Below are positions 1 through 51,387 of a DNA stretch of 51,387 nucleotides, piece after piece (positions within the stretch are counted from its first letter, which is position 1; each line of letters starts with the position of its first letter). The notes beneath the pieces were generated by a model, which searched no databases, had not been told where the DNA came from, and saw nothing but the letters and a program-made list of their open reading frames with translations. The stretch is from positions 78,820-130,206 of the forward strand of contig KQ965768.1 of assembly GCA_001574975.1 (NCBI GenBank), read 5' to 3'. Origin of the DNA: Gonapodya prolifera JEL478 (Eukaryota; Monoblepharomycota; Monoblepharidomycetes; Monoblepharidales; Gonapodyaceae). The position numbers were made by a program, and so were the translations under genes.

Positions 1-838
1 GTGGTTGCTTGGTGCGGTGAGTAAAAATACATGGGGTGTTCGCAAAAAGAAGCGTATTCATCTGGTCATTCCGTGAATACCCAGCTCATCCCCGTGTACT
101 TTCTGATCCGCTACCACGTGGACTCCGAGGGCTCGTACGAAGCGCTGCCTGGGTCTGGGGATGACGTCGTCCAGCCTGGGGAGGAGGATGTGGACGTGGA
201 TGTGGGTCCGGAGAGGGACGTGGAGGTGAATGGCGGTTCGAACGGGCAGAGGAAGGGAGATGGAGGCGGACTAGGTGAGGATNAAGAAGAACGGAGGTTG
301 TTGTCGGGAGGAGGAGTGGGAAGGGGTGAGGGGTCGTGAAGTGGATTTGAAATGCGGGCTCCGATATTTATGAAGGAGATTGCGATGCGATTTTGAGACC
401 AGGTTAGGTCGAATATATTCATAATTATTATTGATCTTTACAACATGACACAATCTCCGCGCTGAACAGGCGACGGAATGCGAATGAGACGTCACCCGCG
501 GAGAATGTGTGCATGGATGACAACGCGGGATTTTAGGTTCGCTTTGTAATCATGTAATTCGTGAATGCTTTCTCCGCAAACATTCAAAGATTCTCCGCAA
601 TTTCGCTGTAATTGTATCTGAGCATCTTTGACCTTGTGTGTCTCTGTCTTTGTTCAAGATATTGTGTGATAGAATCCGTTGGGATTTTAAAAGGTTTTTG
701 AATTAGCAATGGCTCTTTATTTCAAAGTAATTCCTTTGTCCGCAGCAAGGCCGTTGTAAAATATTGGGTTATAAAAACGATTCATTGTTGTGAACTTTTT
801 CCGTAATTCAAATATCCACCACCGCGCAACCTGAAGAG

Positions 839-1201
839 TTGTGTGAAAATTGCGAAACAATTCTTGAACTGGGTGGACACATTCTGTCTGCGCAATGCGG
901 GCGCAACTTCCTCAATGCTGCAGACGTTACAGCACGTAACGTAGATACCAATGCTGATCTCACGTATGTTCACACAGCAGTGGCGAAGACGATTCTACTC
1001 ATCAGAGTATCCAACAAAACCCACGCCGACGCCAATACTTTACCATTCACACATTCACTTACCAGCAAAAAGTCAGAGGATGCTTTGGAGGACGTTGACC
1101 TGTCTCTCAACAGGTCTCTTGAACGTAGGCTCGCCGCCATCAAAGAGCGCATGAATACCATAGGAGACGGAGAATGGAGAGAGAGTGAGAACGAAAGTTA
1201 G
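839..1201 (+). CDS. hypothetical open frame, possibly a 3' exon
   Basis: A 120-codon open frame with no recognised family. Its second half is charged and helix-prone (LNRSLERRLAAIKERM) and ends in an acidic tail (WRESENES), which looks more like a real hydrophilic C-terminus than chance. The frame begins at a non-ATG codon, so if genuine it is a 3' exon whose start lies upstream. The neighbouring 1-838 holds only a Gly/Asp/Glu-rich low-complexity stretch (about 120-340, with an ambiguous base at 283) and AT-rich DNA in which I see no convincing gene. The function is unknown and the frame could be chance. Confidence 0.25.
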   Translation: MCENCETILELGGHILSAQCGRNFLNAADVTARNVDTNADLTYVHTAVAKTILLIRVSNKTHADANTLPFTHSLTSKKSEDALEDVDLSLNRSLERRLAAIKERMNTIGDGEWRESENES

Positions 1202-1278
1202 ATTAAATTATTAGATCTAGACTATTTTCGCAGTGGATAATGACTGGATAAACGTATTTTTACTTCGAAAATTATTTT

Positions 1279-1377
1279 ACTGTCCGCATGACCTGACTTA
1301 AAAAGACAACAAATTTTTCCCGCAAAATTAAAAAAACCTAAATCCACACGATGACAAGAGATGAAATGATGCAAGAG
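1279..1377 (+). repeat. diverged copy of the 5' region of the 8.4-kb nuclease-like gene
   Basis: The stretch 1339-1376 is nearly identical (about 2 mismatches in 38) to the reverse complement of 8395-8434, which spans the start codon of the PD-(D/E)XK-like gene. The weaker upstream parts also align: both hold TGTCCGCA, then GACTTAAAA, GACAACA and an A/T-rich run before TAAATCCACACGATG. The copy keeps an ATG at 1351 and the first codons (Met, Thr, Arg, Asp, Glu, Met, Met, Gln). It then diverges and stops after about 30 codons, so it is a truncated relic of the family rather than a working gene. It shows that this gene family, leader included, has been duplicated locally. Confidence 0.55.
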
Positions 1378-1668
1378 TTGTGGACCTCTCACCTCCCCCA
1401 CGCACCGATACAGCACAAAAGAAAATTTGTGAAAATATCCGGCACGTAAATTTCACGATGGAGCACCAATCGCCCAATCGCAGTTAGCAACCAGGCCTGG
1501 CAATATAAGGGGTGAAGGCAGCTCAATAATTTCTTGCTTTCCTCTCAATGGAAACTTCAGTCCCCATCAAGATGGCGCTTGTCCCAGGGGAGGATCCTAT
1601 AGGTTTGTTTTGCGGTTGGCAGCTCCCAGCACAGCCGACTGCCCATATAAAGAATCGTTTCCGTCAGA

Positions 1669-2172
1669 GTGACTCCACGCGCGAGAGCAAAAGTGAGTGC
1701 TGGCGGCCGACAACCATCTGGTTTCATGATACGACACAACCTGACGGTTCCGAGTACAGAGCGGATTCTTGGGACTCATTCAGACGTGCACGTCACGATC
1801 ATTTCGCCCAGGAAGAAGTTTCATTTGAGTGGCCTGATCCAAGAAAGGAAGCGTCTTATACTCGTAGGAGATATGTCCGGCAGGGAGGGGTTGTTGCCGA
1901 AGTTGAGCCAGGTGGGGATGTTGGAGAGAGAGTACGTGGATGGGTTGGGTGATAAAGGGGTCGCTAAGTGGGAGGAGGAGGGAGGGGCGGGGCTTGGGGT
2001 GGGCCTGAAGAGGTGAAAGGGTGAAATTGTGCGCGCCGTGGGGGCAGGTCTGGACGTACCTCCTCATGCCATGGCGGGGGCGATAGAGCTGCAGTACCAC
2101 TGGCTATCGGAGACGGCGGGGTACCGGCAGGCGGACACGGAGGAGTTGAAGCTGTTGTGGTGCGTTGGCTAG
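1669..2172 (+). pseudogene. possible interrupted reading frame of unknown function
   Basis: One frame is open from 1669 to 2172 except for a single TGA at 2014-2016. Downstream of it the text looks protein-like (GLDVPPHAMAGAIELQYHW, then a stop after LLWCVG). Upstream it carries an acidic segment (EREYVDGLGDKG). The TGA lies within a potential GT donor (AAGAG|GTGAAA), so it could be intronic, a mutation or a sequencing error. I recognise no family. The flanking 2200-2830 contains patchy frames with one hydrophobic segment near 2500-2580 but no gene I can defend. Confidence 0.2.
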
Positions 2173-2829
2173 ATGCAGAGGTGTGAGTAAATACTCTCCT
2201 TGATGGACCACACGGAGAACAAGGGTGGTTCGGGGTTCTGACAGAGGTGGTGGAGATATAGGCCGACGAAAAGCAGGTATTGCTGTTGGCATGACGGGCG
2301 TTAGTGTAACGGGTTCCGTGGATGGCAAGGCCGATAGCATAAGCACCTCCTTTCGCACGTACTTCGGAGAGGGGTGGTGGAGTGGAGGACGTGGAGGTGG
2401 AGGTGGATGCGGCGTTCACTTTGGATTGGAGAGAAGCATGAGTTACAGCCAGCGCACTCAATTTCTCATCGCTCGGTCGCTCACTCCTCACTCCATCTCC
2501 TCATCCTCGCGGCCATCGTCAGCTTCCTCCTCGATGTCGCTATCATCCTCACACTCCCTCGTTTGATTATCGGCTCTACCACCAGCGTAGTGCTATTTTC
2601 GTGCTCTTCGGGGACGCAACAGCTTTGTCGAGGAGAGATCCGGCTACTTTTACGACACCATGAATGCGCTGGTATTTTGAAGCGGTACGGACTGGCGGAG
2701 CTGGCTGTCGGTGACTCAGGCCAATAATGCTGGAGGTGACTGAAGACACCAAAGGAGCTGAGGGACAAACAGGCGGAAGAGGGTCGACGATGGGTACTTG
2801 TTAGTCCATCACCCCCAGAACTTCGCGCG

Positions 2830-3153
2830 ATGGAGCCTCCAAACCAGCGCTATACGCACTTGTTTCATTGCGAGGGTGGCGTGAAATGCAACGATTCGGT
2901 AGACTTGGGTGAACTCTGCCCGGATCATGACAGATTCATTCCCGCTGGTGGATGGATTCAGACCGCATTTAGAGTAAATCAGACTTGTGTTGAAGATTCT
3001 GTTACAAGGATATGTTCATCCAAATATTTTGTACCATACGCCGCCGAGGGAATGCACGCAAGGCCTCCTCAGAAAAAGCGGCTGGCACCGTACTGGCCCA
3101 GAACCCTCCCCACGGTGTGCCTCGAGATCTGCTGGCATACGAATGTGGTTTAA
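2830..3153 (+). CDS. hypothetical open frame
   Basis: A 107-codon frame with an ATG, four cysteines in its first half (near CEGG, KCND, LCPDHD and QTC) and no identifiable domain. It lies tail to tail with the leftward receptor gene ending near 3394. No splice context or homology supports it beyond its openness, so it may be chance or one exon of an unrecognised gene covering 2.6-3.2 kb. Confidence 0.2.
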   Translation: MEPPNQRYTHLFHCEGGVKCNDSVDLGELCPDHDRFIPAGGWIQTAFRVNQTCVEDSVTRICSSKYFVPYAAEGMHARPPQKKRLAPYWPRTLPTVCLEICWHTNVV

Positions 3154-3393
3154 ATTGGCGACCGCGGATACCAGCTGGGCAGAATACAGACTGAGTCGTT
3201 GTCTTTCGTCTCCCATTTTCTACACGGGAGACGACCGCTCTACGGTCCCACCCAAAGGTCTGTTCGAGGCCGGAAGAGACGTAGAAGTAGTGTTCTGTGC
3301 TAAGTATTTATTCTCTGGGGGTGACAGGTGATCACATAAAGCCATTTTGCAGTCGGTAGCTTTACCGATATCAAGGGGTGAGTGGAAACTCAC

Positions 3394-5665
3394 GCTTCAC
3401 AGCATTAGCGAACACCACGAGCATTTCGACAAATCTTTCTTGGAGGACTCGAACATCAGATATGATGGTCCGCGCTTGAGTGTTCTGGTTTAAGGTTTTA
3501 TCTTTGATCATGGAGAAATCAAACTTCGTCGCTGTCGAATGTCGAGCAGGGACATGAGTACGACCGATAACTGAAGATACTGACCTCGTTGAGCAATAAC
3601 ACAACTCGCCTTTGGCCATTACTTGGAGCATGTAGTGGAATGGTCGCAAGATGGTCAATTCGGTCAATATCGCGCTCAAAGCACTCATAACAATCACAAT
3701 GACAGCAGCTTTTTGCAAGAGTTGTATGGTGTGAGTCGACTCAACAGAGATCTGATTCAATACCAAAGCAATCGCCACTCACAAATAATGATGATGTTCC
3801 GATTCGTTACATTCAAGTCGTCCGAAAGCTTAGTTTGCAGTTCCAAGCTGTTTGCGATGTAGTCAGTCACAGGCTGCAATGACGTGCGAGGGATTAACGA
3901 AGAACGTATCCCAAGAGCTGTTCATGGTGCGTTATACCCACGGCGCCACTGATAATGATCCACTTGAAGTTGGCCCGCCTATAACTTGCGACTTGGAAGA
4001 AGTGACCGCTTTTGCGAAAGTTAGAGTCAGGAAAGTCGCTGGAAATAATAACGATGAAGTACCGCAAACGACATCGTCAAAAGTGCCTATGGCGAGCGAA
4101 CCTCGATAGGTTGAATCCAGAGTACGACAGGACTGTAGAAGCGGATATGTTGGTGAGAGGATAGTCTGCGACGGAGAAGTCCCAGATTGTCTTCAAAGTC
4201 CAGGTGTTCGAAGCATCTTTGTAGACCAATGGCTATGGATCCAGTGTGATAGGAAGCAACCGCTAAGACAACACTTCTATGATCCAAGGATAAAGAACAA
4301 CTCACTGATGTTGTGGAGGTTATGTTCAACCCTGACATTCCCAACATTTGCCCAGTCGGCGCGATGATGTAGAACAGACTATTTGGCGTCGCCGCCGCCT
4401 TCAACTGATCCAATTGTGACGACAGTTCTGTAGCGGCAAAAAGTATGGCTGCCCCCGCAACAAAGTTGCCCTGACTATCCCAAATGGGAAATGATAGGTA
4501 CTGTGCAAGAACGACTGGAACGATTGAGTTTCCCACCGCGAGCGTAGGGTTGGAGATAGATATAGTGTTTGGGGGGGCGCGGTCAACGACAGACCACCAT
4601 GGGCGTTTCCATACCTGAAAGCCTGGTGCAGACTGTGGAGAAGAGGTACGAGGGATCAATAGGTAATGCGAACGAAAACGTGGGCAATATCACTGTACTG
4701 ATAGAAATTCACCCTAGCAACAAGCTCTCCAAGTGAGAATGTGCCGTTGGCATTTTGCTGTAGCCTCCAGTACGTTGCTGAAGTGTTTGTGGTGGGCACG
4801 GGGCCTTCATGATGCGAAATGGAGATAACTGGATGAGCCGGGTGAAATCCAGTTTTTTACATCAACACATAATACTCACAGAATGATTGACATGTCTTAT
4901 TGGCGACGAGATAAGCAAATACCGGTATGTCGGGAGGTCCAAGGGTAGCTACCGCCACCATGTTCTGAGATACGTTGTTGAAAATTGTCACGCCCATGAG
5001 TTTCTTGTTGATGCCGCGCACAGTCAAAGCAAGGAAGGGACCAAATCGACTGTTGGTTTGACGTATCATAATGTAAGGGGCCAGGGAAATGACGGTTCGG
5101 ATGATGAGCAAGATTAAACGTCACGTACTCATAGTCCTCGAGATCGACGGTACCCAGTTGGACAGCACTTGACGTAATGTTAGCAACGGAAATGATACTA
5201 GATATGTATGAGTCTGTTATAGAAATATCCGGGATAAATTGTGGTGTTTCTGCTTCTGCATGATCAAGACGAACCAGCAGCCCCAAAACACTTACCCATG
5301 TGCGAGAGGACTTGGGCGGAAGTATCTCTTTGCTTGGATTCCGCAAGATCAAGAATACTGGTTGTACCTAGCATGAAACATTCAAACGTTTCCCATCGGA
5401 CTTTGCGATGCACCATCGTGAAGTCAGGAGCAACGTACCTTGGGTGACAGATTGCTTGTTGGCTTGATCGGCCGACGCATAAGATAACCCGGTTATTACG
5501 GAGGCGACCAGAACGACGCTGATGGTTGATTGATTCTAGTCATCTGGGCATCATACTCATCGAGATCCAAGGAACTCACTTGATCACAACCAAAGCTACA
5601 ATTACGAGGCGGAGAGACACGCCAAACTTCTTGATGGGAGTGGAGCTGGGCGAAGCATCTGCCAT
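3394..5665 (-). CDS. Cache-domain sensor / receptor-like membrane protein, copy A
   Basis: Multi-exon gene read leftward. The start at 5665 gives MADASPSSTPIKKFG, then a first membrane segment (VSLRLVIVALVVIK) broken by an intron whose donor is at 5580. Extracellular exons follow at about 5460-5540, 5300-5350 (with an amphipathic helix), 5120-5280, 4880-5090 and 4690-4850. A Cache-like ligand-binding exon lies at about 4310-4615 (RPWWSVVDRAP, then LSFPIWDSQGNFVAGAAILF and YIIAPTGQMLGMSG). A second membrane span lies near 3640-3710 (AAVIVIVMSALSAI), and a HAMP/linker-like helix (ATKFDFSMIKD, then FVEMLVVFANAV) ends at a donor at 3393. Known Cache receptors sense small molecules outside the cell and signal to a cyclase or kinase inside. 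No such output domain is visible downstream, so the gene is truncated, or its last exons are unrecognised. The rightward gene at 11252 is its paralogue. Confidence 0.6.
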
Positions 5666-6077
5666 GAGATGGTAGACAGCGTCTGTGCTGGAATTAATTT
5701 GGAATCAGGGACTTCTTGGAAGATCAGGCAGCCATTATATTTTTTTTGAACACAATCCGAGGTGCATGCCCTTTTTATTTATTTGTTTCTTTTTTTTTCA
5801 CTTGTACTTTAAATCTTTTCTTGCATTGACAATGGGAACCTCCCTTTAATGACGACTTTCGTTTGCAACTGCCCCCAGCAAATTTTGAAATGGGGTAATT
5901 TATAATGTATTGGTACTGTGGATCTAGTGTCAATTTGAACAATCGTGTCCAATAGTTATAAAGTTCTAAATTTTCTAAAACCATGGGCTCAGGGGGTTAT
6001 CAGCTTGCAAAACAGCCAAGTGTTCTTTAATATCAAAACTTTGCAATTCAAACATTTACTTTATGGTGGTCAGGACT
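5666..6077. other. AT-rich non-coding spacer
   Basis: About 400 bp between the receptor copy A start and the palindrome array. It is A/T-rich with homopolymer runs (for example a T-rich tract near 5780-5800) and holds only a short minus frame of 69 codons with skewed composition. I see no gene, only possible promoter sequence for the receptor. Confidence 0.4.
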
Positions 6078-6385
6078 GCAGTGTCGCTTTGACATAAGTT
6101 CGGTCCGAACTTCTGTCAGATGAGCCCCTTTCGTAACCGCTCATCTGGCACAAGTTTGGACCGAACTTATGTAAAGTGCAACCCTTTCTCCTGAGGGAAT
6201 TTCGGACCGAACTTCATGCAGGAGTGCAATGTCGCTTTGACATAAGTTTGGTCCGAACTTCTGTCAGATGAGCGCCATTCAAAGCCACGAATTTGATAAC
6301 CACTTATCTGAAGCAAGTTTGGACCGAACTTCCTACAGGAGTTCATGGTTGTATTGGCAAAAGTTTGGTCCGAAATGAGTGCCAA
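6078..6385. repeat. tandem array of hairpin-forming palindromes
   Basis: Six copies of a 17-bp near-perfect palindrome, AAGTTYGG-W-CCGAACTT, lie at 6096-6112, 6152-6168, 6198-6214, 6244-6260, 6315-6331 and 6361-6374; the last is incomplete. They fall into two tandem units of three cores each, since 6096, 6152 and 6198 correspond to 6244, 6315 and 6361. The flanks are conserved too: GTCGCTTTGACATAAG precedes cores 1 and 4, and CTGTCAGATGAGC follows them. Cores 1 and 2 with their flanks form a larger inverted repeat with arms of about 30 bp (6096-6125 against 6139-6168) and a 13-base loop. This could be a mobile-element end, a MITE cluster, a protein-binding array or a structured RNA. It is not a CRISPR, because the repeats are palindromic, the spacing is irregular and the host is a eukaryote. 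Confidence 0.85.
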
Positions 6386-6721
6386 TCGCACCATGATACC
6401 CTCTCAACCCAAGTTCAGATCGATATTGCCGTGAATTTTATAGTTTCACAAGTGTATTTTCGTTTGTAGGTTGCATTTTAATGGAACCAGTTTTACATGC
6501 AGATACAGCTTTGGGTGGTCGAAGTCTTAGGGCACCCTTGCGCCAACTAAATTTTCCAAACATCGTCAAGCCATCGTGAGCTGATTGCATCTCTCTTTCA
6601 TCCAGAACTGGAATACACGCTATGGGAATTGGAAATCGTACCGGGAATCGTGGTGGGGTGAGTGCAATCTGCCGCCGCTTTTGGTCCCCACCCCAACTGA
6701 CATCTCGCGAATCAAATACAA

Positions 6722-7953
6722 ATGAAGCCATTGGGAGCCCCGAAGGCAATTGCGGCCTCACAAGCATCTCCACAGGAGAGGCAAATCCTCATCCAGTCTC
6801 TTTTGAAAAAGTGGTCTGCAAATGACTCGCCGCGAAGGGTCAAACTCCAGCGGATCAAGGCCGATTCATACATGGACATTCGGCCGCTATACCGTGAAGG
6901 TGTAGAAGAAATCAAGTAGGTTTTGTGTGCCTTTATTTTAGTTTTGTTTGCCGCAAATTGATCCTTGTTAGAGCGTCTATTCGGAAGAACAGCCTATTGG
7001 AGACAACGCCGTTCATTCTCCTGGAACTTGACGACGGATTTTTTGCTGTTGTGGATGGGCGCCACCATTTGAATGCCCTTCTTGAACTGAGGGTGGAAGG
7101 CGCTATTGCCATTGATGGACTGGACGACCTCGAAATGGAAATTACGGTGGTGGTTCTGAAGGTAAGTGAACATTGATTTAAGTCCTTTATGAGTTAAACT
7201 TGCTGACATCTTGTATTTAGGCAGATACACCAGAACAGGAGCAACGCCTTATCAGGCGCAATCTCAATTATATAGGCGAACAAAGTGAGTTGTGTGGATT
7301 GTTCTATCAATTTATTGACTTTTTTAACTGTCTTCTTGGTAGCTGTTCCAATGACTCCGTTCGATACCTTACGTGCCGTGCTGGATGCCATCGACGCGGC
7401 AACCTTGAAGAACAAGAATTGGACCCACGAAGACGTCATCGAAATGCTCCCTGGGGCAGGTAGTGCTGCCCAGTTGAAGAAGTGGATTCCAATGGCNCAG
7501 GTGGCAGTCAACGTACCTGGGGTAAGTTGTACTCCTGGCCCACCCTCAAAGTTTTTCTTTGACGCACTTTGCACAATTCCCTTAGCTCCTTGATCTTGTG
7601 AAGGCTGACTCAAGTGCAAACTTGAGGAAGCCAATATTCACGATCCAAACTCTTCATGCTGACAGCAAGGCATGCGCTCGTGGAACAAAGTATACATTTG
7701 TCTCGGGAAGTACGTGCGACAGAGGCTTTCGGGGAAGCCATCTTCCAAAGAAGACCTCGAACCCCGTCGAGGTGAATACATTACCAGGAGTGCCTCTCGT
7801 GTGAAGGAGTTGCCAAGTTGGAATCTTTACTTTGAAGACTTGTTTTGCTTACGAGAATGTGATAATCTCAATGGAATTAGGGTGGTGAAAAGGCGTTCTC
7901 CAAAGAGGTATTGCCAATTCCGAAAATTGTATAAAAATGAAGGCATTTCGTAA
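6722..7953 (+). CDS. ParB/sulfiredoxin-like domain protein, spliced, frame break near the 3' end
   Basis: The start ATG at 6722 opens MKPLGAPKAIAAS. Exons join in phase at 6917/6972 (EEIK|ASIRKN), at 7161/7222 and at the introns near 7284-7342 and 7520-7586. The joined product carries a ParB/Srx-type core: a helix with EEIKASIRKNSLLETTP, then the hallmark VVDGRHHLNALLEL. ParB-like folds bind or cut nucleic acid or hydrolyse nucleotides. This protein continues with a helical segment (TPFDTLRAVLDAID) that may be an HTH-like part. A base is ambiguous at 7497. Near 7690-7700 the plausible C-terminal frame shifts by one to a segment with LPSWNLYFEDLFCL, ending at 7953. That break may be an error, an intron or decay. 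The stop lies one base from the stop of the convergent nuclease-like gene. The introns mark it as eukaryotic rather than contaminant DNA. Confidence 0.6.
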
Positions 7954-7954
7954 A

Positions 7955-8422
7955 TTAATACTGGCATACAAAATAATTCAAGGCCACAGCAGCGCAAACA
8001 ATGTCTTCTTCTTCGTCGAAATAGTACACTGCTATCCCTGCTTTATGAAATAGCTTTTTCGCATTTTTGAGCCGTTCTCCTTTTGGCATTTCACCAAAGA
8101 GGTAAACTCGAAGCTCGTCCCTTGGATCAGCAAGATTGTATCGATACAGCTGTCCTATTGCGTAGTACCATTGATTCCAGTTCTTGATTTCACAATGCAT
8201 TGTCTCTGTCGTAACGTCTGTTGTTCCCGCAATGGTCTTTTTGTGACTTCCTCCCAACTCTTGCTCCAGTCGCCGTTGGTAGTGCAGCTCCTTCTTGCGT
8301 TCGCTTGCGTCGCAACCTTCTTCCAGGCTTACCGTCATCATTTTACGCTCAAGATCCTTCACCCGCCTCTCCATTTCCTCATACTTTTTTCGCATATCTT
8401 GCATCATTTCATCTCCTGCCAT
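7955..8422 (-). CDS. small PD-(D/E)XK-like nuclease domain protein with N-terminal coiled coil
   Basis: Single-exon frame of 155 residues from the ATG at 8422. Residues 1-60 form a charged coiled coil (KKYEEMERRVKDLERKM). A restriction-endonuclease-fold-like core follows: Glu53/Glu55 in a helix, Asp69 in GTTDV, the E-x-K pair at Glu78 and Lys80 (MHCEIK), and an AIGQLYRY helix with Gln91. A beta strand (LRVYLFG) and a KAGIAVYYFDEEED strand follow. The D...ExK...Q order is the PD-(D/E)XK signature. Similar stand-alone domains recur in fungal mobile or expanded families, but that is from memory and unsearched. DNA cleavage is an inference. A truncated copy of the 5' end and leader sits at 1279-1377. 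The neighbours are a convergent ParB-like gene and a downstream Fanzor. Confidence 0.65.
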   Translation of the reverse strand: MAGDEMMQDMRKKYEEMERRVKDLERKMMTVSLEEGCDASERKKELHYQRRLEQELGGSHKKTIAGTTDVTTETMHCEIKNWNQWYYAIGQLYRYNLADPRDELRVYLFGEMPKGERLKNAKKLFHKAGIAVYYFDEEEDIVCAAVALNYFVCQY

Positions 8423-8435
8423 CGTGTGGATTTAG

Positions 8436-9516
8436 TTAATGTTTTATGAGGGAAAATTCATGTTGTCGTTTTAAGTCGTTTCCTGCGGACAACGTTGCCA
8501 GGGACGACCCATCACACGAACGATACTGACGACAAAAAGTTTTAAAATTTTGAAAGTAGTCGGAAATCTGAGCAGGTAGATAAATTTGTGTTTGTCTTTG
8601 CACCAATTGCTCTGCAGTTTGCATGGAATGTTGCATCTGGTAGCAGTGTCCACCTTTTTTGGTGTACAAAGACATCATCTTTTTTTGTATCAGGGTAAGG
8701 TACCCTGAGCTCGGCAATATAAAAGGTGAGCTTTTTTGCCGGATTGACCAATTCCAACAAAAGTCCAAACCTACTCAAAAGAGCACACACAGAGATGATA
8801 ACACGCACACGCGCGTTAGCACGCCTATCAGAGTGATGTCCCAGTGGGCTATTGATCGAGTGTCCGGCTTACAATCCGTTCGGAGAGGCATTGGTTGGCT
8901 GGTCTGGGTTAGTACGCTGTATCAGCGGGCTAGCTGTCTAGGCCACAACCATGCCACGCGAAGGTTAAAGCGCAGCGCTCGTTTTACTGTCACCTGTCGC
9001 CCCTTATTCGGCTGGCCGCAAGCCTCATAAAACATAGAAATCAACCTTACTGTCACAAGTGACATACGAGCTTACCACTCGTTAGGTGTGGGAGCTGAGT
9101 GGTGGCGAAGGTGGCACAGACGGAAGGGAGAAGAAGCCCGTGTTTACTGATAGATAGGTTTACATCCACGAGCACCGTGATCAGGTGGGATGGTATTGGT
9201 GCTTTGTGTGTGTATTCAGGAACTTACTACATCGTGATCAGCTTTCCCTGCTACTCTCGCGTAGTGACACCTCACAGGTGTCACTTACTCTGTTCAAGAG
9301 AGCCCAACCCGACCCAAACCCAAAAGCCAAAGCCAACCCAGCCAAGCCAAGCCAAGTCATCCACAAGCCAAAAGACCAACACGCAGTTCCTTTGCAGCAT
9401 CGAGTACAGATTGAATCGTTGGACGGAAGATATTTGCCCATCATATATGAAACTTCACCTACTTTCTCCTTGAAACTATCCACTGAGCCTCCCTACTGAA
9501 TGGATGTATTTTCGGG
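8436..9516. other. intergenic stretch with no convincing gene
   Basis: About 1.1 kb between the nuclease-like gene and the Fanzor. Open frames here (for example 8436-8768 on minus) have unremarkable composition, and the part next to 8434 is the conserved leader of the nuclease-like gene. A repetitive AAGCCAA/AGCCAAGCCA tract lies at about 9310-9370. Any left end of the Fanzor element should be in this interval, but I could not see a terminal repeat. Confidence 0.4.
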
Positions 9517-11108
9517 ATGACAGAAAGTTCGGGGCCTCAACGACTGCGCCTTCGAGACTTCGAGGTGGTGGTTTTGAGTTGTGGCAACCAACATCAAAAA
9601 TTGCGTGAAGACGAACTTTTATCCAAAATTACTCAAATACCTCAAGTCCAGGCACGATCTGGATGGATCGGCGGGGTACACGTTGATAAAAAACATATTT
9701 GATCCAGAATACAGCGGATCATGTCCCATTGTACAGCTCTACAAGTCCGAAATTCCAATAGTTCGAGGTGGCGTAGAATCCCATCCCGAGCTGGCACTTC
9801 CTATTCTGTACAAGATCTACAGGTACTTCGAGACCTTGCCTGAAGCTCAGTGGCCGATTGGAAAGAACGGGCTACCTAAAGAGCCAAGAAAATCCTCCTT
9901 GCTGCCCTTGAAACATGGTTTCACGATCAGCCACATGAAAATGTGCAATTTAAGTTTGCGGGGCCTGCTTGTACGAAGTGGTGTCAGTGGTCTTCCTTCG
10001 CAGGACAAATGGATCAAAGAGGGCCACGCGAAAAGCTGGTGGAGAAAGCTGTTTCATATCTCCAAATATGAGAAGGGAACGAGAAAATTTGCTGGCGAAA
10101 TCGAGATTGACGGGAAAGCAGTTAGCGTAACCCTCAGATGTCCCGCCCCGGACAAGGTCAACCCTCTGACAAACAAAGTGAAGCCAAAGAAGCAACTACT
10201 GGCTGAAGAAAAGCTGAAACGTATTTTACCGGAGGCGGTATCTGTATCATCGAATACCATATGGGGATTGGACCCCGGACGAAGTGACTTATTTTGCGCC
10301 ACTAACAACAAGGGGGATAGCATACACTGCCATACAGCTGAATTTCGCGAGGACGCATATTTCAAAAAGAGCAATCAAAAACACACTACATGGACACGGG
10401 CAAGAGACGACATAAGTAGGGCTTACGCTGATATGCCTCGGAAAAAGACTGTGCTTCTGGATCAGCTGGAAAGTTATGGACAATTTGCTTTGGCGAGAGT
10501 TGATGATCTGCTCAGATTTTCGATTCAAAACCCGTATCGTCAGCTTCGATTCAAACGCTTCATTTTCGCACAGAAGAAGTTGGCCAAACTTGCAAAGCAG
10601 TTTGCTCAAGAACCGGACGTTCTGGTGGGATTTGGAGACTGGTCAAACCAAGATTCGGGGATCATCAAGAGCTGTCCCTCAGGCCCGGTTCTGAAAGTTC
10701 AAGAAAGAATTGCAGAAGCATTGTCAAGTGTTTGATGTTGATGAATTCCGAACAAGCAAGCTTCACACTGAATGCCACCAGGTAATGAAGAAGCAAGTGT
10801 CACACAAACATGTACGGAGATTCGATAAAGAAACCGGTTCAAAGGAAATACGATTTGCGAAGGTCAAGATCCACAGTGTGCTCCATTGCTCCAACGATGG
10901 CTGTAAAAGCATAACTGTGAATCGAGATCTGAAAGCTGCGCAAAATATACTTGATCGCTTCATGGAGATGATTCAACGGAAACCCAGAGAATCATGCTTC
11001 TGCAGAAGCAAACAAGGAACTGAACATTGCAATCGATCGCTCTCCAGAGGGTTGGTCGTTGTAGCTGGTATCCAATCCAGTATTTTTGCGTCTTCTGCAT
11101 CCGAGTGA
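9517..11108 (+). CDS. Fanzor (eukaryotic TnpB-like) RNA-guided nuclease, frame-disrupted
   Basis: The main frame runs from 9578 to 10735 and its continuation, one base out of frame, from about 10695 to 11108. Fanzor RuvC parts appear in order. RuvC-I is WGLDPGRSDLF, with the catalytic Asp codon at 10271. Next comes FGDWSNQDSG and a P-rich turn. The alternative RuvC-II Glu typical of Fanzors is VDEFRTSK (codon 10743). A zinc-ribbon half (ECH) is followed by CSNDGC and RuvC-III NRDLKAAQNI (Asp codon 10926). In the first zinc pair the expected first Cys is His (KLHTECH). The N-terminal helical region (NFYPKLLKYLK) matches the usual start of the family. No in-frame ATG precedes it. An ATG frame at 9517 lies one base out of phase, so the 5' end is also broken or spliced. 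Fanzors cut DNA guided by an RNA encoded at their 3' end. This copy may be a recent pseudogene or carry assembly errors. Confidence 0.82.
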
Positions 11109-11251
11109 CATTCTCAGTGCAAAGCGTAATAAGACCATTTACCAGTTTCCAGACGTGGCTGATGGGTGTGGTGCCTGGATGAAGATTCAGGCCAACAGCT
11201 CATCCGATCAAGGTTGGTCGCACCACCTTTGCGAGATTCATAGCGACGACG

Positions 11252-13595
11252 ATGCTCCAGCCAGAACAAAGCTTCTCTAACTCCGCTGTGCGATCGAACA
11301 GTCTCTCGCCGGAGACTGTAACTTCCCCACAAACCGCAAATGCAGAGGTCAGCGGCGCACCCCATGTCGATTCAAGGGGCAGCACGACATGGGCAATCTC
11401 ACTGCGCAGCGTCATCATCCTTCTTGTGTTGATCAAGTGAGCTACCACGACCCTCACACCTCGATGTGACAATTAATTGTTTACCTGACGATCGATCCTC
11501 CATAATCTCAAGCATCGCTTCTGTGGGAGTTGTTACAGTCTGGCTTGGAATTGACACAAACAGCAAGTCTATATCCAAGTCCTCTGACGAAGGTGAGCCT
11601 CCACATTCGGTTAAAGGGAGCAGTGTCGTGAAAGAGAAAGTGACACATGATTCCCTGCCCTCCACGACCGTACAGCCTCACGGAGCATTCAAGCCCTGGG
11701 CAAAGCTCGCCTGAAAGATGCAAGTGGTACAATTGTTACGGCACTACGTAAGTTCTCCCAATCTTGTCATACTGGTGGTACTTCTTAGCGTACCTAGAAC
11801 CTAATCAAATCTCCGGAACATCAGGGACAAACTTCAACCAGGTACATGCTCTGTGGAATTGCCGCTATTTCTGTGGGCTCTTGCGCCCCGACGGCTTTTC
11901 ATCAAACGTCAACGCTCCTTATTTTACCGCCCTCCCCACGACCTGACCCCGCACAGGTGTTCTCTGCGCAAACAAGCATTGTGTCGTTCATGGAGAGTGG
12001 TGTCTTTGACTACACCAATTTCGAGTATGAATAATTTTTTCTGGCGGCGGGCACTGCATTCACATTCTTTCGCAAACTCTTTGATCTCATAAAGCAATTT
12101 CGTTCCTTTTGTGTACCAAACCATCGTCTCTTACAATCTCTATTGTACAGTATCATTTTCTCGTTCGAAGGGTGAGATGCGAGGTTATTAACTATCTCCT
12201 TCCTCCCGAAACCCCTACAGCCACAACAAGCGGCGCATCTATTGGAATGTACCCCAACTCGAGTTCTCGATCCTTTCTCAACCACATGACACTGGCGAAG
12301 GACAGCATCATTGGAGGCCCTGGGCAAGCCACATCGCTCTACCTCACCGTATTCAATAATGCCACGTGCCAGCAAATGTGTCGTACTAGTAATACCCAGG
12401 GCCGAGTTTATGGGTACTGGTGGGATGAGACGACGCTCAAAGTTGCAAACCCCACTCCCATGATCAACACGACAATTCCCCTCGGCACAGAGAACTTTGT
12501 CGCGGTCCCAAAAGGCTCGGCAGTGCTAAGTGACATCAGGGTGGTGTTCAACCTCCCTATTCAAATAATGTACTTGAGCGTGTACTCTCCCTCTGGCTCA
12601 TTCATAGCAACCAGTTCCATCACATTTTTGTTGCGCGACTTTTGCTCCTTGCTCGATACCGTCAAGGCATCGCTTACTCCCAACACCCTCACATATATTC
12701 TGACAACAAAACAACAAGGTCAGGTTGTTGGGATTTCGGGCTTGGGCAATTCCACCATGCAACTACAGGTATGTGTTTTATTGCTGTTTCTCTTGTAATC
12801 GCACTGCCGAATGCATGTTGTTTGTCATTCAAGGCATTATTTGGCGGCTCCAAAATCAAGACAATTTTCGAGTATCCGCTGGAGCAGTACCCAACATTGA
12901 ATACATCTGCTGCGCTCCTGTACCAATACTCAGGAAACAATCTCTCTACGACTATCGAGGATGCAAGTTTTGAGATGGACAATTTCATGTTTCACGTCAC
13001 CACTGTGCAGATATACAATTTTAGATATTTGGTTGTGGTTGGAGCGTAGGTTGTGACGTTGTGCAAGGTTTTGGAGTGAACGGCGCTGACCGCGTACGTC
13101 ATTCTCCATCTTGGATTTTTGCTGGATTCCCAGGCCCCCGTCTGACTTTGTCGGTGACACGGCCTTGCTTGCTGAAACGCTACGCCGCGATGGAGCTCGA
13201 TCGAGCTTGATAGTCATCATTGCCGGTAAGACTGATCACGGAGCGGGGGCTTGAATTGGGCATGCAGGAATTGACATTTCTTTATTCAGCGATCGTCCTT
13301 GCACTTGTTATGAGCGGTATATCAGTGGTTTCTGTTTGGGTTTTTGTCTCATCTCCTTTGCTCGTGTAAGGCTCACGACGTCACTGTTTTCACCTGGTTC
13401 TCGCCACCTGGTGTTTGACTGTTTGTCTTTCCACTTGCAGGATCCTTAAAGCTATGCAAAAGGCAACCAAGTTGGACTTCTCTGACATCCGCGACGGAGG
13501 TTTGAAGAACCAGCGCATTTCAGTCGTGCAGGAGATTCAGCGAACTCAAGACCATTTTGTGGTCATGCTACAGGTATTTGCAAACGCCATTAAAG
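11252..13595 (+). CDS. Cache-domain sensor / receptor-like membrane protein, copy B
   Basis: Paralogue of the leftward gene at 3394-5665 with the same exon plan. The ATG at 11252 begins a Ser/Thr/Pro-rich N-terminus, then a membrane segment (ISLRSVIILLVLIK) split by a donor at 11437, the same ATCAA|GTGAG junction as copy A. Later exons match copy A one by one: near 11512-11593, near 11690-11750, near 11950-12030 (ending in an acidic FEYE-type segment), 12150-12770 (FNNATCQQM, then the Cache core LSVYSPSGSFIA and YILTTKQQGQVVGISG), 12835-13035, a membrane part near 13200-13330, and 13440-13595 (ATKLDFSDIRD, FVVMLQVFANAI). A donor at 13596 follows, but no next exon or signalling domain is visible before the poly-C run at 13870. 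The function is inferred as extracellular ligand sensing. It starts only about 140 bp downstream of the Fanzor stop. Confidence 0.58.
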
Positions 13596-13869
13596 GTGAG
13601 TTTCCAACCATAGTGAACTGGGTAGCGCCCAGTATGGTTTTCGAGCTGACCGATTTGCGTTGCTGGGTGATCGAACTGTACTTGACAGCCAACAAGTCTT
13701 TGATTCGCAAATCATCATACTCTCATTCTCCAGAAAGAACATGAAAGTAACGTTTCATGGTGGTGTCTCGATGAGCAGCTTTCACCTCGGTGTTGTTTTT
13801 CAAATAAACGTACCTGCAAAAGTCACATGAAAATTCACATCACCCCGCCCCCCCCAAACCAAAGACACG

Positions 13870-13906
<37 letters not shown>
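13870..13906. repeat. poly-C homopolymer, 37 bases
   Basis: An uninterrupted run of 37 C, preceded by shorter C runs and CCCCCCC-AAA. It may be genuine low complexity, but it is also where an assembler could have mis-sized or joined sequence. It sits exactly where receptor copy B loses its downstream exons. Confidence 0.95.
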
Positions 13907-13908
<2 letters not shown>

Positions 13909-14178
13909 CTTTTTCCTCCCATTTTGAAATGTGTATTGAGGACGACGAAACCCAAAATTCAAAGCTGCTTTCGCATCACTCACGTCAATTGCGTGCCGAG
14001 ACTCCGTCCTAATCACCAGAATTCCAGTCTGTGGTGCGAGCTCGACATATCGCTCGAGGTGGTGTCAGAGTCTATTTTGGAGAGCACGACCACCGGAACG
14101 TGAGCGAGCCGCTCGTAGGCACTCAAACGAGCCAGTGTGCGTAACTGACGGCCCGACGACCAACCTGGATTCAACGTC

Positions 14179-14936
14179 ATGAGGCCGGGGCACGTCATTG
14201 TGCTAAAAGACGGACAAGAACTGGATGGCCCGTGGGACATCACTGCACGAAGGAGATTGGGTCCGCGCCTACCTCGCATCCATCCTCGCGAACTGCATCG
14301 CACGGTCGCTGCAGCTCCGGGCGAACCTGTCGGTACACCTCGCAACAGACCGGACGTCGCGACTGTGACGAATGAGGCGGCCTGGGGGGGTGGTGGAGAT
14401 AGAGAAAAACCCTCAAATTCTTGCCGCCTACTATGTGCCCTGGGTGTGCATCTACTGGAAGGAGCCCGCGGAGGACGAACGTGCGGTGTGGGAGGCGGCG
14501 GACGTGGAGGAGCTCGTCTGGCGAACACTGGAATCGTCGTTGGGTTTTGGTGTGGTGATGAGAATCAGTAGGATGGTGGTGAATTACGCGAGACCGACTG
14601 ACATTCCACTGCTCCTGTACCACGTGCCATGCCAGAAGTTCGGGCTGGACGATGGGGAAACACGGACAACTATGTGCAAAGACCTCGAGAACAGAATGAG
14701 AAATCTGTTGGCGGTGGCTCCACGCGAAGAGGGACTTTTCCCATCTTACCCACCCGGAGTCGTTCGGTATGGACGGACGAATTGTGGAGCCGCGCGCAAA
14801 AGACTTGAACGAGCTTCTCGCCAGCCGGGATCTCACACACCATTAGTTTTTTACAGTAGAGCATTTCATGAACTGTACTCTTTTTCCAAATTGACATTCG
14901 AGCGCGACTTTGAAAACCCAACTGGTGGAGCGAAGG
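14179..14936 (+). CDS. hypothetical coding region, several frames, no recognised family
   Basis: Coding-like composition favours the plus strand. A segment from 14179 (MRPGHVIVLKDGQELDGPWD) appears to pass to a second frame at about 14246 (GDWVRAYLASILANCIA). That frame stops at 14366 and reopens until about 14936 (YYVPWVCIYWKEP, then IPLLLYHVPCQKFGLDDGE). Joins by introns or errors are needed. I recognise no domain. The opposite-strand frames are richer in Pro/Arg/His and look like shadows. It could be a genuine spliced gene on a GC-rich island. Confidence 0.3.
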
Positions 14937-14997
14937 TGACTTGCGTATGCACCCGTCTCCCACCCAACACTTTACCTGCACCCCAAAACTCACCCCA

Positions 14998-16093
14998 TCA
15001 CCACCCAATCACTCTGCGGACATGCCAATCAGACCAACCACCTGGGATTCCCTCTTCACACTCGCAGTCTCTCTCTCCTCGCCCTCCTCGTCCTCTTCCG
15101 CAGGTCCCCAACGACACCCCCCTCCGGTCCGGTCCACCGGTCCCGAAGGCAGCCGACGCCAGCAGCGGCTGCCACCGCGTCGATGCAATGTAAGGAGATA
15201 TTGTCATTCGGTTCCTCCCGTCGCCAGTGTCCAACCACTCGACCCTTTCAATGTAGCCCACCCGCTCCGTCGCATCCCCATACCGCGTCACACTAGGAGC
15301 CGACGCCGCGGAGGACAGGAGAAAGCAAAGGCGGGATCATGCCCCTGCCCCTGCCCTCCGGAATCAGCCGAAAACGGTGGCGTCCAAATCACCGCGGTGG
15401 CAAAGATTCCGCTGAAACAAAACCCAGATGATATGCATGCAATTCTCCGACCCTCCTGTGACGCCGCATCCCGTGAAAATGTAGTGATAGGTCATCGTCA
15501 CTCCCCCGAACCACTCCGTTTTGTGTTTTCAACGTGCCGCCCTCTCGAAATGAGCGTGCCCCAGGGGAATCAGAGTCAGTGAGATGAAGGCGCTCATATC
15601 AAGAGAATCAGAACGTTACTTTATAATCCATCGCTCAAATACATATCCCACACCACACCCACCCATGGCTCCATGGCATTCTGTGAGCCCAGGAATGTCC
15701 TCAAAGCTAGCGTCCGAATTATATTGAAAGGGTTTAGATCAGTGGACATAAAGTTCTTCATTTGGGAATGCATTCCTCAGGTGGGGGTGGTCGAAGTCCA
15801 CATGGCTCGGTGCAAGCCAGGTGTCACGGGATGGGTTGTTGTGGGACAAAGAGACTGAAACATTTTAGCATCCGGAATTAGCGTGGGTGGACAAGGTTCT
15901 CGTGAAGAGGAATTGGGAACACAAATTTGGACACGACGTTCATCGAGACTCGCCAAACGTTGTATGGGACACCGCAGGTCGAACAATATGTGCGCTTTAT
16001 TTGCCGGAAAATGCCACCATCGCAAAACAAGCTAACAGCTGTCTCGCAACACGCCTATCCACCCATTCCATCCCTCACACCCCATTATGGCCA
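14998..16093. other. GC-rich region without an assignable gene
   Basis: About 1.1 kb with competing frames on both strands. The minus frame at 14998-15330 (VGYIERVEWLDTGDGRN, then a Gly/Arg-rich end) is the most protein-like and could be a secreted-protein exon, but it has no recognisable start, stop or family. Nothing in 15600-16090 is persuasive; that stretch is the downstream flank of the eL37 gene. Confidence 0.3.
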
Positions 16094-17045
16094 TCACGCC
16101 GAAGCTGCAGTCCTGGGCTTGGCAGACTTGCCCTCCCTGAATCCGTTTTTGAACCTCCGGGGAAGAGTCTTGAGGTAACGAGTGCGGCCTGTACCGGTGG
16201 TCTTCCGACGCTTAGCCTTCACCGACCAGTTGACTGTGGGTTGAGGTGTAGGGTGACGTTAGAGTACATGGGATTTGAACGAATATCAATAATCCGTGGC
16301 ACGCGAGGTACTCCAACGTTTCAACTACGACATCTCGTGCAGGTGAAGCTGAAAACGTTAGCCGCGGCAGGAAGCCTCCCGGCGTCTCCAAATCCTTGCA
16401 ACCATTCCTTCCATGAAGCCACCACGGACCACGAGTTTACGCAGCTCCTTCGACCATGCTCCACGCCCCGTCAATCCTTCCACTTCGGTGTCGTCGCATG
16501 ACGAAACTCACACGACCTGATCTTAGCAGCAGGGTATCCGCAGCTCGCGCACTCCTTCTTTTGGTTGTGGAAGGAGCGGCGTCCACACCGGAGGCAGAGG
16601 GTGTGCGACTTGTTGTGGCGTTTACCGAAGGCTTGAGTACCCTTGGTCTGGTTGAGTGAGAAGAGGGGAGGAAGAATAGACGGATTCGCATCAGCAAACG
16701 AATCACTGCAGCTTCAGAAAACTTCTCCACGGTTTTGATTCGTCTCTGCGTCCATATCCGGAGTCCTCCGTTCTTTCGATGTGGAGAAGGCGACACAACC
16801 CCAACCACATCAAGAAAGAAGTCCAGCCCGTCCATCCCACAGTCTCCCAATTGTTGATCTTTTAAGTCTCTGTAAAGCCCAAGTCCGGTCGTGGCTCCAA
16901 CCGGTTCCGTAGCGTGACTGCCCGTGTACCGCACACCCGTCCCATCCATCCATCCATCCATTCCGGTCGACGAATCCCGTCGGGGATGCCCTCAAACTAC
17001 TTCTCGTAGCCAAATGCCGGGCTGCGAGCGTTGAGAACCCACCAT
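16094..17045 (-). CDS. RPL37: 60S ribosomal protein eL37
   Basis: Exon 2 (16647-16512) begins ACCAAGGGTACTCAAGC and encodes [18 protein letters not shown] and [20 protein letters not shown]. Exon 3 (16233-16094) encodes [20 protein letters not shown] and [19 protein letters not shown]. Phases agree: exon 2 ends after one base, donor GTGAGT. The four zinc cysteines of eL37 (HTLCLRC and CASC) are intact. The likely first exon is only the ATG at 17045-17043, joined to donor GTGGGT, because eL37 genes commonly split right after Met. This gives about 92 residues, the family's usual length. The two introns (about 395 and 278 bp) are long for this window. The protein belongs to the large ribosomal subunit near the exit tunnel and contacts rRNA. 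The first exon is the least certain part. Confidence 0.93.
16942..16961. repeat. CCAT microsatellite, five copies
   Basis: Five tandem CCAT units, lying inside the first intron predicted for the eL37 gene. Short and probably neutral. Confidence 0.9.
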
Positions 17046-17631
17046 GGCTGAAACTGCGCCGAGTCTGGTGTGCGCGAAAAGTTTGGAGTCTCGGGCTCAC
17101 TTGCGTCCACAGCATGCATCCACAGCATCCAAGTTCGAGAACAATTCCAATTCATTCTGCAGTTGCAATTCTCGAAGGTATCGCAAAATCAAATTGTTGA
17201 ATTTCGGACCTCCACTGCCACCTTGTGCTAGTGGCCGGGTACTACTCAGCGCCGCCAGATAGTTCTATCGACATTCAGTGAGAGGTTCGTGAACTATCGA
17301 CATCCCTGGTGCGTGATAGCCAAGAATCTAAATTATGATCCAATACCAATGGTTTATTGTTAATAGTTAGATCTCGCGGAAAACACCGCGAATCCAAGTG
17401 GAAACGGTGGGGTGATTTGCGATGTTCGCCCACCGACAATGCGACGAAAGGTTCAGCCCATCGAAGTGCGCATGGGGCCTCTAGCAAAGCGCCAAAAACG
17501 GTTGAGGACAAGGTAACGTGATTCCAGACGAAGTCGTGCGGCACCGCCCCGGCGCCGCTGTCCACCCAATTAAACGAATTATACGACACCGAATCCCACA
17601 TTCACTTACATTCTATTACTCACTCCTATGG

Positions 17632-18185
17632 AATCGTAACGTGAATACCATTGAATTTTTCTGCCCTGATTTATTTCACCGACGAGAGTGATGATGAAAT
17701 CATAGGTCCCCGAAGAAGCCAACGTTGTGAGGATAAACTTTGTGATGGTTGTTTCAGTTACCAAATCGGGAAGTAAGCTGCTAATGTTGGTTGGTATAAG
17801 AACTGTGCATTTCTCAGCTCTGCCATGTATAGGGAAATTAAACGTATCCTCTAACAAATTCTCATTACCTAGCAGGCGCTTATTTGTGTGGATCTCGTTT
17901 TGATCTCGTCATTTAGGCTGGCTGTGCGCTGAACTTTCTCCTGCCTCTTCAACCAAAGGAATCCGTTCCGGCCAAAATCTTCGTTCCACTGCGCGGACAA
18001 ATCGCGGCGTGTAAGTTGGCTGTGAAGATATTCTTCACGGAGACCATCGATACTGGCCGTGCTCGGAAAGGGAGCGGAGGAGAGGTCTCCGAAATTTGGC
18101 ACTTCTCCGGGCCAACGGATACGGTTGCGGGTTCTTTGCCTGCCTGGGACCCGAATCTCACCATCTATTGTAAATATCTTCGCGG
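17632..18185 (-). CDS. hypothetical exons on the minus strand
   Basis: Two neighbouring minus frames look coding. One (about 18185-17869) contains VPNFGDLSSAPFPSTASIDG, SQLTRRDLSAQWNEDFG and WLKRQEKVQRTASLNDE. The other (17851-17632) contains IPTNISSLLPDLVTETT and GTYDFIITLVGEI and ends at a good donor (GGA|GTGAGT at 17631). Whether they belong to one gene is unclear, and no start or terminal exon could be fixed. I recognise no family. The 17.05-17.63 kb interval between these and eL37 shows nothing else I trust. Confidence 0.27.
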
Positions 18186-18390
18186 CAGACCCCTTCCGGA
18201 TTTTGGGCCAAGTTGTAGCCCCTCACCATCCACTCACCCACCAACATTTCGAGAGGAGCTCTTGCCAGCCCGGACTTGGGCGGTGCATGCACCTGGTTGT
18301 CAAAAGTATTCTTCATCTTGTTATGTCTCCGATGACAATCGTATACGGGGAGATGGAGACTGGTGAGCTATCATTATGAAATGATTCGGT

Positions 18391-18942
18391 CTTGAGAGGA
18401 CGGTTTGGGCAGAACTTGCACGTCAAGAATGGACAGGAGGTCAATATTTATGCGACATTGCGAACTGCCATAGTCAATGCGCGGAATCAATCGTTGCGTT
18501 TCCGACAGCCAATGGTTTTTCTGACGAGTCTTTTCAATTCACAGCCCCAGACCCATCTGCTGCGTATCCGACCCCTCCCTCCTCGTTCGTCACCACTTAT
18601 CCGCCAAGCCCGCCATTGTCGAAACTTCTTCCCCCTCCCGTCTCACTTCCCTCCTCACGTCCCCCTTCCCCGCCTTCCACCCTTGCATCCTCAACAACTT
18701 CATCAGCGTCGTCGAGCCCGACTTCCCCTCACCCTGCAAACTCGAGCTCAGGTTTTCCTCTTCATCCTGCCCTCGCGCGTGTCAAGTCCTCGGATAGCTC
18801 GTCAGGTCGAAAAAGCAAACCTTCGACCCATGTCCTGGTGGTCGACACAGAAGACGAAGAAGATTGTGTCAGGGCGCAACGATGGGCAGAACTTCTGGGT
18901 GGCTGGGGCGTTGTTTCGGACACCAGGAGGGTTTGCTGGTAG
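18391..18942 (+). CDS. Ser/Pro-rich protein, 3' exon
   Basis: One frame is open from 18391 to the stop at 18942. It reads TVWAELARQEWTGGQYLCD, then a long Ser/Pro/Thr-rich disordered stretch (SAAYPTPPSSF, SLPSSRPPSPPSTLASST), then STHVLVVDTEDEEDCVRAQR and a Trp-rich end. The last segment resembles the first beta strand and acidic start of a response-regulator receiver fold, but the chain stops too soon for one. The 5' exon is not identified (candidates lie at 18050-18360), and the gene may be truncated. Confidence 0.35.
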   Translation, partial: LERTVWAELARQEWTGGQYLCDIANCHSQCAESIVAFPTANGFSDESFQFTAPDPSAAYPTPPSSFVTTYPPSPPLSKLLPPPVSLPSSRPPSPPSTLASSTTSSASSSPTSPHPANSSSGFPLHPALARVKSSDSSSGRKSKPSTHVLVVDTEDEEDCVRAQRWAELLGGWGVVSDTRRVCW

Positions 18943-19127
18943 ACCGCATTGACATTGTGACGTGACTTTTTGGCGACATCATTGCACCAGAAAATCTATG
19001 GATGAGTTTGAAAGAGCGGCACCAATGATGACAAGAGAAGCCCATTTGCGCTCTTGTTTTATTTTCTTTTATTATTGTAAGATATTGCAAATCTGATTTG
19101 GATGGTGAGCTAATCGCTAAGTAAGCT

Positions 19128-21065
19128 ATGGGGCTTCCAAGTGATTTCAAAATTATGCGATCTCACGATATGGCCCATCGCACTAATCGTACGGTCCACC
19201 GCCCATCGGTTTTCGAGAGCCTGGCAGAATATGGAGAGGAAGGAGAACGTGATGAGCATTTGCAGGCTACTCGATTGAGGCAAGGATGCGGTACTGCGAA
19301 TCCCACGCAGAACTCGATGATAGGAAGGCCGGAAGCCTTCCACAAAGCAGCTGCCACCTTGCAACTTCCTTTCGAAGTGTGGGCGCTTGTTTTGACCGTC
19401 TCCCACACTGAACCGTCACCTGGATTTCGGACATTCGCAGGACTCAACCCCGAGGACGTGTGGCCCCTCCGGAGAGTGTCCAGGTCGTGGAAGTTTCTCG
19501 CAGAAAGATCATTCTTCCAAATTTTCAATCGCCCTAGTGATGAGTCTGTGAATCTTCGGAACTTGCCAAAGACACTGGAACGTCTGGTTGGAACGGGACA
19601 CCTTCGGAATGCCGCGTCTTTTGCATGGGTTCTCGTTCGAGCTGTTATCTTCGCACCATATAGCTCGTCTATCGACAATGACGGGGTGGTGGCATGTTTT
19701 GTGGACTGCATTCTTGTGGCCTCACGACAAGTTTCTGCAAGGCTCGAGAAGTCCGCATCTGGCGACGCCAAAGCATTCTGCGGAGAAGTACTGAAAGGAG
19801 TATCCCAGTTGCTACTATGTGGCGAGGGGCAGCGTCGACCAAATTCCGTATACGTTGGGGATTTCATTGGCCGCATTCTTATTGGCATAACTTCTCGCGC
19901 GGGCGAAGATTATGACACGCTTGTCCATGCGACCCGATCAGATTGTTTGGCGAGCGGCGGGTCACGTCGCATCCAATCATATCCTGACCTTTTCCGGCGT
20001 CTGGCATTGCACTTATCACGATTTGATGAGTCGAATCCTATAAGCCAGGACGTGCTTCTCCAATCCTGCGATCGGCTCCTCAGTCTCTCACCCGCGAGGC
20101 AAATTTCGCTTCGCGTGGTGGTGAGAGGAGCGCCCGGTGACCCATCGCATCTTGCACACACCATCAACACCATGTGCTCAACGAAGAGCGATGATGACTT
20201 CAGAGTTGCTACGGAGATCATCACAGGGGTTTATCGCGGGACTGAAGTGAATGAGTTGGTGTCGGCTCTCTTGATGATTTTGGACACGAATGAAGAGGCT
20301 GAGAGCGTTGTGGGGGGTCTTCTTGGAGCAGTGAGTTGCCGAATGCGAATTTCTTTCCTCGCCAGCGACTCAAAAAGCTTCTAGCTATTCCCCATCCGGC
20401 CTACAATGACAGGTCATGTGTTGGCGCGAGTGGCGCTCAAGAGCGGTCACCCCAGGAATTGTGTCGGTGGTCTCGTCGTGCAAATGCGGCTTCCGCGGCA
20501 ACTGCTCCCTCAACTCTTCCACGTTTTGGGCGCCATCTCCAACCCCGCCTTTACGACGCACCTTCCCGCTACTATAGAGGAGCTCCGACTTTCACTCACA
20601 GACACTCTCTCCATTTTGCGCAATTGGCCCTCGGCAATCCGCAATGTCGGCCGGGATCTTGTTTCCCCACGACTCAATTCCGGTGCTTGGACTATTGAAG
20701 ACACCGCCGAAGTTCTGCGCGTGCTTTCGACGAACAATCGGGAGCAAGATGCCGCTTGGTGTGTGGTTGAAGCTGAGATGGCCGGATCGCTGTCGAGGCC
20801 CATGCGCGCCGCCCTGCACGGTGCTTATAGACGACGCGCGGAGGACGCTCTCGGATCCAAAGTTTTGGCTCATGACACGCTGCAGGCGCTTGAGTTCCAC
20901 GAAGAGCTTCTTCGTGCGAGCATGGGACTGGCAGAGGGGAAAGTACGGGGAGATGGTGTTCTGCGAAGGATTATGCTGGGGGGTTCGAAGGGTGAAAGCA
21001 GGTTCCGCTGGAAGGACGGTGGGAGAGCACGCCGAGATGATGTTGGCGTTTTTGAAAGACAATGA
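19128..21065 (+). CDS. F-box-like protein, two exons
   Basis: Exon 1 runs from the ATG at 19128 to the donor at 20331 and exon 2 from about 20413-20444 to the stop at 21065. Residues around 80-130 look like an F-box: LQLPFEVWALVLTVS, then LNPEDVWPLRRVSRSWKFLA. F-boxes recruit Skp1 and so link targets to SCF ubiquitin ligases. The rest (about 500 residues) is helical and repeat-like (PKTLERLVGTGHLRNAASF), without leucine-rich or WD repeats, and has no known target. The classical acceptor at 20412 would break the phase by one, while an AAG acceptor at about 20443 keeps it, so the join is uncertain. It ends 57 bp from the convergent dehydrogenase stop. Confidence 0.68.
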
Positions 21066-21122
21066 TGGCAATAACCACTCGCGTATCATGTATTTAAGTA
21101 TATATATGTCATTACGGTCCTA

Positions 21123-22595
21123 TTATTTAGCAGCTCGACGAATACCAGTTCCGTCCAAGACGATTTTGGGTACCCCTTTTGCCAAATAGGGAGGAGGTGC
21201 AAGCATGTCTGGAGTGACCCAACCCGGCTCTTGGGCGAGAAGTTGTGGGATGCGGTTTACCTTTTTGGGCAAACCTTTGTCAGCTCACAGCAACAAACCC
21301 ACAGCTGCATTGAGCGACATGACATACCATTGGTGTGCACGTGAGAACACGCCCCTTGACATCCTTACCCTTGAGCACCATCTTCTCCGGAACGTCACCC
21401 CACGCAGTCACAGTAACGTCCTCGCCCTCGGTCAGGGACGGGTCTTCCCCGAAAATGAATCCCACACTTTCGCACACGACCGTGACGCCCTCGTGCGTGT
21501 CGACAATGCATCGCACCGTGCAGCCCTTGACGCGGCCTGGCTCCACCCATGCGCCAAGCGCCGACGAGTACAGGCGGGTTTTCGCCAAAACGGGAGAGAA
21601 CTCGTGTCGCAGTGTGCCCTCGGCGGGTGTCAGAGACAGGCCGCGGGCGATGGAGTAGACGGCGGGCGAGTCCACGGATGGAGCCGTCAGCGAGGGCTCC
21701 ACAATCTGTGTTTGGAACTCGTCGGGTGTCAGAGTGACGCCCTGGTATTCGGATACTGCGCGGCCATAATCTATCATGTTGACAAGTGACAACCAGCAAG
21801 GTGAGGTGAAGGGAAAGATCTCTCTGACAAGACCAGGTAATGACTCATACCTCGGCAGTCCCACGTGATCGAAGCCTCTATGCGAGACATGTTGATCATC
21901 ATTCCTGCAACAGTCTGCGCCGGAATGCACCAGCCGGTATCGTTGAAACCGGTTCTACACATGTTCAAGAACACGAGTAGTTTTCGTAAGCCAGCAGCTC
22001 AGCTTTTCCACCGCTCAACGCAATGGAGCGAACGAACCCGAGGATGCGAACTCCCTTTGCCTTGGCCTTCTCTTCAAGCTTGGCGGCAGTTTCTGGCACA
22101 TCGCACTCCCATGGAAAAAGCAGTTCCTCTGCAATGCATATGACATCTACGCCACAGTCTATACAGACCGACAGCTGCCCCTCGATTTCTTTGATGAAAG
22201 CGCGGGTGGCGAGCATGATAATGTCTGGTTTCGTTTGACGGATGACGTTGGCAGCGTCTGCAGGATCTCCGATAACAAGATCCGCTACCGATTCTGGCAG
22301 TGCTCCTTTTGGCTGCCCGCCACCGAACCAGGACGCGGCAGTCTCGTTCCCTGCGATAACGTAGCCGACACGCTTGCCTTTCCGCGCGCTGTTGCGGTCG
22401 ATGACTGCGACAATGTCCGCAGAGGCCATGGGCTTTGCCAGCACGGAAATGCCCAGAGCGAGCTGGTTCATGAGGCCGAACCCCCAGAATAGCAAACGAC
22501 ACTGCACAGCGCGAATGCGAGCGATCGCGGTTCAGAGAAAAGCGCAATCCGCACCGCGCTCGCAGCAGACAGCAACGCACCTTGCGCGGCTCCAT
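21123..22595 (-). CDS. 2,4-diaminopentanoate dehydrogenase-like NAD(P)-dependent oxidoreductase
   Basis: A five-residue first exon (MEPRK, start 22595, donor GTGCGT) joins in phase to exon 2 at 22501. That exon has a Rossmann start (LLFWGFGLMNQLALGI), an acidic strand end (DIVAVIDRNSARKGKRVGYV), DIIMLATRAFIKEIEGQL and ICIAEELLFPW. Later exons give ILGTGFNDTGWCIPAQTVAG (join at about 21985/21954), DYGRAVSEYQGVTLTPDEF, and the C-terminus from 21260 (VNRIPQLLAQEPGWVTPDML) to the stop at 21123. This layout (Rossmann domain, EEL.FPW, G.G.N motif, final proline-rich helix) is that of bacterial Ord/diaminopentanoate dehydrogenases, which deaminate a diamino acid in ornithine fermentation. The true fungal substrate is unknown. 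The gene may descend from a bacterium, but it now has introns. It shares a 99-bp promoter with FAM32A. Confidence 0.75.
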
Positions 22596-22694
22596 GTGCG
22601 CTGTTTTGCGTGCGATCGCGGGGGAGGTCCGCGACGTTTGTGGGGCCACTCGAGGGTCTCATTTGGTCAGGCCACTGTTGGTAGCCTCAATCCA
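22596..22694. promoter_or_regulatory. bidirectional promoter, dehydrogenase / FAM32A
   Basis: Only 99 bp separate the start codons of two divergent genes, so both core promoters and 5' leaders must fit here or overlap upstream exons. The stretch is GC-rich without an obvious TATA box. Confidence 0.45.
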
Positions 22695-23397
22695 ATGTTC
22701 GAAATCTACCAGGCGTCGATAGGGGGGAAGCTTAAGCTGAAGGGCGCGGATGCTGCAGGCGTTGTTAAGTGAGTCCCCGGCTCTCCCTCGCTTGCCTGCC
22801 CCAATCGCTCATCTCGGCATCCTTCCATCGGATTCGCTCGCAATTGAACACCTCACACCTGCCCCCCCATTCGATTTCTGAAAGAAAAAAGAAGAAGAGG
22901 TCCAAAGAGGACAAAGAGCGACTGGAGGAGGCGGTGACTCGAACGCTAGAGGAAAGCGGGGACGGTGCTGGAGAATCGAAGCAACGCGAGGCCCCAAATC
23001 CTCCGCCGGTACGGAAGACGAAGGCGGAGCTTGCGTTTGAAGAAGTCCAGAAGAAGAGGGTACGTTTGGCGACTCGGTGTGCTGCCATTGGTCCAGCATT
23101 GGAAAGCCTTCCTGCTCTTTCCGCAGCAACAAGAGCGAATATCAAAGTTGGTGACAAAGAGTCACAAAGACCGCGTCCAGGTACGACCCTCGCTTGCTCT
23201 CGTGTCAGTGAACCTACAGTGACTCTTTGACTCTTCCTTTTTAAATCTTGCGTTTGAAGGAGTTCAATGAACGACTCGAAAAACAGACGGAGCACTTCGA
23301 CATCCCGAAAGGTGAGTTCTAATTTGACTACATTTCGTGTCATCGCCTTCTCAAGCTCTTTTTCTTCTTCTGGCGTTTTACAGTCGGTCCTGGGTAG
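22695..23397 (+). CDS. FAM32A (DUF1754) homologue
   Basis: Five exons join without phase conflict: 22695-22768, 22885-23059, 23127-23180, 23260-23311 and 23384-23397, giving 122 residues (human FAM32A has 112). The family landmarks are all present: MFEIYQASIGGKLKLKG at the N-terminus, a Lys-rich run (KKKKRSKEDKERLEEA), KTKAELAFEEVQKKR in the middle, ISKLVTKSHKDRVQEFNERL and the C-terminal TEHFDIPKVGPG. In humans FAM32A is a small nuclear protein whose C-terminal tail reaches into the spliceosome active site and favours exon ligation. A spliceosomal role here is inferred from that. The gene itself has four short introns. Confidence 0.93.
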
Positions 23398-23632
23398 TAG
23401 TCGAAGAAGACCTCCCACCAATGATTGTTGCACTATTCCACTATTATTACATTTACGAAATCAAAAGAAAATCAACACTGTCACATTTTTCTGTCTGGAA
23501 ATGAATATTGCTTGAAGTTCGGGATGGGATATGTACAACCTCCCCCTCAACACCTCCGCACACAAACTGCATATTGACAAGCTTCGGGATATGCAATAAA
23601 GATTTAATCAGAATAAGTACAAGTGTCACGTT

Positions 23633-25329
23633 CTACAATTGCGCCTTGGCCTTCTTTTTCCCGCCTCCCTCGACCTTCTTCCGCCTCGCCGCGTCCATCT
23701 CCGCAAGGACAAGTTTGGACGGATCCCGGTTGCCGGCGCCAATTTCCCACCAGTTGTCCATCTCGCGCAGCGTCATGGCCCACATGGCCTGTGTGACGGG
23801 CAGGCGCTCGTCGGCGTACTGCTTCAGCACTTGCGCGACCGTTTTGCCCTTTACGAGACCGTCGCGCAGGGCGGGGCCCAGCATGGCGCCGTCTTCGATG
23901 GCGGTCACGGCTGTTGTGGTGTGGTTGGGGTGGGGTTTGGGGCATGAGTTGACGTTAGAAATACGATCGCGCCGAAATTTCGAATCGAGACCCTCACCTC
24001 CACGACCAAGGTATGGGATCATAGCGTGGACGGCATCACCCATGAGGAGAATTCGTCCCTGGAGAGAGTATGGAACATCGGGAAGGTGCTTGAGCCTAAC
24101 AAACAAATGGGACGTTTACTTGTCTGCGGGACTCCCGAATTCTTGCTCTTGAGCTCACCTCCAGACAGTGAAACCAGCGTTCAGGGCGTACTCAAAACTC
24201 TTGGCGAGTACGGGGTTCGCGGCGTGTTCAAGATTGGACATGCGGATACCGATCTCTCGGAGTTGCTCGAACGGCGTTTCTTCGAGCGTTTGACCGGCAG
24301 GAAGGTTCGCGTTTTCCCAGGGTTCTGTACGGAATCAGAAAAGGTTATAGTGGCACCGAGGAAATCGAATCAAGGTACCGAAACTCACTTCGGACTTCCA
24401 AAAAAATGCAAAGCTCGTCGTTTCGGAGGGGGAAGATTCCGGCAGTGCTGTCCTTTGCCAGACTTGTCAAACTTGTACATTCGACGTTTACCATATGGCG
24501 AAGCTTTTCGGTGATGGGGTCCTTGGCGTCCTTTGGAATTCGGGCGAGAAGGTAGATCGAGCCGATGTCTGTGACGACTGGCATGCTCTCAGGGATGTAC
24601 TTCAATCGGAATTGGGAATAAATTCCGTCTAGAAGAAACATCGAGGAAAGAACATCGAGCCCATCAGTAATGTTACACATTTGACGATTACGATATCGAT
24701 TTGAAATCAAGTCTCACCTGAAGCAATGAGGAAATCCCCCTTTGCCGTGGTACCGTCTGCAAAATTAAGCTCCACGCCACCACCGTTCTCCTCCCACTGC
24801 CTCCAGCTGACGATCTGCTTGTTGTACTGAACCTTGTCCTTTGGCAGCGTGTCTATCATGGCTTCCAGAAGCGCCGCGCGCTTCGCCTGTCCAATGTATT
24901 TCCCGACGTCTGATCCTTTTGGCACGACGCGGGACCAGATGGGCCGACCGTCGCCGTAGACGTAGCGAACCTCCTTCAGTTCAGTCACCAAGGGGTCCAC
25001 CTTGTCTCGGATGTTCATTCCCTTATCGCCAAAGACGGCGTCCCATCGTTCACGGTTGCCCCTGTGTGGATATGCTCTGTGAATGGCCAGACACCAGGTT
25101 GGAATCGGGACCCAACTCACAGTGCCAGAGAGTATTGCACACCGACGTGCTCTCCAACGTGTTTCTTCATCTCAAAAAGCTCGTACTCGATCTGAGGTAG
25201 GCTGGGGTCTGAGCCATCGAAGGGAGGAAGGAGCTGCAGATGTCTTCGGATCGACGATGCCGAGCTGATGCCGCCGGGACCGGCGCCAACGATGAGGAAC
25301 TTGACAGTCTTGCGAGGAGAGTTGGACAT
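23633..25329 (-). CDS. FAD-dependent monooxygenase (aromatic-ring hydroxylase type)
   Basis: The start at 25329 opens MSNSPRKTVKFLIVGAGPGG, a GxGxxG FAD-binding Rossmann motif within 22 residues of the start, with no secretion signal. Exon 2 (about 25080-24722) has GKYIGQAKRAALLEAMIDTL and an FADGTTAKGDFLIAS strand that joins DGIYSQFR, the family's DG motif. Further exons carry LLARIPKDAKDPI and IFPLRNDELCIFLEV. The second FAD motif, RILLMGDAVHAMIPYLGRGG, occurs near 24060-24000. The last exon (TAIEDGAMLGPALRD to KKAKAQL) ends at 23633 in a basic, disordered tail. At least five introns are present. Such enzymes hydroxylate aromatic or polyketide substrates with NAD(P)H and oxygen. The substrate is not predictable, and no biosynthetic cluster surrounds it. 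Confidence 0.86.
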
Positions 25330-25545
25330 TGGAAGTGGTGGGATATTTGATCGAATCGTGCGCCCAAATGTACTTCTGAAGGGTAGTTAGCCCGCCAACG
25401 ATTTTTTGACGGCCCGAATCCTTTTTTCGAAAACGGAACATGCCGTCGAAACAACTGCCCCTGATACCTGAATGACTCAAACCAAAAAAAAAATCATTTG
25501 CATTTGCGGGAATACTCTTCTACAAAGGTTCAGCTATCTTAGCTA

Positions 25546-26977
25546 TCAATCTGCAAGTCTCCGGCCAGCACCAGACGACAGTGGTGCACCAGATGGATCG
25601 CGTCGACTCGCAGGCGGGAGCATTGATGTAAACCAGTCGGAGACTCCGGAACTTTCCGGGGGTGCCAGTCCTTGAAGTCCCCCGGAAGCCGTCGTCGGAT
25701 GTTGCTGAGAAACTGTACTCGCCGCAGACCCGAGGAACCCCCCACGTCCATGAGACTCCTGCGCGTTCGGAGGATCCAGTTGAACGATTCGCCCTCCGCG
25801 GCGAACTTGCCTACTTTCGCCTTCGCTCCACCAGCGCCGCCACCCCTGGAGTTCGTTTCCGATCCAGGTGACGACATCCTCGTCGGTATAAGGACGTCGT
25901 TGGTTCAGGACCTTTGCCGCAACAACGGCTCCCGCAAATCCTTGGACCATATGCCGCCATGACTGAACTCCTGCTGTGAGGGACATGATCACTGGGAAAT
26001 AGAGTGGTTGCACGGGGAACACTCCAAACACATTTACTGTGGTGGTTGACGGTTCCAGGAACGCCCAAAGAAAAAGAGTGGAAAGCTCAAGCTGGGGCGA
26101 GAGTGGTCGGAAAAAGGTAGGGTCGTATTTGGCTGCATCAGGATCCCCGGCGGGAAGGATCAGGTTGAGAACAATTTCAGTCGCCAAGATGGTGCCCGCG
26201 GAGATGAGTTGGAGGTGTAAATAGGTATTCGTGCTTGCCCAATCATAAAGCTCCTTCATTCGCCTCTCTGGGGACAATGATCCCCAATTGAGAAACCCTT
26301 CGAATGATGACCCCGTCTTCGCTTCCACCTTCGATCCGTAGTCGAACATCATCCATCCGCGGCGGGCTACATCAAACGTCGACCATCCGAGGACCATGAA
26401 TGATATTGGAATGCGGTAAAGCTGTAGTCGCGGGACGAGGGCGTAGGATGGATGGAATAGGGTGACGGTGGGAGATGGGAAGAGTCCGATCGATTGGACG
26501 ACGTGAATTGAGACACCAGCTGCGATGTGAAACGTTGTGAGAGGATACGAAACCGCGAATGTCTGGGTTACATGTATCAGAGGATGGTAAATGAGAAACA
26601 ACTACGCTTCTCTGGCTCACCTCGGCGTAGCGCTTCAGTGGCCCCAATATTGCGGGAGCGTTGACTCGTGCGATCGCTGCATACGCTGATATTTGTGCTG
26701 TAACACTCGATCCGTCCCCCGACTGTCCGTTCCGCTGGTTTGGCCTTCCCGCATATGGTTGCGAGGAATTCGAGAGTGCGGGCGCTGCCCCATAGCCAGG
26801 TTGAGGATAGTTCATACGCGAAGCCGGCGCTGGAGCAGTATTTGTGGCCCCATCAACATTCATTAGTGTTGCTGGCTGCCACGTGTAACCAGACGAGGGG
26901 GATCCGGGGCCAAGGGTCTGCCCGTCTGAAAGTTGCGTCCAGTACGAGTCTATCGATTGTCCGGTATCGCTCGACAT
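25546..26977 (-). CDS. Derlin/DER1-like membrane protein
   Basis: Exon 1 (26977-26621) encodes a Gln/Pro/Ser-rich disordered N-terminus and ends AIARVNAPAILGPLKRYAE. Exon 2 (26562-25546) joins in phase with TFAVSYPLTTFHIAAGVSI. Several hydrophobic segments follow: LQLYRIPISFMVLGW, LQLISAGTILATEIVLNLI, LSTLFLWAFLEPS, and FGVFPVQPLYFPVIMSLTAG with a GFAGAVVAAKVL end. The FG-x(4)-Q/x-Y-x-P pattern and final glycine-rich helix resemble Derlins, pseudo-rhomboids that move misfolded proteins out of the ER. The chain of about 457 residues is long for a Derlin because both ends are extended and disordered, and the WR motif of Derlins is not clear. A more distant rhomboid-like family is possible. Confidence 0.52.
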
Positions 26978-27070
26978 GGGTGTTTGGGACGATGCGGGAT
27001 TTCTTCCGTTTGGACGGCATCGGCCCGGTTGCTTCTCAAAAGAATCGCCGCTTCACTTCTTCGATTCCCA
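26978..27070. promoter_or_regulatory. bidirectional promoter, Derlin-like / amidotransferase
   Basis: A 93-bp gap between divergent start codons (26977 on minus, 27071 on plus). It must hold both leaders. No clear TATA box is seen. Confidence 0.4.
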
Positions 27071-28198
27071 ATGGTGGCAAGAACCGTTCGGCTTGCATTT
27101 CTCAACGGTGGCCATAATACAGGAGCCTTTTTCGAGAAGCACGGGGGAAGAAGGGACTGGTGAGGATCGGCTCATGGATGGTAGGCGGGATTTGGATTGA
27201 AAGCATATGCTTTTGTTCAGGTTCCAGAGGCTTTTCGAGAAGGCAGCAGCGACTTACTACTCTCATTTAAACCTGGAAATCGACGTGGTGGAATACAACC
27301 CGCTCAATCATGAGTGGCCAAACCTTGACTTCGCGGAGTCCACCACTGAACGTGCGAAGGCAAAGGAAGGCGGGGCTCTGAGTCCACTTTCAAAGGAAGC
27401 AAAGTGGGACGCAATTGTAATCCCTGGGAATAGTTGAGTTGTTCGAGCGGCGTGGTTCATTCCTGCTCTGAATGGGCTTCTTTCGGCAACGAAGGGCACG
27501 GCGTCTACGAAGCAGAGAGCCAACCATGGATTGCGAATCTGTTATCGTTTATGAAGATGGCTTGGGAGGCGACAGAGCTCCCAATTGTAGGAGTGTGTTT
27601 TGGTCACCGTGGGTCTTTCAATCTGAATGATGAGCAAGCAACACGATCATTTCACCTCATACACCAGAGATTATGGCCAAGGCACTGGGTGGGGAAGTTA
27701 CGCTCAATCCGCAAGGACTCGAAGATGGTATTACGGCAATTCGTTTGACTGACGAAGGGCGAAGAATGCTGGGAACAAGTAAGAGCTCCTTCGCAATCAA
27801 TGCTGCTCATCAGGTATTTTGCGTCTTTTGTGATGTTGCGAAAGAAAATTTTGTCATTGGTGACGGTGGAATTCTAGGACGCTGTTATCACCATGCCGGT
27901 GACTCCTGGGATTGTAAACATGGGTACAACGTCCCTTTGCGCTTTCCAAGGGATGCACCTTCCTGGGCGCCTCCTTACTGTCCAAAATCACCCTGAGCTT
28001 ACCGTGCCAGCGACTATTGACGTTGTCTCTACCCATGGAATGGACCAGGCAGCGTTTGAAGCCTGGAGAGAGAGGCAAGTGGAACTGGAACAGAAAGGGT
28101 TGGACGATGTTTGGGTTGGTGGAAAGCTACTGGGGTTCATTCTTCGTGGTGGGAAGTCCATACCAAGCGACGTTGAGTTGGAAACTGGAAAGGTATAA
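27071..28198 (+). CDS. class I glutamine amidotransferase-like protein
   Basis: Five exons in phase. Exon 1, 27071-27159, opens MVARTVRLAFLNGGHNTGAF. Exon 2 starts at 27221 and runs to IVIPGN near 27431. Then come an exon ending in GVCFGH, one from about 27670 to 27812, and a last one from 27879. The triad is present: the nucleophile Cys in GVCFGHQ (codons split by an intron so that H|Q join), and His with Glu in VQNHPELTV. AAHQDAV and an oxyanion-type IPGN are also seen. These match GMP-synthase-glutaminase-like stand-alone GATase1 proteins, which release ammonia from glutamine or act on related gamma-glutamyl compounds. The partner or true substrate is unknown. No signal peptide, so probably cytosolic. 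Confidence 0.86.
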
Positions 28199-28728
28199 GT
28201 GTCGCCCTTCTACTTTATGTGGGATTGAGGTTATTGAGTTGTACACAATAGATTATCTTGTTATGGTAGTCCATTCGGGCTTGCTTTTCGCTTTCATGGC
28301 GATTCTTTTTTGGCTTGGTCTCAAGATTCTTTCGTACTTAATTTTTCTGCACGGATGATGATGTAACTCATCTCCAGGTTGATATCGAACGGCCGAATGA
28401 AAAGTATTAACTCGCGGTTACAGTCACCTGGGTCATTTGCGATATGTTCAGAATTGTCCCGAAAACGACAGGCTTGAGCGATAAACAGTGACTGTTTCAA
28501 CCAGCATACCATCCCCCTTCCTTTTCCCCTCAACCTCAGGGTTCTTCGATTGTCTGTCACGGCGATAATTGTGGTGCTGGGTTAGGGTTTTCTCCTACTT
28601 CCTGCGTGCACAACGATGGGGCGTACAACATATCTCCTAGGATAGTTCAAGCTTCGCGATGTACAACTCAATTCATAATATTCATCATTTCCCGAGACCA
28701 TTACAACAATATCAAGCAATAGATACTG
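28199..28728. other. intergenic region between convergent genes
   Basis: About 530 bp separating the amidotransferase stop from the DPH7 stop. Frames are short and of skewed composition. A/T-rich parts (28200-28360) probably hold the 3' untranslated regions. No gene seen. Confidence 0.5.
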
Positions 28729-30266
28729 TCATCCCACCAAAACCAAATCCCCTGTTCGGTCGTAAAACGAGCATGCACCAACGACTCCGACCTTCCCATC
28801 CCATGAGCGATCATCCCAGGACCAGTCCACACCATACGCCAGCCTCCTTTCACTCCCTTCTACTTCCTCTAATGCACCCCACCGGCACAGCTCTCTCGCC
28901 TTGCCCTCAAGAACGTCAACATCCACTACTGACCATCCCCCTCGCATCAATGCTAAGGCAGCGAGTCCTTTCAACGCCCCACCATGTCCGCTATAAGCAG
29001 TTGGATGCCACCGGGACCTCCAAGCGCCGACTTCGTCATCCCTGGTCCCGTCTCGCAAATTGCTCATGTCCAGATCACACACTACCGACTTTGCACGTGC
29101 ACGAGGTCCCGACGTGCCGAGGACACGAACGTCGTGGAGCATAACATGCTGGTCGTATGACGTGGAGAGAAAATACGGGAGGTTTGGGTAAGGGCTTATC
29201 GACGTGACGCCAGAGGAATGGCTGGGAGTAAAGCGAACGTAATGAGTAGAGTCCCAGGCGTCGTCGAACTTCGCGAAACAGAACGAACCATTCAACTGTC
29301 ACCAGCGGCCTCGAACTCCCTTCCCGTACGTCCCACATCTTAATTAAGGCATCGTCCGCTCCAGAAAGCACCGTGTTTATTCCGCCATCGTCCGTGCCAA
29401 AGGACACACACCACGTTTCAAGTTCGTGAGCTTTCCAGACGCGTACCGGGTTTAGACTAGTAGGTGTCACTGTAAGGACAGCAAGGTGGCCAGAAGAGTA
29501 GCAGGTGGCGATGGAAGGGGTAGCAGTTGCGGTTTGTGAAAGAGAAAGAGAGAGAGCGAGTGGTGGAACAGAAAATTGCTCCGATAAAGGATTGGAGACA
29601 GTTGTACTCTGTTCGAGGGTAGTGTGTTGTGACGATGCTGTGTCCGGTCGGGATCGAACTTGCAGTAGCGAGACAATGCCCGTAGAAGTAGCGACAGCCA
29701 TCATAGGAGAGCTATTTATGGGTTCATGGAACCTTGTATGACAATTGATGCCAAAGGCAAAGGAGGTATCGCGTTCAGAAATATGAAATACTTAAGTTAA
29801 ATCCCGATTCGTTTCTTAAGCGTCACCTTTTATGAATTGTCCTCAGCTCGTAAGACAGTTCCACTCACCATTTCATGTCGAGAACTCCTCCCGAGGTGGC
29901 AGTAGAATGCACTTCGGTACTAGCAAAATTTGTCAAGAGGCGTTTCTCAAGGATCCAATGGATGGCCTTGTTGTAGCTTTGTGTTGTTCTTCACCTTGAC
30001 CATTCGGAGTCTGCCTCCCGGACTGTCTTTCTCAGATGTATTGCCCCATCGCGCACTTGTACCTCCTCTCTCTTGTCGGTACTCTCCGCATTCGTCACGG
30101 CTTTCTCATCCGTGCTCTCGTTTGCGGTTTCCTCGTGTCTCACTTGTTCTTCCTGGAGCTGATAAGTCCCCACGGCAAAAATATCGTGGAATCCGTTTAT
30201 GGGGCAGAATTCTATAGCGTCAGCGAACAGCGGCGTCTGCCATGTCGAAGTTTTGCGGATGGTCAT
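28729..30266 (-). CDS. DPH7: diphthine methyltransferase (DPH7), WD-repeat protein
   Basis: The start at 30266 gives MTIRKTSTWQTPLFADAIEF and AVGTYQLQEE, the usual DPH7 opening. A small exon gives TSGGVLDMKW, then FHEPINSSPMMAVATSTG from about 29742. WD-like blades follow: VWKAHELETWCVSFG and VLSGADDALIKMWDVRE. The C-terminus has HSSGVTSISPYP, YDQHVMLHDVR, then LAYGVDWSWDD and ACSFYDRTGDLVLVG, which is diagnostic. DPH7 removes a methyl ester during diphthamide synthesis on elongation factor 2, in the cytosol. Near 29270-29300 the frame changes between PLVTV and FDDAWDSTHYVRF. Either a very small intron (about 28 bases with GT and AG ends) or a one-base error explains this. It is divergent from the sulfurtransferase gene, 244 bp away. 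Confidence 0.88.
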
Positions 30267-30510
30267 TTTGCGAAGGATGGCTCCGGCGAATTGTCCGCAG
30301 AAACTTCAATGATTCGACGAATGAGGGTACCGGGGTACAGCACACAGTACTTCTTCGCGTACACCAGTACTCCAGTGCAGTCTTCGTCGAAATGTCTCGG
30401 GTTTCGTCTCCATCGCCGAGCATTTTCCAACCTCCCCTCCACGTTGCCAAATCGGCGTCTGCGATCTCCATCATGCGATACCCGCTATCAACAAAACGAC
30501 CTTCGCACAA

Positions 30511-32149
30511 ATGAATCAAAGTGTTTTGGGCTCTTCAGGTGGTCGGGAAGCGTTACTGGACACGTTCGCGATGGAGGACCTCTCTTGCAGGCCAATGTCC
30601 CAAATTCCAGATTACATCGGGAAAGCGGCCATCAGCTCTCTGCAAAGAGGTGTACGTACAGCAACGAATGCGCCGGTCATCTCTTTCTTTTCACAATTTG
30701 ATGCTTTAGACTCGTCTTCTTCAACCGCGAGCGATACTTCTCGGGAGGAGTTTCCTTCGTCGGATGAAACACCCCTTCTCGTCTCTCCTTGGTGGCTCAA
30801 TGATCATCTTAATTCTCGATCGTCCGGGTCAGAGTCCCCAAGTGCAACGCGAGTCATCCCCATTGATTGTACCCACCTTCCACGACCTTTCCTCACGGAA
30901 GATAGCGAATTATACTGGAGACCTGGCGTGAAAGAAGGAGCATACGGTGGACTCTTTGAATTTTACGCCAACAACTGGAGAGATGGAATCGTTGGATTCG
31001 AAAAGGCTAACATTCCTGTGAGTAAATGGTGCAATACATAACCAGCAAATCACGTAAGCTGGGCATTTGAAAGATACTTCGCTCGTTGAAGCGGAGTGAT
31101 TTGTTCTTGTGGCCGTTGCAAGGGTCGGGATTTGTTATCAAGTCCTTTCAAGTCGCATTTGCAATTATCTGACTGATGATCTGCAGTCGTCGACCTTCCT
31201 TCCCCTCCATCGTCTCGCCGATTTCCTCAGCAAACACCCTTTGAAGCTCCCGCTCGCTGATGATTTCGCATCTTGGTGCTCTGATAATGGTATTAGAAAA
31301 CAGGACCACGTTGTGCTGTATGATCAACGTGGGATTGGAAGTGCACCACGCGGAGCTTGGATGTTCAAAGTGAGTTTTTTGGTAGCAGCGGAGTCTGGGT
31401 CCACCCAAGCAATACAATTGATACGGTCGATTTGCGGGCGGGAAGGTTTTTGGTCATGAACGTGTCTCCATTCTCTCCGGTGGACTGCCTGCTTGGACTG
31501 GTTCGGGTTTGCCGACTGCCACGGGATCATCGCCAAGGTCTTCCAATTCAACGGAGTCAACGATATCGGAACCAGATCTGTACGAATGCTCCCTGAGTCG
31601 AGACTTGGCACTGGACTACAATCGCATGTGGGATGCAGCAGTGAACATGTTTCTCGAACCCGAAGGATGGCAGATAATTGACACGCGGAATCAGCGATTG
31701 TGAGTTTGTCCTTATATTTGTTGGATATTGTTCCTTGACGTTCTGCCTTTTATCCATTCCAAATCTTAAAAACAAGCCACACTGGTCTTCTCCTTTCCCC
31801 TATTCACCAACCATTTCTCCCGACCGGACACATACCCGGTACTATCAACATTCCGTACACGCAGTTTCTCACCGATGACCAATCTGCGTTCCTCCCTCCG
31901 GACAACTTGCACTCGCTGTTTGTAAATAATCGGGTCACTCCTGGACGTCGAACAGTCTTTTTTTCGTCCTCATCAGTGGGGGCCTCAGTAGGTTGGGTTG
32001 CGGCGGTCCTCTCCGGTGGATGGCGAACCGATCGTGGTGCTCCACACAACGTTGCCGTTTATGACGGGGGCTGGGGGGAATGGGCCGCTGGGCGTAACAG
32101 TTTGATAAAGACGGAAAGGAAGTTCGAGAGAAGAAATAGATGGGTTTAG
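30511..32149 (+). CDS. two-domain rhodanese: mercaptopyruvate/thiosulfate sulfurtransferase-like, catalytic Cys replaced
   Basis: Exon 1 starts at 30511, with an unusual Ser-rich leader before LLVSPWWLNDHL and VIPIDCTHLPRPF. It joins in phase at 31018/31187 (FEKANIP|SSTFLPLHRL). The first rhodanese domain continues VVLYDQRGIGSAPRGAWMFK, then VFGHERVSILSGGLPAW after the intron at about 31371-31446. The second domain has WQIIDTRNQR, then GHIPGTINIPYTQFL and a final VYDGGWGEWAAG. Active enzymes carry Cys in a C-G-x-G-V-T loop here. This protein reads TVFFSSSSVGASVG, so Ser stands at the nucleophile position (about 31961-31975). The homologue in yeast, TUM1, feeds sulfur into tRNA thiolation. This copy may be inactive or work through another residue. 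Convergent with the aldolase gene. Confidence 0.8.
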
Positions 32150-32210
32150 GTACCCTGAAACAACGATGTGTACAATTTTGAGCAGCATTCGGATCGTATC
32201 TGATTTCACA

Positions 32211-33822
32211 CTACAAGTTTGGCTTGGCCTGCATGGTTGTCCCATGCCCACTGTGCCTAGGCGACCCACTCTCCTTTCGTCCGAATGCTATCCGCGCTGG
32301 AATATTCGCCATGAAATCCAGGCCCTTCGATTCATCCTCAGAAAGAAACGAGGGGTCCCGGTTGAGGAGACGATAGTATCTGATTTGACACATGGACGCC
32401 CACAAATGTTCCATGTCAAATGAATGCAACAAAGGAACTATGCGGAAGGTACTTACAGGGGTTGAAATTGGACCCACATGAACTTTGGGTTAAAGAGCTG
32501 CCCAGTTTGGACAGCGACTTCGTGTGGAAGCTTAATCGTCTTCCCAGCAGCTTCGGCTAGCACTTTCAGGTTTCCAGAGGATGTTACATTGCATTTCGTC
32601 AAGAATCCTCATCCGACTAGACACTCACTTTGCACTTTGCAGCACTTATCTGCGAAGATAAAGTTGTAGGCCATCTTCACAGAGTGTCAAAATAAAATAG
32701 TTTCCCGCAGTTCTGTCAGGAAATTTTCGTACCTCATCCACGGTTTCACCGACGGCCAGCAATCCGTGATTTTGGAGAATAACCTTCGTATGGAGTTTCA
32801 TTAGACCTCTCAAGATAATTGCCTTGAAACTTTGTGTTCGTGGGTCTCACCAGCCGAGCTCGCTTTTCATTTATAATTTTGCCGTAGATCTCCCCTTCCG
32901 ACACGTCCAGAACAGGGCCCTCATATTGATCAAACAGTGCTTGCCTTTGGTACTTTTCACGTTGCAACAGTCCACGTTATTTCCACGTGGTGCACCACCC
33001 CTGTCGGCCCCACACTTACAAACGCGCAGGCATCCTGACTGATAGGCTCCAGGACCTTACCCAACGCAGAAAACGCGACTCCATTATCCGAGTGCGTATG
33101 TACTGCGGCGCGGATATGTGGAGACGTCCTGTATATGCCGCCGTGTATAGCAAATGTGGCAGAGAGGACGGGCTGGGGGAACGCGGACAGACCACAATTC
33201 TTCCAATCGCCGCAAACAATGCCATCTGTTTACGCTGACGCACCCTGTTACCGACAATCATTTCTCCGGCCTGGTTAAGCATGCAAAGGTCTCCCGCGGT
33301 GATGTTGGAGAAGTGCACGCCGATCGCTAAGACGGAGGAGTAGTCTCAGTTGCAGTAGATACTTCGAGTACCCCATAAGCCCAGTTTACTGACGGTTGAC
33401 CCAGTAGCAGTCAGCGAACTCCGGATCTCTGAATGTTGCATGTCCAGCATTTCTGACAATGACGCCGGTCCAACAATGAGCTCCACCCGGATTCGAAGCG
33501 TCTGAATCACACTCTCACCCCGAATCGAATCCGTGCTCCGCCCAAACGCGGAACGCTGCTGCTAGTCTCTGTCTCATGTGGTGACGTTCCTCGTCGACGG
33601 TCTGTTGAATGGCAGGAGTGGCTATTCGAAAACGATCTCTCATAAAGTAGAGCGATGCCGGTCACGTACCCTGAAGGTTGGAAACACGATGCGTCTCATT
33701 GAGGCAGCCGCTGTCTTGGTGATGTCTGTACCGCGGGGCTTCTTGCCACCATCGATTGCTTTCTTTCGTTGGTCCGGGGAGAACGCGAACGGAGCTCTGG
33801 AGGAAAGCCCAATTGGGGCCAT
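32211..33822 (-). CDS. class II aldolase/adducin-domain protein
   Basis: The start at 33822 gives MAPIGLSSRAPFAFSP. Exons then give RFRIATPAIQQTVDEERHHM and RLAAAFRVWAEHGFD, GHATFRDPEFADCYWVN, and PIGVHFSNITAGDLCML. The metal-site exon reads AIHGGIYRTSPHIRAAVHTH and is followed by ALGKVLEPISQDACAF. A GPVLDVSEGEIYGKII exon, VILQNHGLLAVGETVDE and MAYNFIFADKCCKVQ follow. Zinc-ligand histidines of the family (HTHSDNG and QNHG) are present. Fungal relatives of unknown substrate cleave or isomerise sugar phosphates, or act as adducin-like folds. About nine small exons were placed. The last (ending at 32211, after FMWVQFQP) is uncertain. No signal peptide, so probably cytosolic. Confidence 0.85.
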
Positions 33823-34067
33823 TGATCGTGGTGTGGGGTAGACGGAAAAGTTCGGTTGTCCGATTCCGACTGCGGAAGCAATCTTCACCAGTGCTCGAAT
33901 CAAGGCCACATAAACTGGAAGGTTCTTGTAACTGGTTTCCGTAATACATAACGATCTATTGCCAACTTGGAAAAGTGCAAGGCCGAAAAGAAAAACGAAG
34001 CTTGTCATCAATAGGCATGCATTATTGCTAGAGTGCGGTATCAAATGTACAGTCTTTTTCCAATTAT

Positions 34068-35448
34068 TTATAGGATACCCGGCAACACCTCTGAAATCTG
34101 CGACAGTTCGTCCACTCCAAAGTGCGCGTAAGGAGAATACCACTTCTCCCCGGCAAGCGGTACCCTTGTCCCCGAGGGCCATGGAGCTCCGGGCCACCAC
34201 GGAAGGTGAGATTCCCTGGGTGGCAGGCGAGGTATGATATCTGATACGACCGAAGACGGCAGTTGAGTCGTTGAGAGTACTGTTGGGTCGGTGGCACGGT
34301 CAACAGGGGTGGGCGTGGGAGGGGAAGGGTCGAAATTGGGGCTTTCCAAGTCTTCTTCATCCTGGAAGGGTTCCGATGGTGTGTGAGTATGGGACACGTC
34401 TGCAGCTGCGATGTGCACTGCAATCCAGCCTGGAAAATGCCGCACCCTGTGAGTACTTGACTGTCAACTGTGTGACTTGCGAGTCGCGACGCACCGTACT
34501 CTAACGCCCCCACGCAATTCCTCGGCGCGTCGTCGATGAACAAGCACCGCTTCCTGTCGTCCGCATTCTCTGGATTCAGTCCTGCCAGCTCCATGGCCTT
34601 CGCCCACATTATTGGGAAAGGCTTGCACGGAAAGTCAGGCTCGGCATAGTCGCATGCGATGATGCGTTGCCGGGGGAACAAATCGGCCAAGTTGAGGAGG
34701 TCCAGGACCCGGAGAGAGTGTGGGAGGGCTGAAAAAAAGTTCTGTGAATTGTTTTACATCGAGGCCTGGTCACGTTTGAGTCCTTACCTGCGTTGGTGAG
34801 GATATATGTTGGATACCGTTCGCAAAGGGTAGTAACCAACTGGGTCGTTCGTGGATCGGGTTTCAGTAGCGTTTCCAGGGGAATCGATCCACTATTAGAA
34901 GTGTGGGTCGGCGAGGTTTTGACTGTAAAGATTGCTACCAGTTTCAAACTTACTCGACCATTCGATCATATCTGGCTTGACCACCATCGCGACAAAATTT
35001 AAACATCAGACGTAAACAACAACTATACGCGTTGCCGCTCACACCAATGGATCGACCCCGTGCCATTTCACCATCCCCTTGATTGAGAGCCCAAAGTCCC
35101 TGTAGTATCTGTGGATGAAGGCGGTTGCTTCTTCGCCGTTCCTGGAGAAGGAATCATCGAGTAATGTTGATGAAGACACAAACCAGCAGTGAACACTCAC
35201 CAACCCAGCTTGTCCTTGACGAAAGAACGCATGCGGATAGACATATGCTTAGAAACACCCGCTGATACGGGGTAGAGCGTGTTGTCAAGGTCAAGGAAGA
35301 CAACTGGGCCTCCATATGATGGTGAAGGCAGGAATATTTTGGCTGCATTCTGATGGAGATGGGCGAGATGGGTTGCAGACGACATGGCTGATACGTTCGA
35401 CGAGTGGCGCAGTAGGAGAGAAAGCCGACGAAGGGCTCCGATTGGCAT
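34068..35448 (-). CDS. HAD-superfamily pyrimidine 5'-nucleotidase, SDT1-like
   Basis: The start at 35448 gives an Arg/Leu-rich leader (MPIGALRRLSLLLRHSS), which could be a mitochondrial presequence; an internal Met at 35385 may instead be the start. HAD motif I, VVFLDLDNTLYP, supplies the nucleophile Asp. Later exons give ATAFIHRYYRDFGLSIKG, motif II as YILTNAG near 34790, then LADLFPRQRIIACDYAEPD, the motif III Lys in CKPFPIMWAKAM, and motif IV as RCLFIDDAPRN. The family dephosphorylates pyrimidine nucleotides and related sugar phosphates. The last exon (about 34440-34068) is acidic and Pro-rich (EPFQDEEDLESPN), an insertion not usual in SDT1, but ends VDELSQISEVLPGIL in family style. Confidence 0.86.
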
Positions 35449-35620
35449 TCGCTCTCGCTCGCTTTGGAAGAACTGAGATGCCGGATGAACTTCTGCCGAC
35501 CACAGTGGAGTGTCTTTCTGGCGTATTTACTTCTCTATCGCATCCACCACACAAAAACTGCAGCGTGAGACCAAATACTATCGAAACAGCACCAGCTGCG
35601 CACATATTCATTCGCCACCA

Positions 35621-36756
35621 TCACACCCATCGTCCCCACCCCGTCTGCGCTTCCACAACACCCCTGGCGCTCCTCACCCCAAACTCAATCCTCTTTCCTG
35701 CTTCCTCTCCTAGGTCTTTGAGCCACTCGAGCTCGTCTAATCGACCGCAGAGGAAGTCGAAAGTGGTGCTGAATGGAACCGAGGACAAGGTTTCCGAGGG
35801 TGCAACGAGGGAGGGGTCTTGCGTGAGGTGGATCTCGGAGGATGAGAGGGCGAGGGAGAGGGAGGCGCGGCGGAGGTACCACGAGAGCTGTTGGCCACGC
35901 CAAAAACGGATGTTGGAAACCCCAACACAGGAGACGCGGTGATTGCAAACTCACGTCTGTGCTCCTGCAACCCGCAAGCCACCATATTTCGTCCGCAGTC
36001 TCGGCGAGATGTTGCACTGCGTAAGGCAAGTTGTGCGGAAGTGCCATGGTAGCAATGGCCTATCGGCGTCCGCGTAGAGGGTGATTTCCGGTCGCCGCGT
36101 AGTGCGGTTATAGTGTCGTCAGACATTGCAAGCCATATCGCCTGAAAGCGCCCATCAAAACTCACGTCCGCCCAATGTTGGCCAACTTTGGTAGTCATTC
36201 CCAGCCGAACGAGTGTCACCGCACGAACCCGTTCTCCCAAGGACATCGCGTCCCATCCTGTACTGGGCCATTGTCTCACGCTATAGCTGGGCACGCGCCC
36301 GTTCACTGTCTGCACCTTGGGGTTGCTCGCGAAACCCTTCTTGTCCGCTTCCACCTCCCCCGCGAGGTCCTGCTTGCACGCCTTCCAAAACTCCTCCACG
36401 AGCTCCGGACTGCCCTCTCTTCCGGCGTAGTTTGTCCTGGGGAACATTCCCAGCGCAGAGGAGGAGAGGTCAAGGTCGGACAACGAGGACACCAGTGCGG
36501 AGCGGGTGAAGCCCAGGCGGGGGACATGATGGGAGAGCGCGTGGTCGAGGATGGAGTGAACGGTCGTGGCGGGCGTAGAAGGGTCTGCGGCTGCTGCCGA
36601 TGGCGAGGGACGAGTGGATGAGAGACATCGAAGGACACTCGATCGGGCAGACGGCGCGGACAGGGAGCCTCGCACTCGTGGGGATTGGGGGCGTAATCCA
36701 GTAAACTGGCGGATGCTTCGGGAACAAGCGACGGCGGGGTTCGTTTTTGTTAACAT
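35621..36756 (-). CDS. COQ9: ubiquinone biosynthesis protein COQ9
   Basis: The start at 36756 begins a basic, Ser-rich mitochondrial presequence-like N-terminus (about 50 residues, many Arg and Ser, no acids). Exon 1 carries the TetR-like fold start (ILDHALSHHVPRLGFTRSAL) and ELVEEFWKACKQDL, LGERVRAVTLVRLGM. A middle exon (about 36047-35950) gives MALPHNLPYAVQHLAETADEI and WWLAGCRSTD. The last exon gives LSWYLRRASLSLALSSSEIH, DPSLVAPSETLSSVPFS and FDFLCGRLDELEWLKDLG. Its stop is at 35621. COQ9 binds lipid and hands the quinone precursor to COQ7 on the inner mitochondrial membrane. The usual Asp before Phe-x-Trp-Tyr of other COQ9s is kept as TDLSWYLRR. Two introns. Confidence 0.88.
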
Positions 36757-36926
36757 TGTTTATGATGACAAGGACCGAATGAACACAAATCGATTGATGC
36801 TACAATGGTATCATCATTTTCACATTGTTCAGACGAAAAATGGCGCCAAACAGTAAAGTGCTGATTAGTGTATATACATGTGTCGCGTACGTCGCTCTCC
36901 TGTTTGAGAGACATGCGCAGAGACCT

Positions 36927-37637
36927 TCATTGCTCATCTGCCCGTTGCGCGGCCGCTTTGGCCCTCCGCTCTGCCGCCTCGAGAGACAATCTTCGCCGCT
37001 CCGCCATCGCATCCGCATTCGCGCTTGATCCCGCCGCACCCGATGGTTGCCCAACAGAGGCAGGGGTGCCACCTCCCAATTTGTGTCCGGCCTCCTTTGT
37101 CGTTCGGCGTCGTTTCGCGCCACCAGTGCCTCGCTGCTCCCTCTCTTCCCCGTATTGGTAGTCCCTGTCTCCTTCCTCGTCGCTCCCCAACTCCTCCTCC
37201 CCGATAATGACACTGGCGACGGTGGCAACGCGAGAAGTAGAGCTCGCAAGTGCCAAGAGCTTCACCCCGTCGTCTAGTTTTGTTGGCTTGGCGGGCGAGG
37301 CGGCGTGAGCATTGTTGGCGCGCAGAGTCTTTGTGTTGGGAGAGGGTGCGGGGAGTCTCGTAGTGCCGGTGAATGTCTCCTCTTCCTCCTCCGTGTCCGA
37401 CTTTTCCTTGACTTTGCGTTTTTTACGTTTCTTGCGGGGTTTGGGTGCTGGCGATCCCACCTGTGCTGTGTCAGCGAGGGCAGACGGAGATGCTAAAGAC
37501 ACTGGTTGTGACTCTCCGGTGTCTCCGTTTCCAGACTGATGCGCAATGTCTGTGTCCGGTGAGTCATTCACCGCCCGATCTTGAGTCGGCGTCGTGTCTG
37601 TCTGCGGAAGATCCTCCATGTTTAGATCCACATTCAC
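36927..37637 (-). CDS. charged, disordered nuclear-type protein
   Basis: An uninterrupted 236-residue frame with an ATG at 37637 (MNVDLNMEDLPQTDTTP). A basic patch (KPRKKRKKRKVKEKSDTEE) is a likely nuclear-localisation signal, followed by an acidic run. A central hydrophobic strand-like stretch (DDGVKLLALASSTSRVATVA) may be a small fold. The end, MAERRRLSLEAAERRAKAAA, is a long helix rich in Arg/Ala. No family is recognised. It sits between PEX12 and COQ9, all reading leftward, with 87 bp to PEX12. Confidence 0.55.
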   Translation of the reverse strand: MNVDLNMEDLPQTDTTPTQDRAVNDSPDTDIAHQSGNGDTGESQPVSLASPSALADTAQVGSPAPKPRKKRKKRKVKEKSDTEEEEETFTGTTRLPAPSPNTKTLRANNAHAASPAKPTKLDDGVKLLALASSTSRVATVASVIIGEEELGSDEEGDRDYQYGEEREQRGTGGAKRRRTTKEAGHKLGGGTPASVGQPSGAAGSSANADAMAERRRLSLEAAERRAKAAAQRADEQ

Positions 37638-37724
37638 TGAATGGGACTGTCGGTGCGAGGTGGTTTTGGTCTGACCGCAGTTAACGTCGTTGAGCTCTAA
37701 TTCTCTATGCTCTAAAATGTGCTT

Positions 37725-39179
37725 TTATCCTTGCGCATCATACAATCTACGTATTTCGGTGGTATCCGTACGTATTCGGGTTACAGGGCAGCAGGAGTTC
37801 TCCTCCACAAACTTGTATATACACGGGTAGCAGAACACGTACCCTGAAGGGAGCATGGCGGGATTAGTTCGGGGGGTATTACAAATGGCGCATTGCTCGG
37901 GAAATTCGGGAAGTGGTAGTCCAGTCGGGTCAGGCTGAAAATAATGATAGTGGTGAGCAAAATCCGAACACAGCTCAGTGCACCCTGCAAGTATCGGAAC
38001 TCTTCTCTTACTTCTATACGAGGGGGAGGTCTGGGGATAGGCTTTCCACCCTCTGCCTTTTTCGCGAATCCGCTTTGGTACCACCATTCGAGGAACTTGA
38101 GGGCGAACATTGACAAAGGTAAAGCGACCTTCAAAGCCTCTAAAACGCGCCGCAGTATCGAGGTGACAACTTGCACGGCTGTCTTGTTTTCCGATTGTGG
38201 CGCTGGTCCAGGCGGTTCCATGTCCCGCTGCCAACAGAGTCGTTGAGATTCTATAACCCCTGTCGAATTGAATCAGGCCACTCACCCAATCGAGTCGCTT
38301 TATTTCAACCCCCAAGAGGTAGAGCCATGGTGAGAAATATCGCGTTCGTCCGTACATGTAAAGAACCTGCCAGACGAAGAGCGCTAGACCGTACAAGGCA
38401 TTCACGTAGGGATAAGCTCTTCGAAACCCTCGCCGGAGGAGAAGTTTGAGTGGGCTCTTCATTGGAGCCAAATACTTGTGAGAGAGATTCGTTGTTGCGA
38501 CACTGGGACGAACCCACTTGCCCTCGCGTTTGTCGGGCTTCCTCTTCTTCATCCTCGTCCCCAAACATTTCTGCCCCTCCACCAACTTGTTCATATAGTT
38601 CCTGCAGCTTCGATCGTACGTATGGTACTGCGATCTGTGGGAGCGTCGAGTCGCAAGACGTTCTAGCAATCCTGCTGGGATGTTCCATCTCTCACCAGAG
38701 TCGCGAGGGAGCCCCACCGCTCTCGGGAAGACAGTTTCTCCCTTTTCCTCGCAGTCGGTGCTCGCTTTAGTCCGTAGAAGTTCTCCTCGAAAGAGCCGTC
38801 TGAGAAGAGTCAAGTTCGCCGTGTTCAACCTTCCGTCGTTCCAATCCGACCTCACCATGTTCCCACAGGTAATACGCCTCAATGAATCCGAAAACAGTCG
38901 CGTACAGCTCTTCATGTCTGTTCACCAGCGGGAGCAGGAGGCGAGGATACCGTGGTGCGAAGACCTTTGAGACCATTCAGACAACGACGCGCACCGGTCG
39001 AGTCCCAACTTGAGCTCGCTGACTCGCCGAGGAACGCTTTTGGAGCCACTCACAGTTAGAAAGTATCTCATCGCCGGCTGCAGACGATCCCTGATGTCTT
39101 CCAATGTCGACAGCTCAAAGTAGGATGGCCGGAGGGGATCGGATTGGTCGAACGTGGCGGCGAGAAACGACGCTGCCAT
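37725..39179 (-). CDS. PEX12: peroxisome assembly protein 12 (PEX12)
   Basis: The start at 39179 gives MAASFLAATFDQSDPLRPSY and DIRDRLQPAMRYFLT, then exons VFAPRYPRLLLPLVNRHEEL, GSFEENFYGLKRAPTARKR and IAVPYVRSKLQELYEQ. A low-complexity acidic segment separates these from LKLLLRRGFRRAYPYVNALY with SRYHSP-type YFSPWLYLLGVEI and the helix ALPLSMFALKFLEWWYQSG. The C-terminal zinc domain is CAICNTP...GYVFCYPCIYKF...NSCCPVTR, matching the PEX12 RING with its reduced set of ligands. PEX12 forms the peroxisomal ubiquitin ligase with PEX2 and PEX10 and is needed for recycling the import receptor PEX5. At least six exons. The join between YEQ and LKLLLRR is not fully resolved. Confidence 0.92.
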
Positions 39180-39720
39180 GGCTTGAATGTGTTGACGAGG
39201 AGGCGGAGGAGAAGCAGCGGGGGTGATGTACGTGAGTCTCGGAAGTGTACTTGAGTGAAACTGTTTTAGTTCCGATCGGCAACCTGACTTCACCTTCGTC
39301 CCCCAACATTACTACTCTCACTTGCAAAACCAAGTCTTTGACCCGACTTGTGTGCAAAAGTCGCCTTTGCAATTATTGAAGATAGTTTCGTCGCCCTCAG
39401 GGTGTACTGCGCGATTTGTTACCGCTCCGCTAAAAATGAGAAGCTCGAAATGCGCCGACTCCGTTTGATACCGTAGATTGAGTATCCGCGAAATGTGAGG
39501 GAACTTAGGATTCAGGTGAGGTGGCGCCGGAAAGCCAGCAGAGGTTTTTGGTGTGCAACTCCGCAACCTTCTCCCCTCCTTTCAGCAAATGCGGGTCGCG
39601 ATCACCCCGCATTCTCGATAAATCTATTTGCGTCCAACACACGTTGACTAGCCCCGTGGCCGGGACATTCCCCACACCGGCGATCCAATCGTCAAAACTC
39701 TTTCTGTTTCGCTGTCTCGC

Positions 39721-42555
39721 ATGGAACCGAGATTCCCCAGATTTCCTCTGCGGAGACTAAAAAGCAGCGCTGATGTTTCTGAGAGCTCTTCGCGAGGGTC
39801 AGCAGATGAACCCAACTTCGGCTTGGCGGAGACATCGATGCAGGATGGGCCGGAGCTGAATTCGCGAGAGGAAGGATTGTCTAGCGGACAGAAACGTCGG
39901 ACGCTGCCGAGAGCATCTTCTTGTAAGTAAAGGAGAAACAAGGTGCAGCGAAGGGGGGCTCCACCGCCTTAATCGTTTCTTCCACCAGTTGCAGCTGGGC
40001 TGTTTGGATCGTCCGGTTCAACCTCGTCGGAATCCTCCCCCCGAAAGAGCATGAGTTTTCTCCCTACGCAACAGTTTTCCTTGAGGTCTTCGCGAAGTTC
40101 GCTTTCAGCTCGTCCTGCATCCCGCACGGCCACTGGAGAATCCACGAACGAATCGGAACATCCCATTGTTGCCCCTGCCCCAAAGATACCCCACGCCATT
40201 CGACGGCAGCTTTCGACGGACGTGTCTGCGGAGGGCTCCACCATTGGTGAAGATCCCCGGGCGAACCTCAACGATATGGAGTTTCGGACGCTCTTCCCTG
40301 CTGCGGTTCCTCTTACATTCGAGAATCCCGACGTGAAACGCTTTGCGTCTCTGCCACGACCCTCACGAGACCGGTCGGCGAGCAGGCAGTCAACAGCAGA
40401 GAAAAGAACCTCCCGATTTTCACTGGAGCGGCCAAAGTCCTGGTTCAGTGGTCGATCAAAATCCCAGGAACCCAGGCAATCTGTTGACATTCGTGGGTCC
40501 ACAACAGAAACGACATCTCTACCGAGGAGGATACTTCGCTCTGTGCGAAGCTCCATGAGTATGGTGACTCCGCCCCCATCCCCTTCCCTCGCCCCATCAA
40601 TACCTCCCTCCGGGTCACCCAGAGTCTCTTTGGACGGAGCTGCAGCTTCTGGGGCAAGGAATGAGGACACTCACAGCCCTGCGCCCTCGGACCAGAAGGC
40701 ATTGACACCTGCCACCCCTGCAACTCCGGAGAGTTTGTCGACTTTCACACCACAATCTTCATCCTCATCACCATCCCCACCGGAATACATCGCTCCGACT
40801 CGAAGATCTTCTCTATACGTGTTGAGTCGAGCGACAACGCCGCGAAGCTCCTCTCCACAACGCATCGTCGCTTCGCCTGAGCCACCCGCGTCACAAGCGC
40901 AAGAGCGTTTCACTGATCTTCGCGAACCCGTTGTACCACCATCATCTGATTCCTCCGTGTCCTCTCGGGATGGACCTTCCACGTTGTACGCGTCAATATC
41001 CAAGTTGGAGCCAGCGACCTTCCCCGGAAGACTTCACGCATCCCCGGAACCTGGCATCTTGTCGACTTCGCCCACTCCTCCTTCGATCCCAAATCCTCGC
41101 ACAGTTTTATCCCCGACACCTCCCCCCAACCCACCATCCTTCCCGAAGAAACTGGATCCGACGTCACATCAACGCTCCCCTTCACCTTTATTTCTCCATC
41201 TATCTGGCATATCTTCTCCTGCTTCTCGCCTCACAAAACTTTTGTCGAGCCTCTCGGCGGACCCTCATCCAGCAGACTTACAAGCCCTTTGGTCCCTCAT
41301 ACCGTTCCACGAACTAACAGTTGCCCAGTTATCTCTCGCCCTTTCGGCTGGAGCTCCGCGACCAACGGTTTTGGAAGCAGCTGCCCAACGAATTGCTCGT
41401 GATCCTGCGTCGGCCCAAAACTGCCCACCGCAACTGTTTAAAGCTGCTGCAGATTATGCTCGTGCGACCACCACAACTGGCAACGCAAGTCGTGCAATGT
41501 CTCCCCCTGGTTGGAATCCCGCTGATACCGCACCATTGTTTACCGATATATCTCGTTCTGCGTCCACGAGGTCTCAGCCTGGAGATTACCGTTCAGGGAC
41601 ATTAGGTTCGACCAGAAACGGGCTCAGTCGATCTTCTTCAAATGCTTCACATGCCAGCGGGATGTATCAATCGCGTTACGGATCGCTAGCTCGGACGCCT
41701 AGCGTTTCGACCTCCATGTCGTCGGAACCAGAGGGCGACATTACAGCACTTCCCCCCATGCAGTTTGCTATAGCAGTTGCTAAGGCCCAAGCGAGGATTG
41801 ACTCGCACCGTTGGACGGCGTCACTAGCAGCGCGTGCCTGTGCGGCTTATATCTCAATGCGGCCCTCCATGGAGGAGGCAGAGAAGCGAGCAGTGTGGTT
41901 AACTGTTCGATTCTCTGATATGCGAACCGATGAGTTGGAAAAGTGTGTCGAAAGTGGTGCACCAATGGATATGGTTCTGGGAGTTCTCGTAGAAAGGTGG
42001 GCGGCACAGTTTGCTTGAACTGGATCAATCAAGTGTTAATGTTGTTTATATTTTTGCGTCCTCCGTAAAAGGGTCAGGGCAAAAGACTACAGACGTCAAC
42101 CCTCCACAGGTAGCACACGCTCTGCCCGCGTCACTCCTACTCCTAGTCGAGAACGCCCCAATGGAACAGTCTCTATGGATCGATCTCGGCCATCAACAGA
42201 TGGTACATCCTTTGAATCCCCACGCCCATCTGGTGATCGCTACTCTTTCGACAGATCGCGGCCTTCCACGGATCGGGAAGCCTATGAACGTGCCCGCACG
42301 CTCGAACGTCTTGTTTTAAAGGAGGACAGATATGCACTTGGAGTACCTCGCCCGGATCCATTGGCGAGTATTGGGCAGACTCCAAAGAACCCTGCCACTT
42401 GGACTAGGTCAAAGTCGCGGGAGGAAATGCGAGCGAACGCTCGAATGTCCCAATGGGGTTTCGTGGGTGGTGAGCTGTTGAGGTCTAAGTCCGCGGGAGA
42501 GCGGAGAAAAGCGGAAGGGGGTGGGGAAAGAGGTTCCCGGTCGTATTTCGAATGA
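39721..42555 (+). CDS. serine-rich disordered protein with a C-terminal conserved helical segment
   Basis: Three exons join in phase: 39721-39922, 39989-41996 and 42072-42555, about 897 residues. Most of it is Ser/Pro/Arg-rich and disordered, with many possible kinase sites (RRSSLYVLSRATTPRSSSP). From about residue 480 a helical domain appears (ADLQALWSLIPFHELTVAQL, TVLEAAAQRIARDPA, LPPMQFAIAVAKAQARIDS, MRTDELEKCVESGAPMDMVL). The tail has RSRPST repeats (FDRSRPSTD) and LLRSKSAGERRKA. No family is recognised. It could be a signalling or polarity scaffold. A reading that stops at 42018 would come from not removing the second intron. Confidence 0.68.
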
Positions 42556-42677
42556 TTTATATGCGTTGGGCATTTTAATATACGTATGATTATTTCTTTA
42601 TTCCATTAGCACCATTACGTTTTAAGTTTTTGTAAAAAGATATGTCTACTAAATGTGAAGTTCGATTGACAAACTCG

Positions 42678-43731
42678 TTAAACGTCATCCGGCTCTTTTT
42701 TCTCTTCTCCGAGACTGCTGAAAAACCCCTCCCATCCAACGAAGACCCACTCATAGCCATCTGCATCTCTTAAGATCGACATTCTCATTGCAGATCGACC
42801 AGGTCCTGTTGTTGTTGGGGGGAGGATGATTCGAAACGGAGAGCCCTTATAAGCAGCAGCGTCTGAGAGGAGCGATGCAGCCCGAGCGTGCACAGCATCA
42901 ACGTCATCCACTGCTATAGCCACACGAGGTGTTATTTCACCGTGATCAAGGCTTTGTGTTGTGCCTGAAGGATCGTTTTCGCCCGCTTGGGAGAACACGA
43001 TGGAGGCGTTGCTATCATCAAGATGCTCTCCGGGAAGAGAAGACGCCGAGTCAGGGCGGTATGGGAATGAGAGCCGAACGGTACCATTGCTGGGTACCGA
43101 GTCAATAAGTGCCGGTTGACCAACTAGTTGAGATAGGAAACTTGCTCTCTCCGCAGGTTCTCTGACTGCCACCTCCACATCAATAATTCTTGGTGGGCCG
43201 GTGGTAGTCTCAAAACGGTAACCATCGGGACTGCTTGTGACACCAGGAAGAGAAGTAGAGTGAGCAACATGAAATTTAAAATGACCAGTCGTCCGATATG
43301 AGCTCAGCGCTGGGTTGTGTTTTAGTCCAAGGGCAAACGATGCGCCTTCAGGGGAGTAGCCAACCATCGTTCTTGACTGGGGATTCGTCAATTTTAGTTG
43401 TCACAAAGGAACGGGATCATTTTCTCACCCAAGAAGGTCCTCCTTTCAGCGGCAGGCTGGAGACGTGGAAGAAAATGACATTAGTGAAGAAAGGGGTGAA
43501 GTTTGAATTGCATCGACTTACAATTGCATCTCTCCACCTGCTGGAAAGGAATCGTGCCTTAAGACAGACATACCCAAAGTTTTCCGGAAGTAGATCAGGG
43601 ATTCATCTGAGTTCGAGATGATAAGGGGAATTCAGGAAGCGGACTGAATGAGAGTGAATGGATCGTCACACACCGAGACTGGAAACGGGAAGAGCGAAGT
43701 GCACCAAGCGCGGAGGCAGTGGGAGGGACAT
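42678..43731 (-). CDS. GLOD4: glyoxalase-domain protein GLOD4 homologue
   Basis: The start at 43731 opens MSLPLPPRLVHFALPVSSL. Splicing in phase gives DESLIYFRKTLGMSVLRHD, GGPSWSRTMVGYSPEGASF, then LGLKHNPALSSY. These are the GLOD4 landmarks (RALHFVFKVGNR, FYRDVLGMKVLRHEEF and KTMVGFGPEDDHF in animals). The first VOC domain ends near 43160, and the second runs on with RIIDVEVAVREPAERASF, ITPRVAIAVDDVDAVH and a closing RDADGYEWVFVGWEGFF, the usual Glu-containing strand. The VOC metal-binding residues are only partly kept, so a catalytic glyoxalase function is not assured. In animals GLOD4 is mitochondrial with poorly defined chemistry. Four or so exons. Confidence 0.88.
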
Positions 43732-43896
43732 TTCGGAGGAAAAGAAATCCTATCGAGTTCTTTGAAAAAGAGATCGGGTGTGTTTTCAAGCGAAAGTGCG
43801 TGACTCAAGAGGGTTTTGCCACTCAACGGCCGACGAAACTCAAACATAAATACAAAACGTCTTTTTAATGTTGCTAGACTGATCCATCAATGTCCG

Positions 43897-45114
43897 CTAC
43901 TGTTCTTCAACTGCCGTAATCGGGCAGAATGTCTGTACGGCCTTTCTCAACTGAGGCACTCTGTCCCACCCATCGGGCGGACGGCGCTTCCCGCACAGCT
44001 TCTTGTGCCACTTCCAATCCCCCTTCTGACAGTCCTTGGAGCAATACCGGAGTAGATTACATGCCGAACAGCGAAGAAGCCTCGCCTGTAAGGATGCTCC
44101 AGTTAACACAGGCTTTCCCGGGGTCGTCGTGCTGCCCGCAATTCCTTTGTCCTCTGCCCTCGTGAGCGCGACCCCTGCCGACTCTGGTGCAGCTGAGCTC
44201 GCCACCGCCACCGCTCCGTCGTCTGTGAAAGTGGTACAGGCGAAATTTGCACATATTGTGGTCGCAGAGAACAAACGACCGAGGTCTCTTCGGCGGGTCT
44301 CGGATACTGCTGACAATAGTGTCCGTTTGGAAACAGACGCTTCCGACGTTCCTACGCCGCCTTCTGCGGCAACTTGCGCGCGATATAACGCGACGAGCGG
44401 GTGAGTTCGGATGCGGTGGTATGCGGCTTTGTCTGGTGTGTCGTCCCCAAGCCCCAGCACCAAGCTCTCAATCATAGCCTCTCGGACGGCATCCGCCAGA
44501 TGGTTCGGAGGCATCCGAATGGGTGGATATGGGGAAGCAATCTCCAATCCAGACAACAAAGTTGCTGCAGATTTGGAAGGCCCCCCGGAGATGGTAGAAT
44601 CCGCTGTCCACTCGAGAGCAAGTAGAGTGTCGAGGTAGTCGTCAATGAGGTACGAGTCTGTGAGGATTGCTTTTCTGGCATCAGCAGAGTCTCGAAGACA
44701 TGCGAGCAGCCGCTGAATTGTCCCCACGAAGTCCTCCCACAATTCATTTGTGCATAAAATTGGCTCTGATCGCAGTCTCGCGACGAAAGTCCGAACCGCC
44801 TCAAAGTGCAGATGAACGATGTAGGAAGCTGTGACGGTTAGGTACATGCGCTTTTTGCGGGAATCTGGTGGAGGGTTGAACGTCTCAATCTGCGTCCTAT
44901 GCGGCCAGATATCCGGTACGCGACCCGAGAGGAATGCGAGTGCCGTTGAGAAGAGGGGCTGGCAAGATGGGCATTGTGACACATGGAGGAAAGATGCGAC
45001 GATATTGGGTGGTTCAATCTTCCAAATTGCCTCAAGGAAGACGAAGAGAGCCGATGGAAACGGGGTGCGTGAGGCCTCGCCGCCTTCGGAAGGCGTGATG
45101 GCTGCCGGGGACAT
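43897..45114 (-). CDS. MYND-type zinc-finger protein
   Basis: An intronless 405-residue frame with an ATG at 45114 (MSPAAITPSEGGEASRTPFP). Residues 30-330 are helical and uncharacterised (PFPSALFVFLEAIWKIEPPN, LWEDFVGTIQRLLACL). The C-terminus holds an extended MYND finger: CANFAC then a roughly 55-residue insertion, RCSACNLLRYC, SKDCQKGDWKWHKKLC. The eight ligands (C2, C2, C2, HC) are complete. MYND fingers bind proline-rich partners. No SET domain is present, so it is not an SMYD methyltransferase. The long insertion between the first two zinc cysteines is unusual. It is divergent from the CBM18 gene. Confidence 0.88.
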   Translation of the reverse strand: MSPAAITPSEGGEASRTPFPSALFVFLEAIWKIEPPNIVASFLHVSQCPSCQPLFSTALAFLSGRVPDIWPHRTQIETFNPPPDSRKKRMYLTVTASYIVHLHFEAVRTFVARLRSEPILCTNELWEDFVGTIQRLLACLRDSADARKAILTDSYLIDDYLDTLLALEWTADSTISGGPSKSAATLLSGLEIASPYPPIRMPPNHLADAVREAMIESLVLGLGDDTPDKAAYHRIRTHPLVALYRAQVAAEGGVGTSEASVSKRTLLSAVSETRRRDLGRLFSATTICANFACTTFTDDGAVAVASSAAPESAGVALTRAEDKGIAGSTTTPGKPVLTGASLQARLLRCSACNLLRYCSKDCQKGDWKWHKKLCGKRRPPDGWDRVPQLRKAVQTFCPITAVEEQ

Positions 45115-45638
45115 TTCCTTCAGATAAGTGAGGGGAAATGTTGAAGACCTGGCCGCCAGCTCGAGGAAATTTTTACGCGAACTCGAATTTCCAAATTTTA
45201 ATTACTCATGTTTTAGGTGATTCGGGCGTGAAACTCTAATGATGATAGTCGGAGAGGTGTTTCATATTCAGTGAGGTGAGTGTTTTTGCAAGACGGTGGA
45301 GAGTGGTTCTATTTCTTCTGGACGTTGGGGTGAAGGCGGGGGAGTGGGTGGAAATGGAATGGAATTCGAACACCAGTTGACCAGTCAAGAAAGGCACGAC
45401 AAGCCCTCACTTCCTTTTCGCCCGGGACGAAGCAGAAAGTGACCACGTCCAACGTTGTACTCGACGCGTGAGCTCTTTGATTTGGAAGCCCAACCAAATA
45501 CCCAAAACGGGCAATATTTCAGAGCACCCGGTTTGGGAGTGTTGGTTCCTGCCGAGGACCCCGACCCTGGCCGTTCCATACCCGAATATATATTGCTTTG
45601 AAGCCAAGACTCTTTCCCGAAAAACTACTCGAGCGAAC
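45115..45638. promoter_or_regulatory. divergent intergenic region, MYND / CBM18 genes
   Basis: About 520 bp between start codons at 45114 (minus) and 45639 (plus). A TATA-like ATATATATTGC is at about 45584-45594, some 45 bp before the CBM18 start. Small frames here have no family signal. I take it as shared upstream DNA. Confidence 0.45.
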
Positions 45639-46999
45639 ATGCGCACTCTCGTCCTCGCGCTGCTGTTGTCCTCGGTCATCCTTGCCGAGGGCTCGCCCGT
45701 GAATGCGTCCGTTGCCCTGGTCAAGCGCGGGGTTTCCACCGACGGACGCTGCGGCACGGATCACGGCTCGACGACGTGTCCTGACTCTCTGTGCTGCTCA
45801 TCGTACGGCTGGTGCGGCAGCACATCAACGCAGTGAGTGACTCTTTTCCCATCTGGTCGCGTGTTGCTGAGCGTCTGTTCTTTCCTAGTTGCGGAGCAAG
45901 CTGCCAGTCTCAATTTGGCAAATGCACGTCGGGCGGCACACCAGTTCTTGTAGGAGCACAGAGCGCCGGCCAATTCCTCTTATCTACGGATTCCAGGTGT
46001 GGCAGTGCAGCTGGAACAAGTTGCGGCTCTTCTTGTTGCTCCCAATATGGTTGGTGCGGAACCGGTCCTTCGTACTGCGGCAGCGGCTGCCAAGGAAGCT
46101 ATGGCATTTGCGACATGGGCGCTACGGCTCCAAAAGCGTCGTCGCCGCCTGCTGGCGCTACCCCTCCTCCGCCGCCACCGTCGACTTCTGGTGGTGCACC
46201 ATCACTGTCACAAGACGGTCACTGCGGCAAAAATACAAACACAAAGTGTGGGAACGGTGAATGCTGCTCTCAGTACGGCTGGTGCGGTTCTGGAACCGCA
46301 TAGTGAGTTGATCAATCACTGCATTGTTAACGCAGAGATCACGCTAACAGATTCCCAAAAGTTGCGACGCTGGCTGCCAGAATGGCTTTGGCAACTGTGG
46401 AATCACCGCTCCGCAAGGCGCAATTGTATCTCAACCAGCGCCTCCTCCTCCTCCCGCATCCCAACCACCACCACCTCCTCCTCCAACTTCAGGAACTATC
46501 CCAGGGCGGCTTACATGGGTGAGCTCTGACGTCATTGTTCGTCATGGTAGTACTTCATATTGACAGACCACTGCTGTTAAGTACACGCCCAACGGGGGTT
46601 TAGGGTTCTGTTGGACGCTTGGTCCCATTCAAAACTCGGACCTAGCAGTTGCTTTGACATACACTCAAATGAACCAAGGCTGGTGCGGACAGACGATATG
46701 CATTACGTACAACGGCGGACCGCCAGTCCGAGCGCGGGTACGTATCCATCCAACGCCGGACTTGCGTTCCCGATTCACGTGCTGAATGAATTATTCACAT
46801 TGACATTTGCAGGTGTTGGACGAATGCCCCGATGCGATATGCTCTTACGGACATCTTGACACTACTCCAGCCGTGTGGAATGCTCTTGGCATCAACACAG
46901 GCGTTGGTCTGGTTACAAGTGGTGTACAGGTACGATGTCGCGGTGTCTATTTCTTCTCTGCAACCACCGAACATTTTTCTCTAGTGGTACAAATGTTAA
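45639..46999 (+). CDS. secreted protein with three chitin-binding CBM18 modules and a double-psi beta-barrel domain
   Basis: Six exons join in phase: 45639-45832, 45889-46302, 46362-46518, 46567-46737, 46813-46929 and 46985-46999. The signal peptide is MRTLVLALLLSSVILAEGSP. Three hevein-type CBM18 modules follow: one starting RCGTDHGSTTC with CCSSYGWCGS, a second (CGSSCCSQYGWCGTGPSYCG) and a third (CGNGECCSQYGWCGSGTAYC), the last two separated by a Pro-rich linker. An expansin/barwin-like domain ends the protein (FCWTLGPIQNSDLAVALTY, WCGQTICITYNGG, VLDECPDAICSYGHLDTTP, then WYKC). CBM18 binds chitin. The double-psi fold suggests wall loosening or ligand binding, with the catalytic Asp of canonical expansins uncertain. 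CBM18-rich secreted proteins are known in chytrids. All module cysteines appear to be kept. Confidence 0.92.
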
Positions 47000-47254
47000 T
47001 AGTGCGCTCCCAAGTTTGGTTTTCTTGGTTTTCTTCCTAATAATTGCATCGACGTGAGCTGGCCTCATGTTTGCAAATAGAATGCACCTTCAGTCAGTCC
47101 AGTCTTTATTCTGTTAATAAAATGCACGGTCACACTCTGGAAAATTGCCAGGACGAAAGAGAGAACTGAAGACATCCGAAAATTCGGGGTTCAGCCAAGT
47201 CCTGGCAGGTGTCCTAGATCCACCAACCTGTTTCCCGCTTGCACGATTCTCGCG

Positions 47255-49262
47255 ATGGGAAACTCAGACGAGAGCAGCGGATTCAAAGCATCGACCCCGC
47301 AAGAGGTGGACAAAGTTGTCGCAACCGCAAGGAAGACATTCCGATCTGGGAGAACAAAAGACATCATCTGGAGGAAAGACCAACTCCGACAGCTGTATCG
47401 CATGATCGATGAGAACCACGCTGAGATTGTCGATGCTGTCTTGCACGATTTTTCAAAGCCTCGGCATGAATCGATGGCAAGTACCGGTATTTTACATCAC
47501 CGTCGTGAATCTGTTGATGTTAACCATTTTCTTCCCCAGCTTTCAGAAGTCGCAATGAATTTGAATCATATTGCATACACTTTGAAGTATTTGGATTCAT
47601 GGGTCAAGCCAGATTACCCCGAGAAGGGCTTGACAGAGATGGGGTCCGACTTGTATGTACGGAAGGAACCATTCGGAGTTTGCCTCATCATCGCGCCTTG
47701 GGTATTTTGAATTTCGGCTTTCTCACTGTCAAGAAATCGATAATCACCATCGCCATGGCTGGGTAGAACTATCCCTTCGACCTCATTTTGAAACCTCTGA
47801 CATCCGCCATCGCTGCCGGCAACGCGGCAGTCTGCAAGCCATCCGAGCTCACTCCTCACTGCGCGATGCTGCTTGCTGATCTTGTTCCGCGTTACCTCGA
47901 TCCTGAAGCTGTGTTTGTTGTTAATGGCGGTGTGAAGGAAACGACTCTTCTGTTGGAGAAACGATGGGACCACATCACATACACTGGTAGCACGTGAGTA
48001 CTTGCGTGACTTCTGTTGCGATGGCACCGTCTTACTCATCAACACGAACGTTTCCAGCACTGTTGGAAAAGTGAGAGATTCCGTTTCTTTCATGTGGATC
48101 TAGCGTTCATGAGATTTCGACGAATCCAGATTGTGATGGCAGCTGCTTCAAAATTCGTCACTCCTGTTGTTCTGGGTGAGTTGCTTCGTGTGTTATTTTG
48201 GGTGTCGTTGTTTTCCACATTTTACAGATTTGGACCAGAGCTCGGTGGCAAGTCTCCCGTCATAATCGATGGCTCTTTAACGGCTGCCGACATGGCCACT
48301 GTGGGCAAACGTCTCGGTGGATTCAAGTTCTTCAACGACGGTCAGACATGTAAGGGCAATTCCAGTAGGTGCCCATGAGAGAAAATCAAACATTGCTCCT
48401 TGCGACCAAGGTATTGCCCCGGACTACGTTCTCTGCCCACCTCACTTGGTTGCCCCGCTTGCCGATAATGTGTCAAAATACGTCGAGTCTGCTTATGGCG
48501 CAGACCCGTCCACGTCACCTGATCTGGCGAAGATCATCAACAAATCTCACACGCGCCGTATTGGAAGACTCATTGACAAACAGGTTGCTGTTTCGGGAAC
48601 CGTTGTTGCATCGGGAGGTGTTTGGGACGAGAAGACAAGTTACGTTTCGCCGACTATCCTCACCGGCGTCCGTGGTGATGGTCCCATAATGTCTGGAGAG
48701 ATATTCGGACCCGTACTGCCTATTGTGGAAGTCGATGGTGTGGATTCGGCGATTGACTTTGTATTGGACCGGGAGCGTCCTTTGGCACTCTACATTTTTT
48801 CCAAGGACAAGTCCTTTATTGGAAAGATTCTTGACCAAGTGACGAGTGGCGGCGTTGTCGTGAATGACAGTGTGTTACATGGTGCCATCGATTCTGCTCC
48901 GTTTGGTGGTACGTATGCAAATGGAGATTTCACTCCGCAGGTCCTGAGAAAGTCACCTTAATCACAATCGATCTCTAGGAATTGGAGCTTCGGGGCAGGG
49001 GATGCTCCACGGAAAGTACGGATTCGACAGCTATTCCCACCACCGCACAGTCCTTCATAGGCCCCTGAACTGGGTATCGACAAAGATGGACGACTTGGGA
49101 GGACGGTTCCCGCCTTACTCGGACCAAGCGACCGACCAGGCGATAGGAATGCTGAAAAAGCCATTACCCCGTCCTTCACGGTTCCCTCAGTGGCTGATTT
49201 CCATTAGCGTTGCCGTGACTGGTGTATTTTTTGGTATATTTGGTTATGCTAGGGGAAAGTAA
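47255..49262 (+). CDS. fatty aldehyde dehydrogenase, ALDH3 family, C-terminally anchored
   Basis: The start at 47255 gives [20 protein letters not shown], then exons [68 protein letters not shown] and [20 protein letters not shown], with the Glu of LELGGK. The catalytic Cys in NDGQTC is encoded across an intron (T|GT, about 48350/48412). The domain goes on through [15 protein letters not shown] and [21 protein letters not shown]. The C-terminus [20 protein letters not shown] is a hydrophobic tail before a short basic end, as in yeast HFD1 and human ALDH3A2, which sit in ER, peroxisome or mitochondrial outer membranes. It oxidises long-chain fatty aldehydes with NAD. Around seven introns. Confidence 0.93.
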
Positions 49263-49453
49263 TCAATAGTGGGTTTCAAAGTTGGCCCAATCGGCCCGGC
49301 TGACAGGTCGGCGGCTTCCAAGGGGTGTCAGCGGAGCGTCAGCCTTTAGCCCCAAGGGTTCGTTTTGACATGCGGTCCGGTTGAACTTCTGCTCCTGCTC
49401 TCTTGGCTTTCAGCGTCGTTTCCGCTTGGCAACTACACGTTGATACACCTAAC

Positions 49454-49858
49454 ATGAGTGAATCGGAGAAGAGCAAGGACGGAAGCGGAGGTGTTCATCC
49501 ATACGTAGGCAATCCGTCGTTGACGTCACGACGACTCCATATTCCATCCTTCATGTTCCCTCGCAGCCCGGAAACGCAAGCTCCTCTTCCATGATGGATC
49601 AATCAGCACACGAGATCTCGGTCCGCTCGCAGACGGGAATGGGTCAAGTTCCAAAAGTGATGGACCCCGAAACGGAAATGACGCGGAAGGAGTTCGAGGG
49701 CGAGGGAGTCGGACCTGGTTCGTGGCTTTGTTTTTGGTGAATTGACAGTGCTGCATAGCCTGACGGACGAAAAATCGTAGATGGACAGTCGAGCGACAAG
49801 AAAACGGCTCCGACGATCGCTGAGGCGGAATCGAAGCATGCAGCGGAGAACGCGAAAT
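49454..49858 (+). CDS. small hydrophilic protein, uncertain
   Basis: An ATG at 49454 gives MSESEKSKDGSGGVHPYVG and a stop at 49594. A second frame starts at 49591 (MMDQSAHEISVRSQTGMGQ, then acidic residues). A third candidate exon after an acceptor at 49780 reads GQSSDKKTAPTIAEAESKHA and stops at 49858. All three have the acidic, Ser/Glu-rich, disordered look of one small protein split by introns, but I could not fix the joins. No family is recognised. The downstream neighbour is the convergent short-chain dehydrogenase. Confidence 0.3.
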
Positions 49859-49987
49859 AACGAGTGTTCTACATCAGATTTTCAAACAATAAAATTCATT
49901 TGTGCACACAACGGGAGGTTTGATTGACTGGCTAACTCCTGTTGGCACAGAAAGAGCACTCTTCGCGATACCCGAGAGTTCAGTCCC

Positions 49988-51259
49988 CTACAAATCCGCC
50001 CGTCCCGTTTTTTCCAACAGTCCTGTGACTGATTGTTTTGGCCGGAAGTGTCAGCAAAGTCGGGCGCATCGATACTAAGGCTGACCTCACTACTCACCTC
50101 GTTCGCACTCCTTCCAAAGTGTTTCCATTCCCTTCCTGTCCTGCTGGTACTCGTCCGCCCTCATCGCCTTTTTACTTGCGTAACCACCAAGTGTCTTGTG
50201 GAAGTTGTTGGCGTTCGTCAGCGAACCCTCCACCGCACACCATACGGGTGTGTCAGCCCCCGATGCTTCCGAGTCTGGACCAGGCGTTCCGAGATCGGCA
50301 GACAGTTTCGACGGCGCCCATGCTGGGTAGCTGCAATTGACGCTATTGAAGGCACGCCGCACGTCCGATGATGAGTAAAAGGGCAACGCACCATGACGAA
50401 ATCCAGACAGTTCCCTTTTGGCATTCTGACATTTTCTCGGCAAAGGATCCGGTCATCATGCGCTCTGCCTGCTTTGACGCTCGATACGCAGAGTTATTGT
50501 CGTACGCCCGTCGCTTGAACTGCATGTCCGTGAGGTCGAGCCCGCCAGCATATCCCGATGCGACGTTGACGACCCGTGCTGGATCAGCTTCAGTTCCGGT
50601 GGATACGAGAGCGGGCCACAAAAACTTTGTTAGCCAGTAGTACGCCATTACTTGACACAATTAAGAGACGACGAGGACGTCGTCGATGAAGGGTGACGAA
50701 CAGAAAATTGTCGTGAACATGACCCACTGTTCACTGCAAATTGTGCTTCGAGTCCCTCCGATGTAACAGTACCTGCGCACATAGAGAAGCGAAGCGTCGA
50801 CGGGTGAATCATTTCAATCATTCATGCCCGGAGCAATACTCACGGGTTCGGGGCGTTGTGGCGGCGTTGTTCACCAACGCATGGAGTTTTCTGCCTTCGG
50901 CAACAAATTTCGTTGACATTGCTTTGATGTCCTGGAGCATCATCAGTAAGATCCCTGTGGAGCAATGGGACGACACCGACATGGCTTACTTTGTAGGATC
51001 CCAAGTCGCATTCAATATAGTCCAATTCGCCTGCGCCGCTTTTCTTGGCGGACTCCTTGATCCAGTTGACTGTCTCCACGCATTGGGCTTTCTGGCGGCA
51101 GACCTAATGGAATGCTCGGTGGTTATCCACCGCTCCAGTTCGGCCATCGATCGCATCGTACGCTACCAGGAACACGTCCCAGTCCAGCTCCCACAGATTC
51201 CGCGCAATCCACTTGCCAAACGCGCCGTGTGCGCCTGTCACGATCGCAGTTTTCGTCAT
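49988..51259 (-). CDS. short-chain dehydrogenase/reductase (retinol-dehydrogenase-like)
   Basis: The start at 51259 gives MTKTAIVTGAHGAFGKWIAR, an SDR cofactor site in which the TGxxxGxG middle Gly is Ala (TGAHGAFG). After an intron come VCRQKAQCVETVNWIKESAK and GELDYIECDLGSYK, then DIKAMSTKFVAEGRKLHALV with NNAATTP, the NNAG-type motif. EGLEAQFAVN precedes YYWLTKFLWPAL, ARVVNVASGYAGGLDLTDMQ and the active site SAYRASKQAERM (Tyr and Lys of YxxxK). The C-terminus has ADTPVWCAVEGSLTN and a last small exon (RGLLEKTGRADL) ending at 49988. About six introns. Such enzymes reduce or oxidise alcohols with NAD(P). An upstream in-frame Met at 51331 is possible but less likely. Confidence 0.86.
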
Positions 51260-51387
51260 CGCGGAAATGCAGGTTGAGACCACAGCACGTTCTGTTGAAA
51301 TTCTGCCGGACATCCAATCATATTTGACCACGTAGAAAACACTAGTTTGATAAGCTACTAGTTTATCCCTTTTTTTCTGTTGTCTTC

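What the first reader, a model, noticed from the sequence alone, without database searches (positions are those of the whole stretch)
9517..11108. Fanzor RNA-guided nuclease gene in a fungal genome
The sequence shows the RuvC-I motif (GLDPGR), the alternative RuvC-II Glu (VDEFRTS), a CSNDGC zinc half and NRDLKAA in the right order. By known family rules this is a Fanzor, a eukaryotic TnpB relative guided by a non-coding RNA. It has large, unshared N-terminal sequence, and the first Cys of the zinc ribbon is His. Its identity as Fanzor1 or Fanzor2 is open.
Basis: partly seen in the sequence, partly recalled or inferred. Interest (0 to 1): 0.87.

Follow-up and report, generated by a model that had tools for sequence, protein, structure and literature searches.

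The report
Broken Fanzor1 gene in zoosporic fungus
This is a damaged, shortened copy of a known kind of RNA-guided DNA-cutting gene (Fanzor1) in the genome of what looks like a swimming-spore fungus; it is an ordinary relic of a known family rather than a new system.

Summary
Window 9578-10732 (+) encodes 385 residues with GLDPGR; another frame, 10695-11105, encodes VDEFRTS, the zinc ribbon and NRDLKAA. A Fanzor1 profile made without the window (two ORFs of this genome plus printed fragments of SpuFz1, GtFz1, PpFz1) finds the pieces at E 1.9e-10 and 3.8e-7 among 3,962 ORFs, above 1,000 shuffles of each. The published Fanzor fingerprint (DPG plus shifted Glu) is met, and spacing follows SpuFz1 (157 and 61 residues against 158 and 65). 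So it is Fanzor1-derived; piece 1 carries that placing, piece 2 is less decisive. It is not an intact gene: it is frame-shifted and lacks up to 144 N-terminal residues that its nearest relative has, the first zinc ligand is His, and no terminal repeats exceed chance. Two other close copies were found in the genome, both fragments. 9517-9577 is unsupported. Chitin synthase and IFT46 point to a flagellated fungus; the species is unknown. Best reading: a decayed member of a known family. Interest is low.

The parts
9578..10735 (+). Piece 1 of the broken Fanzor1: 385 residues in one frame (remaining N-terminal part, WED-end region and RuvC-I), stop to stop, stop included
   Evidence: E 1.9e-10 to a Fanzor1 profile made without it
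10695..11108 (+). Piece 2: 137 residues in another frame (alternative RuvC-II Glu, zinc ribbon/TNB, RuvC-III), stop included
   Evidence: PF07282 E 5.7e-4, below its cut-off; E 3.8e-7
10688..10735 (+). Stretch in which the reading frame changes between piece 1 and piece 2
   Evidence: overlap of the two frames; the printed GtFz1 and PpFz1 chains run on here
10271..10273 (+). RuvC-I Asp codon of DPG
10743..10745 (+). alternative RuvC-II Glu codon (VDEFRTS), with six residues between it and the first zinc ligand
   Evidence: definition in PMC10711439
10764..10775 (+). first zinc half, His-Thr-Glu-Cys (His in place of the first Cys)
10887..10904 (+). second zinc half, CSNDGC (CxxxxC)
10926..10928 (+). 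RuvC-III Asp codon of NRDLKAA

Best explanation
A decayed copy of a Fanzor1, the eukaryotic RNA-guided nuclease that rides in transposable elements. In life, such a protein binds a short non-coding RNA made at its element's end, finds DNA that matches the RNA's guide next to a short motif, and cuts it with a RuvC site (Asp-Glu-Asp). This copy keeps the letters of that site and three of four zinc Cys, but has lost an N-terminal part and its single reading frame, so it most likely makes no working nuclease. Shown here: homology, order and spacing of the motifs, broken frame, missing N-terminal part, fragmentary relatives. Inferred: past mechanism (from the studied Fanzor1s), loss of function, mobile origin.
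For: Profile of Fanzor1 made without the window (L028, L032, printed fragments of SpuFz1, GtFz1, PpFz1): pieces 1 and 2 rank 9th and 12th of 3,962 ORFs, E 1.9e-10 and 3.8e-7; the rows around them are other Fanzor pieces of the same genome, two of them in the profile; shuffles far below. The SpuFz1 fragment alone has piece 1 as its best of 3,962 ORFs, E 0.0016; the GtFz1 fragment has piece 2 third, E 0.0017; the PpFz1 fragment has piece 2 fifth, E 0.018. PDB profile search with piece 1 + L028 + L032: only SpuFz1 (2.1e-7) and GtFz1 (1.4e-6); with the C-terminal set of 8 rows: PpFz1 first of 24, 6.1e-6. DPG and shifted Glu, the published fingerprint of Fanzors (PMC10711439, passages). Spacing D-E 157, E-D 61, against 158 and 65 in SpuFz1 (D383, E541, D606; PMC10432273, passages). 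Damage: two frames; the 144 residues of L037's open frame upstream of the shared start have no match in window 1-14000 beyond chance (next best E 0.21). Relatives L036 and L037 are fragments. Past constraint: over 106 codons against L036 and L037, dN 0.23 against dS 1.66.
Against: Single-sequence searches of the PDB gave nothing for piece 1, only E 0.72 to GtFz1 for piece 2, and nothing for L028, one of the profile's rows; the two-sequence profile A4 gave GtFz1 at 0.51. The profile of L028 + L032 alone gives piece 1 only 0.0041, and piece 2 is not among its printed rows, down to E 0.34. In one search a chain named 'Transposase' is level with PpFz1 (6.2e-6) and SpuFz1 is last of 24 (0.079). Pfam's TNB model scores piece 2 under its cut-off (20.4 against 26.3 bits), and the genome search with that model did not list the window's own copy among its 37 rows. 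Alignment A3 is two thirds other sequences. The 385-codon open piece is long for a very old relic, so the frame change may be young or an assembly error. Splicing could in principle join the frames: 25 GT..AG spans keep a frame open, none with a GTRAGT donor; 24 of 25 would remove the GDWS or the Glu motif, one would not.
Confidence: 0.85

Rival explanations
1. An intact Fanzor1 gene that only looks broken: the frame change is an assembly or sequencing error or a hidden intron, and the N-terminal part lies in an unrecognised upstream exon.
For: Piece 1 is open for 385 codons and all three acidic residues remain. Other Fanzor copies of this genome appear to carry an intron (L027, L029, L033: GTGAGT inside the zinc ribbon). 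One of 25 candidate intron spans keeps both GDWS and the Glu motif.
Against: No match beyond chance to L037's 144 upstream residues in window 1-14000. First zinc Cys lost. No terminal inverted repeats above chance (best score 11; 3 of 30 null pairs reached 11 or more).
Confidence: 0.1
2. A Fanzor2 or a bacterial-type TnpB rather than a Fanzor1.
For: Piece 2 matches TnpB models weakly (PF07282 5.7e-4, NF040570 0.0084), a phage transposase family at 0.034, and the C-terminal profile hits TnpB-type chains nearly as well as PpFz1, though two of its eight rows are Fanzor2-like.
Against: PDB profile with piece 1 finds only Fanzor1 chains; CxxxxC second half as in GtFz1 and PpFz1; the Fanzor2-like ORFs of this genome (L021, L022; my label, from DPG, shifted Glu and CxxC-CxxC) have a short loop.
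Confidence: 0.03
3. A truncated, repurposed Fanzor-derived protein made as two shorter chains or by a programmed frame change.
For: Both pieces are open and the family was under protein-level constraint in the past.
Against: The constraint is measured between copies that are themselves fragments and says nothing of the present state; no copy with the same break was found.
Confidence: 0.02

Closest known systems
SpuFz1 (Spizellomyces punctatus Fanzor1; 8gkh)
   Same: RuvC order and spacing; DG of the WED-region motif in the same aligned place; fungal host
   Different: intact; the prototype SPu-1-1p is one 633-residue frame in an element with 33-bp terminal repeats (PMC3627910). Window copy broken, DPG where SpuFz1 has DPN, His-Cys first zinc half
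PpFz1 (Parasitella parasitica Fanzor1; 9cf0)
   Same: GNWS ... IDEFRTS ... CxxxxC ... NRD string very like GDWS ... VDEFRTS ... CSNDGC ... NRD
   Different: intact, with Cys in the first zinc position; whether the window copy had the FRI insertion of PpFz1 was not tested
GtFz1 (Guillardia theta Fanzor1; 9cer)
   Same: CTNDSC second zinc half; best single-sequence PDB hit of piece 2, though not significant (E 0.72)
   Different: third acidic residue is Asn in GtFz1, Asp here (Asn in the relative L036)

Membership tests
Fanzor (Fanzor1 + Fanzor2) | DPG in RuvC-I | tested here: met
   GLDPGR at 10265-10282; definition PMC10711439
Fanzor (Fanzor1 + Fanzor2) | alternative Glu six residues before the zinc ribbon | tested here: met
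   EFRTSKLH: six residues between Glu and the first ligand
Fanzor (Fanzor1 + Fanzor2) | D-X(125,275)-[TS][TS]-XX-[C4 zinc finger]-X(5,50)-RD in one chain | tested here: inconclusive
   Order and spacing met (about 159 residues from Asp to TS, then KL; RD six residues after the last Cys), but first Cys is His and the string crosses a frame change (motif from PMC3627910)
Fanzor (Fanzor1 + Fanzor2) | Asp-Glu-Asp site of a RuvC fold, brought together in space | tested here: inconclusive
   Residues and spacing present; piece-1 model unusable (pLDDT 35); whole chain not modelled
Fanzor (Fanzor1 + Fanzor2) | intact open reading frame | tested here: not met
   two frames, N-terminal part missing; so it is filed as a relic derived from the family, not as a working member
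Fanzor1 | sequence closer to Fanzor1 than to Fanzor2 or TnpB | tested here: met
   Piece 1: 2 of 2 PDB chains are Fanzor1 (profile two thirds other rows). Piece 2 equivocal: PpFz1 first, TnpB-type chains level. No tree was built
Fanzor1 | TDG motif in the WED region | tested here: inconclusive
   aligned residues are IDG in the window, TNG in L028 and L032, TDG in SpuFz1
Fanzor1 | carried in a transposable element with terminal repeats | tested here: inconclusive
   no inverted repeats above chance around the gene; boundaries not found
Fanzor1 | guide RNA from the element's end | tested here: inconclusive
   no second copy with alignable 3' flank; fold of 10980-11170 z -1.49, 17 of 200 shuffles as good; no Rfam match in the window at gathering scores
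Fanzor1 | RNA-guided DNA cleavage | not testable with these tools
   needs an experiment
Fanzor2 | CxxC-short loop-CxxC ribbon, IS607-type carrier | tested here: not met
   HxxC and CxxxxC with 37 residues between them; carrier not tested

The most novel reading that the evidence does not exclude
A distinct Fanzor1 sub-lineage with an HCCC ribbon that persists in this fungus as a split or truncated protein with a new role.
Probability: 0.03. Interest if true: 0.5.

Novelty: new member of a known kind. Interest (0 to 1): 0.2.

Why it matters
On its own, little: one more decayed Fanzor1, probably in the kind of fungus in which the family was first found (Spizellomyces punctatus, PMC3627910). The genome around it is of more use. 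It has 37 rows of zinc-ribbon matches at E up to 1, 19 rows (18 places) of them over Pfam's cut-off (lower bounds), among them long open frames of two types, so it could serve to study how Fanzor groups spread side by side in one host.

Tried and rejected
Intron instead of frame change: 25 GT..AG spans of 36-150 bases would keep a frame open, none with a GTRAGT donor; 24 of 25 remove GDWS or the Glu motif (judged from its coordinates). The remaining one (55 bases) keeps both but removes a stretch to which the GtFz1 and PpFz1 chains have a counterpart (by eye). Rejected as less likely, not excluded.

In-frame TGA in four relatives as a recoded codon (for example selenocysteine): rejected. In L027, L029 and L033 the TGA is part of a GTGAGT string, in L031 of GTTGAG, and what follows reads like a short intron (no transcripts seen).

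Terminal inverted repeats of a carrier element: arms 9275-9291 / 11633-11649; the same pair scores 11, reached by 3 of 30 null pairs, and the right arm lies in the neighbouring repeated stretch. Rejected.

Shared 3' flank as guide RNA: the stretch 11221-11700 found in three other places is the start of a neighbouring multi-copy stretch that runs on for kilobases without Fanzor; I take it for a gene family, though its ORF 12085-12798 has no Pfam match.

Relatives in viral contigs: 4, 42 and 8 stretches matched patterns of piece 1, alignment A3 and piece 2; 0 were confirmed at E up to 1e-3.

Naming the host from its genome size: one paper search, 0 hits.

Full report
What is in the sequence. Piece 1 (9578-10735 with stop, 385 residues) carries NTIWGLDPGRSDLF; piece 2 (10695-11108 with stop, 137 residues) carries VDEFRTSKLHTECH, CSNDGC and NRDLKAAQNIL. 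The pieces overlap in different frames. The ATG at 9517 belongs to a third frame (ORF 9487-9702), and nothing ties 9517-9577 to the gene: L037, the nearest relative at this end, aligns from 9581.

What it is. With single sequences the signal is weak. Pfam: TNB at 5.7e-4 and below cut-off for piece 2, only BetR at 0.25 for piece 1. NCBIfam: TnpB at 0.0084 (15.4 bits against a cut-off of 100) for piece 2, nothing for piece 1. PHROGs: a transposase family at 0.034 for piece 2, nothing for piece 1. PDB: nothing for piece 1, GtFz1 at 0.72 for piece 2. With profiles it is clear. From the fetched stretches of the same genome (20 stretches) I took two long ORFs, L028 (480 residues) and L032 (459 residues), both over the Pfam TNB cut-off; L028 alone finds nothing in the PDB. 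A profile of these with printed fragments of three solved Fanzor1s, without the window, finds piece 1 at 1.9e-10 and piece 2 at 3.8e-7 among 3,962 ORFs of the window and the 20 stretches (ORFs made). One thousand shuffles of each reach at most 4.3 and 9.0 bits against 37.7 and 26.9. The profile of L028 and L032 alone gives piece 1 only 0.0041, and piece 2 is not among its printed rows, down to E 0.34. PDB search with piece 1 + L028 + L032 returns exactly SpuFz1 and GtFz1. With the eight-row C-terminal set it returns 24 chains: PpFz1 first (6.1e-6), then a chain named 'Transposase' (6.2e-6), TnpB-like L79 (1.1e-5), GtFz1 (1e-4) and others, SpuFz1 last (0.079). That set contains two Fanzor2-like rows, which may explain part of the mixture. 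So the Fanzor1 label rests mainly on piece 1.

Fanzor fingerprint. Yoon and others (PMC10711439, passages) name DPG in RuvC-I and a Glu six residues before the zinc finger as the molecular fingerprint of Fanzors. Both are met. Bao and Jurka (PMC3627910, passages) give the longer motif; order and spacing fit, but the first Cys is His and the string crosses the frame change. Saito and others (PMC10432273, passages) give SpuFz1 D383, E541, D606: spacings 158 and 65, here 157 and 61 (from the codon positions). The first Asp is residue 232 of piece 1; adding the 144 residues of L037's open frame upstream of the shared start puts it near 375, close to 383. That agreement is an inference from L037, whose true start is unknown, and suggests that the window copy has lost up to 144 residues.

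Damage and age. Upstream, L037's 144 residues have no counterpart in window 1-14000 (next best E 0.21). Three places were found that hold this close family: the window, C102 (L036, 64 residues at 67%) and C86 (L037, 42 residues at 64% and 72 at 39%). L036 and L037 are fragments. Three further rows (C5, C8, C7; E 0.002 to 0.025) are more distant Fanzors. The genome search gives lower bounds, and L036 holds 1,879 withheld bases, so a copy could be missed. Over 106 codons, dN is 0.23 and dS 1.66: the family once made protein under constraint. Synonymous change near saturation says the copies parted long ago; the long open frame of piece 1 says its break is younger, or an assembly error.

Host and neighbours. 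The genome (47,557,447 bases in 207 contigs) has Chitin_synth_1 (9 rows on 5 contigs) and the ciliary protein IFT46 (3 rows at one place). Neither is in the 14 control genomes, but those that names are bacteria and archaea, so they do not test fungus against other eukaryotes; that the two families together mean a flagellated fungus is recalled knowledge. The species was not identified. Right of the Fanzor, a multi-copy stretch begins at about 11167-11250 (paralogues on C27, C97, C21). Left of it lies a repeated block at 9051-9284. No element ends were found.

Mechanism. For working Fanzor1s it is known from the papers above and PMC11423790 (passages): RNA-guided DNA cutting by a RuvC site next to a TNB domain. 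For this copy no step of it was tested, and the damage makes activity unlikely.

Limits. The protein database was not available. The whole chain was not read through or modelled; the piece-1 model has mean pLDDT 35 and was not used. Four papers were seen in passages only; other papers only as search listings.

Noticed in passing
L021 (G000:C37:92000-101900), 3832-4677 (-) and 4733-7009 (+): A Fanzor1-like ORF (282 aa) and a Fanzor2-like ORF (759 aa, DPG, shifted Glu, CxxC-CxxC; my labels) sit on opposite strands 55 bases apart. The PDB hits of the larger one are TnpB and Cas12f-type chains.
   Followed up: partly
L028 (G000:C114:30500-39500), 2943-4382 (-) and 5366-6382 (-): A 480-aa Fanzor1-like ORF lies about 1 kb from an ORF with a DDE_3 transposase domain on the same strand.
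   Followed up: partly
L027 5402-5404, L029 3271-3273, L031 2826-2828, L033 5147-5149: Four Fanzor copies share an in-frame TGA between the zinc halves; in L027, L029 and L033 it is part of a GTGAGT string that looks like the donor of a short intron.
   Followed up: yes
L036 3014-3355 (-): The nearest relative of piece 2 has NRN where the window has NRD; GtFz1 too has Asn there and is active (PMC11423790).
   Followed up: no
window 9051-9284: A short repeated block with palindromic ends, with copies on C127 (91%), C150, C39 (two) and C29 (73-76%); looks like a small non-autonomous element just left of the Fanzor.
   Followed up: partly
window 6071-7671: A 1.6-kb stretch with a 95% copy on C44:208067-209667; four ORFs tested in it have no Pfam match.
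   Followed up: partly
L022 (G000:C165:11500-20000): A 635-aa Fanzor2-like ORF (my label) on a 43-kb contig beside a patatin-like ORF and an NB-ARC/TPR ORF; origin of the contig not tested.
   Followed up: no
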